A stretch of 64,000 nucleotides of DNA from an uncultured Phycisphaerales bacterium. Its GTDB lineage: Bacteria; Planctomycetota; Phycisphaerae; Phycisphaerales; UBA1924. The stretch is taken from assembly GCA_937995595.1 (NCBI GenBank), contig CALKJW010000034.1:1-64000 (forward strand), given 5' to 3'. A model generated the notes under the pieces. It worked only from the letters and a program-made list of their open reading frames with translations, searched no databases and was not told the origin of the DNA. Positions 1 through 64,000 of the stretch are shown here, piece by piece. Made by a program: the position numbers and the translations under genes. The first letter of the stretch is position 1, and the number at the start of each line of letters is the position of its first letter.

Positions 1-34
1 GTGGGAAGTGGGAGCGGTGATTCTTCGATCTCGC

Positions 35-130
35 GCCTTCCGCCTTCCGCCTTCCGCCTTCCGCCTTCCGCCTTCCGCCTTCCGCCTTCCGCCTTCCGCC
101 TTCCGCCTTCCGCCTTCCGCCTTCCGCCTT
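35..130. repeat. heptanucleotide tandem repeat (GCCTTCC)n
   Basis: About 13-14 head-to-tail copies of GCCTTCC, essentially perfect up to position 129, followed by degenerate copies (CTGCCTTCCGCACTCCGCAC) that run up to the next gene. The repeat keeps one frame open and would encode a meaningless Arg-Leu-Pro-Pro-Ser-Ala-Phe series if read, so I treat it as non-coding. Because the unit is not a multiple of three, gain or loss of a copy shifts the frame. Confidence 0.9.
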
Positions 131-159
131 CTGCCTTCCGCACTCCGCACTCCCGCCCA

Positions 160-2493
160 ATGCCCCCTTCCCGCCCGCCCAACCGCCTTGCCCGCCAGAG
201 CAGCCCCTACCTGCTGCAGCACGCGCGCAACCCGGTGGACTGGTACCCGTGGGGCGACGAAGCCTTTGCCGAGGCGCGCCGGCGCGACGTGCCCATCTTC
301 CTGAGCATCGGCTACTCCACGTGCTACTGGTGCCACGTGATGGAGCGCGAGTCGTTCGAGAACGAGTCGATCGCCGAACTGATGAACGAGCGCTTCGTCT
401 GCGTCAAGGTCGACCGCGAAGAGCGGCCCGACGTCGACGACCTCTACATGGCCGCGGTGCTCGCCTTCCGCGGCCAGGGCGGCTGGCCGATGAGCGTGTT
501 CCTCGAGCCGCACGGCCTGCGCCCGTTCTGGGCGGGCACGTACTTCCCGTCCGAGCCGAAGTTTGCCGGGATGCCGACGTTCCCGCAGGTGCTCGAGGGC
601 GTCGCCAACGCGTGGCGCGACCAGCGCGGCGAGGTGCTCGCGCAGGCCGAGAAACTCGCCGACGCCGTGCGCGAGCGGACGGCCGCGGCCGGCGCGCCCG
701 TGCGCATCGGCGTCGAGCAGGTGTCGCACGCCGCGGCGACGCTGCTGCGCATGCACGACCCGGTGCGTGGCGGGTTCGGCCCCGCGCCCAAGTTCCCGCA
801 GCCGGTGTACCTCGCGCTGCTGATGGACGTCCGCCGCAGCGCGGACGACGACACGCGCCGCGCCATCGACGCCGCGCTGCGAACCACGCTCGACGCCATG
901 GCGCTGGGCGGGCTGTTTGACCAGGTCGGCGGCGGGTTCCACCGCTACAGCGTCGACGACTCGTGGACCGTGCCGCACTTCGAGAAGATGCTGTACGACA
1001 ACGCGCAACTCGCGGCGGTGTACGCCGAGGCGGCGCACGTCTTCAACGATCCGCTGTATCGCCGCACGGCGCGCCGGACCATCGAGTACGTGCTGCGCGA
1101 GATGCGCGGGCCCGGCGGCGCGTTCTTCTCGGCCCAGGACGCCGAGGTGAACCACCGCGAGGGGCGGAACTACCTGTGGACGCGCGAGCAGATGCTCGCC
1201 GCGCTCGGGCCCGACGACGGCCCGTGGGCCGCGAGGCTCTACGGGCTCGACGGCGGCCCGAACTTCCGCGACCCGCACCACCCGGATGACCCGCCGGCGA
1301 ACGTGCTGCGCCTCGGCGCGCGACCGGAGGACATGGCCGCGGACATGGGCACGAGCGACCACCGGATGCTGTCGCGGCTGGAGCGTGTGAACGAGCGGCT
1401 GTACGAGGCACGCGCCCGGCGCGACCGGCCGCACACCGACGACAAGATCATCGCCGCGTGGAACGGCCTGATGATCGGCGCGCTCGCGCGAGCCGGCGCG
1501 CTGCTGGACCGGCCGGACTTCGTCGCCGCGGCGGAGCAGGCCGCGGCGTTCGTCCTCTCGCGCATGCGCGACGACCGCGCCGGGCTGGTGCGGACGTGGC
1601 GCGAGGGCGCATCGGATGGTGCGCCGCGCATCGAGGCGTTTCTCGAGGACTACGCGTGCGTGGCGCACGGCTGCCTCGAACTGCACCGGGCGGTCGGCGG
1701 TTCGGCGGGTCGCTGGCTGCACGAGGCCCGCGCGCTGATCGCCGCGGCGGAGGAGCGCTTCGGCGACCCGGCGAGCGGCGCGTTCTTTGACACGAGGGCG
1801 AACCGGCCCGACCTGCTCGCGCGGGCGCGGTCGGCCTACGACGGCGCGATGCCCAGCGGGTTCGGCGTCATGCTGCACGCCCTGCTCGACCTGCACGAGT
1901 TGACCGGCGACCGCGCCGCATTCGACCGCGCCCTGGCCGCGCTGCGGAGCGCGAGCGCGTTCGTCGCGCAGACGCCCGCGGGCGCGGCCGTCTCGGTGCG
2001 CGCGCTGCTGCGGATGCTCCGCGCCGACGCCGCGGCGGTGCGCGCGGCCTTTGCCAGCGACCCCGCGCCGCGCGGGGCCGAGCCCGACGACTTCACGCCC
2101 GTCGAAGTTCTGTCCGCCGTCGAGCGCGTGCGCATCGGGCGCGATACGCCCGCGGCGGTCGCGCTCCGCTTCCGCATCGCCGGTCGCCACCACATCAACG
2201 CCGCGAACCCGGGCGTCGGGCCCGAGGCCGAGGACCTTGTGCCGCTGCGCGTGCACGTCGTCAACGGGACGGGCGTTCGAGCCTACGCCGACTACCCCGA
2301 GGGCGAGCCGTACGGCGAGGGCGGCGCGCTGCGGGTCCACCGCGGCGAGTTCGACCTGACCGTCGTGCTGGAGCGCGACGGCGAGTGGACCGGCACGCCG
2401 CTGCTGGCCGTCACCTATCAGGCATGCCGCGACGACGCGTGCCTGCGGCCGCGAACCGTCGAACTGGACGTGGCGCTCGACCCGGGTGAATGA
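160..2493 (+). CDS. DUF255/YyaL-type thioredoxin-domain protein
   Basis: A 777-residue member of the YyaL/spermatogenesis-associated protein 20 family. The N-terminal thioredoxin-like DUF255 domain carries the family signature from about residue 15 (NPVDWYPWG) and a CYWCHVM motif with Cys55 and Cys58. An (alpha/alpha)6-barrel-like region resembling N-acylglucosamine 2-epimerases follows ([13 protein letters not shown] near residue 270, [13 protein letters not shown] near 427). The last 120 residues (from about 650) form an extra beta-rich domain that resembles the DsbD N-terminal domain. I chose ATG 160 because the frame upstream is only the heptamer repeat and conservation begins just after it. 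The stop overlaps the possible truD start. The molecular function of the family is unknown; a redox or sugar-related role is inference. Confidence 0.9.
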
Positions 2494-3851
2494 TCCCGAC
2501 CGCGGCGCGCCCGAAGCGGCCGCGCACAACCCCGCACCGACCCCCACCAGGACGTTCCGCCGTGCCGTTCGCCCCGCACATCACGCCCGGACTCTACATC
2601 ACCGGCGACGTGCCCGGCATCGGCGGCGTCATCAGGCAGCGGCCCGAGGACTTCCTCGTCGAGGAGATCCCCGCCTACGAACCGTGCGGCGAGGGCGAGC
2701 ACCTCTACATGCTCGTCGAGAAGCGCGACATGGCGACGCTGCACATGGTCCGCGTGATCGCCAACCACTTCGGCGTTCGGCCCGACGCCGTCGGCGTCGC
2801 CGGGCTCAAGGACAAGCGCGCCGTCACGCGCCAACTCGTCTCGGTGCACGTGCCGGGCAGGAAGCCCGCGGACTTTCCCGCGCTCCGGCACGAGTCGATC
2901 ACCATCCACTGGACCGACCTGCACACCAACAAACTCCGGCGCGGCCACTTGGCGGGCAACCGGTTCGTGATCCGCGTGCGCAACGTGTCGCCGGCGTCGG
3001 TGGTGCACGCGCACCGATCACTGACGCGCCTGGCGCGCATCGGCGCGCCCAACCGCCTGGGCCCGCAGCGGTTCGGCGCGCTCGGGCTGAACCACGAGAT
3101 CGGCCGCGCGCTGATCCTCGAGGACCACCAGCGCGTGCTCGACCTGCTGCTGGGCCCGGGCGGCGCCCCGGGCGAACCGGGCAACTCGCCCTCGCGCGCC
3201 CGCGAGGCCTACGCCGCGGGAGACCTCGAGCAGGCCCTGGCGCTCACGCCCCGATCGGCGCGAACCGAGCGGCACGCGCTCTCGACGCTCGTCCGCACGA
3301 AGAACCCGAACCGCGCGGTGTGGGGCATCGACCCGGCCGAGCGGTCGTTCTTCGTCACCGCGTTCCAGTCGGCGATCTTCAACCGAGTGCTCGAAGCGCG
3401 GATGGCCGACGGCACGTTCGCGCAACTGATCGAGGGCGACCTGGCCTTCAGGCACGACAACGGCGCGGTGTTCCCGATCGGCCCGGCCGAACTGGCCGAC
3501 GGGTCCGTCGCGCAGCGGCTGGCGCGGCTGGAGATCTCGCCCACCGGGCCGATGTGGGGGCCGCAGTCGATGCTCGCCGGCGGCGCGGTCGGCGAACTCG
3601 AGCGGCGTGCGCTCGACGAGTCCGGCGTGACGATCGAGCAACTCGGCGCGCACGTCAGGGCCGCGCGCATCCACGTCGAAGGTGCGCGCCGGCCGCTCCG
3701 CGTTCCGCTGATGCACCCCGACGTCGAGGGCGGCGTCGACGAGCACGGCCCGTACGTCAAGTGCCGCTTCGAACTGCCGCGCGGCGCGTTCGCCACCGTC
3801 GTCATGGACGAGATCATGAAGACCGGCCACAGCGCGGAGGAGTACGAGTGA
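2490..3851 (+). CDS. truD: tRNA pseudouridine(13) synthase TruD
   Basis: Converts uridine 13 of tRNA to pseudouridine. The TruD signature [11 protein letters not shown] holds the catalytic aspartate (Asp108 counted from ATG 2490). NRFVIRVRN near residue 160 and the late FQSAIFN motif near residue 293 also fit the family. Two starts are possible. ATG 2490 overlaps the preceding stop as ATGA, while GTG 2562 has an AGGA about ten bases upstream and begins right where family similarity begins ([11 protein letters not shown]). The 24 extra residues from 2490 are Pro/Arg-rich and probably not conserved, so the true start may be 2562. The end overlaps the next gene as GTGA, suggesting translational coupling. 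Confidence 0.93.
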
Positions 3852-4540
3852 GCGCGACCGACGTCCGCATCGTCGTGTTCGACCTCGGGGGCGTGCTCGT
3901 GCGCATCTGCCGCGACTGGGCCGAGGGCTGCGCCGCGGCGGGCCTGCCCTTCCGCGACGACGCGCTGCTGAGCGAGGAGATGAAGGCCCGCCGGCGGGCG
4001 GTCTCGGCCCGGCACGGGCGCGGCGAGATCACCTGCGCCGAGTACTACCGCGAACTGGCCGCGACCACCGGCGGGCTCTACACGCCCGAGGAGGTCGAGC
4101 GGGTGCACCACGCGTGGACGCGCGACGAGTACCCCGGCGTCGGCGCGCTGGTGCACAGGCTGCACGAGGAGGGGCTGGAGACCGGCGTGCTCTCCAACAC
4201 CAACCACGCGCACTGGGTCCGGCTGGCCCCCGCGCGCGCCGGCGGCGGCGAGCGGCCCGAGTACCCGACGCCCTCGCTCATCCGTCACCTGCACGCCTCG
4301 CACATCATGGGGCTGCTCAAACCCGAGCGCGAGATCTTCGACGCGTTCGCTCGCGCGACACGCTTCGACGGCGCGCCCGGCTCGCGCGGCAGGCCCGAGC
4401 ACATCGTCTTCTTCGACGACCTGCCCGAGAACGTCGCCGCGGCGAGGGCCGCGGGCTGGCGAGCGTTCCAAGTCGACCACACCGGCGACACCGCGGCGCA
4501 GATGGGCGGCGTCATGCGCGGCCTCGGCGTGCGTGTCTGA
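3848..4540 (+). CDS. HAD-superfamily hydrolase, YihX-like
   Basis: A 230-residue haloacid-dehalogenase-type phosphatase. All four HAD motifs are visible: motif I VVFDLGGVLV with nucleophile Asp12, motif II LSNTN near residue 115, the motif III lysine in LLKPEREIFD near residue 158, and motif IV FFDDLPENV near residue 190. Glycine in place of the second aspartate of motif I (DLGG) is normal for the YihX/epoxide-hydrolase-N-like subgroup, which acts on sugar phosphates. The GTG start overlaps the truD stop by four bases, so the two are probably co-translated. The substrate cannot be told from sequence. Confidence 0.88.
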   Translation: MSATDVRIVVFDLGGVLVRICRDWAEGCAAAGLPFRDDALLSEEMKARRRAVSARHGRGEITCAEYYRELAATTGGLYTPEEVERVHHAWTRDEYPGVGALVHRLHEEGLETGVLSNTNHAHWVRLAPARAGGGERPEYPTPSLIRHLHASHIMGLLKPEREIFDAFARATRFDGAPGSRGRPEHIVFFDDLPENVAAARAAGWRAFQVDHTGDTAAQMGGVMRGLGVRV

Positions 4541-4560
4541 CAGGGCAGGGCGCGGCTGGT

Positions 4561-5139
4561 TCAGTCCATCAGGCGTGAAGCGACGTGCGCGACGCGCCGG
4601 CCGATGCCCTCGACGATCTGCTGCTTCTTGGGGTCCTTCATCGTGCCGTCGTCGTTGAAGGCCTCGTGCGAGTGCGTGAGGGCGAACTGGTCGGGCAGCA
4701 CGATCGACTGGATGTTGCCCAGCACCGCGCGCAGGTGCACCAGCCCGCGCAGACCGCCGAGCGCGCCGGGCGAGGCCGACATGATGCCCACGACCTTGTT
4801 GGCGAACGCCGCGAGCGGGGCCTCGCCCTGCGCGGGGCGCGAGGCCCAGTCGATGGCGTTCTTGAGCGCGGCGGACATGCTCGAGTTGTACTCGGGCGAG
4901 GCGATCAGCAGGCCGTGGCTGGCGATCATCAGGTCCTTGAGTCTGCGACCGTTGGGGGGCAGGCCGTCGCGCGCTTCGAGGTCCTCGTCGAACACCGGCA
5001 GCGGGATCGAGGCCAGATCGAGGACCGTCACCTCCGCGCCCGCGTCGCGCGCGCCTTTGGCGGCGACGGCCACCATCTTCTTGTTGTACGAGTCGCGCCG
5101 CAGGCTGCCCGCGAACGCGAGAATCTTCGGTGTCGGCAT
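4561..5139 (-). CDS. NADPH-dependent FMN reductase family protein
   Basis: A 192-residue flavodoxin-fold reductase of the ChrR/YieF (NADPH:quinone or chromate reductase) type. The N terminus ILAFAGSLRRDSYNKK is the FMN-phosphate loop, and SPEYNSSMSAALKNAIDWASRP (residues about 83-104) is the family's flavin and dimer signature. Such enzymes reduce quinones, chromate or azo compounds with NAD(P)H in the cytosol and are thought to limit oxidative stress. The gene converges with the HAD gene (20-base gap) and lies in the same direction as the PagL-like gene upstream of it, with 58 bases between them. The physiological substrate is unknown. Confidence 0.9.
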   Translation of the reverse strand: MPTPKILAFAGSLRRDSYNKKMVAVAAKGARDAGAEVTVLDLASIPLPVFDEDLEARDGLPPNGRRLKDLMIASHGLLIASPEYNSSMSAALKNAIDWASRPAQGEAPLAAFANKVVGIMSASPGALGGLRGLVHLRAVLGNIQSIVLPDQFALTHSHEAFNDDGTMKDPKKQQIVEGIGRRVAHVASRLMD

Positions 5140-5197
5140 GGGGAACCCTCCGGGATCGCGAACAGTAGCCCGAAGCGACGGGCGTGTTTCCGCGCCG

Positions 5198-5881
5198 TCA
5201 GAACTGGAACACCACCCCCGCCCAGACGAGCACCGAGTCGCGGGCCGGGTTGCGCGCGTCGCCCTCGATGCGGCCGTTGGAGATGTGATGCCAGCGGACG
5301 CCCAGCAGCAGCCGCGCGCCGTGGTTCGGGCCGTCGTCGCTGTCGAGGTCGCGCGTCAGGCCGAAGCCGCCGCGCTGGATGAAGTTGAAACCTGTCCCGC
5401 CGTCGGGCACTTCGTCGAAACCGACCAGCACGCCCGACCCGCCCTCGAAGAACGCCGACCACGCGAAGTCGCCCTCGGGCCCGGACCAGAAGTGGTACCG
5501 CAGGACGAGCATCGCCGACAGGCCGCCGGTGTCCTGACCCGCCTGCGAGAAGTACCACCCAGCGCCCTCGACGCCGAGTTCGAACCGGTCGCCGAGAAAC
5601 CAACTCCACATCGCGTGCAGGTTCAGGTCGTGGTCCTCGTCAAAGTCGAAGGCGTACGCGCCGCCGACGGTCAGCCACGACGAACCCGCCCGGCCGTAGC
5701 CCGGCTGAGGCGGTTCCTCGGTCGCGGTCGCCGGCGGCGCGGCGTCCTCGGGTTGCACGAGCATCGCGTAATCGAACTTCACGGGCGCGAGCGCGGGCAG
5801 CGAGAGCGCCCCGGTCGCTTCGTCCGACCACGCCGAAACGCAGAGAGCAACCCAGATGGCCGCGAGTGCTGGCGATAGCAT
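5198..5881 (-). CDS. PagL-like acyloxyacyl hydrolase (lipid A 3-O-deacylase family)
   Basis: A 227-residue outer-membrane beta-barrel candidate. An N-terminal signal peptide (MLSPALAAIWVALCVSAWS) is followed by a Pro/Ala-rich linker, then a barrel of alternating residues ending in a terminal aromatic strand (LVWAGVVFQF). Near the C terminus RWHHISNGRI and NPARDS match the PagL His-x-Ser motif. In characterised PagL the His and Ser form a triad with a Glu and remove the 3-O acyl chain of lipid A. I chose ATG 5881 because the signal peptide begins there; an in-frame start at 5923 would add 14 residues and overlap slyX. The third triad residue is not assigned, so activity is an inference. Confidence 0.72.
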   Translation of the reverse strand: MLSPALAAIWVALCVSAWSDEATGALSLPALAPVKFDYAMLVQPEDAAPPATATEEPPQPGYGRAGSSWLTVGGAYAFDFDEDHDLNLHAMWSWFLGDRFELGVEGAGWYFSQAGQDTGGLSAMLVLRYHFWSGPEGDFAWSAFFEGGSGVLVGFDEVPDGGTGFNFIQRGGFGLTRDLDSDDGPNHGARLLLGVRWHHISNGRIEGDARNPARDSVLVWAGVVFQF

Positions 5882-5916
5882 GCGCACAGCGTACCCGAAC
5901 CGCGGACCGCGCACCG

Positions 5917-6126
5917 ATGTCAAACCAGCATCCCGACGAACTCGCCGCGCGGATCACACGCCTCGAAGAGGCCGCGGCGTTCGCGCAGCACGATTCCGAG
6001 CAACTCTCGGCCGAGGTCGCCGCGCTGGGCAGGCGAGTGCTGGAACTCTCGCGCCGGCTCGACGCGCTGGAGCAGCGCGAGGCCGCGCGGCAGGCGGGCG
6101 ACGACGAGCCGTCGAACCCCGAATGA
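5917..6126 (+). CDS. slyX: SlyX-family small coiled-coil protein
   Basis: A 69-residue acidic protein that is almost entirely heptad-patterned helix (ITRLEEAAAFAQHDSEQL, then LSRRLDALEQREAA), matching the SlyX family in length and pattern. SlyX is a widespread small protein of unknown biochemical role. It is divergent from the PagL-like gene, whose start lies only 35 bases away, so their promoters must overlap. ATG 5917 was preferred over an upstream in-frame ATG at 5866 because the upstream residues are Arg/Thr-rich and the family begins at the coiled coil. The gene is followed within four bases by the hairpin at 6130. Confidence 0.7.
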   Translation: MSNQHPDELAARITRLEEAAAFAQHDSEQLSAEVAALGRRVLELSRRLDALEQREAARQAGDDEPSNPE

Positions 6127-6129
6127 CAA

Positions 6130-6152
6130 GACGCCGCCCGAGCGGCGGCGTC
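6130..6152 (-). terminator. hairpin between slyX and rplS
   Basis: A perfect 9-bp stem GACGCCGCC/GGCGGCGTC with a 5-base loop sits between the 3' ends of slyX (plus) and rplS (minus). On the minus strand it is followed by TTGTCATT, a poor U tract; on the plus strand there is none. Probably a bidirectional terminator serving mainly rplS. Confidence 0.6.
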
Positions 6153-6192
6153 CTGAACCGTGTACGGTTGTGTGAACCCGGCCGGGCCGCTG

Positions 6193-6591
6193 TCAGTTCG
6201 CGGCAGGCTCGGTCTTCACCTCGACCTCCAGACCGCGACGCTTGTCGCGCAGGCGGCGCGACTTGCCGGCGCGGTCGCGAAGGAAGTACAACTTCGCGCG
6301 ACGGGCGTCGGCGTGCCGCAGCACCTCGATCTTGGCGATCTTGGGCGAGTTGATCGGGAAGATGCGCTCGACGCCCATGTTGTCAACGATGCGGCGGACG
6401 ACGATCATCTCGTTGATGCCGCGGCCCGACCGGGCGATCAGCACGCCCTGGAACACCTGCACGCGCTCCTTCTGCCCTTCGATGATCCGGCAGTGCACGT
6501 TCAGCGTGTCGCCGATCTGCAGGCGGGGCAGGTCGGTCTTGAGTTGGTCCTTGGTCAGGCCTTCGAGGATGGCAACTGCGGTGGCGCCCAT
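6193..6591 (-). CDS. rplS: 50S ribosomal protein L19
   Basis: Ribosomal protein bL19, located at the 30S-50S interface. The 132-residue product has the family core GDTLNVHCRIIEGQKERVQVF (residues about 27-47), GVLIARSGRGINE and the C-terminal KLYFLRDRAGKSRRLRDKRR. ATG 6591 was chosen because similarity begins at once; the frame extends upstream without conserved sequence. In most bacteria rplS ends the rpsP-rimM-trmD-rplS operon. Here it is about 5 kb downstream of trmD on the same strand and immediately follows hldE (163-base gap). Confidence 0.97.
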   Translation of the reverse strand: MGATAVAILEGLTKDQLKTDLPRLQIGDTLNVHCRIIEGQKERVQVFQGVLIARSGRGINEMIVVRRIVDNMGVERIFPINSPKIAKIEVLRHADARRAKLYFLRDRAGKSRRLRDKRRGLEVEVKTEPAAN

Positions 6592-6754
6592 GGGTTCGGT
6601 CCGGGTGAGTGAGCCCAAGTCTCTGTCGGTGCAGCGGTTACGACCGCGGCCGCGGGCCTTGGGGCGGGGATGATAGCCCTCTGCCGGCCGTCCTTCCACA
6701 CCCCGCGGACCGCGACGATCCGGGAGGGGCCCGGGCCCGCGACGGGCCCCCGTC

Positions 6755-8251
6755 CTATCCCCCTGCCGCCCGGATCCGCGCGACCGCGCCGGTCGTGCTG
6801 CGCCCCTCGACCATCGGCAGCAGTTCGACCCGGCCGCCGGATTCGATCACGAACCGGGCCCCCGGCACCTGCTCGATGGTGTACTCGGCCCCCTTGACCA
6901 GCACGTCGGGCCGGATGGCGCGGATGATCCGCTCGGGCGTGTCGTCGTCGAAGATCGTGACCGCGCCAACGCACCCCAGCCCGCCCAGCACCAGGGCACG
7001 GTCGTGCTCGTTGTTGATCGGGCGCGAGGGGTCGCGCCCGCCCTTGAGCCGGCGCACCGAGCCGTCGGAGTTGAGCCCGACGACCAGGAAGTCGCCCAGC
7101 GCCGCGGCACGCTCCAGCAGCGACAGGTGACCCGCGTGCAGGATGTCGAAGCACCCGTTGGTGAACACGACGCGCCGGCCCTCGTTGCGCAGCGCGGCCA
7201 CCTCGACCAGCAACTGCTCGAGCGTGCGCAACTTGCCGGGCATCGACCGTTCGCGCAGCAGCACCTCGCGGTGGATCTTCTCGATCGGCATGGGCACGAC
7301 GCCGAAGACCTCGACCTCCAGCCCCGCCGCGGCGTTGGCCAGCCGCACCGCGTCGGGCCAGTCCAGCCCGTTGGCCCGCGCCGCGGCCAGCGCGGCGAGC
7401 ACCATGTCTCCCGCGCCGGTCACGTCGTAGACCTCGCGCGCGGCGGTCGGGACGTGCTGCGGCGCGCCGCCGCGCTCCAGCAGCAGCGCGCCGTGACGGT
7501 CGAGCGTGACGACCGCGGCGTCGAGGCCGAGCGTGCTCACGAGCCGCGCCGCCAGCGGGCCGAAGGCCTCGGGGCCCGCGTCGTCGGGGAGGTCGGCCCC
7601 GCAGGCGAGCACCGCCTCGGTCCGGTTGGGGGTGACAGTCGATGCGCCCGCGTAGCGCGAGTAGTCCTCGACCGCCGCGGGATCGACCAGCACCGGCACG
7701 CCGGCCCTGCGCGCAAGGTCGATCACCCGCGCGCACAGTTCGGGCGTGCAGACGCCCTTGTTGTAGTCCTCGATGCACACCACGTCGGCGGAGGGCAGTT
7801 CCGCCGCGAACCGCTCGATGATCTGCGCGATCGCGGCGCGGGGAAGCGGCGCGCGCGATTCGTAATCGACGCGGAACATCTTCTGCGGGTGGCGGTGCTG
7901 CGCCAGACCGATGAGGGAGCGCTTCACGGTGGTGGGCCGTGCGCCGTCGGTCACGAGCCCGTCGGCCTGCACCCCCGCCGCGGCCAGGCCCGAGCGCAGC
8001 AGGTCGGCCTCGCGGTCGTCGCCGACGACGCCGAAGGCGTGCACGCGGGCCCGCATGGCGACCAGATCGAGGCAGACGTTGGCCGCGCCGCCGGGTCGGT
8101 CCTCGGTGCGCTGGACGTGCAGCACGGGCACGGGCGCCTCGGGCGAGAGGCGGTCGGCGTTGCCGTAGACCAGTTGGTCGAGCATGAAGTCGCCGACGAC
8201 CAGGGCCGTGAAGGGCCGCCACGCCGCGAGTTGTTCGAGCAGCCGGGACAT
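6755..8251 (-). CDS. hldE: bifunctional heptose-7-phosphate kinase / heptose-1-phosphate adenylyltransferase
   Basis: Makes ADP-D-glycero-beta-D-manno-heptose for the LPS inner core. The N-terminal PfkB kinase domain (residues 1-330) has RPGGAANVCLDL near residue 52 and the ATP/anion-hole motif YDVTGAGD near residue 283. The C-terminal nucleotidyltransferase domain (from about 355) has FTNGCFDILHAGHLSLL, the GxFD and HxGH motifs, and LVKGAEY. Length (498 residues) fits E. coli HldE. An in-frame TTG three codons upstream (8260) is possible; ATG 8251 is preferred. It lies downstream of the cyclase and Hpt genes (34-base gap), so it may share their transcript. Confidence 0.95.
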   Translation of the reverse strand: MSRLLEQLAAWRPFTALVVGDFMLDQLVYGNADRLSPEAPVPVLHVQRTEDRPGGAANVCLDLVAMRARVHAFGVVGDDREADLLRSGLAAAGVQADGLVTDGARPTTVKRSLIGLAQHRHPQKMFRVDYESRAPLPRAAIAQIIERFAAELPSADVVCIEDYNKGVCTPELCARVIDLARRAGVPVLVDPAAVEDYSRYAGASTVTPNRTEAVLACGADLPDDAGPEAFGPLAARLVSTLGLDAAVVTLDRHGALLLERGGAPQHVPTAAREVYDVTGAGDMVLAALAAARANGLDWPDAVRLANAAAGLEVEVFGVVPMPIEKIHREVLLRERSMPGKLRTLEQLLVEVAALRNEGRRVVFTNGCFDILHAGHLSLLERAAALGDFLVVGLNSDGSVRRLKGGRDPSRPINNEHDRALVLGGLGCVGAVTIFDDDTPERIIRAIRPDVLVKGAEYTIEQVPGARFVIESGGRVELLPMVEGRSTTGAVARIRAAGG

Positions 8252-8285
8252 GACCGGCAAGTGTATGGGCGGCGGCGGCCGGACT

Positions 8286-9224
8286 TCAGGCGGCCCTGTT
8301 GAGCGCGCAGGCCCGCTGGATGTCGCTGGCCACGACGCGGTTGCGCCCGCCGTGCTTGGCCGAGTACAGGTTCTGGTCGGCCATCTCCAGCCACTGCTCG
8401 CCGGTGACGTCGCCGCAGGAACTGTCGGACCCGACCAGCCCGACCGAGAGTGTGACCTTGTGGTCGGGGTGGCGCGGCCACTCGATCTGCATCATGGCCT
8501 CGCGCAGGCGCTCGACGACCATCTCGGCGTCGCGCGGCCCGGTGTTGGGCATGATGAGCGCGAACTCCTCGCCGCCGAACCGGCACGGCACGTCGGGCGA
8601 GCGGCAGGTCGTCTGCAGCAGGCGCGCCACGCCCTGGATCACCTCGTCGCCCGCGGGGTGGCCGAAGGTGTCGTTGACCTTCTTGAAGAAGTCGATGTCG
8701 ATGATCGCCAGCGAGAGCGCGTGCCCGTAGCGCCGGCACTCGGCGACCTTCTCGGCCCAGCGCTTGTTGAAGTGCGCCCGGTTGCCCAGGCCCGTCAGGC
8801 CGTCGACGTCGGCGCGCTCGGCCAGCAGTTTCAGCAGGCGGTCCAGGCGCAGCGCGGCGCGCAGGCGCGCGCGGAGTTCGGCGAGGTCGAACGGCTTGGT
8901 CACGTAGTCGGTCGCGCCAAGGTCGAACGCCGTCACCTTGTCCTCCGAGCCGTGCAGGCCCGAGAGCACGATGACCGGGATGTTGTTGGTGGACTGGTCG
9001 TCCTTGAGCGCCCGGAGCACCTCGAACCCGTCCATGTCCGGCATGTCCAGGTCCAGCAGGATGACCGACGGCGGGTCCTTGCGAACCTGTTCGAGCGCTT
9101 CGGCTCCACGCGTCAGGCCGACCAGCCGGATCTGCTCGTGACGAAGACGCGCGGTCAGCAGTCGGTGGACGTCGATCGAGTCATCGACCAGCAGCACCTG
9201 GGGGTTGTTCTCGTTGTTCGACAC
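8286..9224 (-). CDS. response-regulator diguanylate cyclase (REC-GGDEF)
   Basis: A 312-residue, PleD/WspR-like two-domain enzyme that makes cyclic di-GMP from two GTP. The receiver domain (residues 8-125) has the acidic pair in VDDS, phosphoacceptor Asp in LLDLDMPD (about residue 58), Ser in VLSG and Lys in TKPFD. The cyclase domain (about 140-300) begins DGLTGLGNRAHF and has an intact catalytic GGEEF. A perfect allosteric I-site (RSPD) lies five residues before it, so product inhibition is expected. The Hpt gene is 105 bases upstream in the same direction, an obvious candidate phosphodonor. Confidence 0.94.
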   Translation of the reverse strand: MSNNENNPQVLLVDDSIDVHRLLTARLRHEQIRLVGLTRGAEALEQVRKDPPSVILLDLDMPDMDGFEVLRALKDDQSTNNIPVIVLSGLHGSEDKVTAFDLGATDYVTKPFDLAELRARLRAALRLDRLLKLLAERADVDGLTGLGNRAHFNKRWAEKVAECRRYGHALSLAIIDIDFFKKVNDTFGHPAGDEVIQGVARLLQTTCRSPDVPCRFGGEEFALIMPNTGPRDAEMVVERLREAMMQIEWPRHPDHKVTLSVGLVGSDSSCGDVTGEQWLEMADQNLYSAKHGGRNRVVASDIQRACALNRAA

Positions 9225-9329
9225 GCGACGGCGGCCCTTCAGTATCGAAAGGTGAGTCCTGTTCCACGCCGCGACTCGAAACCCTGGAGCCGCACACCAC
9301 GCATCCCCCCGCCCCGCCCCGGTCCCCGG

Positions 9330-9698
9330 TCACGCCCCCGAGGGCGGTTCGGCGGTTACCCGCCTGCACATGCCGACCAGTTCGTCGACCTGTGCGCGCA
9401 GGCGGTCGAGTGCCTGCGGGTCCGGCGCACGGCCCGCCGCGGCGAGCCCGGTTTCGAGTTGCGCCGCCAACTGCCCGACGGTCGGGAACCCGTAGCCGCC
9501 GCTGGCGCCCTTGAGTTGATGGGCCAGGCGACGAAGGTCGCCCAGTTGCCCTTTCTCCCAGCAGTCGAGCATCGCGTCGACGCGCTGCGGCATCTCGTCC
9601 ACGAACATCTTCACGAGGTCGGTCATCTCGGGATCGCCAGCGAACTCACTGCTGAGCGCACCACCACCGACCGGCCCTGGGTTGCGGTTGGTCGCCAT
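9330..9698 (-). CDS. Hpt-domain phosphotransfer protein
   Basis: A 122-residue histidine phosphotransfer protein. The Hpt motif RRLAHQLKGASGGYGF (about residues 65-80) contains the phosphorylatable histidine, and the rest is the expected helical bundle (LVKMFVDEMPQRVDAML before it, LAAQLETGLAAAGR after it). ATG 9698 is supported by an AGGAG eight to nine bases upstream; the frame is open to 9941 but the extra residues are Arg/Pro-rich and run into the tRNA-Leu region. The gene precedes the REC-GGDEF cyclase in the same direction, so a phosphorelay from an unlinked hybrid kinase through this protein to the cyclase is likely. Confidence 0.9.
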   Translation of the reverse strand: MATNRNPGPVGGGALSSEFAGDPEMTDLVKMFVDEMPQRVDAMLDCWEKGQLGDLRRLAHQLKGASGGYGFPTVGQLAAQLETGLAAAGRAPDPQALDRLRAQVDELVGMCRRVTAEPPSGA

Positions 9699-9912
9699 AG
9701 GCAAGCACTCCTTGCCTCTGAGCATCGGACCATCCGTTGGAGCGGTTAAGAGAAGACTCGGCCAAGTCGGCGCGGGTCGATGCCCAGACGAACGATTGCG
9801 CGCGGCGCGCGGCGGATCGCGCCCGCCGCGGCCAGTACTGGCCGGAGCCAACGTCCCATAGTTTGTGGTTGCCTGGGCCGCCGAACCCCGATCCCGCGCT
9901 CCCGGCCCGAAG

Positions 9913-9997
9913 TGGCCCCGGTGGGATTTGAACCCACACACCCCTTGCGGGATCGCGGATTTTAAGTCCGCTGCGTCTGCCGTTCCGCCACGGGGCC
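9913..9997 (-). tRNA. tRNA-Leu (UAA anticodon)
   Basis: An 85-nt type II tRNA with a 7-bp acceptor stem (GGCCCCG/CGGGGCC), anticodon stem GCGGA/TCCGC with loop CTTAAAA (anticodon UAA), an extended variable arm (ATCCCGCAAGGGGT) and T stem GTGGG/CCCAC with loop TTCAAAT. The 3' CCA is not encoded. It lies between the 281-residue membrane protein gene and the Hpt gene, all on the minus strand. Confidence 0.96.
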
Positions 9998-10008
9998 CGC
10001 TCGAGATG

Positions 10009-10854
10009 TTACTGCGCGCCGGGGTCCTTCCCCTTGACCGTCAGCCGCGCGGGGTGGCCGAACCACGAGTTGTCGCCGTTGGGCGCGGGGTAGTGCCGAT
10101 CGACAACCCGAGCCGCCTCGGCGATGTCGCTCTCCGCGCTGGCCCAGCCGCCCTCGATGTCCGGGAAGTCGATCCTGCAGTTCTCGCACTTGGCCGCCGA
10201 CGAAAACCGGATCGGGCACCAGAAACTCTCGACGTTGCGCAGCATCTCCGTTCCCAGCGACCACACGCCCGTCATCCAGTCGCAGTACAGGCACCAGATC
10301 AGGTCGTGCCCGACCAGCCCGCTGAACTTGTGCCGGCTGACGTTCACCCAGTCGCCCTGCCTGTACCGCGGAAACTTCACCAGAAGAACGAGCACCGGCC
10401 ACATGAACAACTCGGCGGCGCGAACGATCGCGAACACCGGCACCGCCAGAGCCGTCCACCACACCGCGCCGTGGTTCCGCACCCGCCCGACCTTGGCGTT
10501 GAGCACCTTGAGAATCCGCGGCCCCTTGCGCGCGGCGGGGTTCGCCAGTTCGTGGGCGAACACCCACGTCTGCATCGCCACGACCTGCCCCGCGATCGCC
10601 GCGAGCGTGCCGAGCAGCGCGTGGCCGAGCCCGCTCCACCAGGTCCCGTCGCCGCCCAACTGCGCGCCGACGAAGAAGCCCGCGACGCCCGGCAGCACCG
10701 TGAACCACGCGACGAGCGCGTCGAGCAGCGGCGCGCGCGACATCGTCTCGGCCAAGGCGCGGCCTGCGCTCCCGGCGCGAACCGCCGCGTGGATGAACCC
10801 CGCCATCAGCAACAGCGATCCGGCCGACGCCGCGGCGATCCAGAGGTAGAGCAT
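10009..10854 (-). CDS. hypothetical multi-pass membrane protein with cysteine pairs
   Basis: A 281-residue protein of unknown function. Hydrophobic segments at about residues 5-25, 46-66, 78-98 and 132-165 predict four or five membrane helices. The C-terminal third is soluble and has two cysteine groups: WCLYCDW (near 190) and WCPIRF followed by KCENC (near 215-227). That spacing could bind a metal or an Fe-S centre, but I do not recognise the family. The stop lies 11 bases from the tRNA-Leu gene. It is divergent from the DUF4126 gene, with only 72 bases between starts. Confidence 0.75.
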   Translation of the reverse strand: MLYLWIAAASAGSLLLMAGFIHAAVRAGSAGRALAETMSRAPLLDALVAWFTVLPGVAGFFVGAQLGGDGTWWSGLGHALLGTLAAIAGQVVAMQTWVFAHELANPAARKGPRILKVLNAKVGRVRNHGAVWWTALAVPVFAIVRAAELFMWPVLVLLVKFPRYRQGDWVNVSRHKFSGLVGHDLIWCLYCDWMTGVWSLGTEMLRNVESFWCPIRFSSAAKCENCRIDFPDIEGGWASAESDIAEAARVVDRHYPAPNGDNSWFGHPARLTVKGKDPGAQ

Positions 10855-10926
10855 GCGGACATGCTACCTCGGCGGGACTCTGTTCGGGTGCAAGGGGCTC
10901 GTCGCGCTTCCCAACAACTTTTCGGC

Positions 10927-11568
10927 ATGGACACCGTCATCGCCATCTTCGTCGGCCTGGGCCTCGCCGCGGCGTGCGGCCTGCGGGTCTTCCTTCCGCT
11001 GCTGGTCACGAGCGTGTCGTCGCACCTGGGCGTCATCGACCTGGGCCCGGAGTGGGCCTGGGCCGGGTCGTGGCCGGCGATGGTCTCCCTCGGCGTCGCC
11101 GCGGCGTTCGAGATCGGCGCGTACTGGGTGCCGTGGCTCGACCACGCGCTGGACGTAATAGCCGGGCCGTGCGCGGTCGTGGCGGGCACGCTGGTCGCGG
11201 CGTCGCAGTTCGGCGAGATCGAGCCGCTGGTGAAGTGGGCCAGCGCGCTGATCGCCGGCGGCGGGCTCGCCGCGACGGTCAAGGCCGCGGCCATGTCGGT
11301 CCGCGCCGGTTCGACGGTCACGACCGCGGGCATCGGCAACCCGGTGGTCTCGACGGTGGAGTCGGCGCTCGCCGCGTCGGCGTCGGTCGTGGCCATCATC
11401 GCGCCGCTGATCGTCGGCGCGGCGCTGGGGCTGGTGGTGCTGGTGGTCGGCGTGCGGGTGCTGCGCCGCGTGCGGCGTTCCCGGCGCGCCTGCGCGCGCG
11501 TCGAAGCCGCGCCGCGCGGCGAACCGGTCGCGCGCGTCGAACCGGCGCGTCTCTCCCGCGCCGCCTAG
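10927..11568 (+). CDS. DUF4126-family membrane protein
   Basis: A 213-residue integral membrane protein. The start [50 protein letters not shown] (near 60-85) and the glycine-rich [21 protein letters not shown] region match DUF4126 proteins, which have about four membrane helices and no known role. The last 40 residues after the final helix are Arg-rich and cytoplasmic. The reading frame is open far upstream, but similarity and the first membrane helix begin at ATG 10927. The 3' end overlaps the 3' end of trmD by four bases in convergent orientation, so no terminator can separate them. Confidence 0.85.
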
Positions 11569-12296
11569 CCGCCCAGCAGGTCGGGCCTGCGCTCGCGCGT
11601 CCGCGCCAGCCGCTGCTCCAGCCTCCACCGGGCCACCGCGCCGTGGTCGCCCGAGAGCAGCACGTCGGGCACGCTCATGCCGTTCCACTCGCGCGGCTTG
11701 GTGTAGTGCGGGCAATCGAGCAGTCGCGCCGCTCGCCCGGACCGTGCGTCGATGGTGACCGTTGAGAACGAGTCCTCCGCCGCGGAGTGCTCGTGCCCCA
11801 GCGCGCCCGGGAGCAGCCGCGTGACCGCGTCGATCAGCACCATCGCCGCCAGTTCCCCGCCGCTGAGCACGTAGTCGCCAAGGCTCACTTCGAGCGGGTC
11901 CAGCGCGCGGATGACGCGCTCGTCGATCCCCTCGTAGTGCCCGGCGATCAGCAGCAGGCGCTGGCGCTGCGCGAGTTGCTCGACCAGTTCCTGTTTGAGC
12001 AGCCGTCCCTGCGGCGTGAGGAGCACGCGCAGCGCGGGGCGCGGGTCCATCGCCTCGACGGCGTGCACCGCGTCCCACACCGGCTGGCACGTCATCACCA
12101 TGCCGGGCCCGCCGCCGAAGGGGCGGTCGTCGGTCTTGTTGTGCCTGTTGCCCGCCCAGCCGCGGATGTTGTGCGCATGCCACTCGACCAGCCCCGCCGC
12201 GCGGGCCCGCGCGGGGATCGAACTGTTCAGCGCGCACCCCTCGCCGGAACCGAACATCTCGGGGAAGGTGGTGAGGATGTCGAACCGCGTCGGCAT
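11565..12296 (-). CDS. trmD: tRNA (guanine-N1)-methyltransferase TrmD
   Basis: Methylates G37 next to the anticodon using S-adenosylmethionine, which prevents +1 frameshifting; essential in most bacteria. The 243-residue product has [11 protein letters not shown] at the N terminus, the substrate loop [13 protein letters not shown] (near 60), and the trefoil-knot AdoMet-binding motifs [13 protein letters not shown] and [14 protein letters not shown] (near 125 and 147). ATG 12296 begins at the conserved start; six additional upstream codons are unlikely. It follows rpsP but a strong terminator-like hairpin lies between them, and rimM is absent. Confidence 0.97.
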
Positions 12297-12304
12297 CGGA
12301 CGTT

Positions 12305-12340
12305 CCAAAAACAAACGGAGGGAGGCGCGGCCTCCCTCCG
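12305..12340 (-). terminator. intrinsic terminator between rpsP and trmD
   Basis: A perfect 10-bp stem CGGAGGGAGG/CCTCCCTCCG with a 5-base loop. On the minus strand it is followed directly by TTTGTTTTTGG. This is a textbook intrinsic terminator positioned just before the trmD start, so trmD either needs read-through (attenuation) or has its own promoter within a few bases. Confidence 0.85.
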
Positions 12341-12377
12341 GGGACTTTCCACTGGTCGAGAGCCGCGCGGCCCGCGG

Positions 12378-12725
12378 TTACTTCTTGTCCTTCTTCTCGC
12401 CGCCCGCCGCGGCCAGCGCCTCGGCGCGGGCCTTCCGCGCCTTGATCTTGATGTCGCGGTAGGTCTTCCACTTCGCGGCGTCGACGAGGTTGCGCTTGGC
12501 GAGCACGTCCATCATCGTGTCCGACGGCTGCGCGCCCCTGCCGAGCCAGAACTTCACGCGCTCCTCGTCGATGCGCAGTTGCTTGGCCTCGTCGGTCGCC
12601 ATCGGGTCGTAGAACCCGAGGTTCTCCAGCACCGCCCCGTCGCGGCGCGACGCCTTCTCGATCGCGCTGATGCGATAGAACGGACGGTGCGGACGACCCA
12701 TGCGCTTCATGCGGATGCGAACCAC
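12378..12725 (-). CDS. rpsP: 30S ribosomal protein S16
   Basis: Ribosomal protein bS16, needed for 30S assembly. The product opens VVRIRMKRMGRPHRPFYRI, a clear S16 start, and continues with ENLGFYDPMA and VKFWLGRGAQPSDTM. It ends in a Lys/Ala-rich tail (KARKARAEALAAAGGEKKDKK), giving 115 residues, somewhat longer than E. coli S16 (82). The start is GTG 12725, supported by AGGAG six bases upstream; the frame is open further but without similarity. A terminator hairpin follows between it and trmD. Confidence 0.95.
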   Translation of the reverse strand: MVRIRMKRMGRPHRPFYRISAIEKASRRDGAVLENLGFYDPMATDEAKQLRIDEERVKFWLGRGAQPSDTMMDVLAKRNLVDAAKWKTYRDIKIKARKARAEALAAAGGEKKDKK

Positions 12726-12834
12726 GGCTGACTCCTGACAGAAACCGATCAAGGATTGCCCTTGCCCGGGCCTCAAGTCTAGCCGTGCACGGGGCGGAGG
12801 CAACCCCGGCGCGGCGCGGGCCCGGCGACGCCCG

Positions 12835-17234
<4,400 letters not shown>

Positions 17235-17297
17235 CTCTCACGCCCCCGCTCCCGCGCCCCCGTCGGCGCGGCCGATCATCGGCAACAGCCCACCCAG

Positions 17298-17326
17298 CCC
17301 CCCGCGCGAGCGGGGGGTTTTTGTTT
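17298..17326 (+). terminator. intrinsic terminator of atpD
   Basis: An 8-bp G+C stem CCCCCCGC/GCGGGGGG closed by a GCGA (GNRA-type) tetraloop and followed by TTTTTGTTT. It is the clearest intrinsic terminator in the window, 64 bases after the atpD stop. Confidence 0.95.
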
Positions 17327-17360
17327 GACCGGGCCGCGCGGCGGCGGCCAACAATCGCGC

Positions 17361-17903
17361 ATGCCCAACGCTCCGGCCGCGCAGGTGCGCACCGCGCAGA
17401 TTCTCGTGCTCGCGCTGCTTGCCGGCGTCGTCGCGCTGGCCGCGGTGGCGATGATGGTCGGCCCGGTGTCTCCGACGCCGCCGGCCCCCGCCACCGGCGC
17501 CCCGCCCGCCGGCCCGTTCGGCGGCATCGACCCGCTGCTGCTGGTGCTGGGCGCGCTGATCGTCGGCCAGATCCCGGCGCTGGTGTTCCTGGGCGCGGGC
17601 GTTTGGCGGCAGGCGGCGCAGACCGCCGCGCGGCTCGCCGCGGACCCCGAGAGCCGCGACCGCGCGCTGGCCGCGCTGTGGTTCAACTCGGTCATCGTGC
17701 GGGCCGCGCTGGCCGAGGGCGCGGGCCTGTTCGGCGGGGTCGTGCTGCTGCTCAAGGGCGACCCGCTCGCGCTCGCGGGCGTTGGGTTCGCCGTCGCGGT
17801 CCTGCTTGCGCTCGTGCCGACGCGCGGCCGGCTGCAGCACTTCGTGCGGCGGGCCGCCAACGCCGGCGCGAACATACCGACGCGGGAGCCGCACGCACGA
17901 TGA
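17361..17903 (+). CDS. hypothetical membrane protein
   Basis: A 180-residue protein of unknown function with about four hydrophobic stretches (residues 12-35, 58-82, 112-132 and 140-158). A Pro-rich loop (VSPTPPAPATGAPPAGPFGG) lies between the first two. The layout and the loop between helices 2 and 3 (GVWRQAAQTAARLAADPESRDRAL) vaguely recall the c-ring-like proteolipid fold, and it lies just after atpD, but no acidic residue in a membrane helix supports that idea. ATG 17361 was chosen as the first codon before the hydrophobic helix. It overlaps the following acetyltransferase gene by four bases (ATGA). Confidence 0.7.
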   Translation: MPNAPAAQVRTAQILVLALLAGVVALAAVAMMVGPVSPTPPAPATGAPPAGPFGGIDPLLLVLGALIVGQIPALVFLGAGVWRQAAQTAARLAADPESRDRALAALWFNSVIVRAALAEGAGLFGGVVLLLKGDPLALAGVGFAVAVLLALVPTRGRLQHFVRRAANAGANIPTREPHAR

Positions 17904-18511
17904 GCATGGACCTCTTGTCACCCATCACGCTCGAAGGCCCGCGCGTGCGGCTGCGCCCGCTCGTCGCGGCGGATGCGCCCGCGTTGTTCGCGGTCACGCC
18001 GCGGGAGACCTTCCGCTACTTCCTATCTTGGCCGCGAGAGTGGACGGCCGAGGCGTTCGGGTCGTGGCTCGGAGCGCTCGCCGCCAACCCGAAAACTCGC
18101 GCGTTCGCGGTCGTCGATCGCGCGACGAACACCGTCGTCGGCAGCACGTCGTACCTCGACATCGACCCGCCCAACCGCTGCGTCGAGGTCGGCGCGACGT
18201 GGTACGCGCCCGCCTGCCGCGGCACGCACGTGAACCCCGAGTGCAAACTGCTGCTGCTCGGCCACGCGTTCGAGCGGCTCGGCTGCGTCCGAGTGACGCT
18301 CAAGTGCGACGCCCGCAACGAGCACAGCCAGCGCGCCATCGTCAGGCTCGGCGCGACGCGCGAGGGCACTCTGCGGAAGCACCGCATCCAGTGCGATGGC
18401 TTCGTGCGCGACACGGTCTACTTCAGCATCATCGCTGAAGAATGGCCGCGCGTGCGCGAGGGGCTGCTCGCGCGGCTGACAGAGTCTCCGCTTCCTACGG
18501 GCAGTCCATAG
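17900..18511 (+). CDS. GNAT-family N-acetyltransferase (RimJ/RimL-like)
   Basis: A 203-residue acetyltransferase. LEGPRVRLRPLVAADAPALF at the start, VVGSTSYLDIDPPNRCVEVG in the middle, and the acetyl-CoA loop region followed by DARNEHSQRAIVRLGATREG are typical of the Acetyltransf_3 subgroup, which acetylates ribosomal protein N termini or small amines. ATG 17900 overlaps the preceding stop (ATGA); a second ATG two codons downstream (17906) is equally usable. The coupling with the membrane protein suggests a shared transcript starting after the atpD terminator. The substrate is unknown. Confidence 0.88.
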   Translation: MSMDLLSPITLEGPRVRLRPLVAADAPALFAVTPRETFRYFLSWPREWTAEAFGSWLGALAANPKTRAFAVVDRATNTVVGSTSYLDIDPPNRCVEVGATWYAPACRGTHVNPECKLLLLGHAFERLGCVRVTLKCDARNEHSQRAIVRLGATREGTLRKHRIQCDGFVRDTVYFSIIAEEWPRVREGLLARLTESPLPTGSP

Positions 18512-18623
18512 TCGGCGTGCGTCGCCCGGCCAAACAGACGGACTTGTCCGCTTGACCGCGCCGCGATCGCCGCGTGTCAGTTGCGGTTGAAACGGCGACG
18601 CGAGCCCACGGCGGCCCGCCGCT

Positions 18624-18652
18624 TCCCCGATCCGACGCGATCGTGGTATGAT
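18624..18652 (+). promoter_or_regulatory. putative extended -10 promoter of the M24 peptidase gene
   Basis: TGGTATGAT at 18644-18652 is an extended -10 element (TG, one base, TATGAT). A -35 element about 17 bases upstream is weak (near TTCCCC). Transcription would begin around 18659, only a few bases before ATG 18663, so the mRNA would be leaderless or nearly so. Confidence 0.45.
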
Positions 18653-18662
18653 CTCCGCCCAT

Positions 18663-19835
18663 ATGGCCGCGAACGCCAAGACCCCCCCTTCCACCCGCTC
18701 CGCCGCCCGCGCTTCCTCCGTTGATGCGCCCTTTGCGCAGCGGCAATCGCGGCTGGCTCGCGCCATCGCCGACAAGAACCTCGACGCGCTGCTGGTCACC
18801 AATCCCAAGGACGTCGGCTACCTCACCGGCTTCCTCGGCGGCGATTCGTACCTGCTCTGCCACGCCGCGGCATCGGCGTCCGGCGCCGCGCCGGCGCCCA
18901 CGCTCGTGAGCGACTTTCGGTACAAGGAGGAACTCGAGCCGGTGGAGGCCGCGGGCCTGGCGCGGGTGCACATCCGCTCGCGGTCGATGGTCGAGGCTGT
19001 GTGCGAGGTGCTGGAGGGCGCGCCCACGGCGCGCATCGGGGTGCAGGGCGAGCAGATGACGCTCGCCGAGCGGGCCTCGATCCAGCGCCGGTCCAGGCGC
19101 AAACTCGTCGAGACCGTTGGCCTGCTGGGCGAACTGCGCGTCGTGAAGGACCAGTCCGAGGTCGCGCTGATCCGCAAGGCCGTGCGGATCCAGGAGGCCG
19201 CGCTGGACGCGGTGCTGCCGACGATCAAGCCGGGTCAGTCCGAACTCGACATCGCCGCCAAACTCGAGTACGAGATGAAGGTGCGCGGGTCGGCCGAGGC
19301 GGGCTTCCAGACGATCGTCGCGGCGGGCGCGGCGGGCAGCCTGCCGCACTACCGACCGACGGCCGCGAAGGTGCGCGCGGGCAAGCCGCTGCTGATCGAC
19401 TGGGGCGCGGTCTACCGCGGCTACCACGCCGACATGACGCGCACGTTCACGCTCGGCAAGTGGCCCCAGAAGGTGCGCGAGATCTACGACATCGTGCTGG
19501 AGGCGCACCAGCAGGCCGCGGCCGCGCTCGCGCCCGGCAGGACCACCGTCGAGATCGACAAGGTCGCGCGGGTGCACATCGCGCGCCACGGGTACGCGGA
19601 GTTCTTCGGGCACGGGCTGGGCCACGGCATCGGGCTCAACGGGCACGAGGAGCCGCGCCTGACGAACATGCTCGCCCCGCGGCCGCTCGCCGCGGGCATG
19701 GTGGTGACGATCGAGCCGGGGATCTACCTGCCCGGCGTCGGCGGCGTTCGCATCGAGGACGACTACCTGGTGACCGAGAACGGCGCGGAGTGCCTGTGCC
19801 GGATGAAGAAGGACGCGGCGTGGGCCGTGCTCTAG
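18663..19835 (+). CDS. M24-family aminopeptidase (Xaa-Pro dipeptidase type)
   Basis: A 390-residue metallopeptidase of the Xaa-Pro aminopeptidase/PepQ group, which splits X-Pro bonds in the cytosol. The N-terminal creatinase-like domain opens with LARAIADKNLDALLVTNPKDVGYLTGF. The pita-bread catalytic domain carries the dimetal ligands in order: DWGAVYRGYHAD (two Asp), HGLGHGIGL (His), TIEPGIYL (Glu) and GVRIEDD (Glu). Start ATG 18663 is preferred to ATG 18648 because 18648 lies inside the predicted -10 element. The gene precedes accB-accC by 100 bases, a common bacterial neighbourhood, though the usual efp between them is missing. Confidence 0.93.
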   Translation: MAANAKTPPSTRSAARASSVDAPFAQRQSRLARAIADKNLDALLVTNPKDVGYLTGFLGGDSYLLCHAAASASGAAPAPTLVSDFRYKEELEPVEAAGLARVHIRSRSMVEAVCEVLEGAPTARIGVQGEQMTLAERASIQRRSRRKLVETVGLLGELRVVKDQSEVALIRKAVRIQEAALDAVLPTIKPGQSELDIAAKLEYEMKVRGSAEAGFQTIVAAGAAGSLPHYRPTAAKVRAGKPLLIDWGAVYRGYHADMTRTFTLGKWPQKVREIYDIVLEAHQQAAAALAPGRTTVEIDKVARVHIARHGYAEFFGHGLGHGIGLNGHEEPRLTNMLAPRPLAAGMVVTIEPGIYLPGVGGVRIEDDYLVTENGAECLCRMKKDAAWAVL

Positions 19836-19935
19836 GCTGGGGCGAGGGGCAACGGGGCGGGGAGGGCGTCGGCCTGTTCGGGCCGGGCGCGTTCGTGGGC
19901 CGGGTCGCGGCGATTCACACACTGGATTCCACCAC

Positions 19936-20454
19936 ATGATCGACATCCGCAAACTCAAGGAACTGGTCCGCCTGATGGTCGAGAACGACCTGTCCGAACT
20001 GGACCTGAAGGATCAGCAGGAGACGGTGACGGTGAAGCGCGGCTCGGCCGCGCCGATCGTGCACCACGCGCCGGTGTACGCCGCGCCCGCCGCGCCGGCC
20101 TCCTACGGCGCCGTCACCGGCGAGAGCGGCTTGCCGGCGGGCGAGGCGGGCGGCGGTGAGCCCCGCGCGGCCTCGGCGGGCGGCGGCGGCGCGGGCGCCG
20201 AGGACACCAGCGGGCTGGTGCCCATCAACTCGCCGATGGTCGGCACGGTGTACCTGGCGCCCAACCCCGAGTCGCCGCCGTTCGTGACCGCGGGCGCGAG
20301 CGTCGGGCCCGATTCGACGGTGTGCATCATCGAGGCCATGAAGGTCTTCAGCGAGATCAAGGCCGAGGTGAGCGGCACGATCGAGCGCGTGCTGGTGCAG
20401 AACGCCAAGGCCGTGCAGTACGGCCAGCCGTTGTTCCTTGTGAGGCCCTCCTGA
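19936..20454 (+). CDS. accB: biotin carboxyl carrier protein of acetyl-CoA carboxylase
   Basis: BCCP, which carries carboxybiotin between the biotin carboxylase and the carboxyltransferase in the first step of fatty acid synthesis. The N-terminal part (DIRKLKELVRLMVENDLSEL) is the AccB helical domain. A Pro/Ala/Gly-rich flexible linker (about residues 38-95) follows, then the biotinyl domain with the biotin-accepting lysine in IEAMKVF (near residue 136) and the thumb region SPMVGTVYLAP. The 172-residue length is typical. accC starts two bases after its stop, so the two are co-transcribed and probably co-translated. Confidence 0.96.
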   Translation: MIDIRKLKELVRLMVENDLSELDLKDQQETVTVKRGSAAPIVHHAPVYAAPAAPASYGAVTGESGLPAGEAGGGEPRAASAGGGGAGAEDTSGLVPINSPMVGTVYLAPNPESPPFVTAGASVGPDSTVCIIEAMKVFSEIKAEVSGTIERVLVQNAKAVQYGQPLFLVRPS

Positions 20455-20456
20455 GC

Positions 20457-21797
20457 ATGTTCAGCCGAATCCTCATCGCGAACCGTGGCGAGATCGCGCT
20501 GCGCATAATCCGCGCCTGCCGCGAGATGGGCATCGAGTCGGTCGTCGTCTACTCCGAGGCCGACAGGGGCGCGCCGTACCTATCGCTGGCGGACGAGGCG
20601 ATCTGCATCGGGCCGGGTCCGTCGAAGGAGAGTTACCTCAACATCCCGCGGATCATCGCCGCGGCGGAGGTGACCAACGTCGACGCGATCCACCCCGGCT
20701 ACGGGTTTCTCTCCGAGCGGGCCGAGTTCGCGCAGGTCTGCCGCGACTGCAAGATCGAGTTCATCGGCCCCTCGCCCGAGGCGATGGCGCGTCTGGGCGA
20801 CAAGGTGGCGTGCAAGATCGCGGCCAAGGAGGCGGGGGTGCCCATCTTCCCCGGCTCGCCGGGCGCGATCGAGGACGAGGACGAGGCCGCGCGGATCGCG
20901 GAGAAGATCGGCTACCCGGTGATCATCAAGGCCGCGGCGGGTGGCGGCGGGCGCGGGATGCGCGTCTGCCACAACGAGGCCGCGCTGCGGAGCAACCTGC
21001 GCAACGCCTCGACCGAGGCCAAGGCCGCGTTCGGCAACGGCGCGGTGTTCATCGAGAAGTTCCTCGAGCACGCGCGGCACGTCGAGGTGCAGGTGCTGGG
21101 CGACAAGCACGGCAACGCCGTGCACCTGTTCGAGCGCGACTGCTCGATGCAGCGCCGGCACCAGAAGGTGATCGAGGAGGCGCCGGCACCGGGGGTTGAC
21201 CGCCGCAAGATCACGAACCTGTGCGAGTCCGCGGCCAAACTCATCCGCGAGGCGCACTACGCCGGCGCGGCGACGGTCGAGTTCCTGATGGACAAGGACC
21301 AGAACTTCTACATGCTCGAGGTGAACACCCGGGTGCAGGTCGAGCACCCGGTCACCGAGCAGATCACCGGCGTCGACATCGTGAAGGAGCAGATCCGCGT
21401 CGCCTACGGCGAGAGACTGAGCATCCGGCAGGAGGACGTGGTGGTGCGCGGGCACGCGATCGAGTGCCGCATCAACGCCGAGGACCCGGACAGGAACTTC
21501 ATGCCCTCGCCGGGGCACATCAGCCGGTTCGAGCCGCCGGGCGGCCCCGGCGTGCGGCTCGACACGCACGTCGTCACCGGCTACACGGTGCCGACCAACT
21601 ACGACAGCATGATCGGGAAACTGATCGTGCACGCGCCGACGCGGCGCGAGGCGATGATCCGCGCCGAGCGCGCCCTGCGCGAGTTCCGCATCGAGCCGAT
21701 CAAGACCACCATCGGCCTGCACCGCCGCCTCATGCAGAACGCTGCGTTCCAGGAAGGCGGGATCGATATCCACTTCCTGGAGAGGCTGCTGAAGTAG
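20457..21797 (+). CDS. accC: acetyl-CoA carboxylase biotin carboxylase subunit
   Basis: ATP-dependent carboxylation of the biotin on AccB. The 446-residue product has the conserved start RILIANRGEIALRIIRACREMG, the ATP-grasp glycine loop KAAAGGGGRGMR (near 160), the carboxylase signature RDCSMQRRHQKVIEEAPAP (near 228) and FLEVN-type catalytic segment YMLEVNTRVQVEHPVTE (near 284). ATG 20457 lies two bases after accB. Carboxyltransferase genes (accA/accD) are not in the window, as is common. Confidence 0.97.
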   Translation: MFSRILIANRGEIALRIIRACREMGIESVVVYSEADRGAPYLSLADEAICIGPGPSKESYLNIPRIIAAAEVTNVDAIHPGYGFLSERAEFAQVCRDCKIEFIGPSPEAMARLGDKVACKIAAKEAGVPIFPGSPGAIEDEDEAARIAEKIGYPVIIKAAAGGGGRGMRVCHNEAALRSNLRNASTEAKAAFGNGAVFIEKFLEHARHVEVQVLGDKHGNAVHLFERDCSMQRRHQKVIEEAPAPGVDRRKITNLCESAAKLIREAHYAGAATVEFLMDKDQNFYMLEVNTRVQVEHPVTEQITGVDIVKEQIRVAYGERLSIRQEDVVVRGHAIECRINAEDPDRNFMPSPGHISRFEPPGGPGVRLDTHVVTGYTVPTNYDSMIGKLIVHAPTRREAMIRAERALREFRIEPIKTTIGLHRRLMQNAAFQEGGIDIHFLERLLK

Positions 21798-21811
21798 ATC
21801 GGGGAAGGCAG

Positions 21812-21850
21812 GTACGCAGAGTTCGCAGAGAAGCGCGGAGGGCACGGAGA
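21812..21850. other. GCAGAG/CGGAG-rich degenerate intergenic repeat
   Basis: Downstream of accC the spacer reads as imperfect repeats of an 8-10-base purine-rich unit (ACGCAGAG, TCGCAGAG, GCGCGGAG, GCACGGAG). Such degenerate runs are found in intergenic DNA of many planctomycetes (from memory, not checked). There is no T tract and no open frame. Confidence 0.4.
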
Positions 21851-21858
21851 TGCCACCC

Positions 21859-22441
21859 TCACGCTTCGGGTGAATCCAGCAACTCCTGCAGCCTCTCCGC
21901 CTGCAACGGTGGCAGCCGCTTCGTCCATGACTGGTCAATCAGCCCGACGCCGATCATGTCGAGCAGATGGACCTGATCCTTGCGGCGGAACGCGGTGAGC
22001 TTGATGCGTACCAGCGCGTCGAGGTTGATGACGCGAAACGAGCCCATGTCGATCGACTCGGCGACATCCGGGTTCGGCGCGGGCTCGCCGGGCTTCACAA
22101 CCTCGCCGTCGAACACGAGGTGCACGGCCTCGCGCGGGTTCGCCTTCGCGCTATCCAGAAACAGGCTCAGCACGCCCGCCTGCCGAAACACAAACCCCGC
22201 GGCCTCGAGCGCAGCCCTCGCCGCGTCAAAGTCCTCCCGCCGGATCATCTCGTCGACATTCTGCGTGTTGCGTACGGCCGCACGGTCCACAGTGGCGACT
22301 CACGCCGCGACCGCATTCCCGCCCACAACCGCATACGGCACGTTCGCGGCCTTCAGCGCGGCGGCGGCACGGAGCAGTCGCTGGCGCACGAGTTCCACGG
22401 CATCCACCATCCGTTGCAGAAGGTCCTTGGGTTTGGGTCAT
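21859..22441 (-). pseudogene. nucleotidyltransferase-fold gene, disrupted by a nonsense codon and a frameshift
   Basis: The C-terminal 143 codons (22290 down to 21859) read as an intact ORF, but its natural N terminus lies upstream and is broken. Reading the minus strand from 22410 gives MVDAVELVRQRL...VPYAVVGGNAVAA, a clear nucleotidyltransferase start with the GG loop, then TGA at 22304-22302, then VATVDRAAVRNTQNVDEMI in the same frame. TGA lies where I expect Trp (TGG). Further up, ATG 22441 begins MTQTQ and joins this frame only if one G of a GG pair near 22426 is removed. The catalytic pair, normally D-x-D, reads N-V-D. Three independent lesions indicate a decayed gene. Intact relatives are probable small nucleotidyltransferases found in several copies in planctomycetes (recalled). 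Confidence 0.8.
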
Positions 22442-22553
22442 GCACGGGTCACGGTTGATGCTATGGAACGCCTGCGGCAGGCGACCTGGAATCAACTCCG
22501 ACGTTGCCCAAGGCCGCGAAGTGCACGCTTCACTCGGCCGGGCCGTCCGCCTC

Positions 22554-23474
22554 CTACTTCCCGTCCTTCTTCTGGCCGGGGATCAGGCCCTGGATCGCCT
22601 TGGTCGCGTCCTTCACCGCGTCCTCGGTTTTCTTCGCCGCGTCCTTGGCGGCCTCCTCGACCTTCTTTCCGACCTCCTCGACGGTACCCTTGGCGTCGCC
22701 GAGCACCTTGAGGTCGAGTTTCGACAGATCGCCCAGCGAGGCCAGTTGGCCCGACAGGTCGCCGAGGATGTCGCCGGGGATGAGGCCCTGTCCCTTCTCG
22801 ACCGCCGCGGCGAGCACCGCCTGCACGATGATGCCCGTTAACTGACCCATGGTGACTCCGGTGCCACCGACGCCGGTGCCGGTCTTGCCGACGTTCTGGA
22901 GTTTCACTTCGTCGATGGGGACGGTGACCTTGGTGAGCGCGCCCAGCGCGTCGGGCCCGCCGAGCAGGTCAACGTGCACCGTCACGTTGTGGATGGACAG
23001 GTCGTTGATGACGAACTTCTTGCCCTCGCCCTCGGGCCGGGGCGCGGGCTTGCTCTCCCCGCCGTCGCCGCTGACCTTCTTGAGGTGGTCGAGGATGGCG
23101 TTGTAGTTGGTCTTGCCGTCCTTCTTCTCCAGGCGCACGTCGATGGTGTCGAGCGTGAGGTGGGGCAGTTCAACCGTCGGCTTGTTCAGCGAGCCGAGCG
23201 ACACCGCGACCGAGGCGTCGCCGAGCGTGAGGAAGTGCGGGCCCGGGAAGCCCTGCGCGTTGGCCACGCGCAGGCCCGACATGGCGAACGTGCCGCCGAA
23301 CACGCCGACGTTCGCCTCCTTGAGAGTCGTCTGCACGCCCAGGGCGTAGGTGCCGCCCTTCTCGATGCCGACGCGCGCGGCCTTGTCGATCATCGAGAAC
23401 GCCACCACGCCCGCGACGACCAGCAGCACCAGCACCGCCAGGACGAGCACCATCAGCAGTTTGAGCAGTTTCAT
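22554..23474 (-). CDS. AsmA-like exported membrane-anchored protein
   Basis: A 306-residue protein with one N-terminal membrane anchor (LLKLLMVLVLAVLVLLVVAGVVAF), then a periplasmic beta-rich part. IEKGGTYALGVQTTLKEANVGVFGGTFAMSGLRVANAQGF and PHLTLDTIDVRLEKKDGKTNYNAILDHL resemble AsmA/DUF748 repeats, which occur in bridge-like lipid-transport and envelope proteins. The C-terminal 60 residues are a Lys/Glu/Ala helix (KGTVEEVGKKVEEAAKDAAKKTEDAV). ATG 23474 was chosen because the hydrophobic anchor begins there. AsmA proteins are normally longer, so homology to the whole family is uncertain. Confidence 0.75.
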   Translation of the reverse strand: MKLLKLLMVLVLAVLVLLVVAGVVAFSMIDKAARVGIEKGGTYALGVQTTLKEANVGVFGGTFAMSGLRVANAQGFPGPHFLTLGDASVAVSLGSLNKPTVELPHLTLDTIDVRLEKKDGKTNYNAILDHLKKVSGDGGESKPAPRPEGEGKKFVINDLSIHNVTVHVDLLGGPDALGALTKVTVPIDEVKLQNVGKTGTGVGGTGVTMGQLTGIIVQAVLAAAVEKGQGLIPGDILGDLSGQLASLGDLSKLDLKVLGDAKGTVEEVGKKVEEAAKDAAKKTEDAVKDATKAIQGLIPGQKKDGK

Positions 23475-23593
23475 GTCGTACCCCTGTGTGAGAAGCCCCG
23501 CTCTCCGTGGCCCCCGCTTTCCCGGTGGGATTATCGGCGCTCTGCGCCGCCGCGGCAGGCGACATGGCAACAATCCCGCGGCGTGACCCGGGC

Positions 23594-23614
23594 GCCCGGC
23601 ACGGAGTGCCGGGC
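23594..23614. repeat. palindromic intergenic hairpin
   Basis: GCCCGGCA/TGCCGGGC, an 8-bp perfect stem with a 5-base CGGAG loop, 34 bases before the DinB gene. It has no T tract in either direction, so it looks like a REP-type palindrome rather than a terminator. Whether it is repeated elsewhere in the genome cannot be seen here. Confidence 0.5.
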
Positions 23615-23648
23615 CACCGCGAACCGCCGGGCCAGCCCGGAGCCGACC

Positions 23649-24161
23649 ATGAACGACCTGATCGAGCATTTCCGCCGGATGTACGACTACGAGTTCCGCT
23701 GCACGCCCCTGGTGAACGAGGGCCTGTCGCGTGCGCGGGAGAACATCGAGCGCGTCGGCGTGGCCGCGCTGGCCGCGCCCTTCGAGCGCGCCGTGCAGGT
23801 GTGGTCGCACGTGCAGGCGGCGCGGCGGACCTGGCTCGTGCGCCTGGGCCGCGACGTGGAACCGCCGGCGGACGGGCTGTTCCCCGCGTGGTCGGTCGAG
23901 CAGGCCCGTGCGCAGGCCGAGGAGATGGACGCCGCGTGGCGCGGGTACGTCGGCGCGCTGGACGCGCGGGAACTGGCGCGGGTGGCGCGCTACACGTCGA
24001 CCGAGGGCAAGCACTACGACACCGAGGTGCGCGACATCCTCACGCACGTGGTGAACCACTCGTCGTACCACCGTGGGCAGATCGCCTCGCTGATCGCCGC
24101 GACGGGCACCAAGCCGCCGATCACCGACTACGTGTTCTTCTGCCGCCGACAGGTTGGCTGA
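23649..24161 (+). CDS. DinB-family protein
   Basis: A 170-residue four-helix-bundle protein. The three-histidine metal site of the DinB/YfiT superfamily is visible: the first His in VWSHVQAARRTWL (near residue 54) and the pair in ILTHVVNHSSYHRGQIASL (near 139-147). LTDYV-like C terminus (ITDYVFFCR) also fits. Members are divalent-metal enzymes or thiol-transferase-like proteins; the substrate here is unknown. ATG 23649 starts at the conserved helix. The gene converges with the GAF-protein gene (21 bases between stops). Two other DinB-fold genes occur in the window (13554 and 30675). Confidence 0.9.
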   Translation: MNDLIEHFRRMYDYEFRCTPLVNEGLSRARENIERVGVAALAAPFERAVQVWSHVQAARRTWLVRLGRDVEPPADGLFPAWSVEQARAQAEEMDAAWRGYVGALDARELARVARYTSTEGKHYDTEVRDILTHVVNHSSYHRGQIASLIAATGTKPPITDYVFFCRRQVG

Positions 24162-24182
24162 CGCGCCGCGTCGCGCGGCCGT

Positions 24183-25403
24183 TCACGCCGCGAGGTCGTC
24201 GTCGCCGTCGTCCTTGGGCGGGTCGCCGATGCACCCCCACTTCTCCTTGGGGAGGTGGCGGTGGTGGATGTGGATGACGCGGGCGAGTTGGGCGGCGAAG
24301 ACCTCGCCGATCATCCGCAACTGGTCGAGCAGCAGCGGGCCGAAGGGCGACGTGCGGTCGCGGAAGAGCATGACGATCGCGAGCACCTCGCCCTCGTGCC
24401 GGCACGACATGCCGACGACGCCGGAGTCTCCCAGCCACGCGGCGTCCTCGCCGACAAAGCGTCGCAGCGACTCGTCGGTGGTGAGGTGGACGAGTTTCTC
24501 GGACGGCTCGAACTTGGGCGCAACAGTGTTGGCGATGTGATCGAGCAGGATGTCGACGGTCTCCTTGGGGCAGTCGTAGTTGACGTAGGCGCCCAGGGAG
24601 TAGTCGCCGCTGGTCGTCGGCAGGAAGACCGCCGCGTTGGTCGGGCCCGAGCGGGCCAGCACAAACTCGAGCGTGCTCCGCAGCAACTGTTCGATGTCCA
24701 GTTCGTGCCGGATCAGGCTCGTGAACTCGTTGGCGGTGGTGACCTGGTTCATGTTCGCCATGCACTCCGTTGTGGCGTGAACCAGATCGGTGCAAACCGG
24801 GGGCTGCTGTCGGGCCGTGTCGGTGCGCGGCGAGCGGTCGCGTCGGCACAGACGGTCCAGGCTTCGCAGCCCGCGCGGGCCGCGCGTCCGCGCGGCCGGA
24901 TCGCCCGCCCGACCCGCCGCGCGGAGCAGCCGGGCGCGAATTTCGAGGACGCGCAAGCCGTGCGCAAACACGCTCCGGCAGCCCGAGGCCCGGGCGCGAC
25001 GGGCCAGCCGCGCCGTCGGTCTGCGGGCCGTCAGAGCCACCGAGGGCCCGTGGCCCGCCAACCGCTCCGCCAGTTCCAGCGCCGCGTCGCCAAGCGCGTC
25101 GGCGTCGATGACGGCCAAATCGCCCGGCGCCTCGCACGTGATCGACAGCGCTTCGTCGTACGTGCGCGCCAGTACGCACAGCGCGCCCGGCCCGGCGGCC
25201 CGTCGGACGCGGGCCACGACGACCGGGTTGTCGGTGACGATCAGCACGCGCAGCGCGGGCGGGGCGAGGCGGGTAGGCCGGTCGCGCCCCACGCGCTCGA
25301 TCAGCGGCCGCATGGGCTTGAGTTCGAAGCACCCCGGCCACGGGCGAACGACGGTCCGGCGTGCGGGTCCGCGGTTGGATGACGAGTTGCCGACTCGAGC
25401 CAT
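24183..25403 (-). CDS. pseudo-receiver/GAF-domain signalling protein
   Basis: A 406-residue protein, third in the signalling run. Residues about 53-160 look like a receiver fold (LRVLIVTDNPVVVARVRRAA, LAVIDADALGD) but lack a convincing phosphoacceptor and lysine, so it is probably a pseudo-receiver. After an Arg-rich linker, residues about 220-385 form a GAF-type sensor domain (QLLRSTLEFVLARSGPTNAAVFL, VVGMSCRHEGEVLAIVMLFRDR). The tail has HIHHRH and an Asp run. ATG 25403 has AGGAG seven to eight bases upstream. An internal ATG at 24761 (MANMNQ, with GGAG upstream) could also make a free GAF protein. The ligand is unknown. Confidence 0.78.
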   Translation of the reverse strand: MARVGNSSSNRGPARRTVVRPWPGCFELKPMRPLIERVGRDRPTRLAPPALRVLIVTDNPVVVARVRRAAGPGALCVLARTYDEALSITCEAPGDLAVIDADALGDAALELAERLAGHGPSVALTARRPTARLARRARASGCRSVFAHGLRVLEIRARLLRAAGRAGDPAARTRGPRGLRSLDRLCRRDRSPRTDTARQQPPVCTDLVHATTECMANMNQVTTANEFTSLIRHELDIEQLLRSTLEFVLARSGPTNAAVFLPTTSGDYSLGAYVNYDCPKETVDILLDHIANTVAPKFEPSEKLVHLTTDESLRRFVGEDAAWLGDSGVVGMSCRHEGEVLAIVMLFRDRTSPFGPLLLDQLRMIGEVFAAQLARVIHIHHRHLPKEKWGCIGDPPKDDGDDDLAA

Positions 25404-25446
25404 GGAGTCTCTCCTCGTTGAAGGGGTCCGTCGAGCGACGTCCCGC

Positions 25447-27351
25447 TCACGCGGCACGCTGCGCGCGTGGTTCGTTCAGCGGCGCGATTGTCGCGACGGG
25501 CGCGGGCCCCGCGGCGGGCGCGCTGGTCCAGCGGTAGTCCGGCAGCGCGACCGTGACGGTGGTGCCGCGGCCGGGGCGGCTGGCCAGCAGCACGTCGCCG
25601 CCGTGCAGGCGCACGAGGCGGTGGGCCAGCGCCAGGCCCAGGCCGGGTTGCCTTCCCGCGGGCTTGTCGGAGAAGAACGGGTCGGTCGCGTGCTCCAGCG
25701 CGTGCTCGCTCATGCCCGAGCCGTCGTCGATGACGTGGACGAGCAGGCGCGTCGGGTCGACGCCGTCCTCCTGCACGCGGACCTCGACCGGCGAGCGCGG
25801 GCCCGACTCCAGCGCGTTGACGACGACCTCGGTCATCGCCTCGGCCATAAGCGCGGCGTCGATCCGCAGCGCGCCCAGTCCCTCGGCGATCGTCAGTTTC
25901 ACGCCCGTCAGGCCCGGGAGCGCGCCGCCGTCGCCGGCGCGGGATGCGCACCGGGACCGGGCACGCTTGATGACTTCCTCGAACAGCGCGGCGGCGTCGG
26001 TCGGGCGCAGGTCGGGCTCGGGCGGGTTGGCGATGCGGTGCAGACGCGCGATCAGGTCGCTCAGGCGGCCGGCCGCGTCGACGATCGCGCGGGCCGCGTT
26101 GCGGTCGGTCTCGTCGCGCAGGCGCGAGGCGAGCGACTGGGCACGGCCCGAGATGACGGCGAGCGGGTTGTTGAGTTCGTGCGCCGCGCCGGCGGTCATC
26201 TCGCCGAGCCGCGCCATCGCGCGGGTCTCGGCCAGCTGGCGCTGCGCCTCCTCGAGCGCGCGGTTGGTCTCGGCCAGTTCCTGGTTCAGACGGCCGAGCC
26301 GCGCGTTGGCCCGCAGGATCGACTCGACCAGCAACTGCTGGCTCGGCTCCTCGCCGAGGCCCAGGTCGCGGCAGCGGGCGCTGGTCGATTCGTACAGCCG
26401 CGCGATCTGCCCCTCGATCCGCGGCCAACTCAGGCCCACGCGTTCGGCCAGCGCGCGGTCGTCGGGATCCGCGGCGTAGTTGCCCGACCAGCCCAGCCCG
26501 AGCCGGCGGCAGAGCGCGTCGGCCACGCCGACCACGCCGACCAGCGATCGGTGCTCGCCCTCGGGCAGCCGGTCGAACGGCGTGCCGTGCCCCGCGATCG
26601 TCTCGCGCAGCGCGGGCGGCAGACCCCACAGGTCGGCCAGCCGCGCACCGGCCGCGAGGTGGTCCATGCCGAGGATCGGCCGCTCGAAGTCCGCGATGTT
26701 GCCCTGTCGCGATTCGGCGAGTTCGACGACGCGCGAGTAGGCCCGCGGCAGCACGACCTCGAGGGCGAGTTTGCCGAGGTCGTGCACGAGCCCGCAGACG
26801 AAGCACTCCTCGGGGTGCAGGCCGAGTTCGGGGTGCTCGCGTGCGATGAGTTCGGCGGCGCACGCGACGGCGATCGAGTGCTGCCAGAACCCGGTGCGGT
26901 TGAAGGGCTGCGCCGGGGCCGCGCCGGGGCGCGGCTTGCGGCCGGCGCGCGGCGACAGGTTGCCGCTCCAGTCGAAGATCGCGACGCTGAGCACCAGCGA
27001 GCGCACCGCGTCGAGGCCGAGCATGACCACGGCCATCTCGACGGTGGTGATGGGGTGGCGTGTGCGGTTGGCGGCGCGCCGGCAGAGCGACAGCAGGCGG
27101 GCGGTGATGGTCGGGTCGGACTCGATCAGGCGGATGACGTCGCGGACCTCGGCGTCCTCCTGTGCGCCCAGTTGCATGAGCCGGGCGGCGACGGTGGGCA
27201 GGGTCGGCAGCGCGCCCAGTTCGCGCAGCACCAGTTCGGTGCGGCGGGAGAGCAGCGGGTCGGCGGCGATGGCGGGGGCGGCGCGTCCGCGTGCCGCGGC
27301 CGCCGCGCCCGTCGCGCGCCCGAGGATGCTGGCTCTGCGCGACGGCGGCAT
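25447..27351 (-). CDS. HDOD-domain sensor histidine kinase
   Basis: A 634-residue fusion. Residues about 40-300 are an HDOD domain (LPTLPTVAARLMQLG, ESDPTITARLLSLCRRA, with GLVHDLGKLALE at 188-198). A coiled coil (about 341-380) leads into a histidine kinase. The phosphoacceptor is His391 in GAAHELNNPLAV. The ATPase domain has the N box around Asn512 (EVVVNALES), the G1 box DDGSGM (542-547) and G2 GLGLALA (570-576). No membrane helix is seen, so it is cytosolic. It sits between a receiver-HTH gene (45-base gap) and a GAF gene (43-base gap), its probable partners. Confidence 0.93.
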   Translation of the reverse strand: MPPSRRASILGRATGAAAAARGRAAPAIAADPLLSRRTELVLRELGALPTLPTVAARLMQLGAQEDAEVRDVIRLIESDPTITARLLSLCRRAANRTRHPITTVEMAVVMLGLDAVRSLVLSVAIFDWSGNLSPRAGRKPRPGAAPAQPFNRTGFWQHSIAVACAAELIAREHPELGLHPEECFVCGLVHDLGKLALEVVLPRAYSRVVELAESRQGNIADFERPILGMDHLAAGARLADLWGLPPALRETIAGHGTPFDRLPEGEHRSLVGVVGVADALCRRLGLGWSGNYAADPDDRALAERVGLSWPRIEGQIARLYESTSARCRDLGLGEEPSQQLLVESILRANARLGRLNQELAETNRALEEAQRQLAETRAMARLGEMTAGAAHELNNPLAVISGRAQSLASRLRDETDRNAARAIVDAAGRLSDLIARLHRIANPPEPDLRPTDAAALFEEVIKRARSRCASRAGDGGALPGLTGVKLTIAEGLGALRIDAALMAEAMTEVVVNALESGPRSPVEVRVQEDGVDPTRLLVHVIDDGSGMSEHALEHATDPFFSDKPAGRQPGLGLALAHRLVRLHGGDVLLASRPGRGTTVTVALPDYRWTSAPAAGPAPVATIAPLNEPRAQRAA

Positions 27352-27396
27352 GGACGGCGGTGCTCCGGATGGTGCGGGGCCGGCGCGGCGCGGCGC

Positions 27397-28005
27397 TCAG
27401 GCGGCCTCGGTGAGTTCGTCGATGCGCTTGAGCAGCGCGTCCACGTCGAAGGGCTTGCGCACGAAGTCGTCGGCGCCCGCGGCCTTGAGCGAGTCGATCT
27501 CCTCCGGGTTCACCACGCCGGAAACGAAGATGATCCGCGTGTCCTTGAGTTCGTCGTGCTCGCGGATGCGCCGGCACACGACGTTGCCGTTCACGTCCGG
27601 GAGCATGTAGTCGAGGATGATGACGTTGGGCCGGAACTGCTCGGTCATCAGGCCGGCGTCGTAGCCGGTCGAGCAGAAGCGGACGTCGTACCGGTCGTTG
27701 CGCGCGAACAGGTCCTTGAACATCTCGATGATCTGCTTGTCGTCGTCGACGACGAGCACGCGGCGCGCGCCCTGGTCCAGCGCGCCGACCGGGATGTCGT
27801 TGGCCCGCATGAACTTGATCAGTTCGGCGCGCGGGATGCGCCGGAACTTCGAGCCCGGCACGCGGAACCCGCCCAGACGGCCGGCGTCGAAGCAGCGGAT
27901 GATCGTCTGCTGCGAGACCTTGCAGATCTCCGCGGCCTCGCCGGTGGTGAAGATCCGCTTGCCGGCCCAGTCGCGGGCGTTGTGCTGTCCGTTTGAGCCT
28001 GCCAT
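27397..28005 (-). CDS. excisionase-type HTH fused to a receiver domain
   Basis: A 202-residue response regulator with an inverted domain order. Residues 17-67 are a MerR/excisionase-like winged helix (FTTGEAAEICKVSQQTIIRCFDAGRL, then RRIPRAELIKFM). Residues 82-200 are a full receiver: acidic Asp87-89, phosphoacceptor Asp132 in ILDYMLPD, Ser162 and Lys184 in RKPFD. Most response regulators have the receiver first. It begins the three-gene signalling run, so the kinase encoded next is its likely phosphodonor. A weak promoter-like pair (TTAAGT, 17 bases, GATACC) lies about 70-100 bases upstream. DNA targets are unknown. Confidence 0.9.
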   Translation of the reverse strand: MAGSNGQHNARDWAGKRIFTTGEAAEICKVSQQTIIRCFDAGRLGGFRVPGSKFRRIPRAELIKFMRANDIPVGALDQGARRVLVVDDDKQIIEMFKDLFARNDRYDVRFCSTGYDAGLMTEQFRPNVIILDYMLPDVNGNVVCRRIREHDELKDTRIIFVSGVVNPEEIDSLKAAGADDFVRKPFDVDALLKRIDELTEAA

Positions 28006-28175
28006 GCGGGCCTTCCGGGCGATCGGCGGGTGCGCGGCGCGCCGACCATCGGCGCGGCACGGCTGCCGGGGTCTGGTATCGACCCTTGCCCGTTCCGACT
28101 TAACGGCACAGTTTGTCCCGCCCGCCCCGCTTCACACGTGCGCCGGTCAACGCCCGAGAACCCGCGGCGGCGGCA

Positions 28176-28943
28176 TCAGCCGCCCCGCGCGCGGGCACGC
28201 CACTGCGTCACCGCGTCGGGCTCGCGCGCATAGACCGGCACAAGGTCCGCCGGGTCGATGTCGGGCAGCGAGGCCGAGGCCCGCAGGCACGCCGCCGCGG
28301 TGAGCAATGGCGCGCGGACCGCCACACCCTCGCGCGCGCACGCCTCGCGCACCGCCGCGGGCAGGTGCGCATCGCCGATCAACGCCCGAACGCCTTCGGC
28401 CGCGAGCGCCGGGACGTCCGCGGCGGAAAGCACGCGGCCGCGCGTCGCGTCGGGCTCACCCTCGACCCACACCCACGCGGTGTCGTTCTTGCTCGCGAGC
28501 GCAACGGCTCGCTTCTCTCCCGCGGCGCCGCGGTCGCCCGCGAGCGCGACCAGCGCGGTCGGCGCCGCCACGCACGCCGCGCCGCACCCTTCGGCAATCA
28601 TCTTGCCCACGGCGCAGGCCATGCGCAGGCCCGTGTACCCGCCCGGCCCGACACTGACGGCCACCCGCCCGCCGCGGAGATCCGCAGCGCGCAGTGCCAA
28701 ACGGGCGAACAGGCGATCGATCGCCGGCACAAGGTCGTCATCCCCCCCACCGGCGCCACCGCCTGCGGGCCGCGGCGCGGCTGCCCCGGCCGCGCGGCCG
28801 CGCGCGCCGGCGCGCACCGGCTCTTCGCCCAGCGGTTCGAGGGCGGCAACATCCGACCGTCCGATCGCGACGGACATGCCCGTTCCGTCCGCCGCGGCGG
28901 TGGGGTTCGAGGTCTCGATCGCGAGCGTGAGTCGGCCGGACAT
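28176..28943 (-). CDS. tsaB: tRNA threonylcarbamoyladenosine biosynthesis protein TsaB
   Basis: The ASKHA-fold partner of TsaD in t6A synthesis at position 37 of ANN-decoding tRNAs. The 255-residue product opens LTLAIETSNPT and contains GRVAVSVGPGGYTGLRMACAVGKMIAE (near 100-126), the family signature. An Ala/Gly/Arg-rich insertion (about residues 46-70) replaces the usual His-Ser-x-x-Leu segment before the helix, which is odd but within this family's variability. ATG 28943 was chosen at the first beta strand; the frame extends 11 codons further. TsaD and TsaE are not in the window. Confidence 0.88.
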   Translation of the reverse strand: MSGRLTLAIETSNPTAAADGTGMSVAIGRSDVAALEPLGEEPVRAGARGRAAGAAAPRPAGGGAGGGDDDLVPAIDRLFARLALRAADLRGGRVAVSVGPGGYTGLRMACAVGKMIAEGCGAACVAAPTALVALAGDRGAAGEKRAVALASKNDTAWVWVEGEPDATRGRVLSAADVPALAAEGVRALIGDAHLPAAVREACAREGVAVRAPLLTAAACLRASASLPDIDPADLVPVYAREPDAVTQWRARARGG

Positions 28944-29014
28944 GCCGCAACGATACGGCGCCGATTGCGCGTGCACGGCGCGGGCAGCCTCCCGCAGCGT
29001 AAACTCCGCGACCG

Positions 29015-29545
29015 ATGCACCGCGCCGGCCGCGCCATCCCGTTTGTCCTCTCGCTGCTCGTCGCGCCGTGGCTCGCCTGCTGCACCGGCGCGAACGCCGG
29101 CCGCGGCGAGGGGGCGTTGCAGGGCTTCGGGCCCGAGCGTCTGTCGGTTCACCCGCTGAGCCGCTTCTCGACCGACACCGAGGGGCGGCCGGTCATCGTG
29201 TGCCACTTCGAGTTGCGCGACCGATACGGGCAACTGGTGCGGGCCCTCGGCGTCGTGCAGTGCGAACTGTTCCGGCCCGGCTCCGAGCAGCCCGACGGCA
29301 CACAGTTGCAGGACCTGGTCTGGCGGATCGACCTCACCACGCCGGAAGAGAACGCGCGGCAGTTTGACGACCTGGTCACGCGCACGTACACGCTCTCGCT
29401 CGGCGGGCTGCCGGAGTGGCTGCTGCGCTGGCGGGCCGACGACGCCGCGGCGGGTTCGGTCTCGCCCACACTTCGTGTTCGCTTCTTTCCCGGTGCTCAG
29501 GGAGACGGCGCGGCGATGGAAGACGTGCTCCGGCTGTCGCGTTGA
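29015..29545 (+). CDS. hypothetical exported protein, possible lipoprotein
   Basis: A 176-residue protein of unknown function. The N terminus has an Arg, a hydrophobic core (IPFVLSLLVAPWLACCTGANAG) and a Cys that could be lipidated, although the lipobox is imperfect. The mature part is beta-rich (SVHPLSRFSTDTEGRPVIVCHFELRDRYGQLVRALG, then QDLVWRIDLTTPEENARQFDDLVTRTYTL). It resembles small secreted planctomycete proteins that I cannot name. It converges with the PEP-CTERM gene, and a terminator serving that gene lies in the spacer. Confidence 0.72.
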   Translation: MHRAGRAIPFVLSLLVAPWLACCTGANAGRGEGALQGFGPERLSVHPLSRFSTDTEGRPVIVCHFELRDRYGQLVRALGVVQCELFRPGSEQPDGTQLQDLVWRIDLTTPEENARQFDDLVTRTYTLSLGGLPEWLLRWRADDAAAGSVSPTLRVRFFPGAQGDGAAMEDVLRLSR

Positions 29546-29604
29546 TCGGCCCCACCTCTGACCTCGACGCCTGGCCAGCGGGGCTCTCCACAAACCCGCA
29601 GCGC

Positions 29605-29637
29605 AATGAAAAAGGGCGGCGCATTCCGCGCCACCCT
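29605..29637 (-). terminator. intrinsic terminator of the PEP-CTERM gene
   Basis: Read on the minus strand the stem is AGGGTGGCGC/GCGCCGCCCT with one G-U pair and a GGAAT loop, followed directly by TTTTTCATT. It lies 37 bases beyond the stop at 29674, a strong intrinsic terminator. Confidence 0.88.
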
Positions 29638-29673
29638 CTCTGAAACACGCCAGTTGACCTCAGCCCTGACCGC

Positions 29674-30414
29674 TCAGCGGGCCCGCCGTCGCCCGGCGGC
29701 CAGCGCGCCCATGCCGAGCAGCACGACCGCACCCGGCGCGGGCACATCGACGGGGATGCGGAAGATCAGGAACTCGTCGTGGTTGAACCCGCGGAGCGGC
29801 GCGGGCATGAACGTCGAACCCGTGTCGTTGCCCGAGTCGTACCAGACCCACTGGGCGCTCTGATCGATGTTGGTGTAGTAGGTCCACGGGTAGAAGAACG
29901 GAGCGGTCGGCGTGGTCGGGTCGTTGTCGTATCCCGGCGCGCCGGTCGGCGTGACCCACAGGCCGTTGTTGGTCGCGTAGTTGATCGCGACATCGACCTG
30001 CGCCTGCGTCGCAATCTGGTTTGGGGGCCACGGGGCGGGCCAGTACGGGTTGGTCGCTTGGTACGCCCCCGCGGGGAAGACGGCCCAGTTGTTGTCGCCC
30101 GACAGCGCGACTTGATTGGTCGTCAGGTTGCGGAAGTCGGCGATCAAGCCCTGCGCGACCGCCTGGTCCGACGACGTGACGATGTACACGTACGACGTGC
30201 CGGGCGTGCTGGTCGCCGTGAAGTGGTACAGCGTGGGCCACGAAGCACCACTGCCGACCACCGAGCTGGTCGTCGTGACACCGGTGCCGAAGTACACGTC
30301 GAAGTAGTTGTCGACGGTGATGTACATCTCCCAGAGGTCGGCGTGCGCCGCCGAGATCGACAGCCCTGCGGCGACGATCGTCGCGCCTGCACGAACACCC
30401 ATGCGCATGAACAT
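29674..30414 (-). CDS. PEP-CTERM-type exported protein (PAPG variant)
   Basis: A 246-residue secreted protein. A signal peptide (MGVRAGATIVAAGLSISAAHAD) is followed by a Tyr/Thr/Asn-rich beta-type body (YVYIVTSSDQAVAQGLIADF, NNWAVFPAGAYQATNPYWPAPWPP). The C terminus has VPAPGAVVLLGMGALAAGRRRAR: a PAPG box in place of Pro-Glu-Pro, a membrane helix and an Arg cluster. That tripartite end is recognised by exosortases and suggests cell-surface or exopolymer sorting. The start ATG 30414 has AAGGAG about six bases upstream. No exosortase gene is in this window. Body composition is far less Arg/Ala-biased than neighbours. Confidence 0.87.
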   Translation of the reverse strand: MFMRMGVRAGATIVAAGLSISAAHADLWEMYITVDNYFDVYFGTGVTTTSSVVGSGASWPTLYHFTATSTPGTSYVYIVTSSDQAVAQGLIADFRNLTTNQVALSGDNNWAVFPAGAYQATNPYWPAPWPPNQIATQAQVDVAINYATNNGLWVTPTGAPGYDNDPTTPTAPFFYPWTYYTNIDQSAQWVWYDSGNDTGSTFMPAPLRGFNHDEFLIFRIPVDVPAPGAVVLLGMGALAAGRRRAR

Positions 30415-30674
30415 CTCTCTCTCCTTTCTCGACCGGCCCTTGCACACCCGACGCGCAAAGACGCCTGCGCGTCGGCCTATGCTCTGCCGATCTCTCTCCA
30501 CCGGCAGTATGCCTCAACGCAAGTGAAAATGCAAGGGCTGCACCCTGGTCGCAGCCCCGATCCGAAACTCACCACGAACCTCCGGCCCCTGTGCGGGCTC
30601 CGGTCTGCCTACGGCGTACGAACACGATCCGCCAACGCCCTGGCAGGCTCGTCAACCCTCAACCCAACAAGAGG

Positions 30675-31262
30675 TTACAACCCCTTGGCGATGAACCCCG
30701 CCTGCCGGAGGTGGATCGCCTGGTGGAACGGCGGGAAGCACGCCCACGTGGCCGCGGGCAGTTCGCCGAACCACGGGTGCGCGTGCGTCTGCGAACTGCG
30801 GGCGAACGCGCCGGGGTCGGCAAGCGATACTTCGAGCGCGCCGACGGACTCGTCGAGGTCCGCCATCGCCCGATCGATCCGGGCCGCGGGGTCGGGCTTG
30901 TAGTCGGCGATCACGACCGCGATCGTCGGCCGCTCGTTCCTCGCCAGCGCGGCAAGGGTCGCCGCGAGGTCGCGGTTCACGCGCGCAAGGTGATCGGCGA
31001 CCATGGCCAGCGAGTAGTTGGTCGAACTCTGCTCAAGGCCGGGCAGCCGGCGGATCTGCACGCGCGTGTGCGCCCTGTCTCCCGCCGCGGCGACGATCGC
31101 CGCGAGTTCGCGCTGCTGTTCGCGCAGCAGAGCGGGCGACCGCGCCGGCGGGTTTTTCCGGCACCATCTGCCGACGAGGAGTCTGCCGATGAACCGTTCG
31201 ATCCACGGGATGCCCGACGCTCGCGCAATGCGTCGCTGTTCGAGGCGGACGCGCGCACCGAT
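30675..31262 (-). CDS. DinB-like protein without a canonical start codon
   Basis: The coding stretch continues in one frame from the stop codon of the transporter gene (31263) to 30675, 195 codons. Its sequence reads RIARASGIPWIERFIGRLL, then IRRLPGLEQSSTNYSLAMVADHLARVN, and ends HPWFGELPAATWACFPPFHQAIHLRQ, a DinB/DUF1569-like bundle with plausible metal histidines. No ATG, GTG or TTG occurs in frame before GTG 31061, which would delete about 67 residues including the well-formed N-terminal helix. Start candidates are ATC 31260-31262 or ATT 31227-31229, both rare. It may use an atypical start, be made by re-initiation or read-through, or have lost its start. Confidence 0.6.
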   Translation of the reverse strand: MGARVRLEQRRIARASGIPWIERFIGRLLVGRWCRKNPPARSPALLREQQRELAAIVAAAGDRAHTRVQIRRLPGLEQSSTNYSLAMVADHLARVNRDLAATLAALARNERPTIAVVIADYKPDPAARIDRAMADLDESVGALEVSLADPGAFARSSQTHAHPWFGELPAATWACFPPFHQAIHLRQAGFIAKGL

Positions 31263-32201
31263 TCACGCGCCGGCGGCGGCGTGCGGCTCGACGTGCACGA
31301 GGACGTCGGCCACGCGCGGCAAGCGCTCGCGCACCGCCGCGCGGACCCGGCCGCCCACGACGTGCGCCTCGCGCACGGGCATCTCGGGATCGACCTCGAC
31401 GTGCATCTCCAGGAACCACCGCGAGCCGCTGGCCCGAGCCCGGATCTTTTCGATGCCGCGGACGCCCTCGACCCCCAGCGCGATCGCTCGCGCCGGCCCG
31501 ATGGCCGACGCCGACGCGCCGGGACCCTCCTCGTCCATCAGTTCGCGCAGCGGCACGCGCAGCAGTCGCCAGCCGTTGTAGATGATCACGCCTGAGGCGA
31601 GCAGCGCGGCGTAGTCGTCGGCGCTGGCCCAGCGGCTGGGGCTGTCCGCCTGCGCGCCCGCGCCGCCGGAGACGCGCTCGCCGAAGAGCGCGACCGAGAT
31701 GCCGACGAACGCCGCGGCGGACGTGATCGCGTCGGAGCGGTGGTGCCAGGCGTCCACCTCGGCCGCGCCGCTGTGCTCCTCGTGCGCGACGCGCAGGACG
31801 CGCCGGAACAGCACCTCCTTGACGACGACCACCGCGAGCAGCACGCCGAGCGTGAACGGCGCGGGCGCGTGGTGCGGCGTGATGATCTCGTCGATCGACT
31901 TGACGCCGATGCCGACGCCCGCGGCGAGCACCATCGCCGCGACGACCAGCGCGGCGAGCGACTCGGCCTTGCCGTGCCCCCAGGGGTGGTTCTCGTCGGC
32001 GGGGCGCGCGCCGATGCGCAGGCCGCCCCAGATGACCACCGACCCGAGGATGTCGGTCATCGATTCGACCGCGTCGGCCACCAGCGCGTAGGAATGGCCC
32101 ACCAGGCCCGCCACGAGTTTGATCGCGGCCAGAGCGACGTTCACCAGCAGGCCGACGACGGCGGTGCGCTGGGCGCGGAGGTTGGCGGGCCGGGCGGACA
32201 C
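31263..32201 (-). CDS. cation diffusion facilitator (CDF) family transporter
   Basis: A 312-residue divalent-metal/proton antiporter of the inner membrane (Zn, Fe, Mn or Co). Six membrane helices are predicted. The metal site is visible as the Asp pair in LVADAVESMTDILGS (near residue 42, helix 2) and HxxxD in WHHRSDAITSAAAFVG (near 152, helix 5). HPWGHGKAESLAAL is the family signature after helix 2. The C-terminal metallochaperone-like domain starts near 230 (ARASGSRWFLEMHVEVDPEMP). The start codon is GTG 32201. It precedes a DinB-like ORF with no gap and lies close to a Fur-family regulator, which suggests metal regulation. Confidence 0.94.
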   Translation of the reverse strand: MSARPANLRAQRTAVVGLLVNVALAAIKLVAGLVGHSYALVADAVESMTDILGSVVIWGGLRIGARPADENHPWGHGKAESLAALVVAAMVLAAGVGIGVKSIDEIITPHHAPAPFTLGVLLAVVVVKEVLFRRVLRVAHEEHSGAAEVDAWHHRSDAITSAAAFVGISVALFGERVSGGAGAQADSPSRWASADDYAALLASGVIIYNGWRLLRVPLRELMDEEGPGASASAIGPARAIALGVEGVRGIEKIRARASGSRWFLEMHVEVDPEMPVREAHVVGGRVRAAVRERLPRVADVLVHVEPHAAAGA

Positions 32202-32234
32202 GCGGCCGGAGTGTACCTCGCCGCGAAGCGTCGG

Positions 32235-33020
32235 TCAGCCGCGCGCCAGCACGCACACGATGTGGTGCTCGGCCGCTTCCGACTCGCGCAGGGCGGGGGC
32301 GTCGGCGTCGGTCCCGGCGATGACGTGGGTCTCGGCGAACCCGGCCTCGCGCAGCGCGTCGCGCAGTTCGGGCACGCTCCACAGCCGCCAGTCGTACACG
32401 AACGCGTCGAACAACTCGGCGATCACCTCGCCGTCGTTCTCGACGCGGAAGTGCAGCGCGTTCTCGACGCGCCCGGTGAACGCGTCGACCCTCCGCTGCT
32501 GCCAGGTGTAGTGGATGCGCTCGCGCGGCTCGCGCCCGGTGTGCGTGCGCTTCACGTGCCCGGTGCGGTACGCCGCGGCCCCGCCGTAGGTGTCGCACGC
32601 GAAGATGCCGCGCGGGTTCAGCCGGCCGCGCGCGGCGCGGAGGTACTCCACCAGTTCGGCCCGCTCGTGCAACTCGCCGATCGAGAAGTTTCCGACGAAC
32701 ACCACGTCGGCCGGCTCGGGCCTGGCGATGCTCCGCACGTCGGCGTTGACCAGCCGCAGGCGCGCGGGCTCGATGCCCGCGTTGGCGGCGCGCTGCGCGG
32801 CGTACGCCACCGCCGCGGGGTCGAGGTCGGTCGCGATCGCCCGCGCCGCGGGGTCGGCGATCAGCCACGCGCGCGACAGCGCGGCCGAGCCGGCGAAGTC
32901 CTCCGCCAGCACGCGCGGGCGGGCGCCGTGCAGCCGCCGCAGCATCGCCGCGGCGGTCAGCGGCTCCTGCACGCACAGTTCGTACAACTCCAGCGGGTGC
33001 GGCTCGGTCAGCGCGGGCAT
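32235..33020 (-). CDS. class I SAM-dependent methyltransferase
   Basis: A 261-residue methyltransferase. Motif I is degenerate (VLAEDFAGSAALSRAWL near residue 37), followed by the acidic loop IATDLDPAAVAYA (near 62), NADVRSI, and VFVGNFSIGELHERAELVEYL (near 106-125) as motif IV. The rest is RNA- or small-molecule-type with DTYGGAAAYRTGHVKRTH. ATG 33020 has AGGAG five bases upstream. The substrate is unknown. It is divergent from the Fur-family gene across a 69-base spacer, which must hold both promoters and possibly a Fur box. Confidence 0.86.
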   Translation of the reverse strand: MPALTEPHPLELYELCVQEPLTAAAMLRRLHGARPRVLAEDFAGSAALSRAWLIADPAARAIATDLDPAAVAYAAQRAANAGIEPARLRLVNADVRSIARPEPADVVFVGNFSIGELHERAELVEYLRAARGRLNPRGIFACDTYGGAAAYRTGHVKRTHTGREPRERIHYTWQQRRVDAFTGRVENALHFRVENDGEVIAELFDAFVYDWRLWSVPELRDALREAGFAETHVIAGTDADAPALRESEAAEHHIVCVLARG

Positions 33021-33089
33021 GGGTGCTCCTGTCGGGCGGGGCGTGCGTGGGTTGCATCGCCGGGGCGGCGGGCGAATACTTGTAAGGCG

Positions 33090-33536
33090 ATGATGCAGGT
33101 TCCCGACGATGTCCGCTCCTATTTTGGCATACGCGGCGTGCGCTGGACGCGCCGGCGCGAGGAGATCTTTGCGGCCCTGTGCGGCTGTGCCGATCATCCG
33201 ACCGCCGAGGAACTGTTCCAGAAGGTGGGCGTTCGGGACACGGGCATCAGCCTCGCGACCGTCTACAGCACGCTGGAGCTCTTCACGCGCCGGGGGCTGT
33301 GCCGGCGGATCGGGGCTGTTCACTCCGCCGACCAGCGCGCCGGCGGTGCGCGGTACGACGCCGACACGCGCGACCACGCCCACGTCATCACCGCCGACGG
33401 GCGCGTGCTCGACCTGCCCGAGGACCTTGGGCGAGAGGTGCTGGCGCGGCTGCCCTCGGACGTGCTCGACGCGGTGCGGTCGCGCACCGGCGTGCGCGTC
33501 GCGCGCGTCGCGATCGAGTTCATCGAGGACGCCTGA
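33090..33536 (+). CDS. Fur-family transcriptional regulator
   Basis: A 148-residue metal- or peroxide-responsive repressor. The winged-helix domain has VRWTRRREEIFAALCGCADHPTAEELFQKV (residues about 17-46) and the recognition helix in ISLATVYSTLELFTRRGL (about 53-70). The dimerisation domain has DTRDHAHVITADGRVLDLP, with the His-x-His metal ligands. It lacks the C-terminal Cys-x-x-Cys zinc site of E. coli Fur, as in some PerR- and Irr-like members. ATG 33090 is followed by a second ATG; either can be used. It is divergent from the methyltransferase and near the CDF transporter. The metal cannot be named. Confidence 0.92.
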   Translation: MMQVPDDVRSYFGIRGVRWTRRREEIFAALCGCADHPTAEELFQKVGVRDTGISLATVYSTLELFTRRGLCRRIGAVHSADQRAGGARYDADTRDHAHVITADGRVLDLPEDLGREVLARLPSDVLDAVRSRTGVRVARVAIEFIEDA

Positions 33537-33542
33537 ACGCGC

Positions 33543-33911
33543 TCAGCCCGCGGCGGCCGCCGCCGCGGCGGCCGAGGCCACCACCGCCGCCGACGTCGCG
33601 GCCTGCTGCTGCGCGACCACGTGCCCCGCCGCGGCCTGCGCCGACGCGCTCCCGCCGTTGCTGGTCATGAAGACCATGCCGCCGCTGGAGTTCACGCCGC
33701 GCTCCCACAGGATCGTCCCGTTGCGCTGGTCGATGCAGTACACGTAGCCGCCGCGGCCGGCGTACAGCTCGGACCCGTGCGTCATGAGCGTGAGCGGGCT
33801 GCCGAACAGCCGCGGCAGTTTGATCCGCCAGACGGTCTTGCCGGTCAGGCGGTCGAGCGCGGCGACGGTGCGACCGGAACCGATGAAGAGCAGGTCGTGG
33901 GTCTCTGGCAT
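33543..33911 (-). CDS. short PQQ-like beta-propeller-repeat protein
   Basis: A 122-residue protein with one and a half PQQ-type propeller repeats: AALDRLTGKTVWRIKLPRL (near 17-35) and YVYCIDQRNGTILWERGV (near 57-74), each carrying the typical G-x-x-x-W ending. The last 37 residues are Ala/Gln/Ser-rich low complexity (SASAQAAAGHVVAQQQ). A full propeller needs seven or eight blades, so it must oligomerise, cap another protein or be a remnant. There is no signal peptide. GGAGGTG sits close upstream of ATG 33911, a strong ribosome-binding site, so it is likely expressed. Confidence 0.78.
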   Translation of the reverse strand: MPETHDLLFIGSGRTVAALDRLTGKTVWRIKLPRLFGSPLTLMTHGSELYAGRGGYVYCIDQRNGTILWERGVNSSGGMVFMTSNGGSASAQAAAGHVVAQQQAATSAAVVASAAAAAAAAG

Positions 33912-34031
33912 GGTCACCTCCGGTGGTACAGCGTACCGCGCCGGCGGGCGTGTGCAAGGGCCGCGGCGGCCGGGGCGCCGGGGTCCCCGCGCCCGATCCG
34001 GCGGCGGGAACGGGGCGATACGATCGTGCCT

Positions 34032-34532
34032 ATGCCATCCCTCGACATCGTCAGCAAGATCGACTTTGCCGAACTCGACAACGCCGTCAACAACACGAAA
34101 AAGGCGATCGCGTCGCGCTTCGACTTCCGCAACTCCCCGGTCGAGATCACCGTGGACCGCAAGGAGAAGAAGATCCATATGCACGCCGCCGACGGCGGCA
34201 AACTCGACGCGGTGAAGGACATGTTCGAGTCGGCCGCGATCCGCCGCGGCCTGCAACTCAAGAGTTTCGAGTTCCTGCCGGCCGAGCCCGCGCGCCACGG
34301 CGCAACGGGCGCGATGAAGCGCGACGTGAAACTCAAGGAGGGCCTGACGCCCGAACTGGCCAAGGAGATCGTCAAGATGGTCAAGGAGTCGAAGATCAAG
34401 GTGCAGGCCTCGATCCAGGGCGACGAGGTGCGCCTGACGGGCAAGCAGATCGACGACCTCCGCGCGGTGATGGCGATGCTCAACGCGGCGGACCTCAGCC
34501 AGCCGCTGCAGTACGTGAACATGAAGAGTTGA
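34032..34532 (+). CDS. yajQ: YajQ-family nucleotide-binding protein
   Basis: A 166-residue protein of the YajQ family; some members bind cyclic di-GMP and adjust gene expression or bind RNA. The two-domain ferredoxin-like fold shows [24 protein letters not shown] at the start, [58 protein letters not shown] and the C-terminal [13 protein letters not shown] 34032 matches the family start. It is divergent from the PQQ-like gene (120-base gap). A diguanylate cyclase is encoded at 8286, so the ligand could be made locally, though linkage is not evidence of partnership. Confidence 0.93.
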
Positions 34533-34701
34533 GCGCCGAGCGGGCGCACGCCGCCGGCCCGACGTCCACACTGTCGTTCAGTTTGCCCGCTATCCTGCTG
34601 GTCCACGGCCCGCTCCCGCCTCCCCCCGTGCGCCGCGTGCGGGTCGGAACGGGAGGCTCGGGCCCGTTTCCAAGTCGCAGCCTCTTCTTCGGAGCCCCCC
34701 A

Positions 34702-36153
34702 ATGCCCTCAGCGATCTCGATGAAGTCCGGCACGCTCAGCGTCCCCAACGACCCCATCATCCCGTTCATCGAGGGCGACGGCACGGGCCCGGACATCTGG
34801 CGCGCATCCGTCCGCGTCTTCGACGCCGCAGTCGCCAAGGCCAGCAACGGCAAGAAGAAGATCCACTGGCACGAGGTGCTCGCGGGCGAGAAGGCCTTCA
34901 ACAAGACCGGCAACTGGCTGCCCGACCAGACCATCGAGGACTTCAAGAAGTACCTCGTCGGTATCAAGGGCCCGCTGACGACGCCCGTCGGCGGCGGCAT
35001 CCGCTCGCTGAACGTCGCGCTCCGCCAGTTGCTCGACCTGTACGTCTGCCTGCGCCCGGTGCGGTGGTTCCAGGGCGTGCCCTCGCCGGTCAAGCGTCCG
35101 CAGGACTGCGACATGGTGATCTTCCGCGAGAACACCGAGGACATCTACGCCGGTATCGAGTGGGCCGCGGGAACGCCCGAGGCCGCCAGGTTTCTCGCGT
35201 TGATGGAGAAGGAGTTCCCCAAGGAGTTCAAGAAGATCCGCTTCGGCTCCGCCGCGGCGGGCGTCGAGTGGGGCAAGGCCATCGGCCATCCGGAGTTGTA
35301 CCCCACGCCGCAGGTCGGCATCGGCATCAAGCCCGTGAGCCGGCCCGGCTCGGAGCGGCTGATCCGGGCGGCGATCGAGTACGCGCTGAAGAACAACCGG
35401 CGGAGCGTGACGTTTGTCCACAAGGGCAACATCATGAAGTTCACCGAGGGCGCGTTCAAGGACTGGGGGTACGACCTCGCCACGTCGTCGTTCCGCGACA
35501 GGGTCGTCACCGAGCGCGAGTCGTGGATCCTGGGGAACAAGGAGGCCAACCCCGACCTGTCGAGCATCGGGAACGCGCGGATGATCGACCCCGGCTACGA
35601 CATGATGACGCCCGAGCAGCAGAAGAAGATCGTCGCCGAGGTGGACAACGTGCTCAAACTCTGGCCCACGCACGGGCAGGGCAGGTGGAAGAAGATGCTC
35701 ATGATCCGTGACTCGATCGCGGACATCACACTCCAGCAGGTGCTGACGCGGCCCAAGGACTTCGATGTCATCGCGACGATGAACCTGAACGGCGACTACC
35801 TGTCGGACGCGCTGGCCGCGCAGATCGGCGGCATCGGCATCGCGCCCGGCGCGAACATCAACTACGTGAGCGGGCACGCGATCTTCGAGGCCACGCACGG
35901 CACCGCGCCCAAGTACGCCAACCTCGACCAGGTGAACCCCGGCTCGGTCATCCTTTCGGGCGAGATGATGCTGCGCTACATGGGCAGCAGCGGCGACGCG
36001 GAATGGACCAGGGCCGCGGACCTGATCATCAAGGGCATGGACGGCGCGATCGGCGCCAAGACGGTGACGTACGACTTCCACCGCATGATGGAGGGCGCGA
36101 CGAAACTCAAGTGCTCCGAGTTCGGCGACGCGGTCATCAAGCACATGGGGTAA
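34702..36153 (+). CDS. icd: isocitrate dehydrogenase (NADP type)
   Basis: Oxidative decarboxylation of isocitrate to 2-oxoglutarate in the citric acid cycle. The 483-residue protein has [14 protein letters not shown] (near 21-34), the substrate motif [19 protein letters not shown] (near 103), [14 protein letters not shown] (near 143) with the regulatory-type Ser-x-x-Asn-x-x-x-Arg region, [13 protein letters not shown] (near 241), and [17 protein letters not shown] (near 365) with the metal aspartates. It is longer than E. coli Icd (416), with an insertion around 167-200. ATG 34702 is used; the ribosome-binding site is weak. A hairpin follows the stop. Confidence 0.96.
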
Positions 36154-36177
36154 GCGACCTCGCCACAGACCGGCTCC

Positions 36178-36258
36178 ACCGACCCCGGAACGGTCGGTGC
36201 GTCGGACACCTGGCCAGCTTCTCAAACACCAACCAGCCCCGGCCCCGTGGTCGGGGCT
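36178..36258 (+). terminator. two hairpins downstream of icd, possible terminators
   Basis: The first hairpin is ACCGACC/GGTCGGT (36178-36198). The second is AGCCCCG/CGGGGCT (36235-36258), followed by CTTCGTTGTG. Neither has a strong T tract, so termination is plausible but unproved. They stand between icd and the palindrome array. Confidence 0.4.
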
Positions 36259-36281
36259 CTTCGTTGTGTATCGCTTCGTTC

Positions 36282-36735
36282 CCATCTCCCGCGGCGCGGG
36301 GAGAGGGGAAAGGCAGAGGGGGACGCAACATGCTTTCCCCTCTCCCCGCGCCAGCGGGGAGAGGTGGCGAGGCCGGAGGCCGAGACGGTGAGGGGCGCCT
36401 TATGAAGCACCCCTCACCGCCCTCGCTGCGCTCGGGCACCTCTCCCCATCTGCGATGGGGAGAGGGGAACGTATGGAGGCAAGAGCATCAACATTCCCCT
36501 CTCCCCGCGCCAGCGGGGAGAGGTGGCGAGGCCGGAGGCCGAGCCGGTGAGGGGCAGTTCTCGATCGACCACGCGCCCCTCACCTGTCGCTGCGCGACAT
36601 CCTCTCCCCGTTGAGAGCAACGGGGAGAGGGGAACCAAACCGAATCGCCCCTCACCGCCCTCGCTGCGCTCGGGCACCTCTCCGCAACTGCGATGGGGAG
36701 AGGGGAAAGGGACCCGACTTCCCCTCTCCCCGCGC
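36282..36735. repeat. array of long palindromic intergenic repeats (CCCCTCTCCCC...GGGGAGAGGGG)
   Basis: The 690-bp spacer between icd and the glycogen synthase gene (36154-36843) is non-coding. About 450 bp of it is an array of related units. Type A: 36335-36395 and 36494-36554, 61 bp each and almost identical; each contains TCCCCGC-GCCA-GCGGGGA and runs into GGTGGCGAGGCCGGAGGCCGAG. Type B: 36410-36479, 36576-36633 and 36648-36707; these start CCCCTCACC and end GATGGGGAGAGGGG or CAACGGGGAGAGGGG. Partial copies flank it at 36282 and 36720. The units are self-complementary, so the RNA would fold into a row of hairpins. They resemble mobile palindromes such as REP/BIME elements. No spacers or reading frames. 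Confidence 0.88.
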
Positions 36736-36843
36736 GCCTGCACGCATCTGTACACGCCGCCCGCTCTTGTGCACCGCAAGAGCGGATACGGGCCGTGAAC
36801 TGCGTCACGCCAAGACACTCGAACGCCATGGGCACGGCGCTTC

Positions 36844-38781
36844 CTACTCCGCCCCGGCGCGCACCATCGCCAGGTCGTGTGCCCAGTCGTAGGCCTGGCC
36901 CAGGCGCGTCCAGTCGAACTCCCAACTGCGCGCTTCGACGTGGTTGCGCAGGCGGATGCGCTCGCGCCGGTCGAGTTTGCAGAACTCGAGCATGTGGCGG
37001 CAGAGGTCCGCCGCGGCTTCGTGGAACGTCCTGCCGCGCCGACCGAGCACGTAGAGCCCGCCGCCCTCGCGCCCGCACAGGTCGGGGATGGTCTCCTGCA
37101 CGTAGCGCCCGAAACCCGAGAGGTCGCTGGTGACCGCGGGCACGCCCATCGCCAGACACTCCAGCGGCGTGTAGCCCCAGGGCTCGTACGCGCTCGGGAA
37201 GATGCCCATGTGACAGCCGCGGACGAACTGCTCGTACTCAAGGCCCCACAGCGGGTTCGTGGGCGTGATGAACTCGGGGTGGTAGACGACCTTCACCGGG
37301 TCGTCGGCCTGGTTGAACAGCCACAGGCGGCGGATCTGGTTGAGCACTTCGTCCCTGCCGTCGTCCTCGAGCAGGTGGGTGACGACGAGCGGCAACTGGT
37401 CGGTGCGGAAGGCGTGCTGCGTGCGCCGGAAGCGCAGGTTCCAGTACTCGGGGATCATCTCCTCGAGCGGGACCTTCTGCCTTGCCGCGGCGGTGCGGAA
37501 GAGTTGGTCGCCCAGTTCGCGCGTGATGGCGTCGCAGACGGCGTGGAGTTCGTTGAGGACGCCGCGCTGGCTGAGCGCGCGCGGGTGCAGCGAGCGCGTG
37601 GGCCGCTGGGTCACGATGAAGAACACGACGTTGCGTTCGACACCCTGGGCGCGCAGGCCCTTGAGTTCGGCGTTGAGCCGCGCGAGCGCTTCGAGGCAGA
37701 GGTCGAAGCCCTTGTTCCGCGGCTCGAAACGGCCGGACGTGAAGAAGTACAGCGTCTTGTCGAGGTCGAAGGCGTAACTGGGGAAGAAGTGCCCCATGAC
37801 GAAGCGGTTGATCCGCTCCTTGAACTGCGCGTGGAAGGTCTGGAAGTCGTGCCCGACGTTGTAGTGCTCGATGTTCAGGCCGTTGGCCAGCACCATGTCG
37901 GGCCTGCGGCCCAGCAGGTGCGCGCACTCCTCGCCGGTGATCGGCGAGACGGTGGTGAACACGTCGCACGCGTGGGCGCAGGCCCGCTCGATGCCGTGCT
38001 GGCAGCGGATGTTGAACTTCTCGGCCTCGTGCGCGTGATCGAGGAACGGCAGGTGGTCGTAGAACCACTCGTCGCCCCACGCGATGGTCCGGCCCAGTTG
38101 CGTGGCGTGGGTGGTGAAGACCGTCGCCGCGGCGAGTTTGGGGTGCTGGCGGTGCAGCATCGGGAGCGCGACGCCGCCGAGCCATTCGTGGAAGTGCGCG
38201 ATCAGCCTGCGGTCGGAGCGCCGCCCCTCGGGCGTGCCCTCCGCGGCGCCGGGGCCGATCCACTCGCGTGCCGCGGCGACGAGCAGGCGGCGCACCGCCT
38301 CGCCGAAGAGGATCGAGCCGTCGATCAGTCCATCGCCAGCGGGCGAGGGGATGCCGTGGTGGTCCCACAGGCGGTACTTGATCTCGTCGAGTTGGTGCCG
38401 CAGCGCCTCGTGCTCGACCAGCAGCACGCGCGGGCGGCCGGGCACGAGCCAGCGGCCGTGACGAACCTGCAGTGCCTCCGCGCCAAGCGCGTCGATCACC
38501 CTTCCGACCCAGCCGCTGGCCTTGCGTTCCTCGAACTCCAGCGCGGCGCGCGACGGGACATGCGGCCCGACGAGCAGGTAGCGCTCGCGCCAGCGCCTGA
38601 CCATCGTCGGCGCCTTGGAGCGGATGACCTGGTAGATGCCGCCGAGTTGGTTGCAGACCTCCCACGAGACCTCGAGCAGCGCGGCACGCGCGGGGGCGCG
38701 CTCGCCGTCGACCACCGGCGGCGCGGACGGCGCGGGGCGCACGCCGCCGAGGCCCATCGCGTTGATGCTGAACTGGCCCAT
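36844..38781 (-). CDS. eukaryotic-type (GT3) glycogen synthase
   Basis: A 645-residue glycosyltransferase with the animal/fungal glycogen synthase layout rather than bacterial GlgA. The N-terminal EVSWEVCNQLGGIYQVIRSKAP (residues about 37-58) matches the GT3 KxGG-like region, and IAHFHEWLGG, FTTHATQLGR, TVSPITGEECAHLLGR and VLANGLNIEHY follow in order. The C-terminal domain has the nucleotide-binding signature SAYEPWGYTPLECLAMGVPAVTSDLSGFG (near 530-560). It would extend glycogen from UDP-glucose (or ADP-glucose) in the cytosol. The glucose-6-phosphate-sensing Arg cluster of eukaryotic enzymes is not evident. No other glycogen genes are in the window. Confidence 0.9.
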   Translation of the reverse strand: MGQFSINAMGLGGVRPAPSAPPVVDGERAPARAALLEVSWEVCNQLGGIYQVIRSKAPTMVRRWRERYLLVGPHVPSRAALEFEERKASGWVGRVIDALGAEALQVRHGRWLVPGRPRVLLVEHEALRHQLDEIKYRLWDHHGIPSPAGDGLIDGSILFGEAVRRLLVAAAREWIGPGAAEGTPEGRRSDRRLIAHFHEWLGGVALPMLHRQHPKLAAATVFTTHATQLGRTIAWGDEWFYDHLPFLDHAHEAEKFNIRCQHGIERACAHACDVFTTVSPITGEECAHLLGRRPDMVLANGLNIEHYNVGHDFQTFHAQFKERINRFVMGHFFPSYAFDLDKTLYFFTSGRFEPRNKGFDLCLEALARLNAELKGLRAQGVERNVVFFIVTQRPTRSLHPRALSQRGVLNELHAVCDAITRELGDQLFRTAAARQKVPLEEMIPEYWNLRFRRTQHAFRTDQLPLVVTHLLEDDGRDEVLNQIRRLWLFNQADDPVKVVYHPEFITPTNPLWGLEYEQFVRGCHMGIFPSAYEPWGYTPLECLAMGVPAVTSDLSGFGRYVQETIPDLCGREGGGLYVLGRRGRTFHEAAADLCRHMLEFCKLDRRERIRLRNHVEARSWEFDWTRLGQAYDWAHDLAMVRAGAE

Positions 38782-38899
38782 CGGGCCAACACTCTACCAC
38801 CGCGCCGGGGACGGCACCGCCCGCGCACCGACGCGGTCGGTTTTCAACGTCCAATAACTGCGGCCGCGCCGCATCGAGTTGTCGCGCGCGTGCCGGGAG

Positions 38900-40321
38900 T
38901 CACTCCAGCGTGCGCACCTTGATGTTCCGGAACCACACCGGGTCGCCGTGGTCCTGCAGCGCGACGTGGCCCGCCGCGCGGGTGGCGAAGGCGGGCACGC
39001 CCCTCCACTTGCTCCGGGCGTGCGCGGCCTTGTACTCGTCGCTCCCGAGGTCAAGGTCTACGACCTTGAAGCCGTTGAGCCAGTGCTCGATCCGCCCGCC
39101 GCGGCAGACGATGCGGGCCTGATTCCACTCGCCTGCGGGTCGGCCGGTGTCGAACGCGCAGCCGGAGACGTCGTAGAAACTGCCGGTGCGCGTGGTGGGC
39201 TTGGCCTTGTCGCCGTGGCGCAGGTCGTCGAGGATCTGGAACTCCGGGCCGGTCTGCCACGGGTAATCGTGGTCCTCGGTGGCGCGGTAGATGATGCCGC
39301 TGTTTCCACCGGGCGCGACCTTGAACTCCAGCGCCAGTTCAAAGTCGCCGAACTGCTCGTCGGTCACGATGTCGCCGCCCGCCCTGCCCGGCGTGTAGGC
39401 CAGTTCGCCGTCGCGGACCGTCCAGCCCGAGTTTTCCGGCAGCGCTGGCTTGCGGTACCCGCGCCAGCCGGAGGTGGTCCTGCCGTCGAACAGGAGTCTC
39501 CAGCCCGCGGCCTTCTCCTGCGGTGAGAGCGTGTTGTGCGCACGCACGTCGCGCCACCCGGCCGGGAGGGTCACGGCGCCGGTCGCGGCCCACTCGGCCC
39601 CGCGCACCAGCAGCGTGCGGAAGCCCGGCGTGGTGACCGAGGATTTGGTGTCCTCAGCGTTCACCCACACGTGGCCGAGCGGCGTGGCGAACACACGGCC
39701 CCTGCCGAAGGCGAGCGTGAAGGCCATGGGCTCGTGTCTGCCGGAGCCGCCGGATTCGCCGGAGGACATCGCGCGGGCCAGCAGGCTGTAGCGCGCATTC
39801 TGAGAGTTCACCAGGTCGTGGTACAACTCGTCGCGCGTCGTGAACTCGGCCATGCCGCGCGTGATCGGGTGGTCCCGGTCGACCCACTCGACGCCGAACT
39901 CGTGCACGCGGCCGTGGCCGGTGCCGTCGCGCCACATCAGGCCGAGCATCCGCTCGTAGTCGGCCCAGCCGCGGAAGGCGTTGTTCGCCGCGTGGATCGC
40001 CACGACGCCGACGCCGCCCTCGACCGCGGCGACGAAGTTGCGCTCGGCGGCATCGCCCCAGCGGCGCGGGTCGTGGATGTCGTTGTAGTCGAGCACGAAG
40101 AGTCTGTAGGGCGCGAGCGCGGCCGCGTCGGCGAGCGTGCTCGCCGGGTCGTCGGTGATGGTCACCGCGAACCGGCCCGTGGCTTCGAGCGTGTCGGCGT
40201 GCACGCGGCTGGTGTACCGCCAGTTGTGATTGTTGTGCCCGGTTATAAGCAGCGTGGGGATCGGCTCGGGCGCGGCGACGACAGCGGCGAGCAATGCCGC
40301 GGCGGCTTCGACGATGAACAT
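38900..40321 (-). CDS. exported ThuA-DUF1080 fusion protein
   Basis: A 473-residue exported protein. A signal peptide (MFIVEAAAALLAAVVAAP) precedes a ThuA-like (trehalose-utilisation, glutamine-amidotransferase-like) domain, residues about 20-245 (LLITGHNNHNWRYT, FVLDYNDI, VVAIHAANNAFRGW). It is followed by DUF1080, now called 3-keto-disaccharide hydrolase domain, residues about 250-470 (WRLLFDGRTTSGWRG, GGNSGIIYRATEDHDYPWQTGPEFQILDD, GHVALQDHG). Both occur widely in planctomycete secreted carbohydrate degradation. ATG 40321 has AGGAG seven bases upstream. It lies downstream of two related exported-protein genes, so a shared pathway is probable. Confidence 0.92.
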   Translation of the reverse strand: MFIVEAAAALLAAVVAAPEPIPTLLITGHNNHNWRYTSRVHADTLEATGRFAVTITDDPASTLADAAALAPYRLFVLDYNDIHDPRRWGDAAERNFVAAVEGGVGVVAIHAANNAFRGWADYERMLGLMWRDGTGHGRVHEFGVEWVDRDHPITRGMAEFTTRDELYHDLVNSQNARYSLLARAMSSGESGGSGRHEPMAFTLAFGRGRVFATPLGHVWVNAEDTKSSVTTPGFRTLLVRGAEWAATGAVTLPAGWRDVRAHNTLSPQEKAAGWRLLFDGRTTSGWRGYRKPALPENSGWTVRDGELAYTPGRAGGDIVTDEQFGDFELALEFKVAPGGNSGIIYRATEDHDYPWQTGPEFQILDDLRHGDKAKPTTRTGSFYDVSGCAFDTGRPAGEWNQARIVCRGGRIEHWLNGFKVVDLDLGSDEYKAAHARSKWRGVPAFATRAAGHVALQDHGDPVWFRNIKVRTLE

Positions 40322-40424
40322 GCGCGGACTCCTGACCTGCGACGCGACCCCGCCCCGCACTCAAGTCGGTGCGCAGCATACCACGTCGCAAGATTGCGCG
40401 CCGGTGGACGCTGCGTATCAGCGC

Positions 40425-42659
40425 TCAGGGCCTGGGCGGGAAGTTGTCTGGCATCCACGCGGGCAGGTCGGAGACCGAGTCTCGCGCGGCCTGCGAGGTC
40501 GGCACGCCCCAGGCGGCGAAGAACGGGCCGAGGTTCCTGCTCACCGCGCGGCTGAAGCGCACCATCCACTGGTCGCGCTTGGCGTCGTCGGTCCTGGGGC
40601 GCTCGGCGTCGGGCAGGGCGCGGTACTCGGCGAAGACCTTCTTGTACGCCTCCCAGCCGAACGCCTCGCGGAGTTGCATGTACATGATGAGCGCGGTGAA
40701 CGGCTCGCGTTTCCAATCCTCGAACTTCGCCCCGCGCGCAAAGTAGCGCGCGATGGTTTCGTCGCGCTTCTCGAGCGCGGGGTGCCCGGTGGAAGGCGGC
40801 ATCGCGCACACCGTCTCGCAGATGTAGAGCGAGAAGAGGTTGCACGTGACCTCGACCGTGCCGTCGAAGGTCCAGTCGGGCGACTGGTGGTTGTGGCCCA
40901 GTTCGTGGAACAGGCCCCAACTCCCCGCCGCGAGGCGCGAGGCGTCGGTCATGTCGTCGACCGCGTCCAGGTGCGTCATGATCGGGTAGCCCGCGTGCAT
41001 GTAGCCGGCGGAGATCTGCACGTCGGCGACGTACCGCTCCGGGCGGGTGCGCTGGCGCGGCATGGCGGCAAGGTCCGCCGCGGCGTCGAGCACGCGGTCC
41101 CACAGCGTCAGGAGCGCCTTGGGGTCGTCGAGCGTCTTCACCGCCGATGAGGGCACGGTGAGGATCACCTTGTCGGTGGCGAGTTCGGCCCACGGGCCGG
41201 GGCGGTTGCGGATGCGAACGGTCCACTCGTCGGACGGTGTGTGCCCGAGTCTGTACATCGGGGCGTCGATGCCGCCGTGCACGATGACGTTGATGTTCCG
41301 CGGGTCGCAGTTCTCCGGCACGACGACGTACACCAGCCCGCCGAAGGGCGTCGACACGTGCGTCGATTGCTCGTTGATGACCACCTCCATCGTGACGTTG
41401 GGCACACGCTTCCACGAATCGAGGTGCCAGAGTTCGTCCTTGTGGCATCCGATGCGTCCGCGCAGGTTCAGGCCGCGCGCGGCCTCGGGCAGTTCGAAGC
41501 GCAGCGGCGTGCCGGGAAGCGCGTACACGCCCGTCGAGTGCCAGCCGGGGACCGCGGTGCTGATCGGCACAACGACGCGCCGGCGCGCGGGCCAGCTCGC
41601 GCCGAGGTTCGGGAACGCGTTGACGTCCGCGTGCTCGCGCAGATCTTCGTATGGAAGCGTCGCCAGCAGCGCGTCGCGGTAGCCGATCAGCACGCGGTGC
41701 AGCGGACGCGAGTAGTCGATCGGCTGCTCCGGCGTCGGCGTCAGTTCCTTCCTGTGCGCGGCCAGCAGTTCGTTGAGCCGCGGACGCAGCAACGTGTCGC
41801 CGGCGGGCAGGAGCCTCGCCGCGGCGGTGGCGTTGGCGGCGGCGACCTTGGCCGCGGGCTTGTCGAGGGCCGGTGCGCCGTCGCGCGAGATGGCCTCCAT
41901 CGCCTTGCCGGCGTGGGCGAGGTCGGCCGCGGGTCCGGCCACGTCGAACGTGCCTGTGTCGTTCTTGCCCGCGTAACGGTCGGTCCAGGCGATGCCCGCC
42001 GCGCCCGCGATGCGGTTCAGCGGGTTGTCAACCAGCGACTTCCCAGCCGGCGCGTTCCATGCCCACGCGGTCTGGGCCGCCATCACGCCACCGCCGGCGC
42101 GAAGGAACTCCGACACCGCGGACACCTGCGCATCCGAGAGCGCGTTGCCGACGATGCACAGCAGGTCGATGCGATCGGCCAGCGGCGTAGCGCCTTCGCC
42201 GCCCCACTCGGGGCCGAGGTCGACGACCTCGAAGCCCAGCGAGCGGAAGAAGTCGCCGAGTTTGCAGTTCACCAGCGCGACGCGCGCCGGCCCGCCCTCG
42301 CGCGGTCGCGCGGCCCACGCGGCGCAGCGATTGAGCAGCGCTTCGTGGTCGCCGACTGTCAGCGACGCCGCGTCGAGGTGCCCGGTGTGCGAGAAGGCGA
42401 CCAGCCGCCCGGAGGCGTCGCCGTCGCTCGCCACGGTTCCCGCCGCGGCGACGGGCGCGATCACCCCGTCCGCAGTACCGACGGCGAGGACGGCCGCATC
42501 GGGCGACCAGACGGCGAGCGTGCCCGGCGTCCCGGGCGCGGCGATGGTGCGCACACCGTCGGTCAGGCCGGTCGGCGGCGCGGCAGGGACCGCGGCGCAC
42601 GACTGCGCGGACACGATCGCGGCAAGCACCAGCGGTACAACGTGCGTCAACCGATGCAT
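40425..42659 (-). CDS. M60-like (enhancin/mucinase) metallopeptidase
   Basis: A 744-residue exported metallopeptidase. The signal peptide is [23 protein letters not shown]. Residues about 70-330 resemble a glutamine-amidotransferase-like fold (LVNCKLGDFFRSLGFEVVDLG). The peptidase M60 domain has the zinc motif HELGHNHQ (near 585) with the third-ligand glutamate region TFDGTVEVTCN just after. M60-like enzymes cleave glycoproteins such as mucins. ATG 42659 overlaps the upstream stop as TGATG (GTG 42662 is one codon earlier), so translation is coupled to the sugar isomerase gene. Confidence 0.9.
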   Translation of the reverse strand: MHRLTHVVPLVLAAIVSAQSCAAVPAAPPTGLTDGVRTIAAPGTPGTLAVWSPDAAVLAVGTADGVIAPVAAAGTVASDGDASGRLVAFSHTGHLDAASLTVGDHEALLNRCAAWAARPREGGPARVALVNCKLGDFFRSLGFEVVDLGPEWGGEGATPLADRIDLLCIVGNALSDAQVSAVSEFLRAGGGVMAAQTAWAWNAPAGKSLVDNPLNRIAGAAGIAWTDRYAGKNDTGTFDVAGPAADLAHAGKAMEAISRDGAPALDKPAAKVAAANATAAARLLPAGDTLLRPRLNELLAAHRKELTPTPEQPIDYSRPLHRVLIGYRDALLATLPYEDLREHADVNAFPNLGASWPARRRVVVPISTAVPGWHSTGVYALPGTPLRFELPEAARGLNLRGRIGCHKDELWHLDSWKRVPNVTMEVVINEQSTHVSTPFGGLVYVVVPENCDPRNINVIVHGGIDAPMYRLGHTPSDEWTVRIRNRPGPWAELATDKVILTVPSSAVKTLDDPKALLTLWDRVLDAAADLAAMPRQRTRPERYVADVQISAGYMHAGYPIMTHLDAVDDMTDASRLAAGSWGLFHELGHNHQSPDWTFDGTVEVTCNLFSLYICETVCAMPPSTGHPALEKRDETIARYFARGAKFEDWKREPFTALIMYMQLREAFGWEAYKKVFAEYRALPDAERPRTDDAKRDQWMVRFSRAVSRNLGPFFAAWGVPTSQAARDSVSDLPAWMPDNFPPRP

Positions 42660-43639
42660 CACGGCGTGGTCTCCTTGGTCTCCTGCTCGGGCCCGATCTC
42701 GGCGGGCTGTTTCGCCGCCGCGGCCAACTCGTCACGGATACGTTCGAGCAGGCGCCTGGTTGCGAGAATGCCCTCGGCCTCGCTCAGGCGGCCGCCCTCG
42801 TACTCGACGCCGACATGGCCCGAATAACCGGCGTCGAGCACGATCTTCATCATGCGGCGGTAGTCGATGGTGGTCTCGTTGCCCGCGCCGTCGAAGTCGT
42901 AACTCTTGGCGGACACGCCGCGGGCAAAGGGCATCAACTCCGCGGTGCCCCTGTATCGGTCGTAGACCTCCTTGTCCGAGACTCGGAAGTTGCCGAAGTC
43001 CGGGAGTGTGCCGGCGCGCCGGTGGTCGACCTGCTTCATGACGGCCGCGAGCCACGCCCCGTTGGACGACAGGCCGCCGTGGTTCTCGACGATCACGTTC
43101 AGGCCCATCGGGTCTGCCAGTTCGCACAGCCTGCGCAAGCCGTCGGCGGCGCGGTCGCGCTGTTCGTCGTAGGTCCCGCCGGAGTGCGCGTTGACGCGGA
43201 TCGAGTGACAGCCCAGCGCCGCCGCGGCGTCGAGCCACTTGCGGTGGTTCTCGACGGCCTGCCTGCGCCGGGCCTCGTCGGGGTCGCCCAGCGCGCCCTC
43301 GCCGTCGCACATGATGAGGACGCTGCGGACGCCGAGGTCGTCGCACCTGTTCCGCAACTCCCGGTTGTACTCCGGGTCGCTCTTCTTCTTCCAGAACGCG
43401 TTGACGTACTCGACCGCGTCGATGCCGAACTCCTGCTTGGCGGCCTTGGGAAAGTCCAGATGATCGAGCCGGCCTGCAAAGAGCGTGCGGTGCAGCGACC
43501 ACTGCGCCAGCGAGATGCGGAAGAGCGGCTCGACACGCGCCGATGACCGAGCCCGCGCGCCCGCGGGCAGAACCGCGCACGCGGCCGCGGCGCCGAGCAC
43601 GGCGAGGGATTGGCGGCGGGTCAGCGCGACGTTGGGCAT
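42659..43639 (-). CDS. TAT-exported sugar phosphate isomerase/epimerase-family protein
   Basis: A 326-residue TIM-barrel protein of the xylose-isomerase-like AP-endonuclease-2 superfamily. The N terminus has a twin-arginine signal ([22 protein letters not shown]), so it is exported folded. Motifs include [47 protein letters not shown] (near 176) and [13 protein letters not shown] (near 288), giving the Glu/His metal ligands expected. Start ATG 43639 has AGGAG eight bases upstream and puts the signal at the N terminus. It heads a three-gene exported cluster with the M60 and ThuA-DUF1080 genes. Confidence 0.9.
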
Positions 43640-43691
43640 CTCGGGTCTCCTCGCGGGCACCGCCTAGATTCTACGTCGGACGCCGCGGCGA

Positions 43692-44207
43692 TCAGCCCTC
43701 AGCGTCGGCGTCGCGTTCGGCGTCCTCGATCGAACGTTCGCGTCGGCGTTCGGCCTGTCCCTGGTCGCGCGGCGGCGACACGACGATCCTGACGCTCGTC
43801 ACCGAGGCCGGCACGCGTTTGAGCAGCGCGGACTGCGCGCCGGCGCGCAGCAGACGGTCGATCACGTAGCGGGTCGAGGCATCGGGCACGCCCAGCGTGA
43901 GGACGCCGCGGGTGAGTTTGACGACTTCGACCCTGTCCGCCAGATGCGAGGGGAACGTCTGGGCGACGGCGACCGACGCCGCGCCGACCGACTTGTGCGC
44001 GTGGCGCGCGTGCTCGAAGACGTCGTGCACCGCCGCGGCGATGGTGGGATCGGCCCAGACCTTGCGGAGCCGCTTGAGCGCGGCGGGGCTGTCGGCAAAG
44101 GCCCTGCGTTCGGCGAGGGTCGGCTGGTCCGGCCGGCGGACGCGCGCGGCGCGGATGGCGGCGAGCGCATCGACGTGAGGTCTCGCATCGGCCGGCTCCG
44201 CTGGCAT
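43692..44207 (-). CDS. DciA-like (DUF721) protein
   Basis: A 171-residue protein with a C-terminal DUF721 domain: VGAASVAVAQTFPSHLADRVEVVKLTRGVLTLGVPDASTRYVIDRLLRAG (residues about 73-122). DUF721/DciA proteins are predicted ancestral helicase operators that load DnaB in bacteria without DnaC/DnaI. The N-terminal 70 residues are unassigned. ATG 44207 has GGAG eight bases upstream; a GTG at 44237 directly abuts the ABC transporter gene stop but gives a less likely N terminus. The end is 52 bases from the TAT-exported isomerase gene start. Chromosome replication genes are not nearby. Confidence 0.7.
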   Translation of the reverse strand: MPAEPADARPHVDALAAIRAARVRRPDQPTLAERRAFADSPAALKRLRKVWADPTIAAAVHDVFEHARHAHKSVGAASVAVAQTFPSHLADRVEVVKLTRGVLTLGVPDASTRYVIDRLLRAGAQSALLKRVPASVTSVRIVVSPPRDQGQAERRRERSIEDAERDADAEG

Positions 44208-44237
44208 GGACAGACTCCGGCAGGACCGACGGGACAC

Positions 44238-45101
44238 CTACACCGCTCCCCCTTCGAAGACCACGCGCCGCTTCCTGGGACCGGGCTTGGCGGTGGGCAC
44301 CGCGCTCAGCAGCGACTGGGTGTACTTGTGCTGCGCGCGGTTGATGATGTCGAGTTTCGGCCCCTCCTCGACGATCTTGCCGCGGTACATCACCGCGATG
44401 CGGTCGCACATGTGCTGGATCACGGCCATGTCGTGGCTGATGAACAGGAAACTCAGGCCGAAGTCGCGCTGCAGGTCCTTGAGCAGGTTGAGGATCTGGG
44501 CCTGGATCGAAACGTCCAGCGCGCTGGTGGGCTCGTCGCACACGATGAAACTCGGCTCCAGCGCCAGCGCGCGGGCGATGCCGATGCGCTGCCGCTGGCC
44601 GCCGGAGAACTCGTGCGGGTAGCGGTCGGCCGCGGCCTTGGGCATGCCGCAGCGCACCAGCAGTTTCTCGACGCGGTCGCGGAGTTCGCTCTTGTCGGTG
44701 CAGATGCCGTGCACGACCAGCGGCTCGCCGAGGATGTTGACGATCCGCATACGCGGGTTGAGCGAACTGGCCGGGTCCTGGAAGATGATCTGCATCCGCC
44801 GGCGCATGGCCTTGAGTTCGGGCCCGGCCAGCGCGTAGACGTCCTTGCCGTCGAAGATCACGTCGCCGCTGGTGCGGGGGATCAGCCTCAGCAGCGTGCG
44901 CCCGACCGTGGTCTTGCCGCACCCCGACTCGCCCACCAGACCCAGCGTCTCGCCCCTGGCGATATGGAACGTCACGCCGTCGACCGCGCGGAACCAGCCC
45001 GTCGTCCTCTGCAGCAGGCCCGACTTGATCGGGAAGTGCGTGTGCAGGTCGCGCACGTCGAGCAGCGGCTTGGGCGGCGGTGTGGCGGCGTCCGTGGGCA
45101 T
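44238..45101 (-). CDS. oligopeptide-type ABC transporter ATP-binding protein (OppF/DppF-like)
   Basis: A 287-residue ATPase of the peptide/nickel import class. Walker A is [17 protein letters not shown] (near 58-74), the Q loop is [15 protein letters not shown], the ABC signature is [16 protein letters not shown] (near 164-179) and Walker B is [14 protein letters not shown]. The tail carries [17 protein letters not shown], the OppF-type C-terminal zone. No permease, binding protein or OppD is encoded within this window, so it is an orphan or its partners are elsewhere. It starts at ATG 45101 and is divergent from the CDGSH gene (58-base gap). Confidence 0.93.
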
Positions 45102-45159
45102 GGCCCAAGGTTACGCCCGACGCGCGCGGCGTGCCCGCCCTGCCCGCTACGATGCCCGC

Positions 45160-45396
45160 ATGGCGAGACTGATCCGACACGAAGCGACCGGCCCGGTGAA
45201 GATCGACCCCGCGAACTGGCCGCGCGACGAGCAGGGGAATCTCAAGCCGATCTTCGTCTGCGCCTGCGGCCTTTCGCAGAACTTCCCGTTCTGCGACGGG
45301 GCGCACAAGGCCTGCCGCGCCTCGGAGGCCGCGGGGAAGGTGTACGTCTACGACCGCGACCGGCGGAGCGTGATCGACACGCGCGACGACGTCTGA
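45160..45396 (+). CDS. CDGSH iron-sulfur domain protein
   Basis: A 78-residue protein with one CDGSH domain: [20 protein letters not shown] (about residues 34-53) gives the three Cys and one His ligands of a 2Fe-2S cluster, with Asp-Gly-Ala in place of Asp-Gly-Ser. Eukaryotic mitoNEET and bacterial homologues move or sense Fe-S clusters and are redox-active. This one has no membrane helix. ATG 45160 fits the small-protein length. It is flanked by the orphan ABC ATPase gene and the large FAD/Fe-S oxidase gene, which ends seven bases away in convergent orientation. Function is inferred from the domain only. Confidence 0.9.
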
Positions 45397-45402
45397 CCGC
45401 TC

Positions 45403-48400
45403 TCAGTCGGCGAGCACCGAAGCGGCGAGTTCGATCGGGTGCAGCGCGTCCCGCTGCGCGCCGTCGTGGATCTGGTGCCGGCACGAGGTGCCCGTAGCGC
45501 AGATGGCCGCGTCGGGCGCGGCGGCGCGCGCCGCGGGCAGCACGGACAGTTCGCCGATCCGCATGGACAGGTCGTAGCGGTCGGTCGTGAAGCCGAAACT
45601 CCCGGCCATGCCGCAGCAGGTCGAGTCGAGCACGCGCACGCGCGGACCGAACAGCCGGCGCAGCAGCCGCGCGCTGGACTCCGCGCCCCACAGCGCCTTC
45701 TGGTGGCAGTGCGCGTGCAGCAGCACCTCGCCCGCCGATCCGCCGGCCGGCTCGCGCGGCGGCACGGGGTGGCGGTCCCAGTCGCGGTCGATGAACTCCT
45801 CGACGAGCATCGCGCGGCTCGCGAGGGCGACGCGTTCCTCGATCGGCGTGCGCACCTTCAGTTGCAGCCAGTCGTCCTTGATCGCGCTCAGGCACGAGGG
45901 TTCGCACGCGACGACGGCGCGGACGCGCGGGTCGTGGATCGCCGGCCGCAGCGCGCGCAGCGTCGCGTCGATCGTCTCGCGCGCATCGTCGAGCAGGCCG
46001 TTCGAGATCATCGCGCGCCCGCAGCACCCCCCGCCCGCGCCGCCCCACGCCGCGGTCGCGCCCTGCTCGGGCAACAGATCCACCGCGTAGCCCAGCGCTT
46101 CGAGCACGCGAACGGCCGCGATGCCGATCCGCGGCTCGTTGTACGCCGTGAAGCAGTCGGCGAACAGCACGACCCGCGGCAGGTCGGCGTGGCGCATCGG
46201 CGTCGGACGCGAACGCCACCACGCGTACAGCGAGCGCTCGAACCGCGGCACGTCGCGGCGCGGATCAACACCCAGCACGCGGCGGAGGAGCCACTTCGTG
46301 ATGCGCAGACGGTTGACCCGGTTGGCAAGGCGAGGCGTGATGGACCCGAGTTGGTTCAGCAGTCGCACGTGCCCGAACACGCGCGCGGCCAGCGGCGGCG
46401 CGCCCGCGGAGGCGTACCGCTGCGCCGTGTACTCGGCCTTCAGGCGCGAGATGTCGACGTTGCTCGGGCACTCGCTCTTGCACCCCTTGCACGACAGGCA
46501 CCAGTCGAGCGTCCGGATCGTCGCGGTGTCGTTCCAGTCGGGCGCGCCGGCGCGGGGCGCGCGCCCGGTCTGCCCCGTCAGCGCCAGCCGCAGCGCGTTG
46601 CCGCGCCCGCGGGTCGAGTGCCGCTCGTCCATCGTCGCCATGTACGACGGGCACATGACCCCGCCGCTGCGCTTGCGGCAGACCCCCGCGCCGTTGCACT
46701 GCTCGGCGGCGCCGAGCAGGCCGTGCTGGTCGCTGTAGTCAAAGTAGGTGTCGATCCCGCGGAGGTTGCCGCTGTGGGCGTGGCCGCGCGTGGGATCGCG
46801 CACGACGACGCCCTCCGCGTCCAGCCGCAGGTTCCTGGCGATCGATTCGACCGGCCCGGGCGCGACGATGTTGCCGGGGTTGAGGATGCCGCGCGGGTCG
46901 AAGAGCGCCTTGACCTCGCGGAACGCGCGCATGATCTCGGGCCCGAAGAACCGCTCCAGCAGCGGGCCGCGGACGCGGCCGTCGCCGTGCTCGCCGGACA
47001 TGATGCCCCCGCACGCGCGGGCGAGGTCGGCGATCTCGACGGCGATGGCGACCATGCGCTCGCGGTCGGCCGGGTCGTGCAGGTTGATCATCGGGCGCAC
47101 GTGCAGCACGCCGACGCTGGCGTGGGCCCAGTAGGCCGCGCGCGTGCCGTGCCGGTTCACGATCTCCTTGAACTCGCGCACGAACTCGGCCAGCCGCTCG
47201 ACCGGCACGGCGTTGTCCTCGACAAACGTGATGGGCTTGCGGCCGCCCTCGCCCAGACCGTGCAGCAGCGGCTCGCCCGCCTTGCGGAGCTTCCACGCGC
47301 TGAGCATCGCCGCGGCGTCGGTGTGGTACGCCGCGCCGCCGGGCAGCACGCCGCCGAGCCGCGCGACCAAGGTGCGCAGGGCGTGGAATCCGCGCTCGAC
47401 TTCCGCCGCGCCGTCGAAACCGAAGAACTCGACGTAGAGCACGGCCTTGGGCTCGTTCTTCGCGGCGTCGGCGCCGGGCAGCAGGTCAACGTAGCGCCGG
47501 TACTCGATGTTGCCCCGGGCCGCGTCGAGCACCACGTCGTCGAGCAGTTCGACGGCCGTCAGGCCCAGCGGCAGGCACGCCTGCAGGATGGGGTTGACCG
47601 CGTCGATCGCGTGCTCGAGCGTGGCGAAACTGACAACCGCCAGACCCTTGGCGCGCGGCGCAGGCATGAGCCGCACGCGGGCGCGGAGCGTGACCGCCAG
47701 CGTGCCCTCGCTCCCAGCGAGCAGCGGCACGAGGTCGAGCGTTTGCGGCGTCGCGCCCGCCTCGACCTGATCGAGGATCATGTCCAGCGCGTAGCCCGCG
47801 TTGCGCCGAACCGTCCGCGGGAAGCGCCCGCGGATCGGACCGGCGAGCGGGCGCACGACGTCGATGACCCCCGCGGCCAGCCGGCGCGCGGTCCTGCTCC
47901 GTGCGCCCGCGCCCGGCCCGAGCCACAGGCGCTCGCCCGTGCCGAGGCAGACCTCCAGTTCGCGCAGGTTCTCGACGGTGCGCCCGTAGCGGATCGACCT
48001 CGCCCCGGCCGCGTTGTTGCCGATGCACCCGCCGATGGTCGCCTGACGCGACGTGGCGGGATCGGGCGCGAAGAACAGCCGCTGCCCGCGCCGCACCAGT
48101 TCGTCGTTCAACTCGTCTACGTTCACGCCGACCTCGCACACGACGGTGTGTCCCTGCCAGTCGCCGGGGCGCGACGCGTCGGCGCGCTCCGTGCGCTCGA
48201 CGCTCCCGACCGCGCGGCAGCGCGGCGACAGGTCCATGACCACCGCGCGGTTGGTGCACTGGCCCGCGAGGCTGGTCCCGCCGCCGCGCGGCAGGAGCGC
48301 GACGCCCGCCGCGGCGCACGCACGCACAACTCGCTCCGCGGCGTCGATGCCTGCGGGGATCACGACGCCGAGCGGTTCGACTTGGTAGAGCGAGGCGTCG

Positions 48401-48549
48401 GTGGCGTAGAGCAGGCGGTCGTGGAGCGACGTGCGCACCTCGCCGCCATCGGGTCCGAGCGCGGCGCGGAGCAGGTCGGCCACGTCCGCCGCGCCGGCGG
48501 CTTCAGGGTTGGGCGGCCGGGCGTTGTTCAGGACATGGAGTTGCGGCAT
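45403..48549 (-). CDS. FAD- and Fe-S-binding oxidase (YdiJ/GlcD-GlcF fusion type)
   Basis: A 1048-residue flavin enzyme with an Fe-S reductase half, as in D-2-hydroxyglutarate or D-lactate dehydrogenases. The N-terminal FAD-binding_4 domain has LLPRGGGTSLAGQ (near 100) and IGGCIGNNAAGARSI (near 172). The FAD-oxidase C domain runs to about 560. The Fe-S part has CNGAGVCRKRSGGVMCP (near 620) and CLSCKGCKSECPSNVD (near 685). The two CCG domains are in the last 250 residues (GGCCGRAM, CHQKALWG and TCCGMAGSFGF). It would oxidise a 2-hydroxyacid and pass electrons to a membrane carrier. ATG 48549 was chosen; 27 extra codons upstream lack similarity. Confidence 0.94.
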   Translation of the reverse strand: MPQLHVLNNARPPNPEAAGAADVADLLRAALGPDGGEVRTSLHDRLLYATDASLYQVEPLGVVIPAGIDAAERVVRACAAAGVALLPRGGGTSLAGQCTNRAVVMDLSPRCRAVGSVERTERADASRPGDWQGHTVVCEVGVNVDELNDELVRRGQRLFFAPDPATSRQATIGGCIGNNAAGARSIRYGRTVENLRELEVCLGTGERLWLGPGAGARSRTARRLAAGVIDVVRPLAGPIRGRFPRTVRRNAGYALDMILDQVEAGATPQTLDLVPLLAGSEGTLAVTLRARVRLMPAPRAKGLAVVSFATLEHAIDAVNPILQACLPLGLTAVELLDDVVLDAARGNIEYRRYVDLLPGADAAKNEPKAVLYVEFFGFDGAAEVERGFHALRTLVARLGGVLPGGAAYHTDAAAMLSAWKLRKAGEPLLHGLGEGGRKPITFVEDNAVPVERLAEFVREFKEIVNRHGTRAAYWAHASVGVLHVRPMINLHDPADRERMVAIAVEIADLARACGGIMSGEHGDGRVRGPLLERFFGPEIMRAFREVKALFDPRGILNPGNIVAPGPVESIARNLRLDAEGVVVRDPTRGHAHSGNLRGIDTYFDYSDQHGLLGAAEQCNGAGVCRKRSGGVMCPSYMATMDERHSTRGRGNALRLALTGQTGRAPRAGAPDWNDTATIRTLDWCLSCKGCKSECPSNVDISRLKAEYTAQRYASAGAPPLAARVFGHVRLLNQLGSITPRLANRVNRLRITKWLLRRVLGVDPRRDVPRFERSLYAWWRSRPTPMRHADLPRVVLFADCFTAYNEPRIGIAAVRVLEALGYAVDLLPEQGATAAWGGAGGGCCGRAMISNGLLDDARETIDATLRALRPAIHDPRVRAVVACEPSCLSAIKDDWLQLKVRTPIEERVALASRAMLVEEFIDRDWDRHPVPPREPAGGSAGEVLLHAHCHQKALWGAESSARLLRRLFGPRVRVLDSTCCGMAGSFGFTTDRYDLSMRIGELSVLPAARAAAPDAAICATGTSCRHQIHDGAQRDALHPIELAASVLAD

Positions 48550-48734
48550 GGGGAGTCGGCCGATGGTAGGGTGCCGCGGCTTGACCTCGCGGCGGTCGGA
48601 GCACGTGGACACCCGCGCGTGGGCGGCCATCTGTCGGCATAAACCGCCGCGACCCGTGAGTCGCGGCGTCGGTACAGTTACCCGACGCGGCCCGTCCGAT
48701 CGTTCGGTCCGGGCCGCTCAACAGGAGACCGCAC

Positions 48735-50927
48735 ATGTCATCGTTCCGCTCTCGTCGGCACGGGAATCCCGCCGCGACGTTGATCCTCTGCGCCGGGTTG
48801 GCGCTCTCGGGCGCGGCGTTCGCGCCCGTCGGCGCGGCGCACGCCCAGCAGTCGCGCGAAGCCGCCGCGGCCAAGGCCGCGGACCAGTTGCCGATCAGGA
48901 AGATCGTGCTCTACCGCTCGGGCGTGGGGTACTTCGAGCGCAGCGGGGTCGTGGACGGTAACAGCGAGATCCAGTTGCGCTTCAACGCCGAGCAGATCAA
49001 CGACATTCTCAAGTCGATGGTGCTGCTCGACCTCGGCGGCGGCCGGATCGACACGGTGTCGTACGCGTCGAAGGAACCGCTGGCGCGTCGTCTGGCGTCG
49101 TTCGGCGTGAACATCGCGAACAACCCCGGCGTGCCCGAACTGCTGGGCCAGTTGCGCGGCGCGCCGGTGAACGTGCTCGTCGCGGGGGCGCAGGTGCAGG
49201 GCACGGTGCTGGGCGTGGAGGACCGGCCGATGCCCGCCGCGCCCAACCAGCCCGCCTCGCGCGCGCTGGTGCTCAACCTCGTCACCAGGAACGGCCTGAA
49301 GTCGATCGCCATCTCGGACATTTCGTCGTTCGAGATCCTCGACCAGGAACTCGCGGCGGAGTTGAACAAGGCGCTGGCGACACTGGCCGAGTATCGGGCC
49401 GACCGCACCAAGACCGTGGACCTGCGCTTCGCGGGGCAGGGCTCGCGCCGCGTCGTCGTCGGCTACGTGCACGAGATGCCCGTCTGGAAGACCAGTTACC
49501 GGCTGGTCATCCCCGAGGACCAGCCCAAGGCACGAGGGGGCGAGGGCGGCGCGGGCAGCCGCGGCGAGGTGCTGATCCAGGGCTGGGCGATCGTCGAGAA
49601 CACGACCGACCAGGACTGGGACGGGGTGACGATGGCGCTGGTCTCCGGCCGCCCGGTGTCGTTCCAGATGGACCTGTACGAGCCGCTGTACACCTTCCGT
49701 CCGATGCTGCCGGTGCCGACGGTCCCCGGCGTGATGCCGCGGAGTTACGCCGGCGGGATCGAGCCGGCTCGCGACAAAGGCGCGGCGCAGACGGGTGGCG
49801 GCGCACCGGGCCGACCGCCCGCCGCGGCGGCGCCCGAGCCGGCGCGCCGGATGCGGGGGGCGGTCGCGGAGTCGGCGGCCATGGACGCGGACATGCAGGG
49901 CCTGTACGCGGGCGTCGCGTCGGCGGAGATGCTCGACTACGCCGCGGCGGGTCGGGCGCAGGCCGCGGAGGTCGGCGAGGTCTTCCAGTACCAACTCGAT
50001 CTGCCGGTGAGCATCGAGCGGCAGCGTTCGGCGATGATCCCGATCCTGACGGCGACCATCCCCGGCCGGCGGGTGAGCATCTTCAACATCGCCGACGGGT
50101 CCGAGCACCCGATGCGCGGCGTCGAGATCGTGAACGACTCGAACCTGCAACTGCTGCCGGGGCCGATCAGCGTGAGCGACGGCGCCTCGTACGCGGGCGA
50201 TGCGCAGATCGGGCACGTGGGCCAGGGCGACAAGCGGCTGCTGGCCTACTCGGTGGACCTCGACGTGCGCGTGCAGACGCAGAACGAGCAGCAGCAGAAC
50301 ATCACGAAACTCAGGATCGTCAACGGGATGTTCGAGCAGACGGTGCAGAGCAGGCAGACGTTCACCTACACCTTCCGCAACGGCGACGAGAAGCGCGGGC
50401 GGACGATCTACATCGAGCACCCGCGCGACGACAACTGGAAACTCGTGACGCCCGCCAAGCCCGACGACCAGACGCAGACGCACTGGCGCTTCGTCGCCGA
50501 GGCCGGCGCGGGCAAGACCGTGTCGTTCCCGGTGGTGCTCGAGCGCGTGTACTTCCAGTCGTTCGGCGTGATGGACGTCGACATGCCGACGCTCATCGGG
50601 CACCGTCAGAACGGGCGCATCTCCGAGGCGGCGCTGGCCGCGGTGCGCAGGGCCGCGGACCTGCAGGCCGCGGTGAACGAGACCGAGCGGCGCCTGCGCG
50701 GCCTGACCGACCAGGTGGCGGAGATCACGGCCGAGCAGTCGCGCATCCGCGAGAACCTCGCCAGACTCGGGCAGGGCAGCGCGCTGGCCGAGCGGTACAT
50801 CGCCAAACTCAACGACCAGGAGACGCAGTTGGAGCAGATCGGCGCGCAGCGCGCGGCGGCCCAGCAGCAACTCGAACAGCAGCGGCGCGAGTTGAACGCC
50901 TACATCCGCGGGCTCAACGTGGAGTGA
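48735..50927 (+). CDS. DUF4139-domain exported protein
   Basis: A 730-residue secreted or periplasmic protein. The signal peptide extends to about residue 38 (ALSGAAFAPVGAAHAQ). The DUF4139-like region has DRTKTVDLRFAGQGSRRVVVGYVHEMPVWKTSYRLVI (near 226-262) and WAIVENTTDQDWDGVTMALVSGRPVSFQMDLYEPL (near 290), a beta-rich fold. A Pro/Ala insertion with Arg-Met clusters lies near 345-400. The last 90 residues are a coiled coil (ADLQAAVNETERRLRGLTDQVAEI, then QLEQQRRELNAYIRGL). AGGAG stands upstream of ATG 48735. The function is unknown. It converges with moxR (nine bases between stops). Confidence 0.87.
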   Translation: MSSFRSRRHGNPAATLILCAGLALSGAAFAPVGAAHAQQSREAAAAKAADQLPIRKIVLYRSGVGYFERSGVVDGNSEIQLRFNAEQINDILKSMVLLDLGGGRIDTVSYASKEPLARRLASFGVNIANNPGVPELLGQLRGAPVNVLVAGAQVQGTVLGVEDRPMPAAPNQPASRALVLNLVTRNGLKSIAISDISSFEILDQELAAELNKALATLAEYRADRTKTVDLRFAGQGSRRVVVGYVHEMPVWKTSYRLVIPEDQPKARGGEGGAGSRGEVLIQGWAIVENTTDQDWDGVTMALVSGRPVSFQMDLYEPLYTFRPMLPVPTVPGVMPRSYAGGIEPARDKGAAQTGGGAPGRPPAAAAPEPARRMRGAVAESAAMDADMQGLYAGVASAEMLDYAAAGRAQAAEVGEVFQYQLDLPVSIERQRSAMIPILTATIPGRRVSIFNIADGSEHPMRGVEIVNDSNLQLLPGPISVSDGASYAGDAQIGHVGQGDKRLLAYSVDLDVRVQTQNEQQQNITKLRIVNGMFEQTVQSRQTFTYTFRNGDEKRGRTIYIEHPRDDNWKLVTPAKPDDQTQTHWRFVAEAGAGKTVSFPVVLERVYFQSFGVMDVDMPTLIGHRQNGRISEAALAAVRRAADLQAAVNETERRLRGLTDQVAEITAEQSRIRENLARLGQGSALAERYIAKLNDQETQLEQIGAQRAAAQQQLEQQRRELNAYIRGLNVE

Positions 50928-50936
50928 GGCCCCGGC

Positions 50937-51965
50937 TCAGGCCGGGCTTTCGACGCTCTCGAGCACGTCCAGCAGGATGGCCTGAGCCGACCCCGGCGGG
51001 TAGGTCCCGTGCTCGTCGTGCCGGACCCGCGCGGCGGTGTAGGCCTTGGCGATCACGCGGTGCGCGCCGACCGGCAACAGGTTCTGCGTGATGTCGTCGG
51101 GCGTGCAGTAGTCCCGGTCGGCCAGCACGGCCGTGGCCCGCGCGGCCTGCGCCAGCGCCAGCGCGCCGCGCGGCGAAAGCCCGACCTGCAGGTCTTCGCG
51201 CCTGCGCGTCGCGTTGGCGATCTGCACGATGTAGTCGATCAGCACCGGCTCCATCCGCACGCGGTCCACGCGCTGCTGGAGCGCGAGCACGTCGTCCCGG
51301 TGCAGCACGGGCTTCAGGTCACGCAGTTCGGTGTCCGCGGGCCGCTCGGCCAGCACGCGCGACTCGGCCTCGGGCGACGGGTACCCCAGCCCGATGCGCA
51401 TCAGGAACCGGTCGAGTTGATTCTCCGGGAGCAGGTAGGTGCCCTCGAAGTCAAAGGGGTTCTGCGTCGCGATGAGCATGAACGGCTGCTCGAGCGGGTA
51501 CGTCCGGCCGTCGATGGTCACCGTCGCCTCGCTCATCGCCTCCAGCAGCGCGGTCTGCGTGCGCGGCGGGGTGCGGTTGATCTCGTCGGCCAGCACGATG
51601 TTGGCGAAGATCGGCCCGCGCTTGAACGTGAACCCCCCACCACCCCCACCACCTCCCCCGCCTCCACCTGCGCCGCCGGCCGCGTGCCCCGCGCTGTCGC
51701 CGTTGCCGGATGACGGGCGGGTGTAGACGGTCACGCCGAGAATGTCCGAGGGCAGCAGGTCGGGCGTGAGTTGGACGCGCGAGAACGAACAGTCGATCGA
51801 CCGCGCCAGCGCCGTCGCCAGCACCGTCTTGCCGACGCCCGGCACGTCCTCGATCAGCACGTGCCCGCGCGCCAGCAGGCAGCAGATCACCTGGTCCACC
51901 GCGCGCAGATTCCCGAGGAACACGCGGCCGATGTTCTGGCGGAGCAGTTCGACGGGTCCTGGCAT
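50937..51965 (-). CDS. MoxR-family AAA+ ATPase with a poly-glycine insertion
   Basis: A 342-residue MoxR ATPase, a chaperone-like protein that matures or activates partner proteins, often VWA-domain ones. Walker A is EDVPGVGKTVLAT (40-51), Walker B is IVLADEINRTPPRTQTALLEAM (123-143), with ATQNPFDFEGTY and the lid AQAARATAVLADRDYCTPDDI. Residues 84-111 are a Gly/Ser/Ala insertion (encoded largely by GGT/GGG/GGC repeats) placed between strand 2 and the Walker B helix, where family members usually have a short turn. No DUF58 gene is adjacent, which is unusual; a VWA protein is encoded at 59153. Confidence 0.94.
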   Translation of the reverse strand: MPGPVELLRQNIGRVFLGNLRAVDQVICCLLARGHVLIEDVPGVGKTVLATALARSIDCSFSRVQLTPDLLPSDILGVTVYTRPSSGNGDSAGHAAGGAGGGGGGGGGGGGFTFKRGPIFANIVLADEINRTPPRTQTALLEAMSEATVTIDGRTYPLEQPFMLIATQNPFDFEGTYLLPENQLDRFLMRIGLGYPSPEAESRVLAERPADTELRDLKPVLHRDDVLALQQRVDRVRMEPVLIDYIVQIANATRRREDLQVGLSPRGALALAQAARATAVLADRDYCTPDDITQNLLPVGAHRVIAKAYTAARVRHDEHGTYPPGSAQAILLDVLESVESPA

Positions 51966-52048
51966 GCGGCGCTCGGGTCGGGTTTCGGTGGTCCGTCGCG
52001 AGTGTATGCGTTGCCGCCGCGACGCGGGGTCCGCGGTCGTGATAGGCT

Positions 52049-53098
52049 GTGACCGAGCCGATGCAGGACCACCCGCCCAACGCGGACCATCCCGACGCCG
52101 GGGGCGCGCTCGACCGCGCCGTCGACCTCGGACACGAACTCGGCGGCGACCTGCCGTGCGCCGTGTGCGGGTACAACCTTCGCGGCCTGTCCATCCGGGC
52201 GTTCTGCCCCGAGTGCGGCACGGGCATCCGCGTGACCATCCTCGCCGTCGTCGACCCGTTGGCCAGCGAGTTGCAGCCGATCCGGTTCCCGAGGCTGCTG
52301 GCGATGCTCATCAACGCCTGCAGCGCGGGCGCGTTGTTCGCCGCGCTGCTCGCGTGGCTGCCGATCGCGTACGACTTTGCCAACCTCATGGGGTTCCGCG
52401 TGCAGAGGCCCGACGTCGGCATCGGCGTGACGGCGGCGATGTGCGTGTCGATGCTCGGCGCGTGCGGGTTGATCCGCCCGCACGCCCGCATCCCGTGGGC
52501 CACGACCGTGCTGGCGGCCGTCGGCGTCGCGCTCTACATCCCGGCGATCTGGGCGATGACGGCCTACGAGATGCACACCGAGGCGGCGGGCGGGCCGGGG
52601 TACTTCGAGGGCTGGTTGCCGTACGGCGCGCGGGCCGGCTTCGCCGTCGCGTCGTGGGGGACGTTCGCCGCGATCGTGCTGTGCCTGCGGCCGGCGTGCC
52701 GCGTGCTGGTGGCGCGGTCGCTGGCGATGCGCACCGGTCGCGTCGACCGGCAGACGATGTACGCGATGGCGGTCGCCGCGGCGGTGGCCGCGCTGGGTCA
52801 CGGGCTGGGCGGACTGGCCGCGTCGATGACGGCCTCGGGCGGCGCGGCCATGGTCGTGGACGCGCTCCGCATCGCCGGCCTTGTGCTCGCGGCGACGGGC
52901 GCGTTTCTCTTCACGGCGGGCCTGCTCGGCTCGGTCATCGACACGGTGCGCATCGCGGGGGCGATCATGGCCCCAAGCCCCGACCTGCCCGAGGTGATCA
53001 GGCGCGGGCACGCGCGTCCGCGCGGCGTGCGCGCCGTCGTGGGCGGCGCGCTGGGGCGGCGCTCGCGTGACATCCGGCCCGACGGGACCGACGCATGA
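52049..53098 (+). CDS. zinc-ribbon multi-pass membrane protein
   Basis: A 349-residue protein. Residues 36-58 form a zinc ribbon, CAVCGYNLRGLSIRAFCPECG, with two Cys-x-x-Cys knuckles; the C-G-Y-N-L-R-G form is a planctomycete signature (recalled). Six to eight hydrophobic segments follow (from about residue 85 to 300), and a basic tail ends the protein. GTG 52049 is used; ATG 52061 is an alternative. The function is unknown. The stop overlaps the zincin start as ATGA, so the two are probably one transcript. It is divergent from moxR with 83 bases between starts. Confidence 0.84.
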   Translation: MTEPMQDHPPNADHPDAGGALDRAVDLGHELGGDLPCAVCGYNLRGLSIRAFCPECGTGIRVTILAVVDPLASELQPIRFPRLLAMLINACSAGALFAALLAWLPIAYDFANLMGFRVQRPDVGIGVTAAMCVSMLGACGLIRPHARIPWATTVLAAVGVALYIPAIWAMTAYEMHTEAAGGPGYFEGWLPYGARAGFAVASWGTFAAIVLCLRPACRVLVARSLAMRTGRVDRQTMYAMAVAAAVAALGHGLGGLAASMTASGGAAMVVDALRIAGLVLAATGAFLFTAGLLGSVIDTVRIAGAIMAPSPDLPEVIRRGHARPRGVRAVVGGALGRRSRDIRPDGTDA

Positions 53099-53559
53099 CC
53101 CCGGCGCAGCGCGAACGATTCGACCGGCTGCTCGAGGACGTGATCGCGGGCCTGCCGCCAAGAGTGGCCGCCCTGCTCGACGAGGTGCCCGTGCACGTGC
53201 TCGACCGACCGAGCGGCGCGATGGTCGATCAACTCCGTCGCGATGGAACGCTCGGGCCCGACGAGGACGGGGCCGACCTGTGCGGCCTGCACTCGGGCGT
53301 CGCGCTCACCGAGCGATCGGTCGAGGACCCCGGCGGCTGGGGCGCCGACATCGGCGTGCCCGAGCACGTGCACCTGTTCCGTGAGGGCATCGTTTCGCTG
53401 GCCTTCGAGAACCTCGGGATCGAGGACGGGGCCGACGGCTGGAGCCACCCGGAGGCGGATGAGGAAATCTACGAGGAGATCCGCATCACGCTCCTGCACG
53501 AACTGGGCCACCACTTCGGGCTCGACGAGGACGACCTCGACGAACTGGGCTACGCCTGA
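53095..53559 (+). CDS. zincin-like metallopeptidase-family protein (PF06262 type)
   Basis: A 154-residue protein of the small zincin family found with HExxH near the C terminus. The motif is LLHELGHHFGLDEDDLDELGYA (about residues 133-154), where HELGH and the following Asp or Glu would bind zinc. The N-terminal half has a long helix and VEDPGGWGADIGVPEHVHLFREGI. The enzyme is usually described as uncharacterised. The ATGA overlap with the zinc-ribbon membrane protein gene suggests coupled expression. It ends before a strong hairpin at 53586. Confidence 0.88.
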   Translation: MTPAQRERFDRLLEDVIAGLPPRVAALLDEVPVHVLDRPSGAMVDQLRRDGTLGPDEDGADLCGLHSGVALTERSVEDPGGWGADIGVPEHVHLFREGIVSLAFENLGIEDGADGWSHPEADEEIYEEIRITLLHELGHHFGLDEDDLDELGYA

Positions 53560-53585
53560 GCCGTCGCGCGGAGCAGAAACAAGCA

Positions 53586-53614
53586 ACGCCGGGCGGTTCG
53601 CCCGGCGTTTGGAA
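53586..53614. terminator. strong hairpin between the zincin gene and tRNA-His
   Basis: AACGCCGGGC/GCCCGGCGTT, a perfect 10-bp stem (11 with the inner G-C) and a tiny loop, followed by a short T run (GTTTGG). It separates the zincin gene (plus) from tRNA-His (minus) and could serve both. Confidence 0.75.
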
Positions 53615-53616
53615 GG

Positions 53617-53691
53617 GTGGCTGACGGGACTTGAACCCGCGACCCCGGGAATCACAATCCCGTGCTCTAACCAACTGAGCTACAACCACCA
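53617..53691 (-). tRNA. tRNA-His (GUG anticodon)
   Basis: A 75-nt tRNA counting the extra 5' G(-1) that pairs with C73, the identity element of tRNA-His. The acceptor stem is GTGGTTG/CAGCCAC with one G-U pair. The anticodon stem is CGGGA/TCCCG with loop TTGTGAT (anticodon GUG). The T arm is CGGG-T-TTCAAGT. The 3' CCA is not encoded. Confidence 0.97.
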
Positions 53692-53723
53692 TCGTGTCCG
53701 CGGCGGTGGGCCGTGAACGCCTT

Positions 53724-53752
53724 ACTATAGCGTACGGTTGTGCGTCGGTCAG
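53724..53752 (-). promoter_or_regulatory. sigma-70-type promoter of tRNA-His
   Basis: Read on the minus strand: CTGACC at 53752-53747, a 17-base spacer, and TATAGT at 53729-53724. The -10 matches the consensus at five of six positions, the -35 at four. Transcription would begin near 53717, giving a leader of about 26 bases before the tRNA. Confidence 0.7.
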
Positions 53753-53900
53753 GTTCGGACGGTTTTCGGATGCGCGCGTCCGGGTTTCACTCTCGCCTTG
53801 ATCGGACCTATCGTCACCGACCGCCCCCGCCGCCTGTGGGGGCGTCTGTCGTTTGCGGGCGCACCGTCGTTGACGCCGCCCTTTCGAGGAGACTTTGCCC

Positions 53901-55517
53901 ATGCCGACCGCTTCGCCCGCCGCGCCCGCGTCCGCCGTTCCGATGCTCGATCTCTCTCCCGGGCGCGTTCACCGGAACCTCGCCCCCGCCCGACTCGTGG
54001 AGATGGCGCTGGCCCGCGGCGAGGGCGTGCTGGCGAGCAACGGCGGTCTGGTCTGCCGAACGGGCGACCGCACCGGTCGCTCGCCCAAGGACAAGTACCT
54101 CGAGGACACGCCGGGCATCCACGGCAAGATCGGCTGGGGCGGGTTCAACACGCCGATCACGCCGGAGAAGTTCGACCTGGTGCTGAAGATCGCGACCGAG
54201 CACGTCAACCGGCAGAAGGACGTGTTCGTGTTCGAGGGCTTCGTGGGCGCGGACCCGCAGTACCGGCTCGGCGCACGCGTGGTCACCGAGCAGGCGTGGC
54301 ACGCGCTGTTCATCCGCACGCTGTTCATCCCGACGGACTCCCCCGCCGCGGGAAAGGGCGCGCAGTGGAAGCACGACTGGACGATCATCAACGCCGGGAG
54401 GCGTCGGCTGACGTCCGACGAGCAGGCGCAACTGGGCGTGAAGAGCCCGGTGATCATCGCGCAGTCGCTGGAGCGCAGACTGGTGGTGATCGTCGGCAGC
54501 GAGTACGCGGGCGAGATGAAGAAGTCGCTGTTCTACGCGATGAACTTCGACATGCCCGAGGTCGGCGTGTTCCCGATGCACTGCTCGGCGAACGTCGACA
54601 AGAAGGACCCGTCCAACGTCGCGCTGTTCTTCGGCCTCTCGGGCACCGGCAAGACGACGCTCAGCGCCGACCCCAACCGCGCGCTGATCGGCGACGACGA
54701 GCACGGCTGGACGGACCGCGGCGTGTTCAACTTCGAGGGCGGGTGCTACGCCAAGTGCATCAAACTGTCGAAGGAAACCGAGCCGCAGATCTTCAACGCG
54801 ATCCGGTTCGGCTCGGTGCTGGAGAACCTCGACATCGACCCCGAGACGCGCGTGCCGGATTTCGACAGCCAGAAGTACACCGAGAACACCCGCGCGACCT
54901 ACCCGCTGGAGTACATCCCCGACGCGGTGATCCCCTCCATCGCCGGGCACCCGAGGAACGTGATCTTCCTCACCGCCGACGCCTACGGCGTGATGCCGCC
55001 GGTGAGCAAACTCAGCCGCGAACAGGCGATGTACTACTTCATCAACGGGTACACGTCCAAACTCGCGGGGACCGAACTGGGCGTGACCGAGCCGCAGCCG
55101 AACTTCTCGGCGTGCTTCGGCGCGCCGTTCCTGCCGCGCCCGCCGAAGGTGTACGCGGAGATGCTCGCCTCCAAGGTCGCCAGGCACAACGCGGACGTCT
55201 GGCTGCTGAACACGGGCTGGACGGGCGGGCCGTACGGCACGGGCTCTCGCTTCAAACTCGCGTACACGCGCGCGTTCGTCACGGCGATCCTCAACGGCAC
55301 GATGCGCAACGCGAAGTTCACGCCCGACGCGGTCTTCGGCCTGCCGATGCCCGACGCCGTGCCCGGCGTGCCCGGCGAGGTGCTCCTGCCGCGCAACACG
55401 TGGAAGGACGGCGCGGCCTACGACGCCAAGGCGAGGGAACTGGCCGGGAAGTTCCGCGACAACGACAAGAAGTTTGAGATGCCCGAGGCGGTCCGCGCGG
55501 CGGGCCCGCGCGGCTGA
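53901..55517 (+). CDS. pckA: phosphoenolpyruvate carboxykinase (ATP)
   Basis: Converts oxaloacetate and ATP to phosphoenolpyruvate, CO2 and ADP, the first step of gluconeogenesis. The 538-residue product has GDRTGRSPKDKYLED (near 50-64), the kinase-1a P-loop GLSGTGKTTLSADPNR (near 249-264), the metal-binding LIGDDEHGW just after, FEGGCYAKCI and the ENTRATYPLEYIP segment (near 330). ATG 53901 has GAGGAGA about ten bases upstream; an in-frame TTG six bases before it is a lesser candidate. The 210-base spacer to the tRNA-His gene holds divergent promoters. Confidence 0.97.
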   Translation: MPTASPAAPASAVPMLDLSPGRVHRNLAPARLVEMALARGEGVLASNGGLVCRTGDRTGRSPKDKYLEDTPGIHGKIGWGGFNTPITPEKFDLVLKIATEHVNRQKDVFVFEGFVGADPQYRLGARVVTEQAWHALFIRTLFIPTDSPAAGKGAQWKHDWTIINAGRRRLTSDEQAQLGVKSPVIIAQSLERRLVVIVGSEYAGEMKKSLFYAMNFDMPEVGVFPMHCSANVDKKDPSNVALFFGLSGTGKTTLSADPNRALIGDDEHGWTDRGVFNFEGGCYAKCIKLSKETEPQIFNAIRFGSVLENLDIDPETRVPDFDSQKYTENTRATYPLEYIPDAVIPSIAGHPRNVIFLTADAYGVMPPVSKLSREQAMYYFINGYTSKLAGTELGVTEPQPNFSACFGAPFLPRPPKVYAEMLASKVARHNADVWLLNTGWTGGPYGTGSRFKLAYTRAFVTAILNGTMRNAKFTPDAVFGLPMPDAVPGVPGEVLLPRNTWKDGAAYDAKARELAGKFRDNDKKFEMPEAVRAAGPRG

Positions 55518-55618
55518 CGCGGCCTTGTCTGCGTACCCGACGGGGCCGACACGCCCGGGTTGGCCCCGCGGCGCGGCGATCGTCGCACCCTCCACACGAG
55601 CACCACGGCACAATCGCC

Positions 55619-56518
55619 ATGCGGAACGAGGACCGCACATTCTGGGCCGACTTCAAGCGGTTCTTCCTGCGCGGGCTGGCCATCCTGCTGCCCAGCGTGC
55701 TGACGATCTGGATCGTCGTGCAGTTGTACCTGTTCGTGGACAAGCAGGTCGCCAGCCCGATCAACGCCGGCATCCGAGCGGCCGTGGTGTGGGTCGTGCC
55801 GCAACTGCCCGACCGCTACCAGCCGCGGTGGTTCAAGGTCACCGAACCGGAGTTGGCCGAGTTCCGCGCGACGCTGCACCAGCAGGGCACACCGGAGGCG
55901 CGCGCGCTGCTCCGCCGCAGCGACTCGGACCTGCGGACCGAGGTCCGACGGCAGGAACTGGCCCGGCTGTGGGAGGCCCACTGGTACCTGCGGGTCGTGG
56001 GCCTGCTGGTCGCGATCGTGCTGTTCTACCTCGCGGGCGTGATTTTCGGCGGCCTGTTCGGGCGCGCGCTGTACGTGCAGGTCGAGCGCTTCATCACGCG
56101 GATCCCGGTCATCAAGCAGGTCTACCCGCACGTCAAGCAGGTCGTGGAACTCGTGCTGGGCGAGAAGCAGATGGCCTTCAGCAAGGTGGTGCTCTTCGAG
56201 TACCCGCGCAAGGGCGTCTGGACGCTCGGCTTTGTCACCAACTCGGGGATGCGGGCGGTCGCCGGCGCGGCGGGCGAGGAGGCGCTGACGATCTTCGTGC
56301 CCAGCACGCCGACGCCCTTTACCGGCTTCACCATCACCGTGCCGCGGAGCAGCACGATCGACGTGAACCTCTCGATCGACGAGGCGATCCGGTTCGTGCT
56401 GACCGGCGGCGTGCTGATCCCCGACCGGCAGCGGTCCGGCCCGGCGGATACGATCGGGCAGGGGGAGTTGCCGGACGGTTCCGCGCCGGCGGACGGGGGG
56501 AGAGCGGGCCCGCCGTGA
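55619..56518 (+). CDS. DUF502-family membrane protein
   Basis: A 299-residue membrane protein. FFLRGLAILLPSVLTIWIVVQLYLFVDKQVASPI at the start, the second membrane helix LRVVGLLVAIVLFYLAGVIFGG and VPSTPTPFTGFTITVPRSSTIDVNLSIDEAIRFVLTGGVL (near 215-255) are typical of DUF502, which is of unknown function. Between the helices lies a soluble charged segment (about residues 55-120) that is longer than in most members. The C terminus is Pro/Gly-rich. ATG 55619 follows pckA by 101 bases; hpf begins 70 bases after its stop, so they may form one transcript. Confidence 0.9.
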   Translation: MRNEDRTFWADFKRFFLRGLAILLPSVLTIWIVVQLYLFVDKQVASPINAGIRAAVVWVVPQLPDRYQPRWFKVTEPELAEFRATLHQQGTPEARALLRRSDSDLRTEVRRQELARLWEAHWYLRVVGLLVAIVLFYLAGVIFGGLFGRALYVQVERFITRIPVIKQVYPHVKQVVELVLGEKQMAFSKVVLFEYPRKGVWTLGFVTNSGMRAVAGAAGEEALTIFVPSTPTPFTGFTITVPRSSTIDVNLSIDEAIRFVLTGGVLIPDRQRSGPADTIGQGELPDGSAPADGGRAGPP

Positions 56519-56588
56519 CCCGGCGCGGCGGGAGTTTCGGGGTCCGGGCGCGGCCGGCGGCCGCGCCGTGGCGAGGAGGTTTGACCGC

Positions 56589-56879
56589 ATGCGCATCGAC
56601 GTTGTCGGCAAGCACATGGACATCACGGACGCGATCCGGAAGTACGCCGAGACCAAGGCCGAGCGGCTGCTCAAGTACTTCAACGGCACGCAGCAGATCC
56701 GCGTGATCCTGGAGGCCGGGAAGAAGAGCGACTTCATGTGCGAGATCGCCGTGGACGTGGTGAAGCACAAGGACTTCATCGCCCACGCGACCGCCAAGGA
56801 CCTCTACGCCGCGATCGACGAGTGCGTCGACAAGGCGCAGCGCCAGGTCCACGACTTCAAGGAGCGACTCAAGGGCTGA
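56589..56879 (+). CDS. hpf: short-form ribosome hibernation promoting factor
   Basis: A 96-residue HPF/YfiA-family protein. The core MRIDVVGKHMDITDAIRKYAETKAERLLKYFN and the second half MCEIAVDVVKHKDFIAHATAKDLYAAIDECVDKAQRQVHDFKER match short HPF, which binds the 30S decoding region and favours 100S or inactive 70S ribosomes in stationary phase. GAGGAGG lies about nine bases before ATG 56589, a very strong ribosome-binding site. It starts the hpf-ptsN-HPr run, the same order as in the rpoN regions of proteobacteria, but rpoN itself is not here. Confidence 0.95.
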   Translation: MRIDVVGKHMDITDAIRKYAETKAERLLKYFNGTQQIRVILEAGKKSDFMCEIAVDVVKHKDFIAHATAKDLYAAIDECVDKAQRQVHDFKERLKG

Positions 56880-56934
56880 GGGTGACCGGCAGGGCCGGGC
56901 TGTCCGCCGCGCCGCCGGATGGAGCACGACCGTG

Positions 56935-57411
56935 ATGAAGTTGACCGAAATCGTCGCCGGCGGAGCGATCGTCCCGCGTCTGGGCTCGTCGGAGCGCGAC
57001 GCGGTGATCGCCGAACTCGTGGACGCGCTGATCGCCTGCGGCGCGGCGGACGCGCGCCTGCGCGACGAACTCATCGGCCGCATCCTCGAGCGCGAGCGGC
57101 GCGGGTCCACCGGCTTCGGGCGCGGCATCGCCGTCCCGCACGTCAAGCACAAGAACGTCAGGCGCATGGCCGCGGCGGTCGGCCTCTCGCCCACCGGCGT
57201 GGACTTCAACGCGCTGGACAAGCAGCCCGTGTACTCGATCTTCCTGCTCCTCTCGCCCGAGGACCGGCCCGAGGACCACCTGCAGGCCATGGAGGTGATC
57301 TTCAAGAACCTCTCCAAGGAGACCTTCCGCCGCTTCCTGCGGCAGGCGGGGTCGGTGGCGGAGGTGCAGGAACTGCTCGAAGAGGCCGACGGCCAGCAAC
57401 TGTCCGGGTGA
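56935..57411 (+). CDS. ptsN: PTS IIA-type regulatory protein (PtsN-like)
   Basis: A 158-residue fructose/mannitol-type EIIA domain protein of the nitrogen-related PTS. The phosphorylatable histidine lies in FGRGIAVPHVKHKNVRR (about residue 69). EIIA(Ntr) is phosphorylated by NPr (HPr-like) and regulates K+ transport, sigma-54 genes or enzymes rather than moving sugar. The C-terminal half has LLLSPEDRPEDHLQAMEVIFKNL and RRFLRQAGS, as in PtsN. GTG 56932 immediately precedes ATG 56935; the ATG was chosen. HPr follows by 53 bases. Confidence 0.93.
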   Translation: MKLTEIVAGGAIVPRLGSSERDAVIAELVDALIACGAADARLRDELIGRILERERRGSTGFGRGIAVPHVKHKNVRRMAAAVGLSPTGVDFNALDKQPVYSIFLLLSPEDRPEDHLQAMEVIFKNLSKETFRRFLRQAGSVAEVQELLEEADGQQLSG

Positions 57412-57464
57412 GTCGAGGCCGAACGCGTGCAGCGAGTCCGGGGGCGGGAGACCGGTGAGGACCC

Positions 57465-57746
57465 TTGTCGGAACGTGCGAGCGTCAAGGTGAAGATCGTC
57501 AACCGGCTGGGCCTGCACGCCCGGCCGGCGATGTGCTTTGTCGACGCCGCGACGCCGTTCAAGTCCAGCATCACCGTCAGCCGCGCCGGGTCGGGTTCGC
57601 CGGTCGACGGCAAGTCGATCATGCAGATGATGATGCTCGCGGCGACCAAGGGGACGGAACTGGAGATCGTCGCCGAGGGCGAGGACGCTGCAAGCGCGTG
57701 CGAGACGCTCAGGCGGCTTGTGGAGAGCGGGTTCGATGAGGAGTGA
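57465..57746 (+). CDS. ptsH: HPr-family phosphocarrier (NPr/HPr-like)
   Basis: A 93-residue HPr-like protein. The active-site motif is NRLGLHARPAMCFVDAA, with His18 counted from TTG 57465, and the regulatory region GSPVDGKSIMQMMMLAATKGTELEI holds the Ser of the HPr-kinase site (Ser46 equivalent). It would pass phosphate from an EI to PtsN. Both His and Ser being present suggests HPr kinase control; no hprK or ptsI is in the window. The start is TTG with GAGG about four to eight bases upstream. Its last 11 bases overlap the next gene's start. Confidence 0.93.
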   Translation: MSERASVKVKIVNRLGLHARPAMCFVDAATPFKSSITVSRAGSGSPVDGKSIMQMMMLAATKGTELEIVAEGEDAASACETLRRLVESGFDEE

Positions 57747-57975
57747 GCCCGCGCCGCCCGCCGACCCGTTCATCGACCCCGGCGCCTTGGTGCTGCTGCG
57801 GTGCCCGCTGACGGGCCGACCCCTGCGTCCGATCGTCCAGCACGGCCGGCCGATGCTGCAGGCCGAGGGCGAGCCAGGCGGTCCGCGCTACCCTGTTGTC
57901 AACGGCATCCCGGTGCTGCTGCCATCCGCGGCCGAGCGCGATGCCGCCGACTTCTTTTCGCGCACTCAGACGTGA
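57736..57975 (+). CDS. Trm112-like small protein
   Basis: A 79-residue protein with the Trm112/YcaR layout: DPGALVLLRCPLTGRPL (near 15-31) and a final GPRYPVVNGIPVLLPS (near 49-63). In bacterial Trm112 proteins the CxxC near the N terminus and a second knuckle bind zinc; here only one Cys remains (RCPLTG), so it is a zinc-less variant. Trm112 activates methyltransferases by binding them. The start ATG 57736 overlaps the HPr gene by 11 bases, and the stop overlaps a GTG start of the SMP-30 gene (GTGA), so a shared transcript is likely. Confidence 0.78.
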   Translation: MRSEPAPPADPFIDPGALVLLRCPLTGRPLRPIVQHGRPMLQAEGEPGGPRYPVVNGIPVLLPSAAERDAADFFSRTQT

Positions 57976-57983
57976 GCCCGCCC

Positions 57984-59030
57984 ATGCTGACCGCCCCCAC
58001 CGCCTGCCTGCTCGTCTCGACCGTGCTTGCCCAGACCTCCGACTTCGGCGGCGATCGGCGCGACGTGATGCCCGCGACGCTGGTCGTCGCCGCCGCGCGG
58101 CCGCAGCCCGAGCCGGCGCCCGCCCAGAAGCCCGCCGCCGGCGACCGGCTGGATCAGGTCGTCGGGCCGAGCGAGCCGGAACTGCTCGCCAGCGGGCTGA
58201 AGTTCACCGAGGGTCCCGTGTGGGTGCCGGCGCGCGACGGGCAGCCCGGTTACCTGCTGTTCTCCGACATTCCCGCGGACACGATCTACCGGCTCGACAT
58301 GCCCAAGGGCGGCGAGACGAGCGAACCCAAGGTCTTCCGATCGCCCTCGGGCAAGAGCAACGGCCTGATCCTCGACCGCGAGGGGCGGCTGGTGGTCTGC
58401 GAGCACGCGGGGCGCGTGGTGAGGATCGAGAAGAACGGCGACGTCACGGTGCTGGCCGAGAAGTGGGAAGACAAGAAACTCAACAGCCCGAACGACCTGT
58501 GCGTGGGCGCCGACGGCTCGGTGTTCTTCACCGACCCGCCGTACGGCCTGGGCGGCCCGCTCGGCTTTGCGCGCGAATCCGAGACCGGGTTCAGCGGCGT
58601 GTACCGCATCGACCCGCAGGGCAAACTCCACCTGCTGGTCAAGGACCTTGAAACGCCCAACGGCATCGCGCTCTCGCCCGACAACAAGACGCTCTATGTC
58701 GGCAACCATGGCAAGGGTGTGGTGTGGTCGTACCCCGTCAACCCCGACGGAACCGTGGGCAAGGGCAAGGTCTTCGCCGAACTCAAGGCCGGGCAGCGTC
58801 GGGCGGGCGCGGACGGCGTCAGGACCGACCGCGACGGGAACGTGTACGTGGGCGCGGGGCGGTCGGGGGTGCAGGTGCTGGACCCCAAGGGTGACCTGAT
58901 CGGCATCATCGGCCTGCCGCGCGGGGCTACGAACCTGTGCTTCGGCGGCGACGACGGGCGGACGCTGTTTGTCGTCGCTGGCGACTCGGTGTACCGCCTG
59001 CGGGTCAAGGTCCCCGGCGCGGGCATGTAG
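57984..59030 (+). CDS. exported SMP-30/gluconolactonase-family protein
   Basis: A 348-residue six-bladed beta-propeller lactonase-like protein. The signal peptide is MLTAPTACLLVSTVLAQ. The propeller begins near residue 70 with metal-ligand motif LKFTEGPVWV, then NSPNDLCVGADGSVFFTDPPYG and LETPNGIALSPDNKTLYVGNH, which carry the Asn/Asp ligands of the calcium or zinc site. It would hydrolyse sugar lactones in the periplasm or on the surface. GTG 57972 gives a four-codon longer N terminus and overlaps the Trm112-like stop (GTGA), so it may be the real start. It ends 122 bases before the VWA gene. Confidence 0.92.
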   Translation: MLTAPTACLLVSTVLAQTSDFGGDRRDVMPATLVVAAARPQPEPAPAQKPAAGDRLDQVVGPSEPELLASGLKFTEGPVWVPARDGQPGYLLFSDIPADTIYRLDMPKGGETSEPKVFRSPSGKSNGLILDREGRLVVCEHAGRVVRIEKNGDVTVLAEKWEDKKLNSPNDLCVGADGSVFFTDPPYGLGGPLGFARESETGFSGVYRIDPQGKLHLLVKDLETPNGIALSPDNKTLYVGNHGKGVVWSYPVNPDGTVGKGKVFAELKAGQRRAGADGVRTDRDGNVYVGAGRSGVQVLDPKGDLIGIIGLPRGATNLCFGGDDGRTLFVVAGDSVYRLRVKVPGAGM

Positions 59031-59152
59031 CACCGGCCCGGTTCGTATCTGCCTGTGGGGGCGATTCCTGTTCCGGACCGAACCAAACAGCGGCTGTCGT
59101 ACGAACAGAACATTGACCCCGCGCCGAGCCCGGGACTGAAACCGCCGGACCG

Positions 59153-60256
59153 ATGGCCGATATCCAAGTGCAGAACCGCATGGCCGCGAGCGCCCCACCC
59201 ACCCACACCCCCACCACCCAAGCCAAGGGGACCGCCCCGCGCCACGCGGCGCCGGCGGGAGGCGATCCCAACTCGGCCAAGGGCCCCAACGGGCAACCGG
59301 GGAGTGGCCCATCCGCACAGCCCCGGCGGCGGCTCACGCTCGTGCAACTGTTCCTCGGCTTCACGGTCAGCGGCTCGATGATGGCCGTCGCGGCGTCGAT
59401 CATGATCCACGTCTCGCTGGCGCTCATCGCCGCGGCCGTGGGCGTGGCGGTCGCCGCGGTCGGTGGTCATCGCGACGGCCCGCGCGGCGACTATGAGTTG
59501 AACATCGCGGCGGACGTGCCGCTCTCGGGTCTGCTCGACGCGCCTCTCGAGGCGCTCTCGCCGGTCGTGGCCGACACCGAACTGCCCGACGTGACGACCA
59601 GCGGCATCCTCGACGGCGCCGGCGGCGACGACCGGCCCGCGTCGGGCGCCGGCCTTGGCTCGATCGGCGAAGGACTGGGCGGCGCGGGCGGGGGCGACAT
59701 CGGCGACGGGATGGGCCTTGGCGGCGCGGGCGGGGGCGGGGGCGCGGCGTCGTTCTTCGGCGTCGAGGCGCAGGGCTCGCGGTTCGTGTACATCGTCGAC
59801 GTGTCCGGCTCGATGCGCGGCGAAAAGATCGCCGCGCTCAAGACCGAACTCAGCGAATCCATCAAGGCGATGATGGAGCACATGAGTTTTCTGGTGATCA
59901 CCTTTTCGTCCGAGTCGCAGCCGCTGGGCGACAAGCGACGCTGGACCGACGCGACCGACACGGGCAAGCGTTGGGCGATGGAGAAGATCGTCGCGCTGGA
60001 GGCCTGGGGGAACACGGTCCCGTGGCCGGCGTTCGAGATCGCGCTGGCCACGAAGCCCGCGCCCGACGCGATCTACTTCATGACCGACGGCATCTTCGAC
60101 CCCATCGTCGCCGACCAGTTGGCGGTGCGGAACACGGGCTCCAAGAAGGTCCCGATCCACTGCATCACCTTTGTTGACCGCTCGGCGGAGGAACTGATGC
60201 GCCGGATCGCGGCCGACTCGGGCGGGACGTATGCTCACGTGCCGGGCCCGCGCTGA
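59153..60256 (+). CDS. membrane-anchored VWA-domain protein
   Basis: A 367-residue protein. A Pro/Thr/Ala-rich N-terminal segment (1-58) precedes one or two membrane helices (about 60-105: VQLFLGFTVSGSMMAVAASIMI, VSLALIAAAVGVAVAAVGG). A Gly-rich stalk (GSIGEGLGGAGGGDIGDG, residues about 165-195) then leads to a von Willebrand factor A domain with an intact MIDAS motif (VDVSGSM, near 220) and the Thr/Asp in YFMTDGIFD. VWA domains bind partner proteins through a metal ion. The next gene (23 bases on) encodes a huge exported protein. ATG 59153 is used. Confidence 0.92.
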   Translation: MADIQVQNRMAASAPPTHTPTTQAKGTAPRHAAPAGGDPNSAKGPNGQPGSGPSAQPRRRLTLVQLFLGFTVSGSMMAVAASIMIHVSLALIAAAVGVAVAAVGGHRDGPRGDYELNIAADVPLSGLLDAPLEALSPVVADTELPDVTTSGILDGAGGDDRPASGAGLGSIGEGLGGAGGGDIGDGMGLGGAGGGGGAASFFGVEAQGSRFVYIVDVSGSMRGEKIAALKTELSESIKAMMEHMSFLVITFSSESQPLGDKRRWTDATDTGKRWAMEKIVALEAWGNTVPWPAFEIALATKPAPDAIYFMTDGIFDPIVADQLAVRNTGSKKVPIHCITFVDRSAEELMRRIAADSGGTYAHVPGPR

Positions 60257-60278
60257 CCGCGCCCGCCCCAGGGACGCG

Positions 60279-63200
60279 ATGAACGCCCGACCCCAGCGGC
60301 ATCTCCGTCGCACGCTCTTGGCCGCCGCGCTTGCGGCCGCGTCAGCGGTGGCATCGCAGGCCGCGCAGCCCGAGCAGGGCGTGACGGTCCGGCCTCGATC
60401 GATCGGTGAGCACGCGGCGCGGATCGAGGGCGTCGTGGAATCGGCATCCGCGGCGGGCGTGGTGGTCCGCCGCGGCGAGGGCGCCGGCGCGACGCGCGTC
60501 GTCGTCGGTCTCGACCGGCTCGCGCAGCCCGCGGACCCGGCCCTTGCCGAAGCGCTGGCCCGCGCGAGCACGCCGGGCCAACCCGATCTGTCAACGATCG
60601 GGACCGACCTGTGGCGCGCCCGCACACGGCTTGAGCGCGGCGACTGGGACGGCGCGGAGCCGCTCCTCGACCGCGTCGCGCCGTTCACGATCGCCGCGGG
60701 CGGCCCGACCGGCGCGACCACGGCGCAGGGCCTGCTCGTCTGCCGCCTCGTGCGGGAGGCCCGCGCGGGCGCGGTCTGGTCGTGGCTCGACTATGTCGCC
60801 ATCGTGCGCGCCGGGCCGGGCGTGGCCGAGGCGCCCGCGGGCAGTCTGATCGCGCCCCCGGCCAATGCGCCGACGACATGGGAGGGCGGACGGGTCGCGT
60901 TGCTCGTCGGGGCTGCACCGATCGACCTGCGCACGGGGCTCGCGCCCGCGCTGCCGCCGATCTGGACGCCCGCGCCCGCGCTGGAGTCGATCCTGCGCTC
61001 GGCCGAGTGGGAGCGGCTCGCCCGCGCCGACACCGGGCCCGCGGCCGAACTGGCCGCGCTGTACCGCGCCGCGGGCGCGTTCGAGGCTGGCACCGCGCAA
61101 CCGCTGCCCGCGCCGACGTCGGCGCACGAGGGCGTCCGACTCGTGCGCGACGTCGTGGCCGCGCGTGCGGGCGAGGCCGATGCCCGTGCGCAGGCCCGCG
61201 CGGCGCTGGCCGCGCGGCTGGGCGCCGAATCGGTCGAGCGCTGGGTCGAGGCGTGGTGCCGCGTGGGCATCGGCCGGTCGCTGGTGCGCGAGGCCGACCC
61301 GGAGGCGGTCGTCACCGGCGTCCTCGAACTGCTGCACGCGCCGGCGCGCTTCGCCTACGACCAACCGTACATCGCCGGCGTCGCGCTGGCGACGGCGGCG
61401 GTCGCGATGGCGGACCTGGGCGACGTCGCCGCGGCGGCCGCGCTCAGGGCCGAGTTTGAGTCGGCCTTCCCGGCGCACCCGGCCCGGTCGTGGCCGGCGT
61501 TCGGACAGATCGGCGCGGGAACGGGCGGCGCGGCGCTGGGCGCCGGCCCCGGCGCGGTGCTGATGGCGATCGCGCTGGGCGCGCAGCGCGAGCGCGCGGC
61601 CCAGCCACCGGACGTGCCCGAGGTCGAAGCGGCCGGCCCCGACGACGCGCTGGAGGCGTACCTGCGAAGGCTCGGGCTGAACACGCTGCTGGCGCGCCAC
61701 CTGGAGCGGCGCGTCGCGACGCTGGGGCGCGACCGGCGCGGCCCCGTGGCCGAACGGCTGGCGCGCCTGTACGTGGACCTGCTGGAGCGCGCCGGCAACG
61801 CGGAGGAACGGTCGCGCTGGGAGCAACTGGCGCAGAAACTCCTGCGCGACGTGCCCGAGGCCGACGGGCACGAACTCCGCATCAGTTTGGCGCGGGTGCT
61901 GTACGTCCGGGCCGAGGAGGTCTGCGAGCGCGTCCGCCTGCGCATGGCGACGCCCGAGGAAGCCGCCGAGGCCGAGCGCGTGCTGCGTCAGGTCGAGCCG
62001 CAGTTCCGCGAGATCGCCTCCAAGACGCACCGTCGCGTGGAAGCGCTGGAGAAGATCGAGAACCTCGGCGACGCGACGGAAGAGATGACCCGCCAACTGG
62101 CCGATGCGCGGCGCGTGCGCTCACTCTCGTTCTTCTACGCCGGCTGGTGCCAGTACTACCTGGCCATGCTGACACGGCCCGAGCCGGGCGCGACCGAGGC
62201 GCTCAAGTGCTTCGGCTGGCTGCTCAACTCGCCGCACGGGCGGATCGCGACCATCGAGCGCGTCCCCGTCTCGATGCTGCGCTTCGAGCACGTGGCCCGC
62301 GCGGCCGTGGGCTGCGGCCTGGCCGCCTCGCTGCGGAGCGCCGACGGCGAGGCGATGCGGTGGCTCGAGACCGTGGCCGACGCGCCCGACGTCGCGCCCG
62401 CGGTGCGGGCGCAACTGCTCTCGCGCCAGATCGCCGTGCTGGCGCAGGCGCGGCGGTGGTCCGACATGGAGCGGCTGATCCGCAAGGCGCGCAACAGCGA
62501 CCGCGCCGGCGGCGGGGAGGACGTCCGCCCGCTCGCCGTGCACGAGGCCCGGCTGCTCGCGGTCGTCACGCTCGAAGCCGACGCGCGCGTCTCGGGCCCG
62601 CAACTGGCCCAACTGGCGCGCGTCGCGCTGGGCGACCTGATCGCGCGCGGCGAGATCGCGCACGTGCTCGACCTCACCTCGCGCTTCGGCACCGCGCCCA
62701 TCGGCGAGACCGGCTTCATCGTTCACTACGTCCGAGGCGTCAAGGCCTACGACGAGGCGCGCGCCGCGCACCGCGAGTCCGGCGCTGACCCGGAGGAACC
62801 CGCCACGCGCGACGCGGTCGTCAACCAGTACCGAGCCGCCGCGGACCTGCTCCGCGCCGCGCTGGGCCAGCCCGACGCCGCGAACTACCGACCCGAGCGG
62901 GCCAGGGCCGCCCTGTTCGCGGGCCGCTCGCTGTTCTACGCGGGTGACTTCGCCGGCTCGGGCGACCTGTTCACGCAGGCGTGGCAGCACTCCGCGGCCA
63001 TGGACGCTCGCTCGGCCGAGAGCGAGGAGGCGCTCTGGCTGGCGGTGGTCGCGCTGGACCGCGCGGCGTCGCGCCCGGGAGCGCCGACGGAGGCGGCGCA
63101 GCGGCGCGCGCAGACCGGCGCGATGTTCCTGCAGACCTACCCCGACTCGCCGCGCGCCGCACGCCTGCTGTTGATGCGCGCCGCGGCGGGCGACGTGGGC

Positions 63201-64000
63201 GACGACGAGGCGCTGCGCGTGCTGGAGTCGGTGCCGCGCGACGCGCCGATGTACGAGGCGGCGCGACGGCAGATCGCCCGCATCCTCTACAACCGCTACC
63301 GCGCTGCCGCGGGCAGCGAGCGCGACTTCGCCGCGCTGCGGTTCGTGACGGTCGCGGAGGAACTCCTGGCCATGGACCGCCGTGCCGCGACCGCGGGCCA
63401 GGACAGGGACGCCGCGGCGAGGGCGGTCGTGCGCGGGCGGCAACTGCTCGACGCGCTGCTGGGCGTCAGCTCGCCCGACGCCGACCGCGCGCAGTCCACG
63501 CTCGAACTGGTCCGCACCCTCGCGCGCGTCGCCTCGCTCGACCTCGCCGAGCACGAGGCGGAGTTGACGTTCCGCGAACTGCAGATCGCGCTGATCCGCT
63601 CTCGCGACGACGAGGCCGCCGCGCTGGCGTCGCGGCTCGAGTCGATGCCCGGGGCGCGGCGCGAGTACCTCCCCGCGGCGGACCGTCTGCTCTACCGGCG
63701 CGCGGCCGACCGATTCCGCGCCGCGCGCACGCCCGAGGCCCGGCTCGACGCCGCCCGCGCGGTGGTACGGTTCGGCACGCGCGTCATCGACCAACTCCCC
63801 GGCGCCGGGCCCGACGGCACACCCGCCGACGCGGCGAGCCTGGCGCTGTACGCCACGGTCGCCGGCGCGGCGTTCGAGACCTGGTCGGCGTCGCGGCGCA
63901 CCGAGCAGGACGGCGGCGACACCGCGGCCCGCGACCTGGCGATGCAACTCGACCGGGCCGTGCTGCGCGCAGCGCCACGCACCGAGGACTCGCTCCGCCG
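60279..64000 (+). CDS. large exported protein with repeated helical modules (3'-truncated by the window)
   Basis: The frame is open from ATG 60279 to the end of the window (more than 1240 codons, no stop). A signal peptide (RRTLLAAALAAASAVASQAAQ) is followed by a short beta-rich stretch (GEHAARIEGVVESASAAGVVVRRG) and then a very long Ala/Arg/Glu-rich series of amphipathic helices. Segments such as WRARTRLERGDWDGAEPLLDRV, LLERAGNAEERSRWEQLAQKLL and AALFAGRSLFYAGDFAGSGDLFTQAW have TPR-like helix pairs and suggest a solenoid. A membrane helix is not evident. I do not recognise the family. It follows the VWA gene by 23 bases, so they are probably one transcript and partners. Confidence 0.8.
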   Translation, partial: MNARPQRHLRRTLLAAALAAASAVASQAAQPEQGVTVRPRSIGEHAARIEGVVESASAAGVVVRRGEGAGATRVVVGLDRLAQPADPALAEALARASTPGQPDLSTIGTDLWRARTRLERGDWDGAEPLLDRVAPFTIAAGGPTGATTAQGLLVCRLVREARAGAVWSWLDYVAIVRAGPGVAEAPAGSLIAPPANAPTTWEGGRVALLVGAAPIDLRTGLAPALPPIWTPAPALESILRSAEWERLARADTGPAAELAALYRAAGAFEAGTAQPLPAPTSAHEGVRLVRDVVAARAGEADARAQARAALAARLGAESVERWVEAWCRVGIGRSLVREADPEAVVTGVLELLHAPARFAYDQPYIAGVALATAAVAMADLGDVAAAAALRAEFESAFPAHPARSWPAFGQIGAGTGGAALGAGPGAVLMAIALGAQRERAAQPPDVPEVEAAGPDDALEAYLRRLGLNTLLARHLERRVATLGRDRRGPVAERLARLYVDLLERAGNAEERSRWEQLAQKLLRDVPEADGHELRISLARVLYVRAEEVCERVRLRMATPEEAAEAERVLRQVEPQFREIASKTHRRVEALEKIENLGDATEEMTRQLADARRVRSLSFFYAGWCQYYLAMLTRPEPGATEALKCFGWLLNSPHGRIATIERVPVSMLRFEHVARAAVGCGLAASLRSADGEAMRWLETVADAPDVAPAVRAQLLSRQIAVLAQARRWSDMERLIRKARNSDRAGGGEDVRPLAVHEARLLAVVTLEADARVSGPQLAQLARVALGDLIARGEIAHVLDLTSRFGTAPIGETGFIVHYVRGVKAYDEARAAHRESGADPEEPATRDAVVNQYRAAADLLRAALGQPDAANYRPERARAALFAGRSLFYAGDFAGSGDLFTQAWQHSAAMDARSAESEEALWLAVVALDRAASRPGAPTEAAQRRAQTGAMFLQTYPDSPRAARLLLMRAAAGDVGDDEALRVLESVPRDAPMYEAARRQIARILYNRYRAAAGSERDFAALRFVTVAEELLAMDRRAATAGQDRDAAARAVVRGRQLLDALLGVSSPDADRAQSTLELVRTLARVASLDLAEHEAELTFRELQIALIRSRDDEAAALASRLESMPGARREYLPAADRLLYRRAADRFRAARTPEARLDAARAVVRFGTRVIDQLPGAGPDGTPADAASLALYATVAGAAFETWSASRRTEQDGGDTAARDLAMQLDRAVLRAAPRTEDSLR

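Follow-up and report, generated by a model that had tools for sequence, protein, structure and literature searches.

A conserved three-gene planctomycete signalling system combining a BldC-like response regulator with a sigma28-type promoter

What do three adjacent minus-strand genes of an uncultured Phycisphaerales bacterium do, and do they act together? The genes lie in the 64,000-nucleotide stretch of DNA that was analysed (the window) and form a signalling cluster with intergenic gaps of 45 and 43 bases from the called starts, the second gap assuming that gene 3 begins with the ATG at 25403, for which a GTG at 25457 is the alternative start. An earlier note on this DNA had described a same-strand trio of HTH-receiver, HDOD-kinase and GAF genes with gaps of 43 and 45 bases. 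Its coordinates and domains were reproduced with Pfam and AlphaFold (Table 1), and its gap lengths agree with the gene starts used here.

Table 1. Positions of the cluster's genes, domains, predicted phospho-acceptor codons and upstream sites in the window.
Feature	Position	Strand	Residues	Basis
Response regulator gene	27397..28005	-	202 aa	Pfam, invariant residues, AlphaFold pLDDT 89
HTH_17 (BldC-like winged HTH) of regulator	27799-27951	-	aa 19-69	Pfam, E 7e-10
Response_reg receiver of regulator, C-terminal	27421-27759	-	aa 83-195	Pfam, E 5e-23
Predicted phospho-acceptor codon of regulator	27610-27612	-	Asp132	Invariant residue in alignment
Histidine kinase gene	25447..27351	-	634 aa	Pfam and alignment
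HDOD of kinase	26581-27210	-	aa 48-257	Pfam, E 1e-44
HisKA of kinase	26038-26208	-	aa 382-438	Pfam
Predicted phospho-acceptor codon of kinase	26179-26181	-	His391	Alignment
HATPase_c of kinase	25537-25857	-	aa 499-605	Pfam
Third gene: degenerate receiver, linker helix, GAF	24183..25403	-		Family Pfam matches, AlphaFold, Foldseek, synteny
Sigma28-type promoter TTAAGT-N15-TCGAT	28078..28103	-		One mismatch to T.AAGT-N15-CCGAT
Weak candidate operator, 9-bp repeats, immediately upstream of -35 box	28110..28135	-		Weight matrix

Comparison with other genomes showed that the three genes make up a signalling system of long standing that planctomycete bacteria have conserved. A kinase of the same family lies directly downstream of the regulator gene in 76 of the 80 best named relatives, far more often than chance would give, and the third gene is also present in 61 of 69 loci with enough sequence, the related genomes in these counts not being independent of one another. 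The regulator and kinase pair extends to other classes of the phylum, where the kinase lacks HDOD: the kinase is the next gene in 9/9 loci of families f32, f73 and f82 from those classes, and stands beside the regulator in 1/8 still more distant loci. Family f4 is the exception: it has both regulator and kinase, but they lie on separate contigs or some 70 kb or more from each other, with the kinase and third gene away from the regulator. A co-occurrence check had been proposed for the view that the genes belong together, with genes unlinked in relatives to count against it; linkage is kept across families of the order and, for regulator and kinase, in other classes, so the check did not refute this view. 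Kinase and regulator could still be neighbours rather than partners, in which case the kinase would serve a different receiver and its true target would be the third protein or a second regulator. The separation in f4 favours such an arrangement, but the adjacency in nearly all close relatives and in the nine loci of other classes (though in only one of the eight more distant ones), together with the retention of both genes in f4, makes it quite improbable. The sole otherwise conserved neighbour, tsaB, lies upstream in 30/81 loci; considered as a functional clue, it was judged incidental. We found no description of the three-gene system in the literature searched.

The regulator has the residue set of a complete receiver. 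Asp88, Asp132, Ser162 and Lys184 are invariant in all 48 aligned regulators and D87 is kept in 46 of them, giving the DD, Asp, S/T and Lys set of two-component systems, and the claim of an HTH placed N-terminal to a complete receiver is borne out by Pfam for both domains. OmpR/PhoB and NarL systems likewise pair a kinase that has H, N and G boxes with a receiver protein carrying DD, D, S/T and K, whereas here the DNA-binding domain is N-terminal and MerR/BldC-like and the kinase input is HDOD. The HTH-first order is present as claimed but is not unique, because the same genome encodes a second HTH_17-receiver protein, as do many relatives in the order. A Colwellia protein titled a merR-family DNA-binding response regulator (PDB 3cnb) has the receiver fold in common with ours, its solved structure being the receiver alone. 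Foldseek likewise returned receivers only among the best 50 matches to the regulator, so the likeness of the HTH to BldC rests on sequence and repeats, not on fold comparison.

The label "excisionase-type" given to this HTH in the earlier note turned out to be misleading, as the domain shares BldC's Pfam family, keeps key BldC residues, and is accompanied by BldC-type 9-bp direct repeats at the promoters of relatives. Phage and ICE excisionases (Xis, RdfS) adjoin an integrase or mobile element; the neighbours kept here are the kinase, the GAF gene and tsaB. A mobile-element origin of the HTH was rejected because linkage of regulator and kinase holds across the order and a scan of nine neighbour proteins in the window gave no match to an integrase family. 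BldC of Streptomyces (PDB 6ama, 6amk; PMC5859096) is an HTH_17 winged helix that binds AT-rich 9-bp head-to-tail direct repeats, resembling the sites predicted here, but consists of a single 68-residue domain with no receiver attached, whereas our regulator adds a C-terminal receiver and an adjoining kinase and so lacks the BldC-family trait of a stand-alone domain with no effector domain. The classical MerR traits of a coiled-coil dimerisation helix and a palindromic site are missing too, as in the model only a short helix (residues 73-77) separates the HTH from the receiver, and the repeats are direct, not palindromic. BldC residues Glu16, Arg30, Gly44, Arg47 and Arg48 correspond to regulator Glu23, Arg37, Gly51, Arg55 and Arg56, all invariant in 48/48, in a mapping made by eye from an alignment of weak E-value (about 0.2). 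By sequence, the HTH matches BldC weakly, with that same E-value, the cobalamin-binding protein 8jbs scores higher, and BldC His46 and Trp31 are not preserved.

The kinase was described as an HDOD joined to a histidine kinase with His391, and Pfam recovers HDOD, HisKA and HATPase_c. His391 is invariant in 28/28 aligned kinases, as are N512, D542, G544, G546, G570 and G572, supplying both the phospho-acceptor and the ATP-binding residues. Kinase residues 45-303 match 3hc1 by sequence, which places the input domain with MmoQ and other HDOD proteins (PDB 3ljx, 3hc1), although here HDOD is fused to HisKA-HATPase. HDOD residues H158, H190 and D191 are largely kept, and the fourth position is Asp in 26/28 kinases and Glu in the window kinase. 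Its domains suggest that the kinase is soluble and cytosolic; a simple hydropathy scan gave a maximum 19-residue mean of 2.05, which could be explained by a core helix. Because 26/28 aligned kinases carry an extra stretch of roughly 170-210 aa between HDOD and the kinase part, the direct junction in the window kinase is probably a derived state. A GAF identity for this extra region is not supported, as Pfam finds none in it and hhalign matched it to the third-protein family with a probability of 0.3 percent; no significant relative was found among solved structures.

For the third protein of the window, Pfam gives a sub-threshold GAF alone (E 0.002), and the AlphaFold model (mean pLDDT 82) has a receiver fold spanning roughly residues 47-165 and a GAF fold spanning roughly 237-380. 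Among 30 family members, Pfam finds Response_reg in 24, GAF_2 in 15 and GAF in 13. The phospho-site Asp is present in 21/53 family members and the full D-D-K set in 4/53; the window protein keeps both Asp, with His instead of Lys. "Pseudo-receiver" is therefore a fair description of the family, and no output domain was recognised in the protein.

A more specific pointer to function came from the DNA upstream of the regulator gene. T.AAGT-N15-CCGAT, with a single spacing, was found in 53/127 upstream regions under a strict definition and in 87/127 under a relaxed one, compared with 0 and 0.55 in shuffles, and the motif was also recovered by unsupervised search (motif searches used sixty starts per width for real sets and 25 for shuffled sets). 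The window promoter is the only T.AAGT-N15-[CT]CGAT site within the 64 kb, and a relative (L101) has an identical site. The motif is absent from 9/9 regulator upstream regions of other classes, and in f4 the relocated kinase genes have neither a sigma28 site nor repeats in 3/3 upstream regions tested. FliA-dependent late flagellar genes have boxes like TAAAGT and CCGAT; the motif is common to flagellin and fliS here, and its AAGT-CCGAT spacing of 15 bases is one longer than in the E. coli FliA consensus. This sigma28-type promoter had been overlooked in the earlier note, and is the best clue to function.

Genome-wide, strict motif sites numbered 127 compared with 18 backward controls in 16 genomes, and 7 compared with 0 in the bacterium's own genome. 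From the 134 sites listed, 77 distinct ones were read, of which 29 are inside predicted reading frames and 48 are free; 41 free sites have a called protein, three of these being the regulator, and 32 of the remaining 38 proteins were scanned. Eleven of the 32 are flagellin (3), FliS (1, in the bacterium's own genome), CheW (1), MCP (1), PilZ (4) or GGDEF (1), so that at the level of sequence the promoter is one common to late flagellar genes. Flagellin was found in 94/94 kinase-positive genomes. With presence of the regulator defined as E <= 1e-60, and six flagellin-negative genomes assigned by absence from the positive list, the regulator is absent from 25/26 flagellin-negative genomes (the exception, G015, has the regulator, no kinase and no flagellin), and 17 flagellin-positive genomes are without it. 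The association is significant within family f2 (p 1.1e-4) and not significant outside it (p 0.13). It is possible but unlikely that the system has no special tie to motility and that the motif is used by a sigma factor whose role is broader or different. FliA homologues exceed the cut-off in 147/151 genomes, including genomes without flagellin, so a sigma28-type promoter need not mean flagella, and some sites fall within reading frames or precede unrelated genes such as EF-P, pyrophosphatase and Cas1; the motility and signalling proteins behind a third of the scanned sites, and the association within f2, argue against this.

Upstream of the regulator gene, relatives also carry 9-bp direct repeats (AAnnTgGGc) arranged as an array, with spacing peaks at 9, 18, 27 and 36 and thus the same spacing as BldC sites. 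The window's candidate operator scores 13.2 to 13.6 bits with a weight matrix trained on sequences that it scores, and 1/2000 shuffles was equally good. In a held-out test confined to known families (27 training and 21 test regions, 79 dropped), a model trained on f2-f6 exceeded 12 bits in 10/21 f1 regions, in none when the reverse strand was scored and in 3/420 shuffles. Repeats occur at 0/45 other free sigma28-like sites, one of the three regulator promoters in that comparison itself reaching only 7.0 bits. Two-unit repeats gave 50 matches and 51 in controls across 19 genomes, and a longer pattern 128 matches and 74 in backward controls across 17 genomes, so we claim no further repeat target. 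Reading 12 distinct free two-unit sites found the regulator's own promoter at four, in four genomes, and no shared recognisable gene at the other eight; a free site in the bacterium's own genome (C5:152078-152096), with no gene recognised, outscores the window promoter at 18.7 bits.

These repeats might be bound by another BldC-like protein, such as the second HTH-receiver or a nucleoid protein, while the regulator acts elsewhere. That second protein exists in this genome and many relatives, and two thirds of the free two-unit sites lie away from the regulator gene; but no gene other than the regulator recurs behind these sites, the other sigma28-like sites are free of repeats, and the HTH is nearly unchanged across the range of genomes that carries the repeats, so we consider a different binder unlikely.

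We favour, with a probability of roughly two in three, a two-component system belonging to the flagellar (sigma28) regulon, whose regulator would be a BldC-type protein that is gated by phosphorylation and feeds back on the promoter of its own gene. FliA-type RNA polymerase would transcribe the regulator gene while the flagellar late genes are on, with the kinase and third gene presumably co-transcribed as an operon. The kinase would sense an internal signal via HDOD, and in most relatives also via the further region, autophosphorylate at His391 and hand the phosphate on to the regulator at Asp132. That phosphorylation would then control whether the BldC-like HTH assembles head to tail on the 9-bp direct repeats. 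These lie on or next to the sigma28 promoter of the regulator gene itself, and the simplest outcome would be negative feedback; further targets may exist. The third protein, usually a degenerate receiver plus GAF, may be an accessory sensor or a decoy that tunes the kinase.

A broader and distinctly more speculative idea, which we would not expect to hold in full, is that the regulator forms BldC-type filaments under a phosphorylation switch, and that it and its kinase could together act as a checkpoint on exit from or entry into the motile stage across much of Planctomycetota, with sensors that differ by clade (HDOD in Phycisphaerae, short kinases in other groups) feeding one conserved output. 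To our knowledge such a filament former would be the first in a two-component system, and we know of few developmental regulators in planctomycetes with swimming and attached stages. The system would reveal how a BldC-like oligomer can come under the control of a receiver, and binding assays could use the repeat promoter directly as their DNA site. Conservation is wide enough for tests in strains with complete genomes, as ZRK32 and ZRK34 both carry all three genes.

The three genes described in the earlier note, a regulator, a kinase and a third gene, agreed with that description in order, strand, gaps and domains when coordinates and Pfam were checked. Pfam placed HTH_17 before the receiver in the regulator and HDOD before HisKA and HATPase_c in the kinase, and the third protein gave weak scores. 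Its AlphaFold model predicted two folds, receiver and GAF, with a long helix between them, and Foldseek likewise returned receivers and GAF domains. Alignments showed that D88, D132, S162 and K184 of the regulator receiver are invariant (48/48 regulators), as are the kinase catalytic residues (28/28). Among the 28 kinases, the HDOD positions H158, H190 and D191 are kept in 27, 28 and 26, and the fourth is Asp in 26 and Glu in the window kinase. Of 53 members of the third protein's family, 21 have the phospho-Asp and 4 the complete residue set. Between HDOD and HisKA lie 29 residues in the window kinase and in that of genome G104; this stretch is ~170-210 residues longer in 26 of the 28 aligned kinases, and in the kinase alignment the long form gave no significant match to a Pfam family or solved structure.

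Coordinates of the features in the window and elsewhere in its genome
Feature	Position	Strand	Remark
Third gene	24183-25403	-	
Kinase	25447-27351	-	HDOD-HisKA-HATPase
Regulator	27397-28005	-	HTH_17-receiver
TTAAGT-N15-TCGAT promoter	28078-28103	-	one mismatch to sigma28-type motif T.AAGT-N15-CCGAT
TsaB/YeaZ-like gene	28176-28976	-	directly upstream of regulator, same strand
Protein with weak PEP-CTERM sorting motif	29677-30501	-	Pfam E 0.006, below cut-off
Second HTH_17-receiver protein	own genome C32 (L081), 10083-10664		34 percent identical to regulator
Free two-unit 9-bp repeat	own genome C5:152078-152096 (L329, L360)		18.7 bits

After near-duplicates had been removed, 127 of 157 sequences upstream of regulator genes were left. 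AAGT-N15-CCGAT occurred in 56 of them, all at one spacing; allowing any gap of 14-19 gave 57, compared to a shuffle mean of 0.7 and maximum of 3. T.AAGT-N15-CCGAT occurred in 53 regions (shuffle mean 0) and the relaxed T.AAGT-N15-nCGA in 87 (shuffle mean 0.55), with none on the reverse strand for either form. Relaxed sites were found in 18/21 regions of family f1 and 21/27 of f2-f6, and in 0/9 regulator upstream regions of other classes. Unsupervised motif finding recovered the same type of motif, and the window's copy is the only T.AAGT-N15-[CT]CGAT site within the 64 kb. From its sequence, we read this motif as a sigma28 promoter, by comparison with the E. coli consensus.

Strict sigma28-like sites numbered 7 in the window's own genome, a 3.1 Mb draft (backward control 0; 4/7 inside predicted reading frames), and 127 in 16 relatives (backward controls 18). 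Leaving out the regulator's own sites, 32 proteins behind free sites were scanned and included flagellin (3), FliS (1, own genome), CheW (1), MCP (1), PilZ (4), GGDEF (1), prepilin (2), a receiver (1), a sigma-70 factor (1) and a protein kinase (1), along with four unrelated proteins (Cas1, EF-P, pyrophosphatase, DUF3644) and 12 without clear family. Another site lies ~700 bases upstream of the own-genome fliA, with a short unassigned frame in between. Proteins of ~230-250 aa behind such sites in several genomes (L256, L284, L303, L306, L307, L309) share, by eye, a similar N-terminal 'IGL' stretch and no Pfam family, and are possibly a new late flagellar or appendage protein family.

Flagellin and regulator were both present in 108 of 151 genomes of the order and both absent from 25, with 17 having only flagellin and 1 only the regulator (p 2.5e-16, kinship uncorrected). 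The same classes numbered 10, 24, 11 and 0 in family f2 (p 1.1e-4) and 98, 1, 6 and 1 outside it (p 0.13). All 94 kinase-positive genomes had flagellin. FliA exceeded the cut-off in 147/151 genomes, and most of the 26 genomes without flagellin also encode a FliA-type sigma factor, so a non-flagellar FliA job may persist there.

The same motif search yielded a second motif, GTnAAnnTgGGcAAnnTgGG, with a log-likelihood at width 26 of 754, compared to 116-132 in three shuffled sets. AAnnTnG recurred at distances of 9 (41 times), 18 (13), 27 (6) and 36 bases (5), and at most 4 times at any other. A repeat model trained on the 27 f2-f6 regions scored >12 bits in 10 of the 21 held-out f1 regions, with 0 on the reverse strand and 3/420 in shuffles. 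Both elements occurred together at 62 loci; in 21 of these the repeats started one base ahead of the -35 box, and in 25 directly after the -10 box. In other classes, AAnnTCGR occurred twice at the 9-base period in 3/9 upstream regions (shuffle mean 0.005). The repeats were in 0/45 other free sigma28-like sites; of three regulator promoters in that test, two carried them (15.5 and 22.6 bits) and one did not (7.0 bits). At 13.2 bits (1/2000 shuffles as good), the copy in the window is weak; its sister locus L101 scored 16.9 bits (0/2000). The free repeat on contig C5, with no gene recognised behind it, outscores the window copy.

Because the repeats sit on the promoter's -35 or start region, they suggest repression, and negative feedback by the regulator on a flagellar-stage operon would therefore be the simplest model. 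The kinase would phosphorylate the regulator in response to a presumed signal, and the regulator may have other targets. We put at roughly two in three the probability that this is a flagellar-regulon two-component system with a phosphorylation-gated BldC-type regulator feeding back on its own promoter. A broader reading, in which the regulator is a phosphorylation-switched BldC-type filament former that with its kinase acts as a motile-stage checkpoint in much of Planctomycetota, appears rather unlikely. Both weights allow for the 10 of 21 regions passed in the held-out test and for the non-promoter C5 site that outscored the window copy. We recognised no paper on this system in the literature searched, which was mostly abstracts and largely excluded subscription papers; the lack of a hit there does not show that none exists.

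The earlier note had taken the HTH to be excisionase-type, with a MerR-like wing. The BldC residues described as key in PMC5859096 (Arg30, Gly44, Glu16, Arg47, Arg48) map to regulator Arg37, Gly51, Glu23, Arg55 and Arg56 in a pairwise alignment with a weak match. Since these five are invariant across the regulator family and BldC belongs to the same Pfam family, we prefer a BldC-like HTH over a MerR-like or excisionase-like one. By direct sequence comparison the HTH resembles BldC weakly and scores higher against a cobalamin-binding protein.

Neighbours were counted at the best 80 of at least 539 confirmed regulator loci, labelled planctomycete MAGs or genomes except two 'bacterium' and one Vicinamibacteraceae; the closest named relative among matches listed is Phycisphaeraceae MAG ACE_PLA19 (93 percent). 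A kinase-profile match lay <=600 bases downstream in 76 of these 80, and the third gene was present in 61 of the 69 with >4 kb of downstream sequence. Across 151 genomes of the order, 94 gave a match to the kinase (profile, E <= 1e-60) and 135 one to an HTH-receiver protein (E <= 1e-30), the latter count taking in a second paralogue about 40 percent identical. Third-gene matches of >=280 bits including the GAF part occurred in 11/12 order members of a 246-genome phylum sample, where the top-scoring match outside the order (105 bits) covered receiver and linker. Family f4 has the regulator apart from the kinase, and there the third gene stays with the kinase. In other orders of the class (f7, f9), regulator and HDOD kinase were kept in 3/3 loci; a diverged third gene is present at L221 (f7) and absent from L222, and L223 ends too early to judge. 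In other classes (f32, f73, f82) the regulator is followed directly by a kinase gene in 9/9 loci, matching the kinase part of the profile only; the four scanned in Pfam each have HisKA and HATPase_c without HDOD. A kinase adjoined the regulator in 1/8 more distant loci (L231-L238).

The second own-genome HTH_17-receiver protein has no kinase among the neighbours scanned, and its paralogue group (about 40 percent identical) recurs in the order, including genomes without the first regulator. The TsaB/YeaZ-like gene neighbours the regulator in 30/81 loci, and in other classes mnmG-like genes (by eye) lie close to the regulator.
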